Shown here: positions 1 to 64,000 of the stretch, one piece after another
Layout of the letters: each line of letters opens with the position of its first letter
Numbering within the stretch: position 1 is the first letter of the stretch
Assembly (NCBI GenBank): GCA_028687035.1
Contig: JAQUAX010000005.1
Coordinates: 62,001-126,000 of the forward strand
Reading direction: 5' to 3'
Length of the DNA stretch: 64,000 nt
Source of the DNA: Dechloromonas sp.
GTDB taxonomy: Bacteria; Pseudomonadota; Gammaproteobacteria; Burkholderiales; Rhodocyclaceae
Notes under the pieces: generated by a model
Databases searched by the model: none
What the model saw: only the letters and a program-made list of their open reading frames with translations
Told to the model about the DNA's origin: nothing
Translations under genes and position numbers: made by a program

Positions 1-558
1 TTGCACCTAGCATCGTTCTCGACGGTCGATAGCCACCCCTCCATGCGGCTGTCAGATTACGATACCACTGACGAGGGCAAGAACGAACACGCTCCACGTG
101 AGGTGCCAATTCACCCCGAGCTAATCAAGGCGGGTCTGCTTGATTACGTTGAATTGCTTCGTGCTGAAGGACACGAGCGCCTGTTTCCAGAAATAGGTGC
201 TGCTGCCCGTGATGGCTTTGCCAAGCGTGCCACGACTGATTTCACAGACTACCGGCGATCAGTCGGCGTAGGCAAGGATGAAGGCGAGCGTTCTCGAAAA
301 GTTTTCCATTCGTTCCGTTCAACCCTGGCTGGCAAGTTGTTTCCCTTGACGGGGGATGCCGACCTACGTCGCCGCTTGCTTGGACATGCAGCAAAGGACG
401 TTCATGCAGGCACCTACCTTGGTGCGATAGGCATCCCGATGGAGCGTGCAACAGAGGTAATGTCCGGTGTGTCGTTCGGGCTTCAACACCCGGAGTTCAG
501 CGATACGGCTACCTACAAGAAGGCCAGGAACCGCAAGCCCCGCTCCCCGAGTTCCTGA
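1..558 (+). CDS. Tyrosine-type site-specific integrase/recombinase, C-terminal part (5' end cut by window edge)
   Basis: Catalytic-domain-like motifs HSFRSTL and RRRLLGHAAKDVHAGTYLG (HxxR / LGH / Y pattern); open at the left edge. Confidence 0.75.
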   Translation: MHLASFSTVDSHPSMRLSDYDTTDEGKNEHAPREVPIHPELIKAGLLDYVELLRAEGHERLFPEIGAAARDGFAKRATTDFTDYRRSVGVGKDEGERSRKVFHSFRSTLAGKLFPLTGDADLRRRLLGHAAKDVHAGTYLGAIGIPMERATEVMSGVSFGLQHPEFSDTATYKKARNRKPRSPSS

Positions 559-636
559 GGGGGCGTCCAGGCCCTCACAATCGCACTATGCGCGAGTTTA
601 ATGGGCCTGGGTATGTCTGAACATGACCCGGGTTAT

Positions 637-792
637 TCACAGGCGCTGGCGCTGTAACGCTTTGCGGTGCTGGCCGATAAAGCCGAAGAACTCTGCGGTC
701 TTGGCGATGCTGGCTGCGTTCTCCTTGAGCCAGCTCCTGACCTGCTCGGCGTTATTTGCGAACGGGCGGCCGAGGCTTGCCTTGCTCTCCAT
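637..792 (-). CDS. Small hypothetical protein (51 aa): MESKASLGRPFANNAEQVRSWLKENAASIAKTAEFFGFIGQHRKALQRQRL
   Basis: Translated by eye; below the ORF-track length cutoff; plausible composition but overlaps competing ORFs. Confidence 0.35.
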   Translation of the reverse strand: MESKASLGRPFANNAEQVRSWLKENAASIAKTAEFFGFIGQHRKALQRQRL

Positions 793-851
793 TCGTTAGG
801 GGCGAGTTTGGCTTTGTCATGCGATCGGTATTCATACGCACAAATTTCATT

Positions 852-857
852 TATAAT
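852..857 (+). promoter_or_regulatory. Candidate -10 box TATAAT upstream of the 885 ORF
   Basis: Exact TATAAT about 28 nt before the start codon; -35 not convincing. Confidence 0.4.
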
Positions 858-884
858 CCACCGTTTTGTCTTCGGTGATAGATC

Positions 885-1244
885 GTGGCGGCAGTGTTGA
901 TTGACGACGTGGCGGTTCGCGCCAGGGTTCAGAAAATTTGGGAATCCGTCTTTGAGGTAAGCGGCAAAATCCTGGTTGATGAAAAGCGTTTCGGATTTTT
1001 GGGAATGGAGATCATTCCGGACCCAAATATTCACCAGATGCTTGCAGTGCTGAGAACTATTGAAGAAGGATTGATGTCTGTATTGGCAGAGTTTGATGAC
1101 TTGCAATACGACGAAACAAGGCTTATTCTGAATGCTCGAGAGCAAATCTCCAGAATGGAGGTGGTGGCTCTCGCCCTGAAGCGTAACAATAGGGATCTGT
1201 TCGACGAAGCGATCGAAAGACTTGAGCGCCAAGCCGCTTTTTAA
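885..1244 (+). CDS. Hypothetical protein, 119 aa
   Basis: Intact ORF with non-biased composition in lower-GC island DNA, TATAAT upstream. Confidence 0.6.
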   Translation: MAAVLIDDVAVRARVQKIWESVFEVSGKILVDEKRFGFLGMEIIPDPNIHQMLAVLRTIEEGLMSVLAEFDDLQYDETRLILNAREQISRMEVVALALKRNNRDLFDEAIERLERQAAF

Positions 1245-1280
1245 TACCGACTAATTGACTAAACGCAAGGGACGCATATC

Positions 1281-1433
1281 ATGGACATCACTTCGAACGA
1301 GGCGCTTGCTAAGAGGCAAGCGTTGATCAGCAAGCTAGACGAAATTCAGGCTCAGTGCGATGAGTTGAGCCGCCTTTGGGATGCTAACTCTGCCCTCATG
1401 GAAGAAGTGTTTCCGGAGCAGATGGCCGCCTAA
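1281..1433 (+). CDS. Small hypothetical protein (50 aa): MDITSNEALAKRQALISKLDEIQAQCDELSRLWDANSALMEEVFPEQMAA
   Basis: Translated by eye; directly followed by an intrinsic terminator. Confidence 0.55.
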   Translation: MDITSNEALAKRQALISKLDEIQAQCDELSRLWDANSALMEEVFPEQMAA

Positions 1434-1453
1434 GTTGTCGGCTCACGTATATC

Positions 1454-1481
1454 AAGCCGCCTTCGGGCGGCTTTGTTTTTT
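1454..1481 (+). terminator. Rho-independent terminator aagccgcc-ttc-gggcggctt + T-rich tail
   Basis: Perfect GC stem followed by tgtttttt. Confidence 0.85.
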
Positions 1482-1498
1482 GTATTTATTGATGGTCG

Positions 1499-2173
1499 TC
1501 ATTGTGGCTGGCCTAAACGAGCCAGCACCCGCTGCACTTGAGCAAGTTGCCAGCTCCCACCCTTCGGAGCTGGCACGCCGATAGCGTTAAGCTCGGCAAC
1601 CATTCCACGCTGAGGCAGGCCGCGCGCTTTCATTCCATCGAGCAGGGGGCGGAGCTTGTCGGCGAAATCATCGGCCAGCTTCTGACGCGCTTCGACGTTC
1701 GGGCGCAGATTGTCAGCACCGGCACGACCCAGGACAACACCGCGAGACTTCGCGACGGCCAAAGCGTCTTTCGTGCGCTGACTAATACGCTTTGCCTCAT
1801 GCTCGGCAAATGCGGCCATGATGTGAATGGTTAGCTCGTTCGCTTCGGGCATATCGCACGCGACGAACTTAACTTTCGACTCCATCAAGCCCGATATGAA
1901 ATGGACGTTACGGGCCAGACGATCCAGCTTTGCAATGATCAGGGTTGCACCTTCCTTGCGACAGGCAGCAAGCGCAGCTTTCAGCTGTGGGCGCTTCGCC
2001 AGGGCATCGGCACCCTTGCCGGTTTCGACCTCGACATAATCTCCGACCAATTCCCATTCACCGCCATTGAGGAACCGGCTAACGGCTTCCTTCTGTGCTT
2101 CCAGGCCAAGACCAGACGCGCCTTGCTTCTGTGTGCTGACGCGGTGATAAGCGATGAATTTGCCGTTTGCCAT
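1499..2173 (-). CDS. Serine recombinase / resolvase family protein (224 aa)
   Basis: MANGKFIAYHRVSTQKQGASGLGLEAQ...AKLDRLARNV...MAAFAEHEAKRISQRTKDAL: resolvase N-terminal domain pattern; start moved from the ORF-track start to MANGKF. Confidence 0.9.
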   Translation of the reverse strand: MANGKFIAYHRVSTQKQGASGLGLEAQKEAVSRFLNGGEWELVGDYVEVETGKGADALAKRPQLKAALAACRKEGATLIIAKLDRLARNVHFISGLMESKVKFVACDMPEANELTIHIMAAFAEHEAKRISQRTKDALAVAKSRGVVLGRAGADNLRPNVEARQKLADDFADKLRPLLDGMKARGLPQRGMVAELNAIGVPAPKGGSWQLAQVQRVLARLGQPQ

Positions 2174-2239
2174 TGTTGCCTCCCTGGGTGACCACGTTAC
2201 AAGACGTTCGTTTAATCCGTGGTCAATATACCATAATTC

Positions 2240-2268
2240 TTGACATGTCAGTAAATTTGGTGTATGGT
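2240..2268 (+). promoter_or_regulatory. Sigma70-type promoter TTGACA-N17-TATGGT
   Basis: Consensus -35 at 2240-2245, 17-nt spacer, -10-like TATGGT at 2263-2268. Confidence 0.6.
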
Positions 2269-2275
2269 TACGCCT

Positions 2276-2662
2276 ATGGATGAAACTGCAAACACCAATT
2301 TGAAGAAGCGAGGCCGCAAGCCTCTTGGCGAAAAGGCGATGACTGCCGCAGAAGCCAAGCGGCGTAGTCGTGCCAAGCATGCTTCTGAGGGACGAGCGGA
2401 GTTCATGCTGACCTTGTCCGGTGGCAAGCTGGCATTCATCGACCAACTAGCTAAGGTGCAAGGCGATACCCGCTCTCAGGTTATCAATGCGTTACTTGAT
2501 ATGGCGATTGCCAAGATGGTGAATGTGGCTATCGAAGCCGACCACATGTTTGCAAACGGAGCCACAGACCAGGAAGTCGAGACGAGTCTCATGAAGGCAC
2601 TGGCAACTGCTCCCGAACCGCACTTGGTCCAACAATATAAGGAGATGCTGAAGATTAAGTGA
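2276..2662 (+). CDS. Hypothetical, possible ribbon-helix-helix-like DNA-binding protein
   Basis: Basic N-terminus (KKRGRKPLGEKAMTAAEAKRRSRAK) followed by an FMLTLSGGKLAFIDQLAKVQGDTRSQVINALLDMAI-like strand-helix-helix; start at MDETANTN preferred because the 2264 ATG overlaps the -10. Confidence 0.5.
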   Translation: MDETANTNLKKRGRKPLGEKAMTAAEAKRRSRAKHASEGRAEFMLTLSGGKLAFIDQLAKVQGDTRSQVINALLDMAIAKMVNVAIEADHMFANGATDQEVETSLMKALATAPEPHLVQQYKEMLKIK

Positions 2663-2711
2663 CTCTCGCCATCACGTCTTACCGGGTGACCCGACGTTCG
2701 GGCGTGATTGG

Positions 2712-2728
2712 GTAGCACTGAGTGCTAC
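2712..2728. repeat. Near-perfect palindrome GTAGCACT-G-AGTGCTAC
   Basis: 8-bp arms, 1-nt spacer. Confidence 0.8.
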
Positions 2729-2804
2729 AAGGGATTAGAAGAAAACTGGCAAAGTCCCAACGGTGGGGTTGGCTGAAAAGTCGCCGCAGGCCGTGCCAGT
2801 GAGC

Positions 2805-2841
2805 TTGATTGGTAGCGCCGGACCTCACTCCTGCCAATCAA
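2805..2841. repeat. Inverted repeat TTGATTGG...CCAATCAA
   Basis: Perfect 8-bp arms with 21-nt loop. Confidence 0.7.
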
Positions 2842-2992
2842 CGCAACACATAGCTGTGGCCAAGACTGAGGCAAAAATGGAGCCTACACCATGGGGATAC
2901 CCGGTAGGGCAGACACGGCAGCCACCTGACCTAATCAACTCCGATTGGGTTAGGGGGTTTTACGCCTCAGCCTGCCCATGGGTATCAAACCT

Positions 2993-3026
2993 TTCAGGTT
3001 TTCAGACCTTCGGTCTTCAACCTGAA
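2993..3026. repeat. Nested hairpin ttcaggtt-ttc-agacc-ttc-ggtct-tc-aacctgaa
   Basis: Outer 8-bp and inner 5-bp perfect complementary arms. Confidence 0.8.
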
Positions 3027-3067
3027 TTGGCCCTTCCTACGCCTGAAGCAATCATTCAAAGAAAGTC

Positions 3068-3598
3068 ATGACGAAGAAGACAGCAAGCCCCGCAGAGATC
3101 AGTCAGGCATTGGCATTGAGAGAGGCCGGTTACACCGCCCTCTCGATCAGCCAGCGCCTTGGGATCAGCGTGCGGTCATTGCAGCGTCACTTTGCTGACC
3201 ACGGCACGAAGAAGGGAAGCATCAAGAAGGAAGTTCTGGACAACGCCAGGGCTGATCTGTTGAAGCGTGTCACGTCAGATGAGGCAATCAAGGAAGAGGC
3301 TGCCAGGCTCATCAATGACGACCTGGCGCACGCACAGCACCTCCGGGAGCTGATGATCAACGCCACCGAGCATCTTCAAGCCACATCGCTCAAGGAGGCC
3401 GTTCTGGTCATGCGTGCGGCTGCTGCCTACTCCACCGCGATCAAGAACACGTCAGACATGATGCGTCACACGCTACGGATCGAGAAGAGCATCGACGACA
3501 CCGAGAAGGACTTGCCGGAGTTGTTGGTCAAGGAACTGACCAGCGACGAGATTGAAGCGATGAGGAAGGCCGGTCGGGAAGAGGACGCACTCGCCTGA
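3068..3598 (+). CDS. HTH-containing hypothetical protein, weakly terminase-small-subunit-like or regulator-like
   Basis: N-terminal AEISQALALREAGYTALSISQRLGISVRSLQRHFADHG reads as a helix-turn-helix; helical C-terminus. Confidence 0.6.
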   Translation: MTKKTASPAEISQALALREAGYTALSISQRLGISVRSLQRHFADHGTKKGSIKKEVLDNARADLLKRVTSDEAIKEEAARLINDDLAHAQHLRELMINATEHLQATSLKEAVLVMRAAAAYSTAIKNTSDMMRHTLRIEKSIDDTEKDLPELLVKELTSDEIEAMRKAGREEDALA

Positions 3599-3863
3599 TA
3601 CTGATGGCGTAGTGATGGCGCGATCATGGCAAGGAGCGAAGTCCTAGAAGAAATGCGACACCCAGATACCCTACCTTGTCATTTGCGCGACGTGAATTTG
3701 AAAATTCACCTGGCCTGGCAAGGCTGCCAATGGAAGGTAATTGACCGTTATGGATTACGCCTTCACACTGCCGGTTAGGTGTTGCACATGGGTGTGACAC
3801 ATTGATCAACCTCGACACCGAGGCGGTGACAGAAAGTCCCAACAGATCAATGGACTGACATTT

Positions 3864-3902
3864 TTTGGTGGTGATGGCTGGATTCTGCCCATCACCACCA
3901 AA
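3864..3902. repeat. 14-bp perfect inverted repeat TTTGGTGGTGATGG...CCATCACCACCAAA
   Basis: Arms 3864-3877 and 3889-3902, 11-nt loop. Confidence 0.85.
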
Positions 3903-3908
3903 GAATCA

Positions 3909-3945
3909 AAGAAGACGCCCCGGATATCCTCCGGGGCGTTTTCTT
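3909..3945. terminator. Strong bidirectional terminator-type hairpin aagaagacgccccgga-tatcc-tccggggcgttttctt
   Basis: 16-bp stem (one G-T), GC core, T-rich on + side and A-rich on 5' side. Confidence 0.8.
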
Positions 3946-4018
3946 TTGCGTTCTCCGGGTACTCGCTGTGTACTCAAATCAATAAGCCAGTTTTCGATGG
4001 AGCTGCCCGCCAAATGAA

Positions 4019-4047
4019 AGCGGCCAGGCGCTGGGCCTGGCCGTGAG
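4019..4047 (-). terminator. Terminator-like hairpin downstream of dps (cggccaggcgctgggcctggccg)
   Basis: GC stem downstream of the reverse-strand dps stop codon. Confidence 0.55.
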
Positions 4048-4070
4048 GGATACCTGCCGACGGGGGGCGT

Positions 4071-4565
4071 TCAGTCTTCGAGCAGGCTGCGCAGCATCCA
4101 GGCGGTCTTTTCATGGACGTCGATGCGCTGGGTCAGCACGTCGGCCGTCGGCTGGTCGTTGGCGGCGTCGACCACCGGGAAGAGGCGGCGCGCGGTGCGT
4201 GCGGTGGCTTCCTGGGCGGCGACCAGGTGGCGGACCATGTCGTTGGCCTTGGGCACGCCTTCGACTTCCTTGATCGACGCCCGCTTGACGAATTCCTTGT
4301 AGGTGCCGGGGGCCGGGAAACCCAGTGCGCGGATGCGCTCGGCGATGATGTCCAGCGCGTTCCACTGCTCGGTGTACTGCGTCATGAACATGGTGTGCAG
4401 GCTGTTGAACTGCGGGCCGGTGACGTTCCAGTGGAAATTGTGCGTCATCAGGTACAGCGTGTAGCTGTCGGCCAGCAATGCGGACAGGCCATCGGCGATC
4501 TTCTTGCGGTCGGCGTCGCTGATGCCGATGTCGATGGACGGGCTTTTCGCTTTCTTGGTTGCCAC
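4071..4565 (-). CDS. dps: Dps family DNA-binding ferritin-like protein
   Basis: HNFHWNVTGPQFNSLHTMFMTQYTEQWNALDIIAERIRALGFPAPGTY typical Dps ferroxidase region. Confidence 0.93.
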   Translation of the reverse strand: MATKKAKSPSIDIGISDADRKKIADGLSALLADSYTLYLMTHNFHWNVTGPQFNSLHTMFMTQYTEQWNALDIIAERIRALGFPAPGTYKEFVKRASIKEVEGVPKANDMVRHLVAAQEATARTARRLFPVVDAANDQPTADVLTQRIDVHEKTAWMLRSLLED

Positions 4566-4823
4566 AGTGGTTCTCCTATCAAGCGGGCGCGGGATTGGAA
4601 ATCCCGCGCCGGGTTCCTGGGAAATGGTGCAACGCGGCTGGCTGGCGGCGGCTGGCTGGCCCCGTGGGCTGCGGTTTCCCGGTGCATACCGCTGCTCCGG
4701 GAGACTTTAGCACAGCCTGTGATCGTCGATTCAGGCTGTCGGCATCCGGCTGCCGCCGGGGCCGGAAACGCTGCGCCATCAGGGAAGAGGCCCGCCGCTG
4801 GCGGGCCTCGGCGAGGGTTCGCC

Positions 4824-6389
4824 TCAGGCCGGTGCCGACGTGCGGATCAGGTGGTCGAAGGCCGACAGCGAGGCGGTGGCGCCCGATCCCATCGCGATGA
4901 TGATCTGCTTGTACGGCGTCGTCGTGCAGTCGCCGGCGGCGAAGACGCCGGGCACCGAGGTGTGGCCCCTGGCGTCGATCTCGATTTCGCCGAAGCGGCT
5001 GAGGTCGACCGTGCCCTTCAGCCAGTCGGTGTTCGGCAGCAGCCCGATCTGCACGAAGATGCCTTCGAGTTCGACGTGCTTCTCCTCGCCGGAAATGCGA
5101 TCCTTGAAGGTGATGCCATTGACCTTCTGGCCGTCGCCGGTGACTTCGGTCGTCTGCGCCGACTTGATCACGGTGACGTTCGGCAGGCTGTACAACTTCT
5201 TCTGCAGCACGGCGTCGGCGCGCAGCGTGTCGGCGAATTCGAGCAGCGTGACGTGGGCGACGATGCCGGCGAGGTCGATCGCCGCTTCGACGCCGGAGTT
5301 GCCGCCGCCGATCACCGCGACGCGCTTGCCCTTGAACAGCGGGCCGTCGCAGTGCGGGCAGAAGCAGACGCCCTTGGCCTTGTATTCCTTCTCGCCCGGC
5401 ACGTTCATCTCGCGCCAGCGGGCGCCGGTGGCCAGGATCACCGACTTCGACTTCAGCGACGCGCCGTTGTCGAGCTGGACTTCGATCAGGCCGTTGTCGG
5501 TCGCCGGCGGCACCAGCTTCGCCGCCCGCTGCAGCGTCATCACGTCGACCTCGTAGGCCTTGACGTGCTGCTCGAGCGCGGCGACCAGCTTGGGTCCTTC
5601 GGTTTCCTTGACCGAGATGAAGTTCTCGATGCCCAGCGTATCCATGACCTGGCCGCCGAAACGTTCGGCCAGCACGCCGGTGCGGATGCCCTTGCGCGCC
5701 GCGTAGATCGCGGCCGAGGCGCCGGCCGGGCCGCCGCCGACGACGAGCACGTCGAAGGCTTCCTTGTTGCCGATTTCCTCGGCGGCACGGGCGGCGGCGC
5801 CGGTGTCGACCTTGGCCAGGATTTCCTCGATCAGCATCCGGCCCTGGCCGAATTCGGCGTCGTTCAGATAGACGGTCGGCACGGCCATGATCTGCCGGCG
5901 ATTGACCTCGTCCTGGAACATCGCCCCGTCGATCATCGTGCTGGTGACGTTCGGGTTCAGCACCGCCATCAGGTTCAGCGCCTGCACGACGTCCGGGCAG
6001 TTGTGGCAGGACAGCGAGATGAAGGTCTCGAAGCGGAAGCTGCCGGGCAGCGCCTTGATCTGGTCGATGACGCCCTGTTCGACCTTGGGTGGATGGCCGC
6101 CGGTCTGCAGCAGCGCGAGCACGAGCGACGTGAATTCGTGGCCCATCGGGATGCCGGCGAAATGGATGCGCGGCGCCTCGCCGGGCAGGCCGACGGCGAA
6201 GGACGGACGCAGGGCGGCGTCGCCGTTGTCGCGCAGGCTGACCTTGTCCGACAGTTCGGCGATGTCGGCGAGCAGGCCGCGGATTTCCTGCGCCTTGGCG
6301 CTGTCGTCGAGCGAGGCCACCAGTTCGATCGGGCGCTGCAGTCGTTCGAGGTAGGCTTTCAACTGGGTCTTGATGGCGGTGTCGAGCAT
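4824..6389 (-). CDS. ahpF: Alkyl hydroperoxide reductase subunit F
   Basis: N-terminal thioredoxin-like CHNC, FAD motif [26 protein letters not shown] redox motif. Confidence 0.95.
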
Positions 6390-6504
6390 GGCTGTTCTCC
6401 CTGGGTCTGCCGTTTGAATTTCACTGAAAAGCCGCGGTGGACCGCGGCTTTGCGGTGAAATCCGCGCCGCCCCGGGCGGGGCGGCGGGATCGATGGCCTG
6501 CGGC

Positions 6505-7068
6505 TTAGATCTTGCCGACCAGGTCCAGCGACGGCTTCAGCGTTTCGGCGCCTTCCTGCCACTTGGCCGGGCAGACTTCGCCCGGGTGGGAGGCGATGTA
6601 TTGGGCGGCCTTGACCTTGCGCAGCAGCTCGGAAGCGTCACGGCCGATGCCCAGGTCGTGGATTTCGGCGACCTTGATTTCGCCTTCCGGATTGACGACG
6701 AAGGTGCCGCGCAGCGCCAGGCCTTCTTCCTCGATCATCACGTCGAAGCCGCGGGTGATCGCGCCGGTCGGGTCGCCGATCATCGGGTAGGCGATCTTCT
6801 TGATCGTTTCGGAGGCGTCGTGCCAGGCCTTGTGGGTGAAGTGGGTGTCGGTCGAAACCGAGTACACCTCGACGCCCAGCTTCTGGAATTCCGGGTACAC
6901 ATCGGCCATGTCGCCCAGTTCGGTCGGGCAGACGAAGGTGAAGTCGGCCGGGTAGAAGAAGAACACGGACCACTTGCCCTTCAGGTCGGCGTCGGAGACG
7001 GTGACGAACTTGCCGTTGTGGTAGGCCTGGGCGGTGAAGGGCTTGATCTTGGTGTTGATGATTGCCAT
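6505..7068 (-). CDS. ahpC: Alkyl hydroperoxide reductase subunit C (peroxiredoxin)
   Basis: [17 protein letters not shown] and [11 protein letters not shown] peroxidatic/resolving Cys motifs. Confidence 0.96.
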
Positions 7069-7270
7069 TGCGATTGCTCCTGAGTGGTTGGGCGTTGAAG
7101 ACAGGACGAATATTAGAAGCCCCTCGGTGATTGATCCAATTGATTGCTTAAATCCCGATCATAGGTCGTGATTATTGGGTTCGGGCCGCTCGGGGTCTTG
7201 CGACATAGTTCCAAAGGACTAGACCCGCTCCTCTCCTTCGGGGTGATCACCTTCGTTCGGCCGGCTGAAA

Positions 7271-7284
7271 TTGATCTCGATCAA
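7271..7284 (+). promoter_or_regulatory. FNR/Anr-type box TTGAT-ctcg-ATCAA upstream of napD
   Basis: Exact match to TTGAT-N4-ATCAA, 77 nt before the napD start. Confidence 0.8.
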
Positions 7285-7360
7285 GTAAATCGATGTCCCG
7301 AAAAGCAAGACTGCGCGGTGAAGCGGCGGTCAGCGCCGAGTTTTCGGGAGAAGCACGAAG

Positions 7361-7621
7361 ATGAACATTTCCAGCGCCATCTTGCACATCGCGCCGGCCC
7401 GCCTCGAAGAGGCACGCCAGGCCCTGCTCGGGATGCCCGGGCTCGACATCCATGCGCTGACCCCGGAAGGCAAGGCGGTCGTCATTCTCGAGGACGACGA
7501 CAGCGAGGCTGCGGCCGACCGCTATGTGGCATTGCATGGCATTCCCGGCGTCGCCTCGGTGGCCATGGTTTACCAATACAGCGACGACGAATCAGCGGAT
7601 AACGAGGAGGTAGAGGCGTGA
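7361..7621 (+). CDS. napD: NapD, periplasmic nitrate reductase chaperone
   Basis: Short NapD-like protein immediately 5' of and overlapping napA. Confidence 0.9.
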
Positions 7622-10131
7622 AACTCAACAGACGGGATTTCATCAAGGCCAATGCGGCGGCGGCAGCGATGTCGGCGGCGGGCCTGGGGACGGCCACGGC
7701 GGCCACCGAAGCCGGCCAGGACGGCATACGCTGGGACAAGGCGCCGTGCCGCTTCTGCGGCACCGGCTGCAGCGTGCTGGTCGGCACGCAGGGCGGGCGC
7801 GTGGTCGCCACGCAGGGTGATCCGGAAGCGCCGGTCAACCGCGGTCTGAACTGCATCAAGGGCTATTTCCTGTCCAAGATCATGTACGGCAAGGACCGGC
7901 TGACGACGCCGATGCTGCGCATGAAGGACGGCAAGTTCGACAAGAACGGCGACTTCAAGCCGATCACCTGGAAGCAGGCCTTCGACATCATGGAGGAGAA
8001 GGTCCGCGCGACGCTGAAGGCCAAGGGCCCGAACGGCATCGCGATGTTCGGCTCAGGCCAGTGGACGGTGTGGGAAGGTTACGCCGCCTCCAAGCTGATG
8101 AAGGCCGGTTTCCGGACCAACAACCTCGATCCCAACGCGCGCCACTGCATGGCCTCGGCCGTGACCGGTTTCATGCGCACTTTCGGCATCGACGAGCCGA
8201 TGGGCTGCTACGACGACATCGAGCATGCCGACGCCTTCGTGCTGTGGGGCTCGAACATGGCCGAGATGCACCCGATCCTGTGGACCCGCATCACCGACCG
8301 CAAGCTGTCCAGCAAGCACGTCAAGGTTGCCGTGCTGTCGACCTACGAGCATCGCTCGTACGAACTGGCCGACATTCCGATGATCTTCACGCCGCAGACC
8401 GACCTGGCGATCCTGAACTTCATCTGCAACTACATCATCGAGAAGGGCAAGGTTAACCAGGACTTCGTCGCCAAGCACGTCAACTTCAAGAAGGGGGCGA
8501 CCGACATCGGTTTCGGCCTGCGCCCGACGCACGCGCTCGAGAAGGCGGCGACCAGCAACGGCTATCCCGGCGATGACGGCAAGCCCAAGGGCGATGCCGG
8601 CAAGTCCGAGCCGATCACCTTCGACGAGTTCAAGAAGTTCGTTTCCGAATACACCGTCGACAAGGTTTCCAAGCTCTCCGGCGTCGCGGCCAAGGACCTG
8701 ATCGCGATGGCCGAGCTGTACGCCGACCCGAAGACCAAGGTGGTGTCCTTCTGGACCATGGGCTTCAACCAGCATACGCGCGGCACCTGGGTCAATAACA
8801 TGATCTACAACGTGCACCTGCTGGTCGGCAAGATTTCCGAACCCGGCAACAGCCCGTTCTCGCTGACCGGCCAGCCGTCAGCCTGCGGCACCGCGCGCGA
8901 GGTCGGCACCTTCGCCCACCGCCTGCCGGCCGACATGGTCGTCACCAACCCGGAACACCGCCACCACGCCGAGGAAATCTGGGGCCTGCCCGACGGCACG
9001 ATTCCGGACAAGGTCGGCCTGCATGCCGTCGCGATGCAGCGCGCGCTGAAGGACGGCAAGGTCAATTTCTACTGGCAGCAGTGCAACAACAACATGCAGG
9101 CCGGGCCGAACATCAACGGCGAGATGTACCCGGGCTGGCGCAATCCGGACAACTTCATCGTCGTCTCGGATCCGTACCCGACCGTGTCCTGCATGGCTGC
9201 CGACCTGATCCTGCCGACCGCAATGTGGGTCGAGAAGGAAGGTGCCTACGGCAACGCCGAGCGGCGCACCCAGTTCTGGCGCCAGCAGGTCAAGGCACCG
9301 GGCGAGGCCCGCTCCGACGTCTGGCAGCTGATGGAATTCTCGAAGCGCTTCAAGGTCGAGGACGTCTGGCCGGCCGAACTGATCGCCAAGGCGCCCAAGC
9401 TCAAGGGCAAGACGCTGTTCGACGTGCTTTACGCCAACGGCACGGTCAACAAGTACAAGCTCAACGAATTGCAGTCAGGCTTCGACAACGACGAATCCAA
9501 GCACTTCGGTTTCTACGTGCAGAAGGGCTTGTTTGAGGAGTATGCGATCTTCGGCCGCGGCCACGGTCACGATCTGGCGCCCTTTGATGCTTACCATAAA
9601 GCGCGCGGCCTGCGCTGGCCGGTCGTCGAGGGCAAGGAGACGCTGTGGCGCTTCCGCGAAGGCTACGACCCCTATGTCAAGAAGGGTGAGGGCATCCGCT
9701 TCTACGGCCACAAGGACGGCAAGGCGGTGATCTTCGCCCTGCCCTACCAGAACCCGCCGGAAATGCCGGACAAGGAGTTCGACCTCTGGCTGTGCACCGG
9801 TCGCGTGCTTGAGCACTGGCACACCGGCACGATGACCCGCCGCGTGCCCGAACTGTACAAGTCCTTCCCGGACGCCGTGCTGTTCATGCACCCGGACGAC
9901 GCCAAGGCACGCGGCCTGCAGCGCGGCATGGAGGTCAAGGTCGCATCGCGGCGGGGCGACATCCAGCTGCGCGTCGAAACGCGCGGCCGGAACAAGCCGC
10001 CGCGCGGTCTGGTCTTCGTTCCCTTCTTCGACGCCGGTCGTCTGATCAACAAGCTGACGCTGGATGCGACCTGTCCGATCTCGAAGGAAACGGACTACAA
10101 GAAGTGCGCCGTCAAGGTAACTCGCGCCTGA
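7618..10131 (+). CDS. napA: Periplasmic nitrate reductase catalytic subunit NapA
   Basis: Tat-like leader [25 protein letters not shown], 4Fe-4S CRFCGTGC motif, [13 protein letters not shown] Mo-ligand region. Confidence 0.97.
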
Positions 10132-10199
10132 TGCGGTGAACCAAAAAAATCAATGAAAAACGGCCGGCTCGATCCGGCCGTCCATCGGAGGTAAGAAAC

Positions 10200-10643
10200 A
10201 TGCGATTGATCTCAGCACTGGCCCTGGCATCGGCGCTCATGCTCGGGGGCGGTGTCGCCGGCGCGCAGGAGAAGGTGCTGTCCGAACGGGGCGACGTCTC
10301 GATCGAGCAGCAGTCCAAGGTGGACATGTTCCGCCCGGAAAAGGACAAGGAAACCATTCCCCGGAACTACGACAAGCAGCCGCCGCTGATTCCGCACAGC
10401 ATCAAGGGCTACAACATCAACCAGAACTTCAACAAGTGCATGGACTGCCATTCGGCGGAGCGCTTCAAGGAAACCGGCGCGACCAAGGTCGGCGACACGC
10501 ACTACCTCGACCGTGACGGCAAGAAGCACGCCAATATTTCGCCGCGCCGCTACTTCTGCATGCAGTGCCACGTGCCGCAGTTCGACGCCAAGCCGCTCGT
10601 CGAGAATACCTACAAGCCGGCTGCCAAGAGGGGACAACAATGA
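10200..10643 (+). CDS. napB: Diheme cytochrome NapB
   Basis: Two CxxCH motifs (CMDCH, CMQCH) after a signal peptide. Confidence 0.93.
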
Positions 10644-11266
10644 GCCTGGAAAAATACCTGCCCGCCTGGATCAAGCGTATCGGACTCGTCTCGGCGCTGC
10701 TGCTGTTCATTGCCGGCGTCGTCTTCTGGGGGGGCTTCAACTGGGCGCTCGAGGCGACCAACAAGGAATCCTTCTGCATCTCCTGCCATGAAATGGAGGA
10801 GAACGTGTTCCGCGAATACCAGAACACGATTCACTACACGAACCGGACCGGCGTTCGCGCCACCTGCCCCGACTGCCACGTGCCGAAGGAGTGGGGGCCG
10901 AAGATGATCCGCAAGATCCAGGCGTCCAACGAAGTCCTGCACAAGATTCTGGGTACCATCGACACGCCGGAGAAGTTCAACGCCAAGCGCCACGAACTGG
11001 CTCAGCACGAATGGGATCGCATGAAGAAGAGCGATTCCCGCGAGTGCCGCAACTGCCACCGCTACGACTACATGGACTATACCGAGCAGGGCAACCGCGC
11101 GGCCCGGACCCATCCGCAGGCGTTCGAGGAAGGCAAGACCTGCATCGACTGCCACAAGGGCATCGCCCACCAGTTGCCGCGCATCGACCAGCATATCGGC
11201 AAGCAGAACGAGGGCGCGCTGGAAATCTCGCACGGCGAGAGGCCGGCGGCGACGGAGAGCAAATAG
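10640..11266 (+). CDS. napC: NapC/NirT-family tetraheme cytochrome
   Basis: Four CxxCH motifs (CISCH, CPDCH, CRNCH, CIDCH), N-terminal TM; start at [10 protein letters not shown] with ATGA overlap to napB. Confidence 0.95.
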
Positions 11267-11299
11267 CAGTTCAACGGAAGGATTTCCGAATCGACGATT

Positions 11300-11327
11300 A
11301 CCCCGGCTTCGCGCCGGGGTTTTTTTA
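11300..11327 (+). terminator. Rho-independent terminator after napC
   Basis: ccccggc-ttcgc-gccgggg followed by ttttttta. Confidence 0.9.
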
Positions 11328-11482
11328 TTCCGGTGGCGTCGGCAAATTGCCGAAAAGGGCCTGGGGGCGGCCGATAAGCCCTTATTCATTCAACACTTGG
11401 GCAGCAAGGTGTGCTAATTTTGTTGCGCTGCCGTTTCAACGGCCAGTTTTCTTAACATGAACAGGTAACAGGAGGCACTTAG

Positions 11483-11779
11483 ATGAATAAATCCGAGCTG
11501 GTCGAAGTTGCTGCAAAAGAAGCTGGTATCACCAAGGCTGCTGCCGACAAGGCCCTGACGGCCATCATCGGCGCTGTGGTCGAAACTGTAGCGAAGGGCG
11601 AGTCCGTGACCCTGGTCGGTTTCGGCACCTTCAAGTCCGCGAAGCGTGCAGCGCGCACCGGCAAGAATCCGAAGACCGGCGCAACCCTGAAGATTCCGGC
11701 CACGACGGTCCCAAAATTCACCGCCGGCACGGCCTTCAAGGCGGCAGTCGCTCCCAAGAAGACGGCCAAGAAAAAATAA
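11483..11779 (+). CDS. hup: HU-family DNA-binding protein with Lys-rich C-terminal tail
   Basis: MNKSELVEVAAKEAGITKAAADKAL...GFGTFK...RTGKNPKTG; tail APKKTAKKK. Confidence 0.93.
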   Translation: MNKSELVEVAAKEAGITKAAADKALTAIIGAVVETVAKGESVTLVGFGTFKSAKRAARTGKNPKTGATLKIPATTVPKFTAGTAFKAAVAPKKTAKKK

Positions 11780-11836
11780 CCAGGTATCCACCCAATGCGG
11801 GGTCCGGCAACCGCGGGCTCCGCTTTTTAATTTGCA

Positions 11837-12178
11837 ATGACTAATCCGAATCCCGAAGACCTGCCTGAAAACCCGCCTGCCGTAGCGCAGCCGATCGACA
11901 CCAAGCGCCGCCTGCGCGAGCTGCTGTCGATCCCCGAGCGCGACCGTACCGACGAGCAGTGGGACGAGATCATCGAACTCGAAATCCAGCTCGCCCCGGG
12001 CAATCGCATTTCAGGCAACGAGCAGCCGCAGGGCGGCGGTGTGCGCAATACCGGTGGCGGTCAGCACGGCAAGCCGGGCGGCGGCCAGCAGAAGAAGCCG
12101 CAGCACCGCCCGCGCACCGGCGGCAACCGGCGCCCGCGCCAGAACAAGCCGCAGGGCGGCGGCGGCAATCCTGCCTGA
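11837..12178 (+). CDS. Hypothetical protein with basic Gly-rich low-complexity C-terminus
   Basis: Acidic/helical N-terminal half then GGGQHGKPGGGQQKKPQHRPRTGGNRRPRQNKPQGGGG. Confidence 0.65.
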   Translation: MTNPNPEDLPENPPAVAQPIDTKRRLRELLSIPERDRTDEQWDEIIELEIQLAPGNRISGNEQPQGGGVRNTGGGQHGKPGGGQQKKPQHRPRTGGNRRPRQNKPQGGGGNPA

Positions 12179-12217
12179 TCCTTTGCCTCGCCTTTGCGAA
12201 ACGGCATAATCGCCGTC

Positions 12218-13381
12218 ATGCAGCAGTTTGACCTGATCATCGTCGGCGGCGGCCTTGCCGGCGCCAGCCTCGCCGTCGCCCTGCGCGACGCCCGCCTGCG
12301 CATCGCGCTGGTCGAAAGTCACCCGCCGGTGCGCCCGGACGGATGGGATGCCCGCATCTATGCGGTCAGCCCGGCGAATGCCGAATTCCTGCAGGGGATC
12401 GGCGCCTGGCGCCATCTCGATGCGCAGCGCATCGCACCGATCGCCGGCATGCAGGTGTTCGGCGACAACGGCGGCAAGCTCGCGTTTTCCGCTTTCGAGA
12501 CCGGCGTTCCCGAACTCGGCTGGATCGTCGAGTCCTCGCTGATGGCCTGCGAACTCTGGGAAAGCGCCAAGCGGCAGGGCAATCTGACGCTGTTCTGTCC
12601 CGCGTTGCCGGCCTCTCTGGAATTCCGCCACGATGCGGCAGTGCTGCATCTCGACGACGGCACGCTGCTCTCCGCCCGCCTGCTGGTCGGTGCGGACGGA
12701 CGCGATTCCTGGGTGCGCGACGCGGCCGGTCTGGAGGCGTTCAATACGCCCTACGGCGAGAAGGGGCTGGTCGCCAACTTCGCGACCGAGAAAACGCATC
12801 GCAACCAGGCCTTCCAGTGGTTCAGGCCCGACGGCGTGCTGGCCTACCTGCCGCTGCCGGGGAACCGGATATCGATCGTCTGGTCCACTCCGGATGATCA
12901 TGCCGACGAATTGTGCGCCCTGCCTGCCGCACAACTCTGCGATCGCGTCGCCGAGGCCGGCGGCCACACGCTGGGCGGGCTCGAGTTGCTGACGGCGCCT
13001 GCCGCCTTCCCGCTGCGCCTGATGCGCGTGCCGCAGACGGTGGCGCCACGGCTGGCGCTGGTCGGCGATGCGGCGCACGGCATCCACCCGCTGTCCGGGC
13101 ACGGCATCAACCTCGGCTTCCAGGATGCCCAGGTGCTGGCCGGCTTGCTCGCTTCGGTCCCGGCCTGGCGGGACATCGGCGATATCGGGCTGCTGCGCCG
13201 CTATCAGCGGGCGCGGCGCGAGGAGACGGTGCTGATGCAGAGCGCGACCGACGGACTGCGTCGCCTGTTCCGCGGCGACACGCCCGGACTCGCCCCGCTG
13301 CGCAATTTCGGGCTGAATCTGACCGACGGCCTGCCTTTCATCAAGAACGCCCTGGTGCGCTACGCGCTGGGGGCGCTTTAG
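12218..13381 (+). CDS. UbiH/UbiF/COQ6-family FAD-dependent hydroxylase
   Basis: DLIIVGGGLAGASLAVAL, ..LVGADGRDSWVR.., ..LVGDAAHGIHPLSGHGINLGFQDA.. motifs. Confidence 0.92.
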   Translation: MQQFDLIIVGGGLAGASLAVALRDARLRIALVESHPPVRPDGWDARIYAVSPANAEFLQGIGAWRHLDAQRIAPIAGMQVFGDNGGKLAFSAFETGVPELGWIVESSLMACELWESAKRQGNLTLFCPALPASLEFRHDAAVLHLDDGTLLSARLLVGADGRDSWVRDAAGLEAFNTPYGEKGLVANFATEKTHRNQAFQWFRPDGVLAYLPLPGNRISIVWSTPDDHADELCALPAAQLCDRVAEAGGHTLGGLELLTAPAAFPLRLMRVPQTVAPRLALVGDAAHGIHPLSGHGINLGFQDAQVLAGLLASVPAWRDIGDIGLLRRYQRARREETVLMQSATDGLRRLFRGDTPGLAPLRNFGLNLTDGLPFIKNALVRYALGAL

Positions 13382-13390
13382 GAGAATCCC

Positions 13391-14086
13391 ATGTTGAGGA
13401 AACTGTTGCCACTCGCCCTTCTGCTGGCCGGTGGTCTGGAGGCGGTCGCCGACGAGGCCGAGATTCGCAAGGCCGTCGAGTCCCGCCTGGGGGCGAAGGT
13501 CGAGAGCGTCACCAAGTCGGGCTACCTGGGCCTGTACGAGGTCTTTGCCGACGGCAACATCGTCTATACCGACGACAAGGCGACCGCCTTCGTCTTCGGA
13601 CCGCTGGTCGATGGCAAGTCGATGAAGAATGTCACCGAGGAGCGCATGCGCAAGCTGACCGCGATCAAGTTCGGCGAGCTGCCCTTCGATCGCGCGATCA
13701 AGCAGGTGCGCGGCGACGGACGGCGCGTGATCGCGACTTTCGAGGATCCGAACTGCGGCTACTGCAAGCGTTTGGCCAAGGACCTGCAGAAGCTCGACAA
13801 CGTCACCGTCTATACCTTCCTCTATCCCATCCTGTCGGAAGACTCGGTGCGCAAGTCGAAGCAGATCTGGTGCTCCGCCGACCGTGCCAGGGCATGGAAC
13901 GACTGGATGGTGGACGGCAAGGCGCCGTCAGGTCGCGAGGACTGCGACACCGCAGCGATCACCCGCAACCAGGAATACGGCCGCCGCTTGAATATCTCGG
14001 GGACGCCGACCATCTTCTTCGCCGACGGCGAACGCGTGCCCGGTGCGATGCCGCTGGCCAAGATCGAGCAGCGTCTCGGCAAGTAG
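13391..14086 (+). CDS. dsbC: DsbC-type thiol:disulfide isomerase
   Basis: Signal peptide, TFEDPNCGYCKRLAKDL active site (CGYC), ISGTPTIFFADGERV. Confidence 0.9.
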   Translation: MLRKLLPLALLLAGGLEAVADEAEIRKAVESRLGAKVESVTKSGYLGLYEVFADGNIVYTDDKATAFVFGPLVDGKSMKNVTEERMRKLTAIKFGELPFDRAIKQVRGDGRRVIATFEDPNCGYCKRLAKDLQKLDNVTVYTFLYPILSEDSVRKSKQIWCSADRARAWNDWMVDGKAPSGREDCDTAAITRNQEYGRRLNISGTPTIFFADGERVPGAMPLAKIEQRLGK

Positions 14087-14147
14087 TCCCGCCGCCCGCC
14101 GCGCCGGCGCTTGCCAGCGCGGCATCCCGGCTGCATGATTCCCGTCC

Positions 14148-16127
14148 ATGCGCGATTCGTCCGGCCGGGCCAGGCTGCGGGGATTCCTGAGTTCCCGGGC
14201 CGGTCTTCCCCTCTTTTTCGTCTGCGCCCTGCTGGGAACCTTCCTGCTGGCGCTTTTCCTGCTCGGGCGCGGCTACGGCGAGGCCGGGCGCCAGGCCGAA
14301 AACGACGCGCGCAACGTCGCCGGCGTCCTTGAGGCTCGGCTGAGCGCCGGCCTGCGCCGCCTCCATGCCGACCTCGAGCAGCTCGCCGCGCAGTTGCCGC
14401 CGGAGGCGCTGCAACCGGAACATGCGGCCGAGCATCGGGCGGCGATCGCTGCCGTGCTGCGGCTGCATGGCGCGCGCTTCCCGGAGCTCGTCGGCTACCG
14501 GGTCATTTCCGCCGACGGCACCATCCTCTACGGAGAGGAGGGCGAGACGGTGTCGGGAGATGTCCGCGACCGCGACTACTATCGCAGCCTGGTCGCCGAT
14601 CCCGGGCGGGGGCTGGTCTTTTCCGAGGTGGTTTCCGGTCGCCTGAGCGGGCTGCTGGTCGCCGCGCTGGCGGTGCGCGATGGCGAAGGGCGCCTGGCCG
14701 GCGTGATCGCCGCGCCGCTCGATCTCGACTACCTGCGTTCGATGTTCGAGGCGGTCAATCTCGGGCCGCAGGCGGTCATCACATTCCGGCGCAGCGACGA
14801 CGGGCGCCTGGTCTTGCGCCGCCCGGCCCGTCCGGATGCGGTCAACCGCGTGCTGACGGCAAATCCGCTGCACCAGCGTATCGAATCCGGCGATGCCGAA
14901 GGCAGTATCCGCTACCGTGCGGCGCTCGACGGCGTCGAACGCATCTATGCCTACCGGCGGGTCGGCGATTACCCCTTTTACGTCGCGGTCGGCATTGCCG
15001 GGGACGATTACCTGGCCGGCTGGCGGCATACCGCCTGGCTCGGCGGGGCGACTGCGCTGCTGCTTGCATTGGCGCTCGGCTGGCTGCTCGTCCGCCTGCT
15101 GCGCACCCAGCGCGAGGAGGCGGCGATCGGGCGCCGCCTGGCCGAGAGCGAGGCGCGCTACCGGATGCTGGCCGAAAACAGCCACGACGTGATCTGGACG
15201 CTGGACATCCCTTCCCGCCGATTCACCTACGTCAGCCCGTCGGTCGTCGATCTGCGCGGCTATACGTGGCAGGAGGCGCTGGGCCAGACGCTGGCCGAAA
15301 CGCTGACCGAGGAGTCGGCGGCCCGTGTCGAGCGCGACATCGTGCAGCGTCTGCAGCGGATGTCGGCCGGCGAGCGCCGGACCCAGGTGGTGACCAGCGA
15401 ACTCGATCAGCGCTGCAAGGACGGCAGCGTCGTGTCGACGGAGGTGGTGTCGAGTTATCTGCTCGACGCCGACGGCGTGCCGCGGACCATACTCGGCATC
15501 ACGCGCAACGTCAGCGAGCGCAAGGCGGCCGAGCAGCTGCTGCGCGACAGCAACCGGCAGATGCAGACGCAGCTGGAGGAAATCCAGCGGCTGCAGGCGG
15601 CGCTGCGCGAGCAGGCGGTGCGCGACCCGCTGACCGGGCTCTACAACCGCCGCTACCTGGATGAAACCCTGGAGCGCGAAATTTCCCGGGCGCGCCGCGA
15701 CGGGCTTCCGCTGTCCGTCGTGATGCTGGATATCGATCATTTCAAGCGCATCAACGACACCCATGGCCACCAGCTCGGCGACGAAGTCCTCAGGCTGCTG
15801 GGGCGGACCCTGCTCGGCGACATCCGCCTCGAGGACGTCGCCTGCCGCTACGGCGGCGAGGAGTTCCTGATCCTGCTGCCGGCGATGCCGCTCGAGGCCG
15901 CGGTGGCGCGCGCGGAAGGCTGGCGCCGCGCGGTGGCCTCGCTGGCGCTGGCTCGCGATGGCCATCTCGTCCGCTTTACCGTGTCGCTCGGCGTCGCGAC
16001 CTTCCCGGTGCATGGCGCGACGCCCGACGAACTGACACGCTGCGCCGATCTGGCGCTGTACCGCGCCAAGCGCGAAGGGCGCGACCGCGTCGTCGCCCAT
16101 ACCCCGACGGCCGGGTCGGGCTTCTAG
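14148..16127 (+). CDS. Membrane sensor diguanylate cyclase (extracellular Cache-like + PAS + GGDEF)
   Basis: Two TM segments flanking a periplasmic domain, PAS-like region, RYGGEEFLILLP catalytic motif. Confidence 0.92.
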   Translation: MRDSSGRARLRGFLSSRAGLPLFFVCALLGTFLLALFLLGRGYGEAGRQAENDARNVAGVLEARLSAGLRRLHADLEQLAAQLPPEALQPEHAAEHRAAIAAVLRLHGARFPELVGYRVISADGTILYGEEGETVSGDVRDRDYYRSLVADPGRGLVFSEVVSGRLSGLLVAALAVRDGEGRLAGVIAAPLDLDYLRSMFEAVNLGPQAVITFRRSDDGRLVLRRPARPDAVNRVLTANPLHQRIESGDAEGSIRYRAALDGVERIYAYRRVGDYPFYVAVGIAGDDYLAGWRHTAWLGGATALLLALALGWLLVRLLRTQREEAAIGRRLAESEARYRMLAENSHDVIWTLDIPSRRFTYVSPSVVDLRGYTWQEALGQTLAETLTEESAARVERDIVQRLQRMSAGERRTQVVTSELDQRCKDGSVVSTEVVSSYLLDADGVPRTILGITRNVSERKAAEQLLRDSNRQMQTQLEEIQRLQAALREQAVRDPLTGLYNRRYLDETLEREISRARRDGLPLSVVMLDIDHFKRINDTHGHQLGDEVLRLLGRTLLGDIRLEDVACRYGGEEFLILLPAMPLEAAVARAEGWRRAVASLALARDGHLVRFTVSLGVATFPVHGATPDELTRCADLALYRAKREGRDRVVAHTPTAGSGF

Positions 16128-16313
16128 TCTTTCTCCACTTTTTACCACTTCGGCATGGCGCCGAGGCGCTGTCGCGCAGCTGGAAAACTCCTGATAAGTC
16201 ACTTTAAGTGTCGTTTTCCTTGCATTGATTTTTAAGGGTATTTTTTTGAGAAAATTCTCTGCGGAAGCGCTTGTAAGTCATTGTTGCATAAGAAAAAAAT
16301 CGCATTTCTGCTA

Positions 16314-16342
16314 TTGACTGGAGAATGGTGATGTTCTAAAGT
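16314..16342 (+). promoter_or_regulatory. Candidate mra promoter TTGACT-N17-TAAAGT
   Basis: -35 at 16314-16319, -10 at 16337-16342, directly upstream of mraZ. Confidence 0.6.
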
Positions 16343-16384
16343 GGGAAAACGTGTTGAAAAGTGGGTAAACGGGGGTTCGTGGGT
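16342..16384 (+). promoter_or_regulatory. MraZ-box-like TGGGN repeats
   Basis: TGGGA 16342, TGGGT 16362, GGGGT 16372 in 10-bp register; an additional TGGGT at 16380. Confidence 0.65.
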
Positions 16385-16385
16385 G

Positions 16386-16832
16386 ATGTTCGAGGGCGCT
16401 GCGGCACTCAGTCTGGATGCGAAGGGGCGGCTTGCCATACCGGCAAGACACCGCGAGTCCCTGCTCGCCGCCGCTGAGGGCGAGCTCGTCCTGACCGCGC
16501 ATCCGCACCGCTGCCTGCTGCTCTACCCGTCGCCGGCCTGGCAGCCGATCCGCGACCAGATCCTGAAGGCGTCCAGCCTCGATCCGCGGGCGGCGTCGAT
16601 CAAGCGCGTGCTGGTCGGCAATGCGCGTACCGAAGAACTCGATTCGGCCGGCCGCCTGCTCGTCGCCCAGGAGCTGCGCGAATACGCGAACCTGCAGAAG
16701 ACCGTCTATCTGGTCGGCATGGGCACCCATTTCGAAATCTGGAGCGAGGCCGGCTGGAAGCAGCAGAACGACCTCGCGGCGGAGGCGCTTTCCGGCGATC
16801 TGCCGCCCGGCTTCGGGGACCTGGTGCTGTGA
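16386..16832 (+). CDS. mraZ: Transcriptional regulator MraZ
   Basis: [23 protein letters not shown]; head of dcw cluster. Confidence 0.95.
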
Positions 16833-17755
16833 CCGCGGGCAGCGCCCACGTCACGGTGCTGCTCGAAGAGGCGGTGGAAGCGCTGGTGGTCAAGGCCGAC
16901 GGCGTATACATCGATGCCACTTTCGGGCGCGGCGGCCATAGCCGCCGGATTCTGTCGTGCCTCGGCGAAAACGGCCGCCTGGTCGCGGTCGACCGCGATC
17001 CGCAGGCGATTGCCGCCGGCGCGGCCATCGCCGACCCGCGTTTTTGCCTGATCCACCGCGCCTTCGGCGAGGTCGGCCTGGCGGCGCAGGAGGCGGGCAT
17101 CGGGCAGGTCGATGGAATTCTTTTCGATATCGGGGTGTCGTCGCCGCAAATCGACGATGGGGAGCGCGGCTTCAGCTTCCGCTACGACGCGCCGCTCGAC
17201 ATGCGGATGGATACGACGCAGGGCGAGACGGCGGCCGAGTGGCTGGCGCGGGCCGAAATAAGGGAAATTACGGAGGTCATCAGGAATTATGGCGAAGAAC
17301 GGTTTGCTTTCCAGATTGCAAAGAAGGTTGTGGCTGCTCGGCTCGAACAACCTGTTGTCACAACAGGTCAGTTCGCGGCCCTCGTACGCGAGGCCGTGCG
17401 CACCCGTGAACCAGGGCAGGACCCGGCGACGCGCAGCTTTCAAGCTCTACGGATTCATATCAATCAAGAGCTCCGCCAGCTGGAGGTAGCCCTGCCGCAG
17501 GCGCTCGAGCTGCTGAAGCCGGGCGGGCGTCTTGTCGTCATCGCCTTCCACTCGCTCGAAGACCGCATCGTCAAAAACTTCATGCGCCAGCAGTCGACCG
17601 CGGACGCGCTGCCCAAGGGCTTGCCCCTGCGCGCCGACCAGTTGCCCAAGCCGAAGCTGCGCCTGGTCGGCAAGGCGGTCAAGCCGTCGGCCGCCGAGGT
17701 CGGGGCCAATCCGCGGGCGCGCAGCGCCGTGATGCGGGTCGCGGAGAAGCTCTGA
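16829..17755 (+). CDS. rsmH: 16S rRNA m4C1402 methyltransferase RsmH (MraW)
   Basis: [13 protein letters not shown]...[11 protein letters not shown]...[13 protein letters not shown]...[12 protein letters not shown]. Confidence 0.96.
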
Positions 17756-18033
17756 TGCTGCGCTTCAACATCTTCCTGCTGGTCGTCGTCGTGATCTGCG
17801 CGCTGGGTGTCGTGACCTCCCAGCACCGGGCGCGCAAGCTGTTCCAGGAGCTTGAGGGGGAGCAGGAGAGGGCTCGCCAGCTCGACGTCGAGTTCGGCCA
17901 GCTGCAGCTGGAAATGTCGACCTGGGCGACCCATCCGCGGATCGAGAAGATCGCCCGCGAGCGCCTGCACATGGTGACCCCGGACGCGATGGGCCGCGTC
18001 GTGCCGGCGGCGGCGAAAAAGGGCGGTCGCTGA
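17755..18033 (+). CDS. ftsL: Cell division protein FtsL
   Basis: Small single-TM coiled-coil protein between rsmH and ftsI. Confidence 0.9.
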   Translation: MLRFNIFLLVVVVICALGVVTSQHRARKLFQELEGEQERARQLDVEFGQLQLEMSTWATHPRIEKIARERLHMVTPDAMGRVVPAAAKKGGR

Positions 18034-19781
18034 TGGGCGTCCGTCGCCGTCCGCAACGCGGCCACCGCTATGCCGAAAGCCCGGTGCTGCAGCTCGCGCT
18101 GCAGGGCTGGCGGTCGCGCACGGTCGGCCTGCTGCTGATGGCCGCCTTCCTCGCGCTGGTTGCGCGCGGCTTCTACCTGCAGGTCATCAACAACGACTTC
18201 CTGCAGGAAAAGGGCGAATCGCGCTATCGCCGCGACATCGAGGTTTCCGCGTCGCGCGGCAGGATCGTCGATCGTCACGGCGACATGCTCGCCGTCTCGA
18301 CGCCGATGAAATCGGTCTGGGCGATCCCGGGCGACGCGCGGACGATGTCGGCGCCGCAGAAGCGCCAGCTGGCCGCGCTGCTCGAGATGGGCGAGCGCGA
18401 ACTGGACGGCAAGCTGGCTTCCGACAAGACCTTCGTGTTCATCCGTCGCCAGGTGCCGCCGGAGACCGCGGCGCGCATCGCCGCGCTGAAGCTGCCGGGC
18501 ATCCATCAGGAAAAGGAATACCGCCGCTACTATCCGACCGGCGACATGACCGCTCACATCGTCGGTTTCACCGGCGTGGACGACAAGGGGCTGGAGGGCG
18601 TCGAACTGGCCTTCCAGGGCAGCCTGCTCGGCCGGCCCGGCGCCCGGACCGTGATCCGCGACCGGCGCGGCAACATCGTCGAGGACGTCGGTGCGGCGCG
18701 GCCGCCGCAGGACGGCAAGGACATCCGGCTGGCGCTGGATTCGAAAATCCAGTACCTCGCCTACGCCCAACTGAAGAACGCCGTCGAGAACCACAAGGCC
18801 AAGGCCGGCGGCGCCATCGTCATCGACGCGCGGACCGGCGAGATTCTCGCGCTGGTCAATCTGCCGACCTACAACCCGAACAACCGCGAACGCCTGACCG
18901 GCGCCCAGCTGCGCAACCGCGCGCTGACCGACACCTTCGAGCCGGGGTCGGTGATGAAGCCGTTCACCGCCGCGCTGGCGCTGGAGCGCGGCAAGGTCCG
19001 CTACGACACCGTGATCAACTGCGCGCCCGGCCGCCTGACCATCGGCAGCGCGACCATTTCCGACGCCCACCCGCACGGTGCGCTGACCGTCGCCGAAGTG
19101 ATCCAGAAGTCGTCGAACGTCGGTACCGCGAAGATCGCGCTGACCTTCCCGCCGAAGGAAATGTGGGAACTCTACGATGGCCTGGGCTTCGGCCAGGCGC
19201 CCAATCTCGGCTTCCCGGGCGAGGTCGCCGGCCGCCTGCGGCCGTGGAAGAACTGGCGCCCGATCGAACAGGCGACGATGTCCTACGGCCACGGCATCGC
19301 GGTCAGCCTGGTCCAGCTGGCCCGTGCCTACACGGTATTCGCCAAGGACGGCGAGCTGCTGCCGCTGTCGCTGACCCGTGTGGACGAGGCGCCGGTGCAT
19401 GGCGCGCGCATCTTCTCGCCGCAGACCGTGCGCGAGGTGCGCTCCATGCTCGAAATGGCCGTCCAGCCGGGCGGCACCGCGCCGAAGGCGCGCGTTCCGG
19501 GCTACCGCGTCGGCGGCAAGACGGGGACCGCATACAAGATCGAGAACGGCCAGTACGCGCGCAAATACATCGCGTCCTTCGTCGGCATCGCGCCGGTCAG
19601 CGATCCGCGGCTGGTCGTCGCCGTGATGATCGACGAGCCGAGCGCCGGCGGCCACTACGGCGGCGACGTCGCCGGCCCCGCCTTCTCGCAGATCGCCGGC
19701 GGCGCGCTGCGCACGCTGGGTATCCCGCCGGACGCGCCGATCCAGGTCGCCGACGCCCGCGACGCAAAGGAAAAGCTGTGA
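18033..19781 (+). CDS. ftsI: Peptidoglycan transpeptidase FtsI (PBP3)
   Basis: PGSVMKPF, KSSNVGTAKIA, VGGKTGTAYK penicillin-binding motifs. Confidence 0.96.
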   Translation: MGVRRRPQRGHRYAESPVLQLALQGWRSRTVGLLLMAAFLALVARGFYLQVINNDFLQEKGESRYRRDIEVSASRGRIVDRHGDMLAVSTPMKSVWAIPGDARTMSAPQKRQLAALLEMGERELDGKLASDKTFVFIRRQVPPETAARIAALKLPGIHQEKEYRRYYPTGDMTAHIVGFTGVDDKGLEGVELAFQGSLLGRPGARTVIRDRRGNIVEDVGAARPPQDGKDIRLALDSKIQYLAYAQLKNAVENHKAKAGGAIVIDARTGEILALVNLPTYNPNNRERLTGAQLRNRALTDTFEPGSVMKPFTAALALERGKVRYDTVINCAPGRLTIGSATISDAHPHGALTVAEVIQKSSNVGTAKIALTFPPKEMWELYDGLGFGQAPNLGFPGEVAGRLRPWKNWRPIEQATMSYGHGIAVSLVQLARAYTVFAKDGELLPLSLTRVDEAPVHGARIFSPQTVREVRSMLEMAVQPGGTAPKARVPGYRVGGKTGTAYKIENGQYARKYIASFVGIAPVSDPRLVVAVMIDEPSAGGHYGGDVAGPAFSQIAGGALRTLGIPPDAPIQVADARDAKEKL

Positions 19782-21256
19782 CGACCCCGCGCGACATCCT
19801 CGACCGCCTGGCCGCCCTCGGCGTCGTCCCGACCGGCGTCGCCGACGACAGCCGCCAGCTGGTCCCGGGCGACCTGTTCCTGGCCTACCCGGGCGATCTC
19901 GCCGACGGCCGCCGCTACATTGCCGACGCGCTGGCGCGCGGCGCCGTCGCGGTGCTCTGGCAGCCGGGCGGCGATTTCGCGTGGAATCCGGCGTGGACCG
20001 CGCCGCAGCTGGCGCTGCCGGCCCTGCGCCCGCTCGCCGGGCCGCTCGCCCATGCCGTGTACAGCCACCCGAGCGAGGCGCTGTCGCTGATCGCGGTGAC
20101 CGGCACCAACGGCAAGACGACGATCAGCCAGTGCATCGCCCGCGTGCATCCGCAGCGCTGCGCGGTGATCGGCACGCTGGGCGCCGGCTTTCCCGAGGCG
20201 CAGACCGAAACCGGCTTCACGACGCCCGAGGCGACGACGCTGATGCGCTACCTCGCCCGTTTCCGCGCCGACGGTGCCGGCGCCTGCGCGCTGGAGGCCA
20301 GCTCGATCGGCATCGAGGAGGGGCGGATGAACGGCGTCCGCGTCGATGTCGCGGTGTTTTCCAACTTCACGCGCGACCACCTCGACTACCACGGCACGAT
20401 GGAAGCCTACGCCGCCGCCAAGGAGAAGCTGTTCGCCTGGCCCCGCCTGCGTACCGCGATCATCAACCTGGACGATGCGCTGGGCCGCAAGCTGGTCCGC
20501 GAGACGACCGCGTCGCGCGTGCTCGGCTACGCGATCGGCGAGCCCGACCGCGACTTCCCGGCGCTGGTCCGCGCCGAAGGGCTGGTCGAGACCGCTGCCG
20601 GCCAGCGCTTCACGCTGGTCCTGCCGAACGGCCGCGTCGAAGTCGAGACCGGCCTGGTTGGCCGCTACAACGTATCCAACCTGCTTGCCGTCGCCGGCGT
20701 GCTGTACGACGCCGGCCTTGCCGCCGACGAGGTCGCCCGCCGGCTGGCCGGCCTGACGCCGCCGCCGGGACGCCTGGAACGCGTCGGCGGCCACGGCGAG
20801 CCGCTGGTCGTCGTCGACTACGCCCATTCGCCGGATGCGCTCGACAACGCGCTGGCCGCGCTGCGCCCGGTCGCCGACGCACGCGGCGGCCGCCTGGCCG
20901 TCGTCTTCGGCTGCGGCGGCGACCGCGACAAGGGCAAGCGCCCGCAGATGGGCGCGATCGCCGAGCGTCGCGCCGACCGCGTGCTGGTGACCAGCGACAA
21001 CCCGCGCAGCGAAGCGCCGCAGGCGATCATCGCCGACATCCTGGCCGGCATGCGCGACGGTTGCGCCGAGGCCGACCGCGCCGCCGCGATCGAGCGCGCC
21101 GTCGCCGAAGCGGCTGCGGCCGACGTGATCCTGGTCGCCGGCAAGGGCCACGAGTCGTATCAGGAAGTCGCCGGCATCCGCACGCATTTTTCCGACGTCG
21201 AGGCGGCGCAGGCCGCGCTGAACCGGCGCCGCGAAGCCCTGGAGGAAAAGGCATGA
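19778..21256 (+). CDS. murE: UDP-MurNAc-tripeptide synthetase MurE
   Basis: VTGTNGKTT ATP motif; GTG start with overlap to ftsI. Confidence 0.96.
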   Translation: MTTPRDILDRLAALGVVPTGVADDSRQLVPGDLFLAYPGDLADGRRYIADALARGAVAVLWQPGGDFAWNPAWTAPQLALPALRPLAGPLAHAVYSHPSEALSLIAVTGTNGKTTISQCIARVHPQRCAVIGTLGAGFPEAQTETGFTTPEATTLMRYLARFRADGAGACALEASSIGIEEGRMNGVRVDVAVFSNFTRDHLDYHGTMEAYAAAKEKLFAWPRLRTAIINLDDALGRKLVRETTASRVLGYAIGEPDRDFPALVRAEGLVETAAGQRFTLVLPNGRVEVETGLVGRYNVSNLLAVAGVLYDAGLAADEVARRLAGLTPPPGRLERVGGHGEPLVVVDYAHSPDALDNALAALRPVADARGGRLAVVFGCGGDRDKGKRPQMGAIAERRADRVLVTSDNPRSEAPQAIIADILAGMRDGCAEADRAAAIERAVAEAAAADVILVAGKGHESYQEVAGIRTHFSDVEAAQAALNRRREALEEKA

Positions 21257-22623
21257 ACTGGCTGCTGTCGCAGGTCGCGGAAGCCGTCGCCGGCCGCCTG
21301 GCCGGTCCCGATGTCGCGTTGAGCGGCGTCTTCACGGATACCCGGGCGCAGGGCGCCGGGCAGCTGTTCGTCGCATTGCGCGGTGAGCGTTTCGACGCCC
21401 ACGATTTCCTCGACCAGGCGCTCGCCGCCGGCGCTTCCGCGCTGCTCGTCGCCGACGGGGCGAAGCTGCCGGCCGGCGTGCCGGCCGTCGTCGTCGACGA
21501 CACGCGCCTCGCCCTCGGTCGCCTGGCCGCCGCCTGGCGCGCCCGCTTCGACCTGCCGGTGATCGCGGTGACCGGTTCGAACGGCAAGACGACGACCAAG
21601 GAAATGATCGCCGCGATCCTGAAGGCCGCCTACGGCGACGCCGTGCTGGCCACCCGCGGCAACCTGAACAACGACATCGGCCTGCCGCTGACGCTGCTCG
21701 GCCTGAACGCCACGCACCGCGCCGGGGTGATCGAGATGGGCATGAACCACCCGGGCGAAATCGCCTACCTGGCGCCGATCGGCGCGCCGACCGTGGCGCT
21801 GGTGACCAACGCCCAGCGTGCCCACCTCGAAGGCATGGGCGACCTCGACGAAGTCGCGCGCGAGAAGGGCAGCATCTTCGGCGGCCTGCGCGGCAACGGC
21901 GTCGCCGTGATCAATGCCGACGACGCCTATGCCGGTTTCTGGCGCGACATGGCGGCGCCGCACGCGGTGCGCAGCTTCGGCATCGACCGGCCGGCCGACG
22001 TGCATGGCAAGGTGCGCCAGCACGGCCTCGAACAGGCGATCGCGCTGAGCACGCCGGAAGGCGACGCCGACGTCGCGCTGGGCGTTCCCGGCCGCCACAA
22101 CGCCCGCAACGCGCTGGCCGCCGCCGCCGCCTGCCTCGCCGCCGGCGTCCCGCTGGCCGCCGTGGTTGCCGGCCTGGCCGCCTTCTCCGGCGTCAAGGGC
22201 CGCCTGCAGCGGCGCAGCGGCCGCAAGGGCGCCGAAATCCTCGACGACACCTACAACGCCAACCCGGATTCGGTGCGCGCCGGCATCGACGTGCTGGCCT
22301 CGACCGTCGGCCGCAAGCTGCTGGTGCTGGGCGACATGGGCGAAATCGGCGAGGCCTGCGGCCAGTACCACGACGAGATCGGCGGCTACGCGAAGAGCCA
22401 GGGCATCGACGGCCTGTTCGCGCTCGGCGAGGCGTCGAAACTCGCGGTGCGCAATTTCGGCGAGGGTGCCCGCCACTACTGCAACGTCGACAAGCTGATC
22501 GCCGCGGTCGACAAGGAACTGGGCCCGGAAACCACCGTGCTGGTCAAGGGCTCGCGCTTCATGAAAATGGAACGGGTGACGGACGCGCTGGCCGCGACCG
22601 ACGCCCCGGAGGAGAAACACTGA
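21253..22623 (+). CDS. murF: UDP-MurNAc-tripeptide-D-Ala-D-Ala ligase MurF
   Basis: [22 protein letters not shown] overlap to murE. Confidence 0.96.
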
Positions 22624-23726
22624 TGCTTTTGGCCCTCGCCCAATGGCTCGCCCAGGACGTCCGCTTTTTCAACGTCTTCAACTACATCACGCTGCGCACC
22701 GTGCTCGCCGCGATGACCGCGCTGCTGATTTCCTTCGCCGCCGGCCCCGCGGTGATCCGCTGGCTGGCCGCCAAGAAGATCGGCCAGGCGGTGCGCACCG
22801 ACGGACCGCAGACCCACCTCGTGAAGTCGGGCACGCCGACCATGGGCGGCGTGCTGATCCTGATCGCGATCGGCGTCACGACGCTGCTGTGGGCGGATCT
22901 GACCAATAAATACGTGTGGACCGTGCTGGTCGTCACGCTGGGCTACGGCATCGTCGGCTGGTACGACGACTGGAAGAAGGTCGTCTATCGCGATCCGGCC
23001 GGCCTGTCGGCGAAGTGGAAATATTTCTGGCAGTCGGTGCTCGGCCTGGGCGCTGCGCTGTTTCTGGCCTTCTCGGCGACGTCTACCGCGCAGACGCAGC
23101 TGATCGTGCCTTTCTTCAAGAGCGTCGCCTATCCGCTGGGCGTCATCGGCTTCATCACGCTGACGTACTTCGTCATCGTCGGCACGTCGAACGCGGTCAA
23201 CCTGACCGACGGTCTCGACGGCCTGGCGATCATGCCGACCGTCATGATCGCCGCCGCCTTCGCGGTCTTCGCCTACGTGACCGGTCACGCGGTGTACGCC
23301 AAATACCTGCTGATTCCCTACGTGCCGGGTGCCGGCGAACTGTGCATCCTGCTCGGCGCGATCGCCGGCGCCGGGCTCGGTTTCCTGTGGTTCAACGCCT
23401 ACCCGGCCGAGGTCTTCATGGGCGACGTCGGCGCGCTGGCGCTGGGCGCCGCGCTCGGCACCGTCGCCGTGATCGTCCGCCAGGAAATCGTGCTGCTGAT
23501 CATGGGCGGCGTGTTCGTCGTCGAGACGCTGTCGGTGATGCTGCAGGTCTCGTGGTTCAAATACACGAAGAAGAAGTACGGCGAGGGCCGGCGCATCCTG
23601 CGCATGGCGCCGCTGCACCACCATTTCGAACAGACGGGCTGGAAGGAGACGCAGGTTGTCGTCCGTTTCTGGATCATCACCATCATGCTGGTGCTGGTCG
23701 GCCTGTCCACGCTGAAGCTGCGGTAA
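22623..23726 (+). CDS. mraY: Phospho-MurNAc-pentapeptide transferase MraY
   Basis: [28 protein letters not shown] motifs; multi-TM. Confidence 0.97.
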
Positions 23727-23729
23727 GCC

Positions 23730-25076
23730 ATGGAACTCAAGGGCAAACGCGTTCTGGTGATCGGACTCGGCGAGTCCGGGCTGGCGATGGCCAAGTGGCT
23801 GAGCCGCCAGGGCGCCGTCGTGCGCGTCGCCGACACGCGCGACAACCCGCCGAACGTCGAGGCGCTGGCCGCCGCCGCGCCGGGCGCCGAACTGGTCGCC
23901 GGGGCGTTTGCCGCATCGACCTTCGCCGGCGTCGACGTCGTCGCGCTGTCGCCGGGTGTCGCGCTCGCGAGCCTGCCCGCGGTGGACGTGCCGGTGATCT
24001 CGGAAATCGAACTGTTCGCCGCCGGTGTGCGCGAGCAGGTACCCGGCTCGCAGATCGTCGCGATCACCGGCAGCAACGGCAAGACGACGACCACCGCGCT
24101 GACCGCCCACCTGCTGAACGGCGCCGGCGTGCCGGCGATCGCCTGCGGCAACATCTCGCCGTCGGCGCTCGACGCGCTGATGGACGCGCAGGATGCGAAT
24201 GCGCTGCCGCAGGTCTGGGTCGTCGAGCTGTCCAGCTTCCAGCTGGAAACCACGCACCACCTGAACGCCGCCGCGGCGACCGTGCTCAACGTCTCGGAAG
24301 ACCACCTCGACCGCTACGACGGCAGCCTCGCCAACTACGCGGCCGCCAAGTCGCGCGTCTTCCAGGGCAAGGGCGCGCTGATCCTCAACCGCGACGACGA
24401 CTGGTCGATGGCCAACGGCCGCTGTGGCCGCAAGATGCTGACCTTCGGCCTGAATCCGGCGCCGCGCGGCGTCGATTACGGCTATGCCGACGGCGCGATT
24501 TTCCGCGGCCAGGAAAAGCTGGTCGCGGTCGACGAGCTGCGGCTGACCGGATTGCACAACGCCGCCAACGCGATGGCCGCGCTGGCGCTGTGCGAATGCG
24601 TCGGCGTCGCGCCGGCCCGCGTGCTGCCGGCGCTGAAGGCTTTCAAGGGCCTGCCGCACCGCGTCGAGACGGTCGCCGAGATCGCCGGCGTGCTGTATGT
24701 CGATGATTCCAAGGGAACCAACGTCGGCGCCACGCTGGCGGCGATCGAGGGCCTGGGCCGCAAGGTCGCCATCGTGCTCGGCGGCGACGGCAAGGGCCAG
24801 GATTTCTCGCCGCTGAAGCCGGCGCTGGAAAGGCACGGCCGCGCGGTCGCGCTGATCGGCCGCGACGCCGCGGCGATCGGCATGGCGCTCGAAGGCTCCG
24901 GCGTGCCGACGCGCATCGTCGGCGACATGGCCGACGCCGTGCGCTGGCTGGCCGCCCGCGCCGAAGCGGGCGACTGCGTGCTGCTGTCGCCGGCCTGCGC
25001 CAGCCTCGACATGTACCGCAATTACGCGCACCGCGCGCAGGCCTTCATCGACGCCGTCCGGGAGTTGCAGCCATGA
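23730..25076 (+). CDS. murD: UDP-MurNAc-L-Ala-D-Glu ligase MurD
   Basis: [21 protein letters not shown]. Confidence 0.96.
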
Positions 25077-26236
25077 TGCTGTCCGCGCTCGACGCTCCCC
25101 GCCGCCAGGTCGCCGAAATCGACTACGCGCTGCTGTGGAGCACGCTGGCGCTGCTGTTCGCGGGGCTGGTGATGGTTTATTCGGCGTCGATCGCGACCGC
25201 CGAAGGCGGCCGTTTCACCAACCACCAGCCGGCCTACTACCTGATCCGCCACGGCGTTTTCCTGTGCATCGGCCTGGTCGCTGCAGCCGTCGCTTTCCAG
25301 ATCCCGCTGTCGCTGTGGCAGCGCTACGCGCCCTTCCTGTTCATGGCCGGCGTCGTGCTGCTCGCCATCGTGCTGATCCCGGGCATCGGCCGCGACGTCA
25401 ACGGCGCCCGCCGCTGGCTGCCGCTCGGCTTTGCCAACCTGCAGCCGTCCGAGCTGATGAAGCTGGCCGCCGTGCTGTACGCCGCCGACTACACGGTGCG
25501 CAAGATCAACGTCATGCACGACCTGAAGCAGGCCTTCCTGCCGATGTTCGGCGCGATGGCGCTGGTCGGCATGCTGCTGCTCAAGGAGCCGGACTTCGGC
25601 GCCTTCGTCGTGATCATCTCGATCGCGATGGGCATCCTGTTCCTCGGCGGGCTGAAGGCCCGGCTGTTCGCACTGCTGATCACGCTGCTGCTGGTCGCTT
25701 TCGCGGTGATGATCATCGTGTCGCCCTACCGGCGCGACCGCGTGTTCGGTTTCATGGATCCGTGGGCCGATGCCTTCGGCCGCGGCTACCAGCTGTCGCA
25801 TTCGCTGATCGCCTTCGGCCGCGGCGAGCTGTTCGGCGTCGGACTGGGCGCTTCGATCGAGAAACTGTTCTACCTGCCGGAAGCGCATACCGACTTCCTG
25901 CTCGCGGTGATCGCCGAGGAGCTCGGCTTCTTCGGCGTGCTCGCGGTGATCGCGCTGTTCGCGCTGCTCGTCCAGCGCGCCTTCGCGATCGGCCGCCAGT
26001 GCGTGCAGCTCGACCGCCTGTACCCGGCGCTGGTCGCGATGGGCATGGGCATCTGGTTCGGCGTGCAGTCCTTCATCAACATGGGCGTCAACATGGGCCT
26101 GCTGCCGACCAAGGGGCTGACGCTGCCGCTGATGAGCTTCGGCGGTTCCGGCATCCTCGCCAACTGCGTGGCGCTGGCGATTCTCTTGCGGGTTGACTGG
26201 GAAAATCGGCAATTGATGCGCGGAGGGAAACTATGA
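25073..26236 (+). CDS. ftsW: Peptidoglycan glycosyltransferase FtsW
   Basis: SEDS-family TM protein, [24 protein letters not shown]-like motifs, dcw position. Confidence 0.96.
26217..26236 (+). repeat. Copy 1 of 20-bp direct repeat tgcgcggagggaaactatga (ftsW 3' end)
   Basis: Identical to 26339-26358 except one base. Confidence 0.95.
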
Positions 26237-26358
26237 CGAAGCGCTGCGTTCATTCGCATCAATTGGCGATTTCGTCGCAGGCTAACTTGCGCAGCAAGTT
26301 AAGCGCGCAGCGCGGCCGGAGACAAAACCGTCTCTTCGTGCGCGGAGGCAAACTATGA
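26233..26358 (+). CDS. 41-aa ORF between ftsW and murG, overlapping both by [45 protein letters not shown]
   Basis: Translated by eye; may be a by-product of a duplication/insertion rather than a functional gene. Confidence 0.35.
26339..26358 (+). repeat. Copy 2 of 20-bp direct repeat tgcgcggaggcaaactatga (supplies murG SD and start)
   Basis: 19/20 match to 26217-26236. Confidence 0.95.
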
Positions 26359-27413
26359 GCAAGACCATCCTGGTCATGGCCGGCGGTACCGGCGGCCACA
26401 TCTTCCCGGCCCTCGCCGTCGCCCACAAGATGCGCGATGCCGGCTGGCGCGTCGTCTGGCTGGGCAATCCGGAAGGCATGGAAGCGAAGCTGGTGCCGCA
26501 GCACGGCTTCGAGATGGTGTGGGTCAAGTTTTCCGCATTGCGCGGCAAGGGACTGCTCCGGAAGCTGCTGCTGCCGTTCAACCTGCTGCGCGGCTTCTGG
26601 CAGGGCTGGCGCGCGCTGCGTCAGGTGCGTCCGCATGTCGTGCTGGGCATGGGCGGCTACATCACTTTCCCGGGTGGGATGATGGCCGCGCTGACCGGCG
26701 TGCCGCTGGTGCTGCACGAGCAGAATTCGGTGGCCGGGCTGGCCAACCGCGTGCTGTCCGGCGTTGCCGACCGCGTCGCGACCGGATTTCCCGGCGTGCT
26801 GCCGAAGGGCGAATGGGTCGGCAATCCGGTCCGGCCAGAGATCGCCGCGCTGGCGCCGCCGGCCGAGCGTTTCGCCGAGCGCACCGGTCCGCTGCGCCTG
26901 CTGGTCATCGGCGGCAGCCTGGGCGCCCAGGCGCTGAACGAAATGGTGCCGCAGGCGATGGCGCAATTCACCGCCGAGCAGCTGCCGCAGATCGTGCACC
27001 AGGCCGGCGACAAGCATCTCGACGCGCTGCAGGCGAATTATGCGGCGGCCGGCGTGCCGGCCCACTGCGTGCCTTTCATCGAGGACATGGCCGGCGCCTA
27101 CGAATGGGCCGACCTGGTGATCTGCCGGGCCGGCGCGCTGACCGTCGCCGAACTCGCCGCGGCCGGCGTCGCCAGCATCCTGGTTCCCTATCCGCACGCG
27201 GTCGACGACCACCAGACGGGCAATGCCCGCTTTCTGGTCAATGTCGGCGGCGCCTTCCTGATGCCGCAGGCCGAGATGACCGCGGACGCCATCGCGCTGA
27301 TCCGCAACTATTCCCGCGGTCAACTGCTGGAAATGGCCGAAAAGGCCCGCAGCCTGGCCAAGCCCGACGCCACCGCCGAGGTGGCGACCCTTTGCGCGGA
27401 GATCGCCAAGTGA
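26355..27413 (+). CDS. murG: UDP-GlcNAc transferase MurG
   Basis: [29 protein letters not shown]. Confidence 0.97.
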
Positions 27414-28801
27414 AACACAAGGTCAAGAACATCCATTTCGTCGGCGTCGGCGGCGCCGGCATGAGCGGCATCGCCGAAGTGCTGGCCCACCTCGGCTACG
27501 CGGTGACCGGCTCCGATCTCGCCGCCAGCGCGACGACCCGCCGCCTCGAGGGCGAGGGCGTCCGCGTCCGCATCGGCCATGCCGCCGAGAACGTCGCCGG
27601 GGCCGACGCAGTCGTCGTCTCCACCGCCGTCAAGGCCGACAATCCCGAGGTCGTCGCCGCGCGCGAGCGCAAGATCCCGGTCGTCCCGCGCGCCCAGATG
27701 CTGGCCGAGCTGATGCGCCTGAAGCACGGCATCGCGATCGCCGGCACGCACGGCAAGACGACGACGACCAGCCTGGTCACCAGCATCCTGGCCGAAGGCG
27801 GCGTCGATCCGACCTTCGTCATCGGCGGCCGGCTGAACGCCGCCGGCGCCAATGCCCGGCTCGGCCGCGGCGATTTCCTGGTCGCCGAGGCCGACGAGTC
27901 GGACGCCTCCTTCCTGTTCCTGTCGCCGGTCGTGTCGGTGGTCACCAACATCGACGCCGACCACATGGAGACCTACGGCCACGACTTCGAGCGCCTGAAG
28001 GGCGCCTTCGTCGATTTCCTGAACCGCCTGCCGTTCTACGGCGTCGCCGTGCTGTGCGCCGACGATCCGAACGTGCGCGAGATCATGCCGCGCGTGCCGA
28101 AGCAGATCATCAGCTACGGCCTGACGCCGGACTGCAACTTCTACGCCGAGAACGTCGTCGCCGCCGACGGCCAGATGCGCTTCGACTGCGTCCGCGTCAA
28201 CGGCTCGGTATCGCGGCTGGCCATCACGCTGAACCTGCCGGGCCGCCACAACGTCCTCAACGCGCTGGCGGCGATCGCCGTCGCAACCGAGGTCGGCGTG
28301 TCCGACGAAGCGATCGTCAAGGCGCTCGCCGAGTTCAAGGGCGTCGGCCGCCGCTTCCAGCGTTACGGCGAACTGAAGCTGCCGTCCGGCGGCAGCGCGA
28401 CGCTGGTCGACGATTACGGCCACCACCCGGTCGAAATGGCGGCAACGCTGGCCGCCGCCCGCGGCGCCTTCCCCGGCCGCCGCCTGCTGCTGGCCTTCCA
28501 GCCGCACCGCTACACGCGGACGCGCGACTGCTTCGAGGACTTCGTCAAGGTGCTGTCCACGGTCGACGCGCTGTGCCTGGCCGAAATCTACGCCGCCGGC
28601 GAGGCGCCGGTCGTTGCCGCCGACGGCCGCTCGCTGGCCCGCGCGCTGCGCGTCGCCGGCAAGGTGGAGCCGGTGTTCGTCGAGGACATCGCGGCGATGC
28701 CGCAAACCATTCTGGATGTCGCCCGCGACGGCGACGTGGTACTGACCATGGGTGCCGGCTCGATCGGTGCGGTGCCCGGCAAGCTGGTGGAAATGCAATG
28801 A
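27410..28801 (+). CDS. murC: UDP-MurNAc-L-alanine ligase MurC
   Basis: [31 protein letters not shown] start. Confidence 0.97.
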
Positions 28802-29703
28802 ACGATTTCGGCAAGGTCGCGGTTCTTTTCGGCGGAACGTCCGCCGAGCGCGCGGTTTCCCTGAACAGCGGCTCGCGCGTGTTGGCAGCGCTGCAGGGCC
28901 AGGGCGTCGATGCCCATCCCTTCGATCCGGCCGACCAGCCGCTCGACGCGCTGAAGGGCTACGACCGCGCCTTTATCGCGCTGCACGGCCGGCACGGCGA
29001 GGACGGCACGATCCAGGGCGCGCTCGAGGTCATGCACATTCCCTACACCGGCTCCGGCGTGCTGGCGTCGGCGCTGGCGATGGACAAGTTCCGGACCAAG
29101 CTGATGTGGCAGGCGGCCGGCTTGGCGGTGCCCGAATACGCGCTGCTGACCGCCGATTCCGATTTCGCCGACGTCGAGGAGGCGCTCGGCCTGCCGCTGT
29201 TCGTCAAGCCGGCGCGCGAGGGTTCGTCGATCGGCGTGACCAAGGTCAAGACGCCGGGCGGCCTGCTGGCGGCCTACGAGGAGGCCGCCCGCCACGATCC
29301 GCTGGTCATCGCCGAAAAGGGCGTCATGGGCGGCGAATACACGGTCGGCATCATCGGCGACCAGGTGCTGCCCATCGTCAAGATCGAGCCGGCGACCGAG
29401 TTCTACGACTACGAGGCCAAGTACAACCGCGACGACACGCGCTACCTGTGTCCCTGCGGCCTGCCGGAAAAGAAGGAAATGCAGATCCGCAAGGAGGCGC
29501 TGGACGCCTTCCGCGTGCTCGGCGGCCGCGGCTGGGGCCGGGTCGATTTCCTGATGGACGAGGAGGGCAATCACTACTTCCTCGAAGTGAATACGGCCCC
29601 GGGCATGACCGACCATTCGCTGGTTCCGATGGCGGCGCGCGTCGCCGGCCTCGACTACCCGGCGCTGGTCCGCCGCGTGCTCGAACTGGCCGCCAACGAC
29701 TGA
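28798..29703 (+). CDS. ddl: D-alanine-D-alanine ligase
   Basis: [34 protein letters not shown]. Confidence 0.96.
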
Positions 29704-29711
29704 GACGATTG

Positions 29712-30452
29712 ATGTGGAACAAGCCGCAGCTCCTCAACGCGATCGCCGACCTGCTGATGCTGGTCGGCGGGGCGATGCTGCTGGCCGCCGCCGCAGTCTG
29801 GGTGGTGCGCGTCCCGTCGTTGCCGCTGCGCCAGGTGGTGTTCGCGGGCGAATTGGCGCACACCCGGCGGCTGGAGGTCGAGCAGGTGCTGCCGGCCGCG
29901 CTGAAGGGCAATTTCTTCAGCCTGAATCTCGAGTCGGTACGCGCGACGCTGGAGCGCCTGCCGTGGATGCGCCGGGTGGAAGTGCGCCGCGTCTGGCCGG
30001 ACCGGCTGGAAATCCGGGCCGAGGAGCACAAGCCGGTCGCGCGCTGGGGCGAGGGACGCGGCGAGCTGGTCAACAGTTACGGCGAGGTCTTCGCGGCGAC
30101 GCCGGCGGCCGAGGAGGGCGAGCGCATGCCGCTGCTGTTCGGTCCGGGCGGCACGGCGCCGGAAGTGCTGCAGCGCTATGGCGAGCTGGTCGGCAGCCTG
30201 CAGGCGATCGGGGAACGGCCGGTGCAGCTGGTGCTGTCGCCGCGCCTGGCCTGGCAGCTGAAGCTGGGCAACGGAATGCTGGTGGAAATGGGGCGCGAAC
30301 AGCCGAAGTCTTCGGTCGCCGCCCGTCTGCAGCGTTTCATCGATATTTATCCGGAAACGGTCGGCCAGCGTGCCGAGCGGCCGGCGGTGGTGGATTTGCG
30401 GTATCCGAACGGCTTCGCGATGCGCGTCGCGGCCGAGGCTAAGGGAAAGTAA
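29712..30452 (+). CDS. ftsQ: Cell division protein FtsQ
   Basis: N-terminal TM plus POTRA-like region, between ddl and ftsA. Confidence 0.93.
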   Translation: MWNKPQLLNAIADLLMLVGGAMLLAAAAVWVVRVPSLPLRQVVFAGELAHTRRLEVEQVLPAALKGNFFSLNLESVRATLERLPWMRRVEVRRVWPDRLEIRAEEHKPVARWGEGRGELVNSYGEVFAATPAAEEGERMPLLFGPGGTAPEVLQRYGELVGSLQAIGERPVQLVLSPRLAWQLKLGNGMLVEMGREQPKSSVAARLQRFIDIYPETVGQRAERPAVVDLRYPNGFAMRVAAEAKGK

Positions 30453-30454
30453 CT

Positions 30455-31684
30455 ATGAGCAGGGACAACAAGGATCTGGTCGTCGGGCTCGACATCGGCA
30501 CGTCGAAAATCGTCGCGCTGGTCGCCGAACTGGACAACGAGGGGCAGCTCAACGTGATCGGCATGGGCTCGCAGGATTCACGCGGCCTGAAGAAGGGCGT
30601 CGTGGTCAATATCGAGGAGACCGTGCACACGATCAGCCGGGTCATCCAGGAAGTCGAGCTGATGGCCGACTGCAAGGTCAAGGACGTCTATACCGGGATC
30701 GCCGGCAGCCACATCAAGAGCTTCAACTCGAACGGCATGGTCGCGATCAAGGACAAGGAGGTCACGCAGGCCGACATCGAGCGCGTCATCGAGACGGCGC
30801 GGGCGATGCCGATCCCGGCCGATCAGGAAATCCTGCACATCCTGACCCAGGAATTCGTCATCGACGGCCAGGACGGCATCCGCGAGCCGATCGGCATGAG
30901 CGGCATGCGCCTCGAAGTGAAGACGCACATCGTCACCGGCGCGGTGTCGGCGGCGCAGAACATCGTCAAGTGCGTGCGCCGCTGCGGCCTCGAAGTGAAC
31001 GACCTGGTGCTGCAGCCGCTGGCGTCGAGCTACGCGACGCTGTCCGAGGACGAGAAGGACCTCGGCGTCTGCCTGATCGACATCGGCGGCGGCACCACCG
31101 ACATCGCCGTGTGGACGCAGGGCGCGATCCGCCACACCTCGGTGATCCCGATCGCCGGCGACCAGATCACCAACGACATCGCGATGGCGCTGCGCACGCC
31201 GACGCGCGAGGCCGAGGACATCAAGTGCCGGTACGGCTGCGCGCTGTCGCAGCTGGCCGACCCGGCCGAGAATCTCGATGTCGCCGGGGTCGACGACCGT
31301 CCGAGCCGCAAATTGAGCCGCCGCGCGCTTTCCGACGTGATCCAGCCGCGCGTCGAGGAACTGTACGAACTGATCCAGAACGAGCTGCGCCGCGCCGGCT
31401 TCGAGGAAGTGCTGTCGTCGGGCATCGTATTGACCGGCGGCGCCAGCGTGATGCCGGGCATGGTCGAACTGGGCGAGGAAATCTTCCACATGCCGGTCCG
31501 CCTCGGCCTGCCGAAATACGCCGGCAGCCTGGCCGACGTCGTGCAAAGCCCGCATTTCTCGACGTCCTACGGCCTGCTGCTCGAAGCCCAGGCGCAACGC
31601 AAGCGCGGCCAGAAAATCCAGGAGAAGCAGGGCATCAAGGATGTCTTCTCCAGCATGAAGCAGTGGTTTGCGAAGAATTTCTAA
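30455..31684 (+). CDS. ftsA: Cell division protein FtsA
   Basis: VGLDIGTSKIVALVAE, DIGGGTTDIAV, C-terminal amphipathic SSMKQWFAKNF. Confidence 0.97.
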   Translation: MSRDNKDLVVGLDIGTSKIVALVAELDNEGQLNVIGMGSQDSRGLKKGVVVNIEETVHTISRVIQEVELMADCKVKDVYTGIAGSHIKSFNSNGMVAIKDKEVTQADIERVIETARAMPIPADQEILHILTQEFVIDGQDGIREPIGMSGMRLEVKTHIVTGAVSAAQNIVKCVRRCGLEVNDLVLQPLASSYATLSEDEKDLGVCLIDIGGGTTDIAVWTQGAIRHTSVIPIAGDQITNDIAMALRTPTREAEDIKCRYGCALSQLADPAENLDVAGVDDRPSRKLSRRALSDVIQPRVEELYELIQNELRRAGFEEVLSSGIVLTGGASVMPGMVELGEEIFHMPVRLGLPKYAGSLADVVQSPHFSTSYGLLLEAQAQRKRGQKIQEKQGIKDVFSSMKQWFAKNF

Positions 31685-31717
31685 CGGGTTTTTCAGGTTT
31701 TTTCAGAGGAGGTAGTC

Positions 31718-32899
31718 ATGTTTGAGATCATCGAAAAAGAGGAATCGGGCACCATCATCAAGGTGTTCGGGGTCGGCGGCGCGGGCGGCAATGCCATCGA
31801 GCACATGATTCGCGAAGGGGTTAACGGCGTCGAGTTCATCGCCGCCAACACCGATGCCCAGGCGCTCGGCCGCAACGCAGCGCCGAGCAAGCTGTCGCTC
31901 GGCGAAACCGGCCTCGGCGCCGGCGCCAAGCCGGAAAAGGGCCAGGAAGCGGCCAATGCGCATCGCGACGAGATCCGCACCGCGCTCGACGGTGCCCACA
32001 TGGCCTTCATCACGGCCGGCATGGGCGGCGGCACGGGGACCGGCGCCGCGCCGGTGGTCGCCGAGATCGCCCGCGAAATGGGCATCCTGACCGTCGGCGT
32101 CGTCACCAAGCCGTTCAGCTTCGAAGGCGGCAAGCGCATGAAGGCCGCCGAGGCCGGCATCGCCGAATTTTCCAAGCACGTCGATTCGCTGATCGTCATC
32201 CTCAACGACAAGCTGATGGAAGTCATGGGCGAAGACGCCGACGTCGACGATTGCTTCAAGGCGGCCGACGACGTGCTGAAGAACGCGGTCGGCGGCATCG
32301 CCGAAATCATTACCTACCCGGGCCTGGTCAACGTCGACTTCGAAGACGTCCGCACCGTGATGGGCGAGATGGGTCGCGCGATGATGGGTTCCGCCGCCGC
32401 CGCCGGCGTCGACCGCGCGCGCATCGCGGCCGAACAGGCCGTCGCCTCGCCGCTGCTCGAGGGCGTCAACCTGTCCGGCGCCAAGGGCGTGCTGGTCAAT
32501 ATCACCGCTGCCCGCGGCAACCTGAAGATGAAGGAAGTCAACGAGGTGATGAACACCGTCAAGGCCTTCGCCGCCGAGGATGCCCACATCATCTTCGGTG
32601 CGGTCTACGACGAACTGATGGGCGACGCGCTGCGCGTCACCGTCGTCGCCACCGGTCTCGGCCATGCCGCTGCTGCCGCCCGCGCCAAGCCGGAAGTCTT
32701 CACGCAGCCGATGCTGGTCCAGGCGACCGGCACGCACGACGCCGTCGCCTTCGGCGCCGGCCCGGCGATCGACTACAACCAGATCGCCGACGTGCCGACC
32801 GTGCTGCGCTCCAAGCGCAACGTCACCGTCGAGGCGCTGGCCAACAGCGGCGTCGATCGCTACGACATCCCGGCCTTCCTGAGGAAGCAGGCCGACTGA
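31718..32899 (+). CDS. ftsZ: Cell division protein FtsZ
   Basis: [20 protein letters not shown] tubulin signature; C-terminal DIPAFLRKQ. Confidence 0.98.
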
Positions 32900-32941
32900 T
32901 GCCCCGCATCGTCCTCCACTGAAAAGGGTGGTGGCACGTTG

Positions 32942-32950
32942 TGTTACAAT
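32942..32950 (+). promoter_or_regulatory. Extended -10 element TGtTACAAT upstream of lpxC
   Basis: TG-N-TACAAT 35 nt before lpxC ATG, within a GGTGGC...GCCACC inverted repeat. Confidence 0.4.
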
Positions 32951-32984
32951 GCGCCACCTTCCCCAGAACATTCAAGTACTTGGC

Positions 32985-33899
32985 ATGCTCAAGCAACGCA
33001 CTTTGAAGACGGTCATCCGCGCCTCGGGCGTCGGTCTGCACGGTGGCGTCAAGGTCAACATGACCCTGCGTCCCGCCGCGCCGGACACCGGCATCGTCTT
33101 CCGGCGCGTGGACCTGCCCGAGCCGATCGACATCCCCGCTGGCGCCTTCATGGTCGGCGACACCCGGATGTGCTCCTGTCTGGAGAAGGACGGGGTCAAG
33201 GTCGGTACCATCGAACACCTGATGTCGGCCCTCGCCGGGCTCGGCATCGACAACGCCTGGGTCGACCTGGATGCGCCGGAAGTGCCCATCCTCGACGGTT
33301 CGGCGGCGCCCTTCGTCTTCCTGATCCAGTCGGCCGGGATCGAGGAACAGAACGCGGCGAAGAAGTTCATCCGCGTCACCCGCCCGGTCGAAGTGCGCGA
33401 CGGCGACAAATGGGCCCGCTTCGAGCCCTACGAGGGCTACAAGCTGGCCTTTTCCATCGTCTTCAACCATCCGGCCATCGACAAGTCGGCGCAGCGCGCC
33501 GAAATCGACTTTGCCGAACAGTCCTATGTCCGCGAAGTGTCGCGGGCGCGCACCTTCGGCTTCATGCAGGAAGTCGAATACCTGCGCGAAAACGGGCTGG
33601 CGCTCGGCGGCGGCCTGGAGAACGCGATCGTCCTCGACGAGTTCCGCGTGCTGAACCAGGACGGACTGCGCTACGGCGACGAGTTCGTCAAACACAAGAT
33701 CCTCGACGCGGTCGGCGATCTCTACCTGCTCGGCCACCCGCTGCTCGCCGCGTATTCGTCCCACAAGGGCGGCCATGCGCTGAACAACCAGCTCGCCCGC
33801 GAGCTGCTCGCGCAGCGCGACTGCTGGGAACTCGTGACCTTCGAAGAAGAGGCGCGCGCGCCGCAGGGCGTCACGCGCTGGCTGGCCCAGGCCGCCTGA
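32985..33899 (+). CDS. lpxC: UDP-3-O-acyl-GlcNAc deacetylase LpxC
   Basis: [38 protein letters not shown]-like, [17 protein letters not shown]. Confidence 0.96.
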
Positions 33900-33906
33900 G
33901 CGCGCC

Positions 33907-34095
33907 ATGTGGCTGCTGCGCTTGCTGGCAGTCCTGGTCGTCATTGCGGTCGGTGTCGGCATCGGCGTTTACGCCTTCACCGGCGATCGCCGCTATCTCG
34001 CCTTTGCCTGGCGTCTGTTCCGGTACGCGCTGGTCCTTGCACTCATCGTCTTCGCGCTGCTGTTCGTCGAGCGCCTGGCGATCATTCCCGTCTAG
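33907..34095 (+). CDS. Small two-TM hypothetical membrane protein (62 aa)
   Basis: Highly hydrophobic ORF with correct spacing after lpxC. Confidence 0.65.
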   Translation: MWLLRLLAVLVVIAVGVGIGVYAFTGDRRYLAFAWRLFRYALVLALIVFALLFVERLAIIPV

Positions 34096-34516
34096 CCGCG
34101 CTTTTCAACAGTATTTCCAGGGCGTGTCGCAACGGCCCGGGCGGCAGTTCGTTCGCGGTTGCCTGCATCGAGTCGAATGCCTTGGTGGACAAGGGCTTCA
34201 CCGACGCCGGGTGAATCTCCCGCAGGCTGCGCTGGGGTTGAACTTTGACCTCCAGCTGGTTACACTCGACGCCCTCTCTTGACAATTCGTCGCACAGGCG
34301 CCGGCCCATCTGCCGGATCTTCGCGGCGACCGCGCCGTTCTCGGCGTGGATAACGATCACCCCCGACTTGAAATTGGCGACCCGGGCCGCGCGGCCCAGT
34401 CCTCCCGGCGCGATCGCCGTGAACCGGCGCGACAGTTTGGTCAGCAGCCGGGCATGGGCAAGCAGCCGGCTGGCATTGGTATCGCGCTTCAGGTAGTGCT
34501 CGGGTCCGTGGTACAT
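34082..34516 (-). CDS. DUF721 / DciA-like protein
   Basis: Short basic protein in a secA-adjacent position; LLAHARLLTKLSRRFTAIAP... followed by SREGVECNQLEVKVQPQ; start MYHGPEHYLKR. Confidence 0.6.
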   Translation of the reverse strand: MYHGPEHYLKRDTNASRLLAHARLLTKLSRRFTAIAPGGLGRAARVANFKSGVIVIHAENGAVAAKIRQMGRRLCDELSREGVECNQLEVKVQPQRSLREIHPASVKPLSTKAFDSMQATANELPPGPLRHALEILLKSAARRE

Positions 34517-34526
34517 CGGAGGTTCT

Positions 34527-35447
34527 GTGCAGATAATCTTGGTTTCGAGCCGTCTGAGGACGGCGAGGACGGTGACCATTATGCCTCGGCATCTGGCGGT
34601 CGGGCTGGCCGCGCTGGTCGCCGTCGTATTCTCGGCGGCGCTGCTGCTGTCCTGGCTTTCCGTCCATTGGCGCCTGCCGCTGGTCGAGGACCTGATGCGC
34701 ACGCTGCATCGCGAGGAGGTCCGGAAGAACCAGGACTACGTCAGCAACAACCTGCAGCTGATGGCGAACCGGCTCGGCGAATTGCAGGCCCGCGTGCTGC
34801 AGCTCGATTCGCTCGGCGAGCGGATGTCCGGGCTGCTCGGCCTGCCGCGCGAAAAGGCGCCGGATGCGCCGCCGGCCGGGCAGGGCGGTCCCTTCCTGCC
34901 GGCCGGCCTGAACGCCGAGCTGCTGCAAGGGGAAATCGAGCGTCTCGAGCAGCACATCGAACGCCGGGCCGACGACCTTGCCCGGCTGGAAGCGCACCTG
35001 CTCGAGAAGCGGGTCGCCGATCGCCTGTTGCCGACCGCGCTGCCGGTCCGCGAGGCGACGCTCAGTTCCGGTTTCGGCTACCGCAACGATCCCTTCGCCG
35101 GCTACCGCTCGCGGCACGAAGGCATCGACTTCGTCGCCGAAGCCGGTACGCCGGTCGTTGCCGCGGCCGACGGCGTCGTGCTCAGTGCGATGGCGCATCC
35201 CCAGTTCGGGAACCTGGTCGAGATCGACCACGGCGACGGGCTGCTGACCCGCTACGCCCATCTGCAGCGGATCGATGTCCCGCCGGGAAGGCTGCTGAAG
35301 CGGGGCGAAAGGCTCGGCGCGGTCGGTTCGACCGGCCGTTCGACCGGGGCGCACCTGCATTTCGAGGTCCGGATGCTCGGCGTCGCGCAGAATCCGGTCC
35401 GCTTCCTGAAGCGCGACCAGGCGTTCGCGCAGATGCTCGGTCGCTGA
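34527..35447 (+). CDS. M23-family peptidase (LytM domain), membrane anchored
   Basis: SGFGYRNDPFAGYRSRHEGIDFVAEAGTPV...GRSTGAHLHFEVR. Confidence 0.93.
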   Translation: MQIILVSSRLRTARTVTIMPRHLAVGLAALVAVVFSAALLLSWLSVHWRLPLVEDLMRTLHREEVRKNQDYVSNNLQLMANRLGELQARVLQLDSLGERMSGLLGLPREKAPDAPPAGQGGPFLPAGLNAELLQGEIERLEQHIERRADDLARLEAHLLEKRVADRLLPTALPVREATLSSGFGYRNDPFAGYRSRHEGIDFVAEAGTPVVAAADGVVLSAMAHPQFGNLVEIDHGDGLLTRYAHLQRIDVPPGRLLKRGERLGAVGSTGRSTGAHLHFEVRMLGVAQNPVRFLKRDQAFAQMLGR

Positions 35448-35547
35448 CTTTTGGCATAAATCCTTGATTTGAGTTGTCATCTTCGGCCCGGGGGCGCGTG
35501 CTAGAATCGCCGCTTTGCCGCGCCCTGCGCCACTCCATTCCTACGCG

Positions 35548-38259
<2,712 letters not shown>

Positions 38260-38264
38260 TACCC

Positions 38265-38290
38265 AAGGCGCCCCAACCGGCGCCTTGATG
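38265..38290 (+). terminator. Terminator-like hairpin after secA
   Basis: AAGGCGCC-ccaacc-GGCGCCTT, weak T-tail. Confidence 0.5.
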
Positions 38291-38307
38291 CTTTTGGAGT
38301 CCAGAGA

Positions 38308-39534
38308 ATGCCCGTCAATTACGCCACGCCCGCCGCCGACCAGCTGCTGCCCGTCGCCGGCGTCCGCCTCGGGGTCGCCGAGGCCGAGATCCGCAAGAAG
38401 AACCGCCGCGACCTGACCGTCGTCGCGCTCGACGCCGGCTGTACCGTCGCCGGCGTGTTCACGCAGAACCGCTTCTGCGCCGCGCCGGTCCAGCTGTGCC
38501 GCCAGCACCTGGCCGCCGGCAAGGGCATCCGCGCGCTGGTCATCAACACCGGCATCGCCAACGCCGGCACCGGCGAACCCGGCCGCCAGACCGCGCAGGC
38601 GACCTGCGCCGCGCTCGGCGAACTGCTCGGCATCGGCGCCGACCAGGTGCTGCCGTTCTCGACCGGCGTGATCCTCGAGCCGCTGCCGGTCGACCGCCTG
38701 GTCGCCGGCCTGCCCGCCGCGCTGGCCGACCTCAAGGCCGACAACTGGCACGCCGCGGCGCACGCGATCATGACCACCGACACGGTCGCCAAGGCCGCGT
38801 CGCGGGTCGTCGCGGTCGACGGCAGGAAAGTCACGATTTCCGGCATTTCGAAGGGCGCCGGCATGATCAAGCCGAACATGGCGACCATGCTCGGCTTCGT
38901 CGCCACCGACGCCGGCATTGCCCAGCCGCTGCTCGACCGGCTGGTCAGGGAGGCGGCCGACGCGTCGTTCAACTGCATCACCGTCGACGGCGACACCTCG
39001 ACCAACGACTCCTTCGTGATGATCGCCTCCGGCCAGTCCGGTGCGAACTTCGCCGCCGAAACCGATGCCGGCTGGGCCGAAGTCAAGGCGGCGATCGTCG
39101 CCGTTGCCGCCGAGCTGGCGCAGGCCATCGTTCGTGACGGCGAAGGTGCGACCAAGTTCATCACCGTCGCCGTGCAGGGCGGCAGGACCGTCGAGGAATG
39201 CCGCCAGGTCGGCTACGCGATCGGCCATTCGCCGCTGGTCAAGACCGCCTTTTTCGCCTCCGACCCCAACCTCGGCCGCATCCTGGCCGCGGTCGGCTAC
39301 GCCGGCATCGGCGATCTCGACGTCGATGGCGTCAAGGTCTGGCTGGACGATGTGCTGGTCGCCGAGAAGGGCGGCCGGGCAGCCGCCTACCAGGAGGAAG
39401 ACGGCGCCCGCGTGATGGCGCAGGCCGAGATCACCGTGCGCGTCGACCTCGGTCGCGGCGCCGCGGCGGCGAACGTCTACACCTGCGACTTCTCGTACGA
39501 CTACGTGAAGATCAACGCCGACTACCGTTCCTGA
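38308..39534 (+). CDS. argJ: Bifunctional ornithine acetyltransferase/N-acetylglutamate synthase ArgJ
   Basis: [20 protein letters not shown] cleavage-site motif; C-term KINADYRS. Confidence 0.96.
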
Positions 39535-40649
39535 TGACCGACATCCGCCGCGACCTCGCCCGCAACACGCTGGCCATCGCCTGTATCGCCGGGCTGGTCG
39601 GGTTGTCGCTGTGGGTGTTGCGGCCTTTCCTGGCGGCGACCGTGTGGGCGGCGATGATCGTCGTCGCCACCTGGCCGCCTTTCGTCGCGCTGCAGCGCCG
39701 CCTGGGCGGCCGCCGCGGGCCGGCCATCGCCGTGATGTCGCTCGCCATGCTGCTGTTGCTGGTGCTGCCGCTGTGGCTGGCCGTCGATACCATTTTCGAG
39801 CATTCCAGGCAGTTGACCGCGGCCGGCCGGGCGCTGGCCGAAAACGGCCTGCCGCCGCCGCCGGCGTGGGTCGCCGGGCTGCCGCTGGCCGGCGACCGCC
39901 TGGCCGCAGCCTGGACGCAACTCGCCGCCGGGGGGCCGTCCGGGCTGGCCGGCAAGCTGACGCCCTACGCCGCCGATGCCGGCGGCTGGTTGCTCGCCCA
40001 GGCCGGCGGGCTGGGCGGCATGCTCGTGCAGTTCGTGCTGGTCGTCGGTATCGCGGCGATCCTCTACGCCGGCGGCGAGGATGCCGGCCGCCTGGTCCGC
40101 CGTTTCGGCCGCCGGCTGGCCGGGCCGCGTGGCGAGAACTCGGTCGTGCTGGCCGGCCAGGCGATCCGCGGCGTCGCGCTCGGCGTCGGCGTCACCGCGC
40201 TGGTCCAGACGCTGCTTGGCGGCCTCGGCCTGGCCGTCGCCGGCGTGCCTTTCGCGTCGCTGCTGTCGGCCTTGCTGCTGATGCTGTGCATCGCCCAGGT
40301 CGGTCCGCTCGCGGTGCTGCTGCCGGCGGCCGGCTGGCTGTACTGGGGCGGCGAGACCGGCAGTGCGGTCTTCCTGTTCGTGTGGAGCCTGATCGTCGGT
40401 TCCATCGACAATTTCCTGCGTCCGGTGCTGATCCGGCGCGGCGCAGACCTGCCGCTGCTGCTGATCTTCGCCGGCGTGATCGGCGGCATGCTCGGCTTCG
40501 GGCTGATCGGCCTGTTCGTCGGTCCGGTCGTGCTGGCCGTGACCTGGACGCTGCTGCTCGCGTGGATCGAGGACGCCCTCGGCCCGGACGAGCCGGCGAC
40601 TGAACTACTCGCGGTCGAGCCGGATCATCCGGAACCACCCGCCGGCTAG
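39534..40649 (+). CDS. AI-2E/PerM-family membrane permease
   Basis: Multi-TM, GSIDNFLRPVLIRRGADLPLLLIFAGVIGGMLGFGLIGLFVGPVVLAV typical C-terminal signature. Confidence 0.9.
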   Translation: MTDIRRDLARNTLAIACIAGLVGLSLWVLRPFLAATVWAAMIVVATWPPFVALQRRLGGRRGPAIAVMSLAMLLLLVLPLWLAVDTIFEHSRQLTAAGRALAENGLPPPPAWVAGLPLAGDRLAAAWTQLAAGGPSGLAGKLTPYAADAGGWLLAQAGGLGGMLVQFVLVVGIAAILYAGGEDAGRLVRRFGRRLAGPRGENSVVLAGQAIRGVALGVGVTALVQTLLGGLGLAVAGVPFASLLSALLLMLCIAQVGPLAVLLPAAGWLYWGGETGSAVFLFVWSLIVGSIDNFLRPVLIRRGADLPLLLIFAGVIGGMLGFGLIGLFVGPVVLAVTWTLLLAWIEDALGPDEPATELLAVEPDHPEPPAG

Positions 40650-41198
40650 CGCCGGCCGGTCATGCGCGACGCGCAGCCCCGGGGTCTGCGCCAGCACGTC
40701 CTCGAAAACCACATCGAGCCGCGTCGCCACCCGGCGCAGCAGCGGATTGGCCAGCCGGCGCAGCGGCGCGCGCTGGCCGCGGCGCAGGAACTTGTCGAAG
40801 ACCAGCGCGCAGCCGCCCGGCTTCAGCACGCGCGCAACCTCGCCCAGGCAGCGGGCCGGCTCGGGAACGACGGCGAGGATCAGGTGCAGCACCGCATGGT
40901 CGAAGCTCGCATCGGCGAAGGGCAGGCGCTGCGCGTCGCCCTGCACCGCCGCGAAGTCGGCCGCGCCGGCGCGCGGCCCGGCCCGGCGCAGCATCGCGTG
41001 CGCCAGGTCGACGCCGACGTAGCGGTGCTGCGGCGGCAGGTGCGGCAGGTCGAGCCCGGTGCCGACGCCGGCCAGCAGCACGCGGCCGGGCGTTGCCGGC
41101 AGCGCGGCCAGGCTGTGCCGGCGCGCCGCCCGCGTCGCGCGGTCGATCAGCGCGTCGTAGAAGGGCGCGATCAGCGTATAGCTGTGCTTCAGGCTCAA
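40605..41198 (-). CDS. Class I SAM-dependent methyltransferase (UbiE-like)
   Basis: VLLAGVGTGLDLPHLP SAM motif, LGEVARVLKPGGCALVFDKF. Confidence 0.85.
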   Translation of the reverse strand: MSLKHSYTLIAPFYDALIDRATRAARRHSLAALPATPGRVLLAGVGTGLDLPHLPPQHRYVGVDLAHAMLRRAGPRAGAADFAAVQGDAQRLPFADASFDHAVLHLILAVVPEPARCLGEVARVLKPGGCALVFDKFLRRGQRAPLRRLANPLLRRVATRLDVVFEDVLAQTPGLRVAHDRPALAGGWFRMIRLDRE

Positions 41199-41578
41199 TG
41201 CAGCACGCCCGGCGCGGCGAGCACGAATTCCGGAATTTCTGCTTCGAACTGCGTGCCGTCCTCGGCAACCATCTGGTAGCTGCCCTTCATCGTGCCGATT
41301 GCCGTGGTCAGCGCCGAGCCGCTGGTGTAGCGGTAGCTCTCGCCCGGGCGCAGCAGCGGCTGCTGGCCGACGACGCCGAGACCGCGCACTTCCTGGACCT
41401 CGTTGTTGCCGTCGGTGATGATCCAGTGGCGCGACACCAGCTGGGCCGGCACGCTGCCGGTATTGGTGACGGTGATCGTGTAGGCGAAGACGTAGCGATG
41501 GTTGTCCGGGTCGGACTGCTCGGGCAGGAATTGCGGCATCGGATGGACTTCGATACGGTACTTGTCGGCGTCGGGCAT
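41195..41578 (-). CDS. apaG: ApaG / Co2+-Mg2+ efflux-associated protein
   Basis: FAYTITVTNTGSVPAQLVSRHWIITDGNN...VQEVRGLGVVGQQPLLRPGESYRYTSG. Confidence 0.95.
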   Translation of the reverse strand: MPDADKYRIEVHPMPQFLPEQSDPDNHRYVFAYTITVTNTGSVPAQLVSRHWIITDGNNEVQEVRGLGVVGQQPLLRPGESYRYTSGSALTTAIGTMKGSYQMVAEDGTQFEAEIPEFVLAAPGVLH

Positions 41579-41615
41579 GTGATAATTTCGCTTATTCGTT
41601 ATTCGGGGAGCACCC

Positions 41616-42317
41616 ATGTCAGCCAGAGACTACGTCATCGCACCGAGCATCCTGTCGGCCAATTTCGCCAAGCTGGGCGAGGAAGTGGCCAACGTCATCG
41701 CCTCGGGGGCCGACTGGATTCACTTTGACGTGATGGACAACCATTATGTTCCCAACCTGACCATCGGTCCGCTGGTCTGCGAGGCGATCCGCCCGTGCAC
41801 CGAGGCGCCGATCGACGTGCACCTGATGGTCAAGCCGGTGGACCGCATCATCCCCGATTTCGCGAAGGCCGGGGCGAACATCATCACCTTCCATCCGGAA
41901 GCCTCCGAGCACATCGACCGCAGCCTGGGCCTGATCCGCGATTCCGGCTGCCAGGCCGGCCTGGTCTTCAACCCGGCGACGCCGCTCGACTTCATGGACT
42001 ACGTGATGGACAAGCTCGACGTGATCCTGCTGATGAGCGTCAACCCGGGCTTCGGCGGCCAGAAGTTCATCGGCTCGGTGCTCGCCAAGGCGCACCAGGC
42101 CCGGGCCAGGCTCGACGCCTACGAACAGGTGACCGGCCGGCGCATCCGGCTCGAGATCGACGGCGGGGTCAACGTCGGCAACATCGCCGAAATCGCGCGG
42201 GCCGGGGTCGATTCCTTCGTCGCCGGTTCGGCCGTGTTCGGCGCCGCCAAGGCGGCCGATCCGCACCGCTACGACTCGATCATCGGCGCCTTGCGCGGCG
42301 AACTGGCGAAAGTCTGA
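41616..42317 (+). CDS. rpe: Ribulose-phosphate 3-epimerase
   Basis: [47 protein letters not shown]. Confidence 0.97.
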
Positions 42318-42988
42318 TGCGCTTCCAGTCGGTCACCTTCGACCTCGACGGCACGCTGCTCGACACCATCGTCGACCTGGCCGAGGCCTGCCGGCGGATG
42401 CTCGAGGAACTCGGCGAGCCGCCGCGCAGCCTGGCCGAGATCCACCGCTTCGTCGGCAAGGGCATGGCGGTGCTCGTCGAGCGCTGCCTGACGCGCGGCA
42501 GCGCGCCGAGCGCGGAGCGCCTGCACCACGCGATCGAGGTGTTCAAGCGCCACTACGCCGAGGTCAACGGGCATTACACCCAGATCTACCCGGGCGTCGT
42601 CGAGGGCCTGCAGGCGTGGAAGGCGAGCGGCCTGAAACTGGGCGTCGTCACCAACAAGCCGGGCATGTTCACCGAGGCGCTGCTCGAGCGCATGGGCCTG
42701 GCCGACTATTTCGACGTGGTCGTCTCCGGCGACACGACCGCGCACAAGAAGCCGCATCCGGAGCCCATCCTGCACGCCTGCCGGATCTTCGGCGTGTCGC
42801 CCGGCCGCAACCTGCATGTCGGCGACTCGCGGAACGACATCCATGCCGCCCATGCCGCGGGTTGCCCGTGCTACTGCGTGCCCTACGGCTACAACGAGGG
42901 CGAGCCGGTGGACAGCGCCGATTGCGATGCGCTAGTATCGGACCTGCCTGCCGCTTACCGGCAAGCCCTCAACGACAAGACCTCCTGA
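42317..42988 (+). CDS. gph: Phosphoglycolate phosphatase (HAD family)
   Basis: VTFDLDGTLLDT; ATGA overlap with rpe. Confidence 0.94.
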   Translation: MRFQSVTFDLDGTLLDTIVDLAEACRRMLEELGEPPRSLAEIHRFVGKGMAVLVERCLTRGSAPSAERLHHAIEVFKRHYAEVNGHYTQIYPGVVEGLQAWKASGLKLGVVTNKPGMFTEALLERMGLADYFDVVVSGDTTAHKKPHPEPILHACRIFGVSPGRNLHVGDSRNDIHAAHAAGCPCYCVPYGYNEGEPVDSADCDALVSDLPAAYRQALNDKTS

Positions 42989-42992
42989 CGAA

Positions 42993-43049
42993 ATGACGAA
43001 TCACCCGAACTGGAAAGACTGGCACGGCTGGCGCCCCTGGCGTCCGTAA
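42993..43049 (+). CDS. trpL: Candidate trp leader peptide, [18 protein letters not shown] (18 aa, 4 Trp)
   Basis: ORF starts 4 nt after the gph stop and ends 74 nt before trpE; four TGG codons at positions 7, 10, 13, 16. Confidence 0.8.
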
Positions 43050-43064
43050 ATTCCTGCCCGTTCG

Positions 43065-43079
43065 GCGCCCTCCGGGCGC
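43065..43079 (+). promoter_or_regulatory. Hairpin GCGCCC-tcc-GGGCGC in trpL-trpE leader
   Basis: Perfect 6-bp stem; an alternative upstream GCGCCC lies at 43031-43036 inside trpL. Confidence 0.6.
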
Positions 43080-43123
43080 ACCCGCATCCCGTTCGCAACT
43101 CCACGTCATTTTCGAGGCTCCCC

Positions 43124-44596
43124 ATGACTGAACAAGAATTCAACGCGCTCGCCGCGCAGGGCTACAACCGCATCCCGGTCACGCTCGAAACCTTCGCCGA
43201 TCTCGACACGCCGCTGTCGATCTACCTGAAGCTGGCCAACTGTCCTTTCAGCTACCTGCTCGAATCGGTGCAGGGCGGCGAACGCTTCGGCCGCTACTCG
43301 ATCATCGGCCTGCAGTCGCCGACCCGGCTGGTCGTCAATGGCCGCCAGGTGCTGGTGCTGACCGGCAACCGGATCGCCGAGCGCGCCGACGACATCAATC
43401 CGCTCGACTTCATCGATGCCTACATGGCACGCTTCAAGGCGCCGCCCGCGGTCGGCCTGCCGCGCTTCCTCGGCGGCCTGGTCGGCTGCTTCGGCTACGA
43501 CACCGTGCGCTACGTCGAGTCGCGCCTGGCGAAGCAGCTGCCCGATCCGGTCGGTACGCCGGACATCGGCCTCTTGCTGTCCGAGGAAATCGCCGTCGTC
43601 GATAACCTGTCCGGCAAGCTGACGCTGGTCGTCTATGCCGAACCCGGTTTCCCCGGCGCCTTCCAGAAGGCGCGCGCCCGGCTGAAGGAACTGCTCGGCC
43701 AGCTGCGCCAGCCGGTCGCGATCCCGGCCGAAAAGCCGGCGGCATCCGAGCCGGCGGTTTCCGGCTTCGGCGAGGAAGCGTTCAAGCAGGCAGTGCTGAA
43801 GGCCAAGGACTACATCACCGAAGGCGACATCATGCAGGTCGTGCTGTCGCAGCGCATGAGCAAGCCCCTGCACGCCAGCCCGCTGGCGCTGTACCGCACC
43901 TTGCGCAGCCTGAATCCGTCGCCCTACATGTTCTATTTCGACTTCGAGGATTACCACGTCGTCGGCGCGTCGCCGGAGATCCTGGTCCGCCTCGAGGGCG
44001 ACCGCGTCACCGTCCGCCCGATCGCCGGCACCCGCAAGCGCGGCGCGACGCCGGAAGAGGACCAGGCGCTGGCCGCGGAACTGCTCGCCGACCAGAAGGA
44101 ACTCGCCGAGCACACCCAGCTGCTCGACCTCGGGCGCAACGACTGCGGCCGCGTCGCCAGGGTCGGCTCGGTCAAGCTGACCGACCGCATGGTCATCGAG
44201 CGCTACTCGCACGTGATGCACATCGTCTCCAACGTCGAAGGCCGGCTGCAGGACGGGCTCGACGCGCTCGACGTGCTGCGCGCGACCTTCCCGGCCGGCA
44301 CCGTGTCCGGCGCGCCGAAGGTGCGGGCGATGGAGATCATCGACGAGCTGGAACCGGTCAAGCGCGGCATCTACGCCGGCTCGGTCGGCTACCTCGGCTT
44401 CAACGGCGACATGGACCTGGCGATCGCGATCCGCACCGCGGTGGTCAAGGACGGCCAGCTGTACGTCCAGGCCGGTGCCGGCATCGTCGCCGACTCCGAC
44501 CCGCAGTCGGAATGGGAAGAAACCCGCAACAAGGCGCGCGCCGTGCTGCGCGCCGCCGAACTGGCTGAGCAGGGGCTCGACACCCGCTTCGACTGA
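43124..44596 (+). CDS. trpE: Anthranilate synthase component I
   Basis: [55 protein letters not shown]. Confidence 0.97.
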
Positions 44597-44600
44597 GTCG

Positions 44601-45275
44601 CTAGGGCAGCCACTTCAGCCGGCGGAATACCCATTCGGTCGCCCACAGGCTGAAGTAGGTCGCGAACCACGCGAACACGCAGTCGGACAGGAAGTGCCCG
44701 CCGGCCGACAGCCGGACGAAGGCGAGCAATGCGCCGCCGGCCAGGCCGGCGGCCAGCCAGCGCCGGCGAACGGCGGGGGCGCCCAGCCAGCCGAAAGCCA
44801 TCAGGAAGGACGCCGTCGCGACGTGGCCGCTGACGAAGGAGCAGTTCTTGTCGCACTGTCCGCTCGGCACGAAGGCCGCGGTGAACTGCCGCGCGCCGCC
44901 GAATTCCGCGACCGTCAGCGGACGGGCGCGTCCCATGTGGTCCTTCAGTCCGGCATCGACGACCAGCACCGGGCCGAGCAGCGCCGCGGCGAGCAGGAAG
45001 CCGAAAGTCGCCCGCCTGGCGCGCAGCCACGGAAAGCGGCGCAGGTGGCCGAACAGCAGCGCCAGCGTCAATGCCAGCAGCAGGCCCTGGCCGAGGCGCG
45101 GCACGCCGCGGTACAGCGGTTCGAGCAGCGCCGTGTGGCGGGCGTACAGCCAGCTACCGTCGGTGAAGAGGCGGGCGCTGACGGCCAGGTCGATCTGCGG
45201 CAGCGCGACGAAAAGCGCGGCCAGCGCCGCGAACGCCGCCAGCGCGATGCGCAGTTCAATAGCCCTTGAAGCCAC
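44601..45275 (-). CDS. PAP2-family membrane phosphatase
   Basis: KDHMGRARP, CSFVSGHVATA, RLSAGGHFLSDCVFA: PAP2 motifs (KxxxxxxRP / SGH / SRxxxxxHxxxD-like). Confidence 0.9.
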   Translation of the reverse strand: MASRAIELRIALAAFAALAALFVALPQIDLAVSARLFTDGSWLYARHTALLEPLYRGVPRLGQGLLLALTLALLFGHLRRFPWLRARRATFGFLLAAALLGPVLVVDAGLKDHMGRARPLTVAEFGGARQFTAAFVPSGQCDKNCSFVSGHVATASFLMAFGWLGAPAVRRRWLAAGLAGGALLAFVRLSAGGHFLSDCVFAWFATYFSLWATEWVFRRLKWLP

Positions 45276-46728
45276 GGAGCAGGTAGACGTCCATCCGGCG
45301 CGCCGTCGTCGGGTCGAGCGGCGCGCGCAGTTCGCCGAGCTTGTCGGCGCCGGCGAAGCGGCCGAGCAGTTCGGCGCCGGGCGCGGCCTGCGTGATCAGC
45401 AGCGCGTCCTTGCCGATCCAGTCGCGCAGGTCGCTGGTCAGCTTGTAGTGGTCGCTCGCTTCGCCCTTCGGATTCCAGCTCGCGTAGCGCGGGTTCAGGT
45501 CGCGTAGCTCGTACAGCATGTGGGCGAGCAGCGTCCGGTTGTCGGCGACCAGCACGGCGTCCGGGTGGGCGCGGACGAGGGGGGCCAGCTGGCGGCCCAG
45601 TTCGTCCCAGCCCATCGCGCGGGCGTAGGGATTCATTTTGGCCGGATTCTTCAGGTCCACCGCGGCGATGATCGCCGGCCAGTGGTAGGCGATGCCGACC
45701 AGCAGCAGGTTCAGCGCGATGCCGGCGACGAGCAGGCCCTGCCGGCCGCGGGCCAGCAGCCAGGCGACGGCGGCGATCGCGGCCGGCGCGAAGGCCGGTG
45801 CCGCCCAGTTGGCGTTGGCGCCGCTGCGCGCCGCCTGCAGCGAGACGACCGCCCACAGGGGCAGCGCGAACCACAGCAGCAGCCGGGTGTTGGGTTCCCG
45901 CCAGCTGGCGCGGGCGCGGAGCAGCAGCCAGACGAAGACGCTGCCGAGCACCGGCCCGAAGGACAGCCACTGGGCGGCCCAGAATTCGCCGAGCGCGGCC
46001 GGCCCGCCGGCGGCATGCTTCTGCAGCGTGATGTCGGCGGTGTGCTTCAGCGTCGGGAAATCGTGCGCGACGTTCCACGCGAGGTTGGGGCCGAGCAGTG
46101 CCAGTGCCAGCGCGGCAGCGGCCCAGGGCTTGGCCGAGCCGAGGCGCGGCCGGTGGAAGGCGAGCAGATGCAGGAAGGCGGCGCCGAGGAAGGCGGCCAT
46201 CGTGTACTTGGACAGCAGGCCGAGGCCGCAGACGGCGCCGACCAGCAGCCAGTCTGACCAGCGGTCGGTATCGAGCGCGCGCAGCCAGGCCCACAAGGCG
46301 AGCGTCCAGCACAGCGTCAGCAGCGCGTCGGTCGAGACGAACAGGCCGAGCCACGAGAAGATCGGCAGCGTCAGCACGGCGAGCGCCGACCAGAACGCGG
46401 TGCGCCGGTCGTACAGGCGGGCGGCGATCGCCCAGCAGGCGGCGGCGGCGAGCGGGTAGCACCCCATCGCCAGCGCCTTGACGCCGAGCAGTCCGTCGCC
46501 GAACAGCCGCGTCGATACCCAGATCAGTGCCGCGATGCCCGGCGGCTTGGAGTAGTAGCCCCAGTCGAGGTTTTCGGCCCAGGTCCAGTACTGCGCCTCG
46601 TCGACGTACAGCGTGATGCCCAGCTGCGGCAGCAGCCAGACGCGCCAGGCCAGCAGCAGGACGGCCAGTTCGGCCAGCAGGCGCACGCCGTAACGATCGA
46701 CGATGCCGCCGTCGACCGCAGCGCTCAC
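45256..46728 (-). CDS. ArnT-like (PMT/GT83) glycosyltransferase
   Basis: GITLYVDEAQYWTWAENLDWGYYSKPPGIAALIWVSTRLFGD N-terminal motif; polytopic; GTG start overlapping GT2 stop. Confidence 0.88.
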   Translation of the reverse strand: MSAAVDGGIVDRYGVRLLAELAVLLLAWRVWLLPQLGITLYVDEAQYWTWAENLDWGYYSKPPGIAALIWVSTRLFGDGLLGVKALAMGCYPLAAAACWAIAARLYDRRTAFWSALAVLTLPIFSWLGLFVSTDALLTLCWTLALWAWLRALDTDRWSDWLLVGAVCGLGLLSKYTMAAFLGAAFLHLLAFHRPRLGSAKPWAAAALALALLGPNLAWNVAHDFPTLKHTADITLQKHAAGGPAALGEFWAAQWLSFGPVLGSVFVWLLLRARASWREPNTRLLLWFALPLWAVVSLQAARSGANANWAAPAFAPAAIAAVAWLLARGRQGLLVAGIALNLLLVGIAYHWPAIIAAVDLKNPAKMNPYARAMGWDELGRQLAPLVRAHPDAVLVADNRTLLAHMLYELRDLNPRYASWNPKGEASDHYKLTSDLRDWIGKDALLITQAAPGAELLGRFAGADKLGELRAPLDPTTARRMDVYLLRGFKGY

Positions 46729-47723
46729 GCGTGCCAGCCTTCGTCGGCGGCGAGCGGCTTCTCGGGGCGCGCCGAATACGAGCGGACGGTGCCCGATTCG
46801 AAATAGACGCGGGCGAGCAGTTCGGCGAGCACGCCGGTGGTGATGAAATGCACGCCGGCGATCAGGCCGCCGATGCCGACGATCAGCAGCGGGCGGCCGC
46901 CGATCGATTCGCCGAGGCCGAACTTGACCCAGGCCAGCCAGGTCAGCACCAGGCCGGAAATCGCGGTCAGGCCCAGCCCGATGCCGCCGAAGAAGTGGCC
47001 GGGGCGGGCGCGGAAGCGCATGAAGAAATAGACAGCGATCAGGTCCAGGATCACGCGGAAGGTTCGCGAGATGCCGTACTTGGAAACGCCGGCGGTGCGC
47101 GGGTGGTGCGTCGTCGGTTCCTGGGCGATGCGGCGCGGCGTCGTCACGGTGGCCAGCCAGGCCGGGATGAAGCGGTGCATTTCGCCGTACAGCCGGACGC
47201 GCCGGATCACGTCGCCGCGAAAGGCCTTCAGGCTGCAGCCGTAGTCGCGCAGATGCACGCCGGTCATCCGGGCGATCAGCTTGTTGGCGATCTTCGACGG
47301 AATCTTGCGCAGGAACAGGCCGTCCTGGCGGTTCTTGCGCCAGCCGGCGACGAGGTCGAGGTCCTCGTTCAGCAGCCGGCCGACCATACGCGGGATGTCG
47401 ATCGGGTCGTTCTGCAGGTCGCCGTCCATGGTCACGATGACGTCGCCTCGCGCCGCGTCGACGCCGGCCTGCATCGCGGCGGTCTGCTTGTAGTTGCGGG
47501 TCAGTTCGACGGTACGCACGTGCGGGCCGTATTCGCGGGCAGCCTGCAGCGCGCGGTCGACGGTGCCGTCGCTGCTGCCGTCGTCGACCAGCACCAGTTC
47601 CCAAGGGTTGCCGTAGCCGGCGAGCGCTTCATGCACGCGCTTGACCAGCGGGGCGACGTTGTCCTCCTCGTTGTACAGGGGAACGACGACGGACAGGCTG
47701 TGGGGGGGCAAGGCGGCGCTCAT
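46725..47723 (-). CDS. Family 2 polyprenyl-phosphate glycosyltransferase (ArnC/DPM1-like) with two C-terminal TM segments
   Basis: LSVVVPLYNEEDNVAPLV, MDGDLQNDPIDIPRMV, C-terminal TM pair. Confidence 0.9.
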   Translation of the reverse strand: MSAALPPHSLSVVVPLYNEEDNVAPLVKRVHEALAGYGNPWELVLVDDGSSDGTVDRALQAAREYGPHVRTVELTRNYKQTAAMQAGVDAARGDVIVTMDGDLQNDPIDIPRMVGRLLNEDLDLVAGWRKNRQDGLFLRKIPSKIANKLIARMTGVHLRDYGCSLKAFRGDVIRRVRLYGEMHRFIPAWLATVTTPRRIAQEPTTHHPRTAGVSKYGISRTFRVILDLIAVYFFMRFRARPGHFFGGIGLGLTAISGLVLTWLAWVKFGLGESIGGRPLLIVGIGGLIAGVHFITTGVLAELLARVYFESGTVRSYSARPEKPLAADEGWHA

Positions 47724-47833
47724 GGCGGAATCCAGCGGCAAAAGGCGAAATAAGCGCGCATTTTAATCGAAAAGGAGGGGGCGGACGTTTAATGTAAAAT
47801 TGCCGGCTTGCGAATTGACGAGGAATCGCCGGC

Positions 47834-48406
47834 ATGCTGCTGATGATCGACAACTACGACAGCTTCACCTACAACCTGGTCCAGTATTTCGGCGAATTGG
47901 GCGAGGAGGTGAAGGTTTACCGCAACGACGCCATCACGCTGGAAGAAATCGAGGCGCTGCACCCCGACTACCTGGTCATTTCGCCCGGCCCCTGCGCGCC
48001 GGCCCAGGCCGGCGTGTCGCTGGCGGCGATCAAGCATTTCTCCGGCCGGATTCCGCTGCTCGGCGTCTGCCTCGGCCACCAGTCGATCGGCGAGGCGTTC
48101 GGCGGCAAGGTCGTGCATGCCAAGCAGTTGATGCACGGCAAGGTGTCGCCAGTGCATCACAAGGACGTCGGTGTCTTCCGCGGCCTGCCCAACCCGCTGA
48201 CTTGCACCCGCTACCATTCGCTGGCCGTCGAGCGTGAATCGCTGCCCGATTGCCTGGAAGTCACCGCCTGGACCGACGACGGCGAGATCATGGGGCTGCG
48301 CCACAAGACGCTGGCCGTCGAGGGCGTGCAGTTCCACCCCGAATCCATCCTGACCGAATGCGGTCACGAGCTGTTGAAGAATTTCCTCGAGGAACACAAG
48401 CAATGA
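47834..48406 (+). CDS. trpG: Anthranilate synthase component II (glutamine amidotransferase)
   Basis: [48 protein letters not shown]. Confidence 0.97.
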
Positions 48407-49428
48407 CCCCGCAATCCGCCCTGCAACGCATCATCGAGCATCGCGAGATCTTCCATGACGAGATGGTCTCGCTGATGCGCCAGATCATGAGCGGCGAAGT
48501 GTCGCCGGTGATGATTGCGGCGATCATCACCGGGCTGCGCGTCAAGAAGGAAACCATCGGCGAGATCGCCGCCGCGGCCAGCGTGATGCGCGAACTGGCG
48601 ATGCCGGTCAGGGTGCCCTACGACAAGCATTTCGTCGATATCGTCGGGACCGGCGGCGATGCCGCACACAGCTTCAACATTTCCTCGACCTCGGCCTTCG
48701 TCGTCGCCGCGGCCGGCGGCAAGGTCGCCAAGCACGGCGGACGCAGCGTGTCGTCCAGTTCCGGCGCGGCCGACGTGCTGGAAGCCCTGGGCGCCAACAT
48801 CATGCTGTCGCCCGAGCAGGTCGCCGCCTGCCTTGCCGAGACCGGCTTCGGCTTCATGTTCGCGCCCAACCACCACAGCGCGATGAAGCACGTCGCGCCG
48901 GTGCGCCGCGAAATGGGCGTGCGGACCATCTTCAATATCCTCGGCCCGCTGACCAACCCGGCCGGCGCGCCGAACACGCTGATGGGCGTCTTCCACCCCG
49001 ACCTCGTCGGCATCCTGGTCCGCGTGATGCAGCGCCTGGGCGCCGAGCGTGTGCTGGTCGTGCATGGCAAGGACTGCCTCGACGAGATTTCGCTCGGCGC
49101 CGCGACGATGGTCGGGGAGCTGAAGGACGGCGAAATCCGCGAATACGAAATCCATCCCGAAGACTTCGGGCTGCAGATGCAGTCGCTGCGCCAGTTGCGC
49201 GTCGGCAGCGCCGGGGAGTCCCGCGAGATGCTGCTCGGCGTGCTCGGCAACCAGGCCGGTCCGGCCCGCGAGATCGTCTGCCTGAACGCCGGTGCGGCGC
49301 TCTACGTCGCCAATGTCGCCGACAGCATCGCCGACGGCATCGCGCTGGCGCGCGAGGCGATCGAAAGCGGCGCAGCGCGCGCGAAGCTCGATCAGTTCGT
49401 GCAATGCACTCAGCGTCTGGCGGGCTAA
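48403..49428 (+). CDS. trpD: Anthranilate phosphoribosyltransferase
   Basis: [39 protein letters not shown]. Confidence 0.97.
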
Positions 49429-49431
49429 GTC

Positions 49432-50220
49432 ATGAGCGACATCCTGAACAAGATCATCGCGACCAAGCGCGAGGAAATCGCCGCCGCGTCGGCCCTGAAA
49501 ACCCTGTCGGCCGTCGAGGCAGAGGCGGCGGCGCAGCCGGCGCCGCGCGATTTCGTCGGCGCAATCCGGGCGAAGATCGCTTGCGGTCGACCGGCCGTGA
49601 TTGCCGAAATCAAGAAGGCCAGCCCGTCGAAAGGCGTGATCCGCCCGGACTTCAAGCCGGCCGAGATCGCCCGCAGCTACGCCGGGCACGGCGCCGCCTG
49701 CCTGTCGGTGCTGACCGACCGCCAGTATTTCCAGGGCTGCCCCGACTACCTGAAGGAGGCCCGCGCCGCCTGCGATCTGCCGGTGCTGCGCAAGGACTTC
49801 ATCGTCGATGCCTACCAGGTGGCCGAGGCGCGCGCGATGGGCGCCGACTGCATCCTGCTGATCGCCGCGGCGCTGAGTCTGCCCGAAATGCAGGCCCTCG
49901 AAGCGCAGGCGCACGGCTACGGCATGGCCGTGCTGGTCGAGGTGCACAACGGCGAGGAACTCGACGCCGCGCTGCAACTGCAGACGCCGCTGCTCGGCAT
50001 CAACAACCGCAACCTGCGCACCTTTGACGTCACGCTGCAAACCACGCTCGGCCTGCTCGAACGCATTCCGGCTGGGCGCATCGTGGTCACCGAAAGCGGC
50101 ATCCTGGCGCCGGCCGACGTCGAGTTGATGCGCAGCCACCGGGTCGATGCCTTCCTGGTCGGCGAAGCCTTCATGCGCGCCGCCGATCCCGGCGCTGAAC
50201 TGGCGCGGCTGTTCGCCTGA
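49432..50220 (+). CDS. trpC: Indole-3-glycerol phosphate synthase
   Basis: [43 protein letters not shown]. Confidence 0.97.
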
Positions 50221-50226
50221 TCGATC

Positions 50227-50258
50227 CGGGTGTTGTTGCATCGATGCAACAACACCCG
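50227..50258. repeat. Perfect 32-bp palindrome CGGGTGTTGTTGCATCGATGCAACAACACCCG
   Basis: Sequence equals its own reverse complement, no spacer. Confidence 0.97.
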
Positions 50259-50348
50259 TCGTATTTCCCTCTCCGGGTCAATCTCGCGTTGCGTGGCTGT
50301 GGCGACCTTGCGACAATCGGCGCAACTTCTCGATCCGAGAGGTAAAGC

Positions 50349-50374
50349 TTAATCCGGTCGCAAGGCCGGATTAA
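50349..50374. repeat. Inverted repeat TTAATCCGG-tcgcaagg-CCGGATTAA in the porin upstream region
   Basis: 9-bp perfect arms, 8-nt loop, 26 nt before the porin ATG. Confidence 0.9.
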
Positions 50375-50400
50375 ACACTAACCACTAAGGAGATTTTCTG

Positions 50401-51501
50401 ATGCAAAAGAAACTGATCGCTCTGGCAGTTGCTGGCCTGGCTTCCGCCGGCGCCTTTGCTCAATCCAACGTCACCGTCTACGGTGTTGCTGACATGTACG
50501 TCGGTTCCTTCAAGACCGACAACATGGAGCGTTCCACCCAAGTCAACTCCGGCGGCCTGGCTGGCTCCCGCATCGGTTTCAAGGGCGTCGAAGACCTGGG
50601 CAACGGCCTGAAGGCCCTGTTCACGATGGAATACGCGCTGAACCTGGATAATGCACAATCTGATGCTGTCAACGGCAACGGCACTGGCATTGGCCAAGCC
50701 CGTCAAGGTTTCGTCGGCCTGACCGGCGGCTTCGGTACCGCCGTCGCCGGTCGCCTGCAGACCGCTGGCTACGACTGGCAAGGCAAGACCGACGTGCTGC
50801 ACGGCACGGCGATCGACCCGCTGAACGCAGTTCAGGGTGGTTCCATTAATGCTCCTAGCTTCCTGATTGGCTCGGGTAGCGGTGCCATCGCCGCTCGCGC
50901 CAACAACGCCGTCGCTTACATCTCGCCGTCCTTCGGTGGTGTGACTGTCGCCCTGAACCGTGCCTACGTTGCTGAAGAATCCGGCGCTAAGGATGCAGAA
51001 ACCAATGCCATCGCCAACCTGATCAGCGTTTCCTATGACAACGGCCCGCTGTACGTTGGTGGCGTTTATGCCAATCTGGATGGCCAAGCTGGTGGTCTGA
51101 CCGCTGCTGACCGCACCGACTGGGCTCTGGGTGCCGGCTACGACTTCAAGGTCGCGAAGGTTACCGCTACCTTCCAGAAGTCCAAGGACAAGGTTTGGAA
51201 TGACGAATCCAATACCGCGTGGAGCCTGGGCGCTGCTGTTCCGGTTTCCGCTGCTGGTACCATCCATGGCTCTTTCGCCAAGAGCACGCTGAAGAACAGC
51301 GCTGGTATCAACAACGACGTCGGTATCAAGTCCTGGACTCTGGCTTACACGCATGCCCTGTCCAAGCGCACTACCGCTTACGCTGGCTACAACCAAGTTA
51401 ACCGTGACGACAACGTTCCGGTCGACGCCTCGGCTCTGGTTCTGAGCAACTGGGGTGCGAAGACTGTCGGTTTCGTGGCCGGTGTCAACCACAAGTTCTA
51501 A
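50401..51501 (+). CDS. Gram-negative general porin (beta-barrel)
   Basis: MQKKLIALAVAGLASAGAFAQSNVTVYGVADMYVG..., C-terminal FVAGVNHKF. Confidence 0.96.
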   Translation: MQKKLIALAVAGLASAGAFAQSNVTVYGVADMYVGSFKTDNMERSTQVNSGGLAGSRIGFKGVEDLGNGLKALFTMEYALNLDNAQSDAVNGNGTGIGQARQGFVGLTGGFGTAVAGRLQTAGYDWQGKTDVLHGTAIDPLNAVQGGSINAPSFLIGSGSGAIAARANNAVAYISPSFGGVTVALNRAYVAEESGAKDAETNAIANLISVSYDNGPLYVGGVYANLDGQAGGLTAADRTDWALGAGYDFKVAKVTATFQKSKDKVWNDESNTAWSLGAAVPVSAAGTIHGSFAKSTLKNSAGINNDVGIKSWTLAYTHALSKRTTAYAGYNQVNRDDNVPVDASALVLSNWGAKTVGFVAGVNHKF

Positions 51502-51527
51502 TCTGGTTTAATCCAGTTGGAAAAGAA

Positions 51528-51552
51528 ACGGGCGCTTCGGCGCCCGTTTTTA
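51528..51552 (+). terminator. Rho-independent terminator after the porin
   Basis: acgggcgc-ttcg-gcgcccgt followed by ttttta. Confidence 0.93.
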
Positions 51553-51751
51553 TTTGTGTTCGTTTTTTCTTGTCGCGCTTGCCGGGCGGCGGTGGTGGTG
51601 CTTTGGGATTTTCCTTCGACTCGGCATGCGCTCGGGGTTGCGGTCGCCACAAACCGGAGCTTGCTGGTCGGCGCGATCGATCTCGCTGCGAGCGGTGCTC
51701 AACCAGGGGGGGCTTGCCGAGACCCCGGGTGCTAGCCGGGGGGGGTCGGGG

Positions 51752-52384
51752 TTAGTGGTGCTTTCCCACCTTGGGCAGTGAAAGTTCGCTCCAGTGCGCC
51801 AGCAGGCGCAGCGCCAGGCCGGCGAGGAAGAGGGCGTGGATGGCCCAGGCGTTGGCCAGTCCGAAGTGGTTCAGCCCGTACAGCGCGCCGGCGACCAGGA
51901 TCGAGACGGTGCCGTAGAAATCCTGGTGCAGGATGAAGGGCACGTCGTTGACCATCATGTCGCGGACGATGCCGCCGCCGACGGCGGTGATGAAACCCAG
52001 AGAGACGACCCCGAAGGCGTTGAGGCCGGCTTCCAGGCCGACCTGGGCGCCGCCCAGGCTGAAGGCGACCAGTCCGATCGAGTCGGCGACGATGAACAGC
52101 GTGTTCAGCACCTGGTTGTCGTGCTTGTGCAGCCGGATCAGCAGCGCGACGCCCAACGTCGCCAGGATCACGAACAGGTTGGTGTTGTCGGTGAAGGAAA
52201 CCGGGATGCGGTCGACGACGACGTCGCGGATGATGCCGCCGCCGATCGCCGGCAGCGCGGCGACGATGCTGATGCCGAGCAGGTCGAAGTGCTTGCGCAC
52301 GCCGAGCAGGTAGCCGGACACGGCGAAGGCGCTGGTCCCGATGATGGACAACAGGTCGAAATCCAGCAGTTCGGCAAAGGACAT
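51752..52384 (-). CDS. TRIC/UPF0126-family membrane channel protein
   Basis: Repeated GGGIIRDVVVDRIP and GGGIVRDMMVNDVPFIL motifs. Confidence 0.92.
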   Translation of the reverse strand: MSFAELLDFDLLSIIGTSAFAVSGYLLGVRKHFDLLGISIVAALPAIGGGIIRDVVVDRIPVSFTDNTNLFVILATLGVALLIRLHKHDNQVLNTLFIVADSIGLVAFSLGGAQVGLEAGLNAFGVVSLGFITAVGGGIVRDMMVNDVPFILHQDFYGTVSILVAGALYGLNHFGLANAWAIHALFLAGLALRLLAHWSELSLPKVGKHH

Positions 52385-52398
52385 GGCAGCCCCGGGGG

Positions 52399-54936
<2,538 letters not shown>

Positions 54937-54958
54937 TTAGCTAGCTCCTTCTCTGAAC

Positions 54959-55270
54959 TTAGGCAGCGATCGCGTCGATGCGCAGTTCGGTGTAGTTCTG
55001 ACGATGGCCCTGGCGCTTCTGGTAGTGCTTGCGACGGCGCATCTTGAAGATCTTGACCTTGTCGTGGCGGCCGTGGGAAACCACGGTGCACTTGACGGCA
55101 GCGCCAGCAACGAGAGGGGCGCCGACCTTCACCGACTCGCCTTCGCCTACCATGAGGACCTGGTCAAGGGTGATTTCTGCGCCAACTTCTGCCGGTATCT
55201 GTTCTACTTTGAGTTTTTGGCCGGCGGACACGCGATACTGCTTGCCACCGGTTTTTACGACCGCATACAT
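54959..55270 (-). CDS. rplU: 50S ribosomal protein L21
   Basis: [46 protein letters not shown]. Confidence 0.98.
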
Positions 55271-55400
55271 GGGTTGGACTCCGGAAATGAAACGAAAGGT
55301 ACTACAAAGAACCGCGCATTATACGGGAAGGGGTCGATAAGTCAAAGGCTTTTCAATGGCTTATGGTAAACTCCCCGCCTTTCGCAAAGGAGCTTCCCCC

Positions 55401-55745
55401 ATGGCTGAAATCACCACGGCCTCCGGCCTGATCTACGAAGACACCGTCGAGGGCCAGGGCGCCGAGGCCAAGGCCGGCGCCTACGTCACGGTGCATTACA
55501 CCGGCTGGCTGACCAACGGCAGCAAGTTCGACTCGAGCAAGGATCGCAACGATCCCTTCCAGTTCCCGCTCGGCATGCGCCACGTGATTTCCGGCTGGGA
55601 CGAGGGCGTCCAGGGCATGAAGGTCGGCGGTACCCGCAAGCTGACCATCCCTGCCCACCTGGGCTACGGTGCGCGCGGCGCCGGCGGCGTCATTCCGCCG
55701 AACGCGACGCTGGTTTTCGAGGTCGAGCTGCTCGACGTCCAATGA
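55401..55745 (+). CDS. FKBP-type peptidyl-prolyl cis-trans isomerase
   Basis: [44 protein letters not shown]. Confidence 0.96.
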
Positions 55746-56962
55746 GCGACACCAACAAGCCGCCCGAGGATCCCTGGGCCAAGTGGCGCCGCCCGGCCGC
55801 GGTCGACGCGTCGCCGGCGCCGGAAACCGTGACGCCGAAGCCGGCCGCTGAAGTGCCGGCGCCGGCCGCCGCCGAGCCGGCTGTTCCGGAATCGCTGGCC
55901 GGCCGCACGCTCGGCGTGCGCAAGGTCGAGAAGAAGCCGGCGCGTCCCGAACGGCCGGCCCGTCCCGGCGGCAAACCGGTCGGCCTGCGCGATGCGCGGG
56001 GCGGCGACAAGGCCGGCCGGCGCGACGAGCGCCCGGCCGGCAAGTCCGCTGGCGGCAAGCCGTCGGCCAAGCCCTGGAACAAGCCGTCCGGCGACCGTCC
56101 GGCAGGCCCGTCCTCTCCCCGCGGCGGCGAGCCGCGCCGCGAGAATCCGTGGGCCAAGGCCGCCGCGCCGCGTCCGGCGGAAGCGCGTCCCGCCCCGGCC
56201 GCCGCCGTTCCGGCGCAGCCGGCCGGCGAAGCGCCGAGCGGCGTCCGTCTGTCCAAGGTGATGTCGGAGCGCGGCCTGTGTTCGCGTCGCGAGGCCGACC
56301 TGTGGATCGAGCGCGGCTGGGTGTTCGTCGATGGCGTGCAGGTCGCCGAACTCGGTTCGCGGATCGATCCGTCGGCCGAGATCACGGTGTCGACCGAAGC
56401 GAAGAAGGACCAGGCCAAGGCGGTCACCATCCTGCTGCACAAGCCGGTCGGCTATGTGTCCGGGCAACCGGAGCCGGGCTGCACCCCGGCGGTCACGCTG
56501 ATCGGCACCGACAACCAGGTGGTCCAGCCCGGCGACCCGGAGTTCAAGCCGTGGATGCTGCGCGGCCTGGCGCCGGCCGGCCGGCTCGACGTCGATTCGA
56601 CCGGCCTGCTGGTGCTGACCAGCGACGGCCGCGTCGCCAAGAAGCTGATCGGCGACGACAGCCAGACCGAGAAGGAATACCTGGTCCGCGTGTCCGGGCA
56701 GATGATTGCGGGCGGGCTCGAACTGCTGCGCCACGGCCTGGAACTCGACGGCAAGGCGTTGAAGCCGGCCTGGATCAAGCAATTGAACGAGGACCAGCTG
56801 CACTTCATCCTGAAGGAAGGCAAGAAGCGCCAGATCCGCCGCATGTGCGAACTGGTCGGCCTCAAGGTCATCGGCCTGAAGCGGGTGCGCATCGGGCGCA
56901 TCCGGCTGGGCGACCTGCCGCTCGGCCAGTGGCGCTTCCTGCGCGCCGACGAGGCATTCTGA
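55742..56962 (+). CDS. RsuA/RluB/RluF-family pseudouridine synthase with about 160-aa low-complexity N-terminal extension
   Basis: S4-like [61 protein letters not shown]. Confidence 0.92.
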
Positions 56963-56990
56963 CCGTTTCCGGGCGGTCGACCGCGGAAAA

Positions 56991-57015
56991 GCAAAACGCC
57001 GGCGCAAGCCGGCGT
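56991..57015. terminator. Bidirectional terminator-like hairpin aacgccggc-gcaa-gccggcgtt
   Basis: 9-bp perfect stem between convergent genes. Confidence 0.8.
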
Positions 57016-57037
57016 TTCTCGTTGCGGCGGCCGGAAA

Positions 57038-57475
57038 TCAGGCCGTGCCGGTCGGCGCGGCGGTGCGCACCGGGGGCATGGTCAGGGCTTCGCCCTCGAT
57101 GACCACCTTGCCGCCGACGGTGCAGACCGTTTCCAGCGTCACGCGGTTCTTGGCGGCATTGACTTCCTTGACGGTGACGGTCGCGGTCACGGTGTCGCCC
57201 GGGCGGACCGGCGCCTTGAACTTCAGCGTCTGCGACAGGTAGATGGTGCCGGCGCCGGGCAGCTTGTTGGCCAGCACCGCGGAAATGAAGCCTGCCGACA
57301 GCATGCCGTGCGCGATGCGGCCGCCGAACATCGTGCCCTTGGAATATTCCTCGTCGAGGTGGGCCGGGTTGACGTCGGTCGAGACGCCGGCGAACAGGAT
57401 GATGTCGGCTTCGGTGACGGTCTTGGCGATGCTGGCGGACATGCCGGGTTCGAGTTGGTCGATGTGATACGCCAT
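57038..57475 (-). CDS. MaoC-family (R)-specific enoyl-CoA hydratase
   Basis: FAGVSTDVNPAHLDEEYSKGTMFGGRIAHGMLSAGFISAVL hot-dog/MaoC motif. Confidence 0.93.
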   Translation of the reverse strand: MAYHIDQLEPGMSASIAKTVTEADIILFAGVSTDVNPAHLDEEYSKGTMFGGRIAHGMLSAGFISAVLANKLPGAGTIYLSQTLKFKAPVRPGDTVTATVTVKEVNAAKNRVTLETVCTVGGKVVIEGEALTMPPVRTAAPTGTA

Positions 57476-57541
57476 GCTGGATTCCTCGTGCATTGATCGA
57501 AATGGGAAAACGCACTCTAGCATACGTTGGCGTATGGAGTG

Positions 57542-58741
57542 CTACTCGGCACGCAGCGCCTCGACCGGGTCGAGCCGGGCGGCGCGGCGGGCCGGCAGCA
57601 CGCCAGCGGCGAGCCCGATGGCGATCGCGATGCCCTCGGCGAGCAGCACGAAGCTGAGCGGCGTATGCACCGGCAGCGCCGGCAGCGCGAAGTGCAGCGC
57701 CTGCGCCAGCCCGAAGCCGAGTGCCAGTCCGAAGGCGCCGCCGAGCGCCGACAGCGCGACCGCCTCGCCGAGGAAGAGGAGCAGGATGGTCCGCCGCCGC
57801 GCGCCGAGGGCGACCAGCAGCCCGATCTCGCCGGTCCGCTCGCTGACGGCGATGGTCATGATGGTCGCGATGCCGACGCCGCCGACCAGCAGCGAGATGC
57901 CGCCGAGCGCGCCGACCGCCAGCGTCAGCACGTCGAGGATGTTGGACAGCGTTTTCAGCATCTCTTCCTGGGTGACGATGGTGAAGTCCTCGCGGCCGTG
58001 GCGTTCGATCAGCCGCTGCCGGATGCGCTCGGCGACCGGGCCGGCCGGCACGCCGGCCGCAGCGGCGACGTTGATCTCGTCGCAGCCCTCGCGGTTGAAC
58101 AGTTCCTGGGCGCGGCCGGCCGGGATGAAGGCGGTGTCGTCGAGGTCGATGCCGAGAAACTGCCCCTTCGGCTCCATGACGCCGATGATGCGGAAATGCA
58201 GGCCGCCGATGCGCAGCCGCTGGCCGAGCGGGTTGTCCGGGCCGAACAGCTCCTCCTTCAGCTTGGCGCCGAGCACGACGAAGGCGCGCGCGCTGCCCGG
58301 GTCCTCGTCGGGCAGGAATTGCCCGCTGCGCACGGTCGACCGGAAAACCACCCGCGAATCGGCGTTCACCCCGTAGACCAGCGTCCGCCGCGTCCGCCCG
58401 TTGCCCTCGACTTCCGCGTTGCCGCGCACGTTGGGCGTCACGGCCACGACCTGTGGCAGCCGCGCCAGCGCCTGCGCATCCTCCAGCGACAGCGGCCGGG
58501 CGCTCGACGGCAGGCCGGACGGCGCGCCGCCGGTCTTCGTCTTGCCGGGCACGGCGGTGATCACGTTGGTGCCGAATTGCGAGAACTCGCCGAGCACGAA
58601 GCGGTGGATACCCTCGCCGATCGACGTGAGCAGGATCACCGCCGCGATGCCGACGGCGATCCCGAGCAGCGTCAGGAAGCTGCGCAGGCGCTGCGCGGAT
58701 ATCGAGCGGGCGGCGAGGTGCAGGGTGTCGGCGGCCAGCAT
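57542..58741 (-). CDS. MacB/FtsX-type ABC transporter permease (A)
   Basis: N-terminal TM, large periplasmic domain, three C-terminal TM; LLVALGARRRTILLLFLGEAVALSALGG. Confidence 0.92.
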   Translation of the reverse strand: MLAADTLHLAARSISAQRLRSFLTLLGIAVGIAAVILLTSIGEGIHRFVLGEFSQFGTNVITAVPGKTKTGGAPSGLPSSARPLSLEDAQALARLPQVVAVTPNVRGNAEVEGNGRTRRTLVYGVNADSRVVFRSTVRSGQFLPDEDPGSARAFVVLGAKLKEELFGPDNPLGQRLRIGGLHFRIIGVMEPKGQFLGIDLDDTAFIPAGRAQELFNREGCDEINVAAAAGVPAGPVAERIRQRLIERHGREDFTIVTQEEMLKTLSNILDVLTLAVGALGGISLLVGGVGIATIMTIAVSERTGEIGLLVALGARRRTILLLFLGEAVALSALGGAFGLALGFGLAQALHFALPALPVHTPLSFVLLAEGIAIAIGLAAGVLPARRAARLDPVEALRAE

Positions 58742-58755
58742 CGGTCTGTTTTCCC

Positions 58756-59950
58756 CTAGTGCTTCATCAGCGCCTGCACCGGATCGAGCCGGGCGGCGCG
58801 GCGGGCCGGCATCACGCCGAACAGCAGGCCGGTGGCGAGCGCCGTGCCGAGGCCGGCGAACACCGCCCAGTCCGGCGCAACCGCCGGAAAGACCGGGAAG
58901 GCCTGGCGCAGTGCGAAGGCGCCGGCCTGGCCGAGCAGGTAGCCGAGCAGCGCGCCGAGTGCCGACAGCATCGCCGCCTCGGCCAGGAAGGCCAGGCGGA
59001 TGGTCCGGCCGCTGGCGCCGAGCGCCTTCAGCAGCCCGATCTCGGCGGTACGCTGGGTCACGGCGACCAGCATCACGTTCATCACCAGGATGCCGGCCAC
59101 CGCCAGGCTGATCGCCGCGATGCCGGCGACGGCCAGCGTCAGCGCGCCGAGCAGCTTGTCGAAGGTGGCGAGCACGGCGTCCTGGGTGATCACCGTGACG
59201 TCTTCCTCGCCGCGGTGGCGCTGCTTCAGGATCGCCAGCGCCTGGTCGCGGGCCTGCGGGATCGCGTCGCGGCTCTTCGCCTCGACCAGCACCCGGAACA
59301 GCGTGTTGCTGTTGAACAGCGCCTGGGCCAGCGCGATCGGCACGACGACCAGTTCGTCGGTGTTCATGCCCAGGCCCTGGCCGGTCGATTTGAGCACGCC
59401 GACGATGCGCACGCGGCGGTCGCCGACCCGGGCCAGCTGGCCGAGGGCCGGCCGGCTGCCGAACAGTTCGTCGCGGATCTTGGCGCCGATCAGCGCGACC
59501 GGCGCCGCCCGGTTCCAGTCGTCGTCGGGCAGCGCCTCGCCCTGGGCCAGCTCGAAATTTCGGATCGGCACGAATTCGGCGGTCGAGCCGACCACCATGA
59601 CCTCGCGCAGCCGGCCGCCGTAGCTGATTTCGGACGTGCCGGCGTTGAGCGGGGCGACGCGGCGGACCGCTGGCGCCCGGCGCAGCGCGGCGGCGTCGTC
59701 GATGGTCAGGTCGCGCGGCGTCGCGGTGATCGCCGTCGCCGGGTTGAAGCCGCCGGTGCCGGTGCGGCCGGGCAGCACGATGACCAGGTTGGTGCCGAGC
59801 GACGAGAACTGGCCGACCACGTAGCGCCGGGCACCGTCGCCGAGCGCGGTCAGCACGACGACGGCGGCGACGCCGATCGCCATCGCCAGCACCGACAGCG
59901 CGGTGCGCAGCGGCGTGCCGGCCGCCGCGTCGCGCGCGAAACGCAGCGTG

Positions 59951-59964
<14 letters not shown>
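58756..59964 (-). CDS. MacB/FtsX-type ABC transporter permease (B)
   Basis: Same architecture; LLKALGASGRTIRLAFLAEAAMLSALGALLGYLLG. Confidence 0.92.
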
Positions 59965-60639
<675 letters not shown>

Positions 60640-60640
<1 letters not shown>

Positions 60641-61779
60641 CAGGGCATCGCCTTCGCCTCGGCGCTCGCCCGGGCACCGGCCTTGACGCCGGTCCGCTCG
60701 AGCGAGGTGACGATGCGCTCGCCGGCCTGCAGGCCCTCGGTGACCTCGGTGTATTCCCAGTTGGCCAGGCCGGTCCGGATCCGCCGCTCTTCCAGCCGGT
60801 CGCCGGCCAGCACCAGCACGCGGCCGCCTTCCTGGATCGCCGCGGTCGGGATGCGCGGCACCGCGTCGCGCGTCTCGAGCACGATCTCGACGTCGGCACT
60901 GTAGCCGACGAGCAGCGGCCCGGCTTCGCCCGGCCGGTCGAAATCGACCTCGATGTCGACGGTGCGCGCCTGCTTCTCGACGGCCGACACGTAGGGCGCG
61001 ACGCGCCGGACCTTGCCGGGCAGCGTGCGGCCGGGCAGCGCGTCGAGCGTGATGCGCACCGTCTGTCCGGGCCGGATCTTCGGTGCGTCCACCTCGTCCA
61101 TCGGCGCCTTGACGTACAGGCAGGAATCGTCGATCAGGTCGATCGCCGGCGGCGTCGGCACGCCCGGCGGGGACGGCGTCGAGTATTCGCCCAGCTCGCC
61201 GACGATCTTCGCGACAGTGCCGGCGAAGGGAGCGTACAGCGCGACGCGGCCCTGCTCGACGCGGGTCGCCTTCAGCTTGGCCTCGGCCTGCGCGACGTCG
61301 GCCCGCGCCGTGTTGCAGGCGGCGCGGCGGACCGCGGCCTCGGTGCGGGCCGCTTCCTCCTTGCTCGGCGACACGAAGCCGCGTTCGCGCAACTCGGCCT
61401 GCCTTTTCGCCTCGTTTTCGGCGTTCACCGCGGCGATGCAGGCTTCGTCGCCACGCCGGGCGGACAGCGCGATCTGCGCCCGGGCCAGCTCGGCCTGCGC
61501 CTGCTGGTCGTCGTTCCACAGCTTCAGCAGCAGCTGCCCCTTGGCGACCTTGTCGCCTTCCTTGACGCCGAGGTACTCGATGCGGCCGCCGATGATCGTC
61601 GACAGCTTGGTGCGCTGGCAGGCCTCGACGGTGCCGGCGCGGGTGTTGGCCAGCGTGGTCTCGACCTTGCCGGAGGCGATTTCGGCGACCGCGACGGCGA
61701 TCGGCTTGGGGCGGGTCGCCCAGTACAGCCCGAGGCCGGCGGCGACGAGCAGGGCGATGACGAGGGCGATGCGGCGCAT
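60640..61779 (-). CDS. MacA/HlyD-type periplasmic adaptor
   Basis: N-terminal TM, paired lipoyl/barrel regions, VALYAPFAGTVAKIVGELGEYSTP. Confidence 0.93.
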
Positions 61780-61789
61780 AAGTCTCTTT

Positions 61790-62377
61790 CTAGCGGAAGC
61801 CCGGCAGCCAGCCGGTACGGGCGGGACTGCGGACGGGTTCGATGCGCCCCTGGAACAGCGCCTCGATGACCGGTGGCTCCTGCCACGGTTCGTCCATGAA
61901 GCGCAGGCCGGCCTCCTCGACGGTGCGGCCCGACCAGTAATGGTCGGCGACCTCGTCGAGCGCGGCCAGCGACAGGCTGTGCGGCAGGCGCAGGTAGTCC
62001 AGCCAGCTGGCGTCGTGGAAGGAGCACAGATAGGCGTCCTGCGTCCGGGCGCAGGTCAGGTCCTTGCCGAACACGCGTTGCGGGTGCTTGTGGCGGAAGG
62101 TCATCGCGTCGGTGCGCGTGGCGAACAGCAGCAGCGCGTGCAGGCGGCTCGGGAAATGGTTGTAGCGGCGCTGGCGGAAATACTCGAGGTGGTATTCGGC
62201 GAAGTAGTTCTGCACCGAGAGCAGCTGGTCGCCGGCCCCCGGCTCGCCGCCCTGCGGCGCCGCCAGCGTCGCGCCGAAGGGGCTGCCCTTCAGGATGTCC
62301 CAGCCCGGCAGCTCGCAGTCCGGCTCCAGCCAGCAGAAGAGTTCCAGCGTAGCGGTGTCCTTGATCAGGTTGTCCAT
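61790..62377 (-). CDS. Uncharacterised 195-aa protein, first gene of the exporter operon
   Basis: Intact ORF 11 nt upstream of the adaptor; RRYNHFPSRLHALLLFATRTDAMTF loosely resembles the DUF2441/ADP-ribosyltransferase-like pattern; family not certain. Confidence 0.75.
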   Translation of the reverse strand: MDNLIKDTATLELFCWLEPDCELPGWDILKGSPFGATLAAPQGGEPGAGDQLLSVQNYFAEYHLEYFRQRRYNHFPSRLHALLLFATRTDAMTFRHKHPQRVFGKDLTCARTQDAYLCSFHDASWLDYLRLPHSLSLAALDEVADHYWSGRTVEEAGLRFMDEPWQEPPVIEALFQGRIEPVRSPARTGWLPGFR

Positions 62378-62470
62378 GGGCCGACGGGAAGGGCGAATGC
62401 CATCATTCTCGCCGATCGGGCCGTCGCCGGCCACTCCGCTTTCAGGTGACGGGGGGGTGGCATTTTTTTT

Positions 62471-62692
62471 ACGGAGTGGTAATCTGGAGTCGTGGCGGAG
62501 CGAGCAGCAAGCCCGCCGCGAAGTGGCAGTACCGCTGCGTAGCAGGAGACTCTATGGCAGGTCATTCAGGAAGGTGTTCTTGAGATTACCGTGTAGTACT
62601 CCATGACGGCGAAATGCCGTATGCCTCGGCCGAGAGCCGGGGTCGCAGTAAACGAAGCCCATGCCTGAAACGCATGGGCTTCACGCTTTTGG
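62471..62692 (+). ncRNA. Candidate structured RNA (cis-regulatory or small RNA) upstream of the RidA-family gene
   Basis: Long-range stem 62473-62485 with 62583-62590/62598-62602, internal hairpins, hairpins at 62606-62620 and about 62624-62642, terminator-like hairpin 62654-62682 then TTTT. Confidence 0.5.
62654..62690 (+). terminator. Terminator-like hairpin GAAGCCCATGC-ctgaaac-GCATGGGCTTC-acgc-TTTT
   Basis: 11-bp perfect stem; short T-tract offset by 4 nt. Confidence 0.6.
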
Positions 62693-62703
62693 GGAGAAGA
62701 AAA

Positions 62704-63054
62704 ATGCAGATCCAGCGTCACGGCACGTCCCGCCGCTATTCCGACAGCGTCGTCTACAACGGCACCGTCCATCTGGTCGAAGTGCCGTCCAACCCGGGCG
62801 CCGCGATCGCCGAGCAGACGGCGGACCTGCTCGCCGCGGTCGAGCGCCTGCTGGCGCAGGCCGGCAGCGACAAGGGGCGGCTGCTGATGGTTACCGTCTA
62901 CCTGGCCGACATGGCCGACTACGACGGCATGAACGCGGTCTGGGACGCCTGGCTGCCGGAAGGGGCTGCGCCGGTACGCTGCTGTGTCGAGGCGCGTCTG
63001 GCCAACCCGGGCTGGCGCGTCGAGATGGCCGTCACCGCGGCCGTTCGGGGCTGA
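62704..63054 (+). CDS. RidA (YjgF/YER057c/UK114)-family protein
   Basis: AAIAEQTADLLAAVERLLAQAGSDKGRLLMVTVYLADMADYDGMNAVWDAWLPEGAAPVRCCVEARLANPGWRVEM. Confidence 0.93.
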   Translation: MQIQRHGTSRRYSDSVVYNGTVHLVEVPSNPGAAIAEQTADLLAAVERLLAQAGSDKGRLLMVTVYLADMADYDGMNAVWDAWLPEGAAPVRCCVEARLANPGWRVEMAVTAAVRG

Positions 63055-63361
63055 TTTCGGCGGCGCAGTCGCAGCCGCTGCCGGCCGAGATCCAGCGGGC
63101 CAGCAGCCGGCGGGCGGCGCTTTCGGCGACGCGCGGCAGCGCGCCGACGTAATGCGCCGGGCGCAGCAGCAGCCCGCAGCGGTAGCGGCTTTCCGCGGCC
63201 GACCATTCGAGCGCCGGGCAGGGGCCGGCGATGCGCAGGAAGCGCAGCCGCGCCACCGGGCAGGTTTCCAGCGCGCAGCAGACGCCGCAGCCGTTGCAGG
63301 TACCGCCTTCGGCCGGCTTGGCCGGCGCCGCGCGGTGCAGGTGGATGACCTCGCGGTGCAC
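63032..63361 (-). CDS. YkgJ-type cysteine-cluster protein
   Basis: GGTCNGCGVCCALETCPVARL Cys cluster; C-terminal overlap with the RidA-family gene. Confidence 0.75.
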   Translation of the reverse strand: MHREVIHLHRAAPAKPAEGGTCNGCGVCCALETCPVARLRFLRIAGPCPALEWSAAESRYRCGLLLRPAHYVGALPRVAESAARRLLARWISAGSGCDCAAEISPERPR

Positions 63362-63362
63362 G

Positions 63363-64000
63363 TCAGCGCGGGGCGAGAAACAGTTCGGGATCGACCGGCG
63401 TGTTGTTGAGGATCACCGCCCAGTGCAGGTGCGGCCCGGTGACACGGCCACTGGCGCCGACCGCGCCGACGATTTCCCCCTTGGCGACGCGTTGACCGCG
63501 GCGCACGTCGATGCGCGACAGGTGCATGCAGGCGGTGATCAGCCCCTGGCCGTGGTCGATGAAAACGGTATTGCCGTTGAAGAAGTAGTCGCCGGTGTCG
63601 GCGACGATGCCGGCGGCCGGCGCGCGGACCGGCGTCCCGCTGCCGGCGGCGACGTCGAGCCCGGCGTGCGGGTTGCGCGGCTGGCCGTTGAACAGGCGCT
63701 TCAGCCCGAAGCGCGACGACAGCGGGCCGCTCGCCGGCAGCGCCAGCGCGGTATCCGGGACGAGGTCAGAGTAGCGGCGCTTCACCGCGTCGGTGATTTC
63801 CCGTTCGCGCTCGATGCGCGCCAGATCCTCCGGGTCCGGCTCGACGTGGCGCCGATTCTTCACGCTCAGCCGCTGCTCGGGATAGTTCTTCGGCCGCACC
63901 GGTACTGCCAGGTCCTGCGCGGTCGACCCGCGCAAAACGCGGATTTCCAGTTCGCCGGGCAGGGTGTCGAGCGGAATGCCGAGCAGCGCGTGCCAGCGGC
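63363..64000 (-). CDS. M23-family metallopeptidase, N-terminus beyond the right window edge
   Basis: SSRFGLKRLFNGQPRNPHAGLDVAAGSGTPV...GRVTGPHLHWAV; reading frame stays open to 64000. Confidence 0.9.
   Translation of the reverse strand, partial: RWHALLGIPLDTLPGELEIRVLRGSTAQDLAVPVRPKNYPEQRLSVKNRRHVEPDPEDLARIEREREITDAVKRRYSDLVPDTALALPASGPLSSRFGLKRLFNGQPRNPHAGLDVAAGSGTPVRAPAAGIVADTGDYFFNGNTVFIDHGQGLITACMHLSRIDVRRGQRVAKGEIVGAVGASGRVTGPHLHWAVILNNTPVDPELFLAPR

Follow-up and report, generated by a model that had tools for sequence, protein, structure and literature searches.

Attenuation at trp genes is textbook RNA-based control, and a short reading frame rich in Trp codons ahead of trpE, whose product is the first committed enzyme of tryptophan synthesis, in the 64-kb stretch of Dechloromonas DNA analysed here (the window; contig positions 62001-126000), raises the question of whether it encodes a conserved leader peptide and, if so, whether that leader would act on the transcription or on the translation of trpE.

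The reading frame ahead of trpE

The genes rpe, gph and trpE, named from homology and context, lie consecutively on the + strand of the window, with relatives of trpE found across the family at up to 86% identity. A preliminary description had placed an 18-codon reading frame between gph and trpE, and direct reading of the DNA confirms the geometry that it gave: 4 nt separate the gph stop codon (TGA, 42986-42988) from the leader ATG, a further 74 nt separate the leader stop codon from the trpE ATG, and TGG codons stand at positions 7, 10, 13 and 16 of the frame (43011, 43020, 43029 and 43038; features are collected in Table 1). Small ORFs with four Trp codons number two among 1102 in the window (start-to-stop ORFs of 8–30 codons); the second, at 44601-44678 on the − strand, was rejected as a leader because it forms, in the same frame, the C-terminal end of a longer ORF (44601-45275). 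As a DNA pattern, TGG(N6TGG)x3 occurs once in the window against 0.02 expected from dinucleotide shuffles, while in the 3.3-Mb genome, where the statistics are those of this pattern search, it occurs five times against four for a reversed control pattern; since the spaced pattern is not rare genome-wide, the weight of the argument rests on the position of the leader, a short ORF with an excess of Trp codons directly 5′ of a trp gene, and on its conservation.

Further downstream, no Trp-rich ORF was found in the ~90 nt 5′ of trpG, ruling out a leader for that gene within this interval. Reverse-strand ORFs, phosphatase-like or glycosyltransferase-like by appearance only, occupy the region between trpE and trpG (window 44597-47833).

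Table 1. Features of the gph–trpE region in window coordinates; arms, hairpins and promoter are predictions.
Feature	Coordinates	Strand	Description
Predicted trpE promoter	42909-42938	+	−35 TGGACA 42909-42914, 18-nt spacer, −10 TAGTAT 42933-42938; in gph 3′ end
gph-like phosphoglycolate phosphatase gene	42320-42988	+	5′ of leader; predicted promoter in its 3′ end
Arm A (outer)	CCUC 42981-42984; GAAAUGACG 42990-42998	+	Holds leader start codon; predicted to pair with trpE SD region (MFE/centroid fold, duplex tests)
trp leader peptide ORF	42993-43049	+	18 codons; ATG 42993, stop TAA 43047-43049
Arm A (inner)	CGAACUGG 43006-43013	+	Includes Trp codon 7; predicted to pair with 43088-43095 (fold)
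Hairpin GGCGCC-CCU-GGCGUC	43030-43044	+	Over Trp codons 13-16 (fold and consensus fold of seven relatives)
GC hairpin GCGCCC-UCC-GGGCGC	43065-43079	+	3′ of leader stop; without U-tract
Arm D	CC/GUUCG 43088-43095; CGUCAUUUU 43104-43112; trpE SD GAGG 43114-43117	+	Predicted to pair with arm A
trpE (anthranilate synthase component I)	43124-44596	+	Putative regulated gene; ORF, homology and context

The conservation of the leader was assessed in the upstream regions of the 80 best trpE relatives among public genomes, to which another 109 genomes from the family were added. The preliminary description had taken the frame for a probable trp leader peptide. Conservation of the ORF and its Trp codons was the decisive check, and both are conserved: six close relatives (L083, L084, L086, L095, L098 and L003) carry ORFs of the same 18 codons in which all four Trp codons are retained at 7, 10, 13 and 16 and the N-terminal half is variable, the encoded peptides including MTTQRLWNDWQGWRPWRP (L083), MTTLRLWNEWQGWRRWRP (L084), MTFSRNWNEWHGWRRWRP (L086), MTTSRNWNEWQGWRRWRH (L095) and MTFSLLWNDWLGWRLWRP (L003, an Azonexus MAG). 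The leaders of other genomes differ but also have Trp close to their stop codon, for example ...GAEAWPWRP, ...RWRGWRWPTGL, ...RGAWPWRR and ...SWRWRH. Under a fixed rule, which required 10–36 codons, two or more Trp among the 14 C-terminal residues and a stop codon 35–165 nt before trpE, leaders were recognised in 88 of 110 family genomes (3.2 expected from dinucleotide shuffles), in 44 of 79 members of the best-relatives set (4.4 expected) and in 18 of 60 members of a class-wide sample (2.6 expected); small ORFs with at least three Trp were present in 58 of the 110 family genomes, against 0.2 in shuffles. These comparisons of sequence strongly support the small ORF as a conserved trp leader peptide ahead of trpE, with Trp-rich leaders across the family and beyond. 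The regular spacing of the Trp codons had also been proposed to spread stalling along the frame; WxxWxxWxxW was found only in the window's clade, with WPWR, WRW, RWWR and similar arrangements elsewhere, and spread stalling is therefore not a general principle of these leaders.

Predicted pairing of the leader start with the trpE ribosome-binding site

The MFE fold of 42980-43130 has as its outermost helix one that brings together the leader start and the Shine–Dalgarno (SD) region of trpE: CCUC pairs with GAGG, GAAAUGACG with CGUCAUUUU, and CGAAC (43006-43010) with GUUCG (43091-43095), a counterpart of the inner pairing being present in the folds of relatives. The hairpin over Trp codons 13–16 may be merely a product of the TGG-CGN coding repeat. 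Since the stability of the whole region relative to shuffles is only moderate (z −1.6), the pairing of arm A with arm D was examined by comparison across genomes, in an own-versus-cross duplex test that set each leader region against the trpE ribosome-binding site (RBS) of its own genome and against the RBSs of other genomes, with leader starts picked by a fixed rule blind to pairing.

Across 122 dereplicated leaders, the mean duplex energy was −22.5 kcal/mol with the own trpE RBS and −16.9 kcal/mol with foreign RBSs, and the own RBS outdid all 30 foreign RBSs in 34 of the 122, where ~4 would be expected. The own-genome gain amounted to approximately −2.5 to −3.1 kcal/mol in Rhodocyclaceae-type genomes (n=78) and to −3.7 to −4.9 kcal/mol in other beta- and gammaproteobacterial genomes (n=44). 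Eighteen leaders from a class-wide sample, collected later, gave gains of −5.0 and −5.9 kcal/mol at two leader-start intervals, with the own RBS within the top 2% for seven and eight of the 18, respectively; over the three samples, the extra own-genome pairing thus spans 2.5–5.9 kcal/mol. Six other segment pairs (A:B, A:C, B:C, B:D, C:D and upstream:D) gave no clear own-genome preference, remaining near chance, and a sliding scan confined the signal to leader positions −10 to +30 against trpE positions −26 to 0, with nothing comparable elsewhere.

RNAalifold, applied to structure-blind MAFFT alignments of two subgroups selected by leader type, returned a closing helix composed of CCUC/GAGG and CUCCAC/GUGGAG. 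The register of the helix slips between clades and column-by-column covariation is consequently thin, leaving the own-versus-cross comparison as the stronger test. The A:D signal is a result for the population, with individual loci often unremarkable: the duplex of the window itself is average (z −1.4), and the close relatives L083 and L084 have no A:D pairing by duplex score. As judged from sequence comparison, the leader ORF, its Trp codons and an A:D complementarity specific to each genome are well supported, and a helix between leader region and SD, the hallmark sought for a translational attenuator, is present as a predicted helix supported by comparison.

Level of control and a proposed mechanism

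An attenuator of transcription was implied in the preliminary description, and a classical scheme after E. coli trpL, in which stalling at Trp codons would decide whether an antiterminator or an intrinsic terminator forms, suits a multi-Trp leader that stands before trpE and is followed, past its stop codon, by a GC hairpin. No U-tract follows this hairpin, however, and no terminator-like site was found on the + strand of the window; among relatives, a hairpin followed by U-rich sequence is seen in a few (e.g. L003, L132 and L206), and terminator-like sites occur in 36 of 150 loci (17 of 88 in the family) against 22 in shuffles that preserve base composition only, an excess too weak for an E. 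coli-type terminator to be retained. Rfam searches, at the gathering threshold and at E up to 10, returned no match, Trp leader families included, so that neither of the two marks sought for a trpL-type attenuator was found. With no terminator at the locus, and with the trpE RBS rather than the middle region as the conserved, genome-specific partner of the leader, translational control is likelier than transcription attenuation, and the implied transcription attenuator is considered unlikely.

Attenuation through Rho, whereby leader translation would set the exposure of a C-rich stretch (43080-43104) or an untranslated trpE would permit intragenic Rho termination, is held to be improbable to a like degree: the C-rich stretch itself and the missing intrinsic terminator are in its favour, but the genome-by-genome match of leader start and trpE RBS is left unexplained. 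Rho polarity would follow from a block of trpE translation, and Rho may for this reason accompany translational control, its action on untranslated trpE being one that could add to the effect.

The initiation of the leader may be tied to the gene upstream. An SD sequence is missing from most leaders, whose mean energy of pairing with the anti-SD is −1.0 kcal/mol where that of trpE is −4.7 kcal/mol, and none precedes the ATG in the window; gph lies 5′ of trpE in 176 of 249 upstream regions (tblastn), and ~19 of the 106 loci that could be placed have the gph stop codon and the leader ATG overlapping in the sequence ATGA (e.g. L083, L084, L095 and L098). The poverty of SD sequences together with this overlap makes initiation coupled to gph translation plausible. 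A role of the small ORF in translational coupling or reinitiation, with an incidental Trp content, is a reading for which the same two observations speak but which is very improbable, given Trp-rich C-terminal ends far above shuffles, the retention of four Trp codons while flanking residues vary, and a distance of ~50–100 nt from leader stop to trpE, long for reinitiation.

A promoter-like element in the 3′ end of gph was identified by a consensus scan (0.1 in shuffles); GCGATGCGCTAGTATC is invariant, wobble positions included, in nine aligned clade sequences, and TACTAT or TATAGT variants occupy the same gph codons in ~80 upstream regions. The conservation of this element suggests a separate trpE transcript with a predicted start near 42945.

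Taken with the pairing results, the locus is probably a ribosome-mediated attenuator that senses Trp and has its main effect on trpE translation, by sequestration of the SD. Transcription would start inside gph, read-through from rpe-gph also being possible, and arm A, at the leader start, would pair with arm D, at the trpE RBS, hiding the trpE SD. When Trp-tRNA is plentiful, ribosomes would clear the leader, the A:D helix would form and trpE would be poorly translated; when Trp-tRNA is scarce, ribosomes stalled at Trp codons, together with others queued or initiating behind them, would cover arm A and leave the SD open. Within this scheme, the level of control, the dependence on Trp, the sense in which the switch works and the queueing are what we infer.

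If a ribosome footprint is assumed, a ribosome stalled at codon 7, 10 or 13 of the window's leader overlaps arm A directly, and one at codon 16 or at the stop codon does not. In an equilibrium model containing neither queueing dynamics nor co-transcriptional kinetics, the openness of the trpE SD was 0.24 both in ribosome-free RNA and when a ribosome occupied the leader stop, and 0.39 when one occupied the leader start; a stall with a queue gave 0.29 versus 0.24 at the stop codon (P=0.001), and a single stall at the first Trp codon gave 0.25 versus 0.24 (P=0.15). The model speaks for a ribosome on the leader start as the putative key event and lends weak support to a role for a single stalled ribosome; as a single stall barely alters the modelled SD, the switch would lean on queueing or co-transcriptional kinetics. 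A broader proposition is evenly poised, namely that a translational trp attenuator distinct from a terminator switch is widespread in beta- and gammaproteobacteria, in which the leader start and the trpE RBS change together as a long-range helix, the base-pair register slips freely, and occupancy of a leader devoid of an SD gates trpE.

Relation to known leader systems

In a search of the literature that did not take in key work on attenuation in Proteobacteria (Vitreschak 2004, Merino 2008, Lopatovskaya 2010, Olekhnovich and Gussin 2001), this arrangement was not found described, and its novelty, as a variant of trp leader attenuation, is therefore provisional. For attenuation variants overlapping the ribosome-binding site, PMC4833913 refers to Lopatovskaya 2010.

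If the proposed mechanism is true, the hiding of an RBS in place of a terminator would change the reading of trpE regulation across betaproteobacteria and many gammaproteobacteria, and would account for leaders that terminator-based screens would overlook; the design, leader start against SD, would be a simple and directly testable one.

In E. coli, the trpL leader is a short ORF with Trp codons before trpE, on which stalled ribosomes sense the level of Trp-tRNA. The present locus resembles it in its short Trp-codon leader ORF ahead of trpE, and differs in that the Trp codons of trpL are adjacent and an intrinsic terminator is present there, whereas here the Trp codons are spaced, the window lacks a U-tailed terminator, the leader is predicted to pair with the trpE RBS, and Rfam gives no match. 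In inducible erm leaders, a ribosome stalled on the leader ORF keeps the SD of the downstream gene from being hidden by pairing, and the mechanism proposed here, a stalled ribosome preventing SD-hiding pairing, is alike in kind; the arrest is antibiotic-induced in the erm leaders, whereas amino-acid limitation would bring it about here, and the two share no homology. Attenuation at trpE and trpGDC of Pseudomonas, an instance of trpE attenuation in gammaproteobacteria, was reportedly treated by Olekhnovich and Gussin in 2001, and the gph-trpE gene order offers a likeness, being common to many of the genomes studied here.

In Sinorhizobium meliloti, trpL-trpE(G) is described as being under transcription attenuation, the termination falling between trpL and trpE(G), the RNA begins at the ATG of the trpL leader, and Trp-dependent repression of transcription is absent (PMC7298713). 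A leader ORF likewise precedes trpE here, and the genome holds no match to the Trp repressor (Pfam accession: PF01371) over the Pfam cut-off, the best scoring 13.5 bits against a cut-off of 27; the predicted promoter, unlike the S. meliloti start at the leader ATG, lies ~55 nt 5′ of the leader. The actinobacterial LEU element 5′ of leuA, in which a run of Leu codons and the SD together form the paired base of a pseudoknot (PMC1262725), shares with the present locus a leader ORF in which codons for the cognate amino acid abound, as well as a helix that takes in the SD of a biosynthetic gene; the difference lies in the pairing segment, which here is predicted to be the leader start, with the Trp codons downstream of it or within the inner arm.

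What the first reader, a model, noticed from the sequence alone, without database searches (positions are those of the whole stretch)
62471..62692. Candidate undescribed structured RNA upstream of a RidA-family gene
This roughly 220-nt non-coding stretch can fold into an ordered architecture. GGAGT-GGTAATCT (62473-62485) pairs with AGATTACC (62583-62590) and, across a 7-nt bulge, ACTCC (62598-62602). Inside are GAGTC/GACTC (62487-62491/62548-62552), GGCGG/CCGCC (62494-62498/62513-62517), GCAG/CTGC, and TCAGGAA-ggtg-TTCTTGA. These are followed by ACGGC-gaaat-GCCGT, CCTCGGC-cgaga-GCCGGGG and a terminator-like hairpin just before the ridA-like ATG. I could not match it to a riboswitch class or housekeeping RNA I know. 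Its position suggests a riboswitch or attenuator for RidA, or an independent sRNA.
Basis: partly seen in the sequence, partly recalled or inferred. Interest (0 to 1): 0.82.

Follow-up and report, generated by a model that had tools for sequence, protein, structure and literature searches.

The report
Undescribed Rhodocyclaceae small RNA with mini-ORF
This stretch is a real, previously uncatalogued small-RNA gene with its own promoter, a folded body and a terminator, found across one family of water and sludge bacteria; it contains a tiny, probably translated reading frame and is not tied to the RidA gene next to it.

Summary
The finding is real, but it needs redrawing. Window 62490-62690 matches no Rfam family. 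It belongs to a conserved family: I collected 115 distinct copies, all from Rhodocyclaceae (Azonexus/Dechloromonas, Azospira, Propionivibrio, Accumulibacter, Thauera, Rhodocyclus). There are two subfamilies, A (this copy) and B (a second copy lies elsewhere in the same genome). Comparative pairing supports instead a 5' hairpin, a pseudoknot from its loop to just before a Shine-Dalgarno (98% of cells paired, with compensatory changes), a weaker SD:anti-SD helix, two hairpins and a terminator. The RNA carries a mini-ORF of about 9-13 codons. Its stop triplet drifts TAG to TAA only where it is in frame, and is lost mainly where it is out of frame (p about 0.001). The amino acids are hardly conserved, apart from a PPQ motif in B. 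ridA follows only 33 of 68 A copies and no B copy; the RNA persists where ridA is missing. I read it as an independent sRNA gene whose translated mini-ORF is part of how it works, not as a RidA riboswitch. Its targets are unknown.

The parts
62457..62462 (+). -35-like element GTGGCA (family consensus cTGGcT in A, TGGAC in B)
   Evidence: 17 bases before the -10 in 99 of 115 copies; the search regex fixed the spacing and some positions
62480..62485 (+). -10 element TAATCT preceded by TGG (family: TAAGCT, TATATT, TAATCT)
62490..62690 (+). the small RNA, inferred start at 62489-62492, inferred end after TTTT at 62690
   Evidence: promoter distance and terminator; homologues; no Rfam match
62491..62520 (+). 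hairpin P1 (62491-62498 with 62513-62520)
   Evidence: 7 of 8 pairs show changes on both sides
62504..62538 (+). pseudoknot PK: P1 loop GCAGC 62504-62508 with GCTGC 62534-62538
   Evidence: 98% of cells paired; one pair A-U to G-C in 16 of 49 sequences; GTAGC:GCTAC and CGGT:ACCG variants
62545..62602 (+). Shine-Dalgarno GGAG 62545-62548 pairing with CTCC 62599-62602 (P2)
   Evidence: 81% of cells paired, one pair compensatory in 6 sequences; weaker support than the other helices
62554..62583 (+). mini-ORF ATG...TGA, MAGHSGRCS (13 codons ending in UAG/UAA in many relatives)
   Evidence: start and stop constraint in homologues
62606..62620 (+). hairpin P3 ACGGC-GAAAT-GCCGT
   Evidence: core CGGC/GCCG nearly invariant
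62624..62642 (+). hairpin P4 CCTCGGC-CGAGA-GCCGGGG
   Evidence: all 6 counted pairs show changes on both sides, 96% of cells paired
62654..62690 (+). terminator hairpin P5 GAAGCCCATGC/GCATGGGCTTC followed by ACGCTTTT
   Evidence: 99.8% of cells paired; B copies with CAAGC/GCTTG variants
62704..63054 (+). neighbouring RidA-family gene, not part of the RNA
   Evidence: Pfam PF01042 82.4 bits; absent behind half of the A copies and all B copies

Best explanation
62490-62690 is a free-standing small-RNA gene of an undescribed Rhodocyclaceae family, about 200 nt, with its own sigma-70-type promoter and an intrinsic terminator. The RNA folds into a 5' hairpin whose loop makes a pseudoknot with the segment just before a Shine-Dalgarno; the SD can also pair with CUCC behind the mini-ORF. 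A ribosome starts on the SD, translates a mini-ORF and stops shortly before the 3' hairpins. In subfamily A (this copy) what is preserved is that translation starts and ends there, not the peptide. The proposed mechanism is a translation-coupled sRNA: the pseudoknot and the SD:anti-SD helix set how often the mini-ORF is translated, and ribosome passage decides whether the CUCC segment and the conserved 3' half are exposed to act on other RNAs or proteins. Shown by comparison: gene family, promoter, fold, start and stop constraint, independence of ridA. Inferred: trans-action, the switch, the targets. In Azonexus some read-through may also feed ridA.
For: No Rfam match in window or homologues. 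Homologues in 33 of 37 genomes of the genus and 21 of 200 family genomes in 11 genera; strong matches only inside the family among 400 order genomes. 39-pair structure: 91.7% of cells paired against 34-44% for slid versions, 22 pairs with changes on both sides, covariation above all 500 shuffles. Promoter at fixed spacing. A start codon (ATG, GTG or TTG) behind the SD in 112 of 115 copies. Stop triplet: 17 TAA among 79 in-frame copies and 0 among 36 out-of-frame copies; non-stop changes in 6 of 36 out-of-frame copies (Fisher p 0.0012; about 13 TAA events on a tree). Most length changes are multiples of three (36, 39, 42; 37, 40, 49). ridA behind 33 of 68 A and 0 of 47 B copies.
Against: No expression data. 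The mini-ORF shows no excess of synonymous change overall, so its translation rests on start and stop patterns. 36 of 115 copies have the AUG-to-GUAG distance out of frame, most of them (distance 40) ending in an earlier UGA. L101, L210, L216 and L218 do not fit the rule. The SD:anti-SD helix is only moderately supported. No target or partner was tested. The terminator U-run is short.
Confidence: 0.68

Rival explanations
1. Cis-acting leader: a transcription attenuator or riboswitch that controls the gene behind the terminator, ridA in Azonexus and a membrane sensor-like gene in some Accumulibacter and Propionivibrio, through translation of the mini-ORF as a leader peptide.
For: ridA starts about 15-21 nt after the end of the core match whenever present; SD, mini-ORF and terminator resemble a leader-peptide attenuator; in L068, L095, L111 and L205 a long same-strand ORF starts 60-114 nt downstream.
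Against: 35 of 68 A and all 47 B copies lack a ridA match behind them (a few of these have short downstream sequence); in L012, L020, L027 and L150 an opposite-strand gene follows directly; in Propionivibrio limicola the next gene is an opposite-strand miaA-type gene. No terminator/antiterminator alternative is conserved; P5 is paired in 99.8% of cells.
Confidence: 0.17
2. Purely non-coding trans-acting sRNA: SD-like GGAG and AUG are structural or target-pairing motifs and translation is incidental.
For: No synonymous excess; frame differs between two A groups; nucleotides GAGAUUACCGNGUAG stay conserved even when out of frame.
Against: TAG/TAA interchange confined to in-frame copies, non-stop changes concentrated in out-of-frame copies; GTG and TTG as alternative starts; most indels multiples of three; in B, variation in the PPQ codons is synonymous except in one ORF.
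Confidence: 0.12
3. Not a separate RNA: the ATG at 62614 opens a 30-residue N-terminal extension of RidA and the hairpins are incidental.
For: The frame from 62614 is open into ridA in the window.
Against: Covarying hairpins and pseudoknot, non-triplet length differences in that stretch between species, and copies without ridA.
Confidence: 0.02

Closest known systems
Dual-function sRNAs (SgrS/SgrT, Spot 42/SpfP, Vibrio VcdRP)
   Same: Terminated, independently transcribed small RNA that also carries a ribosome binding site and a small ORF (VcdRP with a 29-aa protein: PMC8672173; the others from general knowledge).
   Different: Here the ORF is only about 9-13 codons and in subfamily A its amino acids are not conserved; a pseudoknot lies directly before the SD; no base-pairing target is known; no sequence match in Rfam.
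Leader-peptide attenuators whose terminated RNA acts in trans (rhizobial trpL / rnTrpL, from general knowledge)
   Same: Short leader-like ORF, following hairpins, intrinsic terminator, sometimes a gene right behind.
   Different: No run of regulatory codons in A, the downstream gene is not conserved, and the element persists with no same-strand gene behind it.
6S RNA (RF00013)
   Same: Structured non-coding RNA of about 200 nt in Proteobacteria.
   Different: The host has an ordinary 6S gene elsewhere (55 bits), and this RNA does not match that model.

Membership tests
Any Rfam 15 family | covariance-model score at or above the family's gathering score | tested here: not met
   0 matches in the window; only a chance 12.6-bit match to BcKCsr2 (gathering score 40) with permissive settings; none over the RNA in 8 homologous loci
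6S RNA | match to RF00013 | tested here: not met
   the genome's 6S match is at another place, G000:C1:180660-180840
RidA riboswitch or attenuator | consistent position before the regulated gene | tested here: not met
   ridA behind 33 of 68 A and 0 of 47 B copies
RidA riboswitch or attenuator | ligand- or translation-dependent change of termination | not testable with these tools
   needs in-line probing or reporter assays
Dual-function sRNA | own promoter and terminator | tested here: met
   conserved -35/-10 spacing and terminator across copies in different neighbourhoods; transcription itself not measured
Dual-function sRNA | translated small ORF | tested here: inconclusive
   start and stop constraint favours translation; no synonymous excess
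Dual-function sRNA | base-pairs with target mRNAs | not tested
   no target prediction or experiment was run
Leader-peptide attenuator | mutually exclusive terminator and antiterminator | tested here: inconclusive
   only the terminator form is seen as conserved pairing; no systematic search for alternative folds

The most novel reading that the evidence does not exclude
A free-standing attenuator without a gene: an independent sRNA whose activity is set by whether a ribosome translates and terminates on its mini-ORF, gated by a pseudoknot next to the SD, with subfamily B using a conserved Pro-Pro-Gln stretch as a ribosome-slowing sensor (for example of prolyl-tRNA or EF-P status). It would report translational state in trans.
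Probability: 0.15. Interest if true: 0.82.

Novelty: new variant of a known kind. Interest (0 to 1): 0.62.

Why it matters
It adds a well-supported, multi-copy RNA family to a bacterial group important in wastewater phosphorus removal and perchlorate reduction (Accumulibacter, Dechloromonas/Azonexus, general knowledge). Its combination of pseudoknot, SD sequestration and a mini-ORF whose frame and stop are kept while its peptide drifts makes it a testable case for sRNAs controlled by translation itself. It also frees RidA from a suggested riboswitch.

Tried and rejected
(1) Known Rfam family, including permissive search: no. (2) Divergent 6S RNA: the host has a normal 6S elsewhere. (4) Homologues outside the family: Pseudomonas, Ottowia, Xanthomonas and other hits of the pattern scan, and the weak R1 hits in other families that I inspected, are look-alike terminators. 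(5) Conserved peptide by synonymous excess: not found overall in A or B. (6) prfB-like +1 frameshift at TTCTTGAG to rejoin the 13-codon frame: the downstream UAG is lost more often in out-of-frame copies, so not favoured. (7) Plasmid homologues: none. (8) Literature for a Rhodocyclaceae, Dechloromonas or Accumulibacter sRNA of this kind: none found in the searched open library. (9) CsrA sponge by GGA count: only about two conserved GGA motifs by eye; not pursued.

Full report
What is there. No Rfam family matches it, even permissively, and none matches the RNA in eight homologous loci. The genome's 6S RNA lies elsewhere.

Homologues. A nucleotide search found the element in 30 genomes of the genus and none in 24 genomes of other families. 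A pattern scan of named genomes added Azospira, Rhodocyclus, Propionivibrio, Accumulibacter and Thauera; Pseudomonas and other hits in that scan are unrelated terminators. That pattern required the P3 and terminator sequences, so it is biased towards copies that keep them. A covariance model of the 3' two thirds found copies in 33 of 37 genomes of the genus and in 21 of 200 family genomes from 11 of 68 genera. Among 400 order genomes all strong matches are in the family; weaker ones that I inspected are look-alike terminators. In all I collected 115 distinct copies, 68 of subfamily A and 47 of subfamily B. The host genome has one of each: this one, and a B copy at G000:C11:1395-1538.

Anatomy. 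Upstream lies a conserved promoter: a cTGGcT (A) or TGGAC (B) element, 17 bases, then TANNNT (the regex used fixes the spacing and some positions, so those are not independent evidence). In the window the -10 is TAATCT at 62480-62485. Across 49 A sequences its two halves pair in 59% and 69% of cells, and one pair is broken in 39 of 49 sequences. The structure I propose pairs in 91.7% of cells, against 34-44% when slid, and exceeds all 500 shuffles in every measure. Its strongest new element is the pseudoknot between the P1 loop (GCAGC) and GCUGC just before the SD: 98% paired, with GCGGC:GCCGC, GUAGC:GCUAC and CGGU:ACCG variants. P1 and P4 covary throughout; the terminator is paired in 99.8% of cells. 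The SD:anti-SD helix P2 is weaker (81%, one compensatory pair).

The mini-ORF. A GGAG-type SD stands at a fixed distance from a start codon (112 of 115 ATG, GTG or TTG). The frame is 13 codons in most B and about 28 A copies and 9 codons in about 32 A copies, this one included. The AUG-to-stop-triplet distance is 36, 39 or 42 (in frame) or 37, 40 or 49 (class +1, most with an earlier in-frame UGA), with a single exception of 38 (L210). In the in-frame class the triplet is TAG or TAA in 74 of 79 copies, with 17 TAA; in the out-of-frame class TAA never occurs and the triplet is lost in 6 of 36 (Fisher p 0.0012). On a tree this is about 13 TAA events and 9 non-stop events, so it is not one inherited change. 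This favours translation. Against it, there is no synonymous excess over the ORF (fraction 0.21 against 0.22-0.26 in the other frames for B). In B the PPQ codons vary only synonymously, except in the Rhodocyclus copy. So start, stop and frame seem constrained more than the peptide.

Neighbours. The downstream gene is a RidA-family protein (PF01042, 82.4 bits). It follows 33 of 68 A copies, nearly always at the same distance, and no B copy. In L012, L020, L027 and L150 the same flanking genes are present, ridA is missing, and the RNA with its terminator is intact. Other A copies sit before a sensor-like gene or converge on a miaA-type gene; some B copies lie behind a Bax1-I gene. A RidA riboswitch is therefore unlikely; incidental read-through into ridA in Azonexus is possible.

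How it may work. I propose an independent sRNA whose exposure is coupled to translation of its mini-ORF, with the pseudoknot and the SD:anti-SD helix as gates. The gene, promoter, fold and start/stop constraint are shown by comparison; the gating and the trans-action are inferred; the targets are unknown. The nearest known systems are dual-function sRNAs such as VcdRP (PMC8672173) and, from general knowledge, attenuator RNAs that act in trans. No earlier description was found in the open library, which does not cover subscription journals.

Noticed in passing
61790-62434 (-): A 214-aa ORF, divergent from the RNA gene and about 80% identical in many relatives, with no Pfam family; the fixed upstream neighbour of many A copies next to a HlyD-type efflux gene.
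   Followed up: partly
63032-63361 (-): A 109-aa cysteine-rich ORF (CNGCGVCC motif) conserved with the locus, no Pfam match.
   Followed up: no
L225, L226 (G030:C3): Three B-type copies within about 40 kb of one genome; in G009 two B copies lie 16 bases from contig starts (L042, L227), which suggests repeated surroundings.
   Followed up: partly
L068, L095, L111, L205: In Accumulibacter/Propionivibrio-type genomes A copies lie 60-114 nt before a membrane sensor-like gene on the same strand (no Pfam match in the first 300 residues of the one scanned).
   Followed up: partly
35126-35230 (+): ARAGORN calls a 105-nt tRNA-Arg with anticodon gcg, unusually long; possibly a false positive.
   Followed up: no
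62654-62682 and B copies: The terminator stem sequence AAGCCCAUGC/GCAUGGGCUU is far more conserved than termination alone needs; B copies with CAAGC/GCTTG show it can change in a compensated way.
   Followed up: partly
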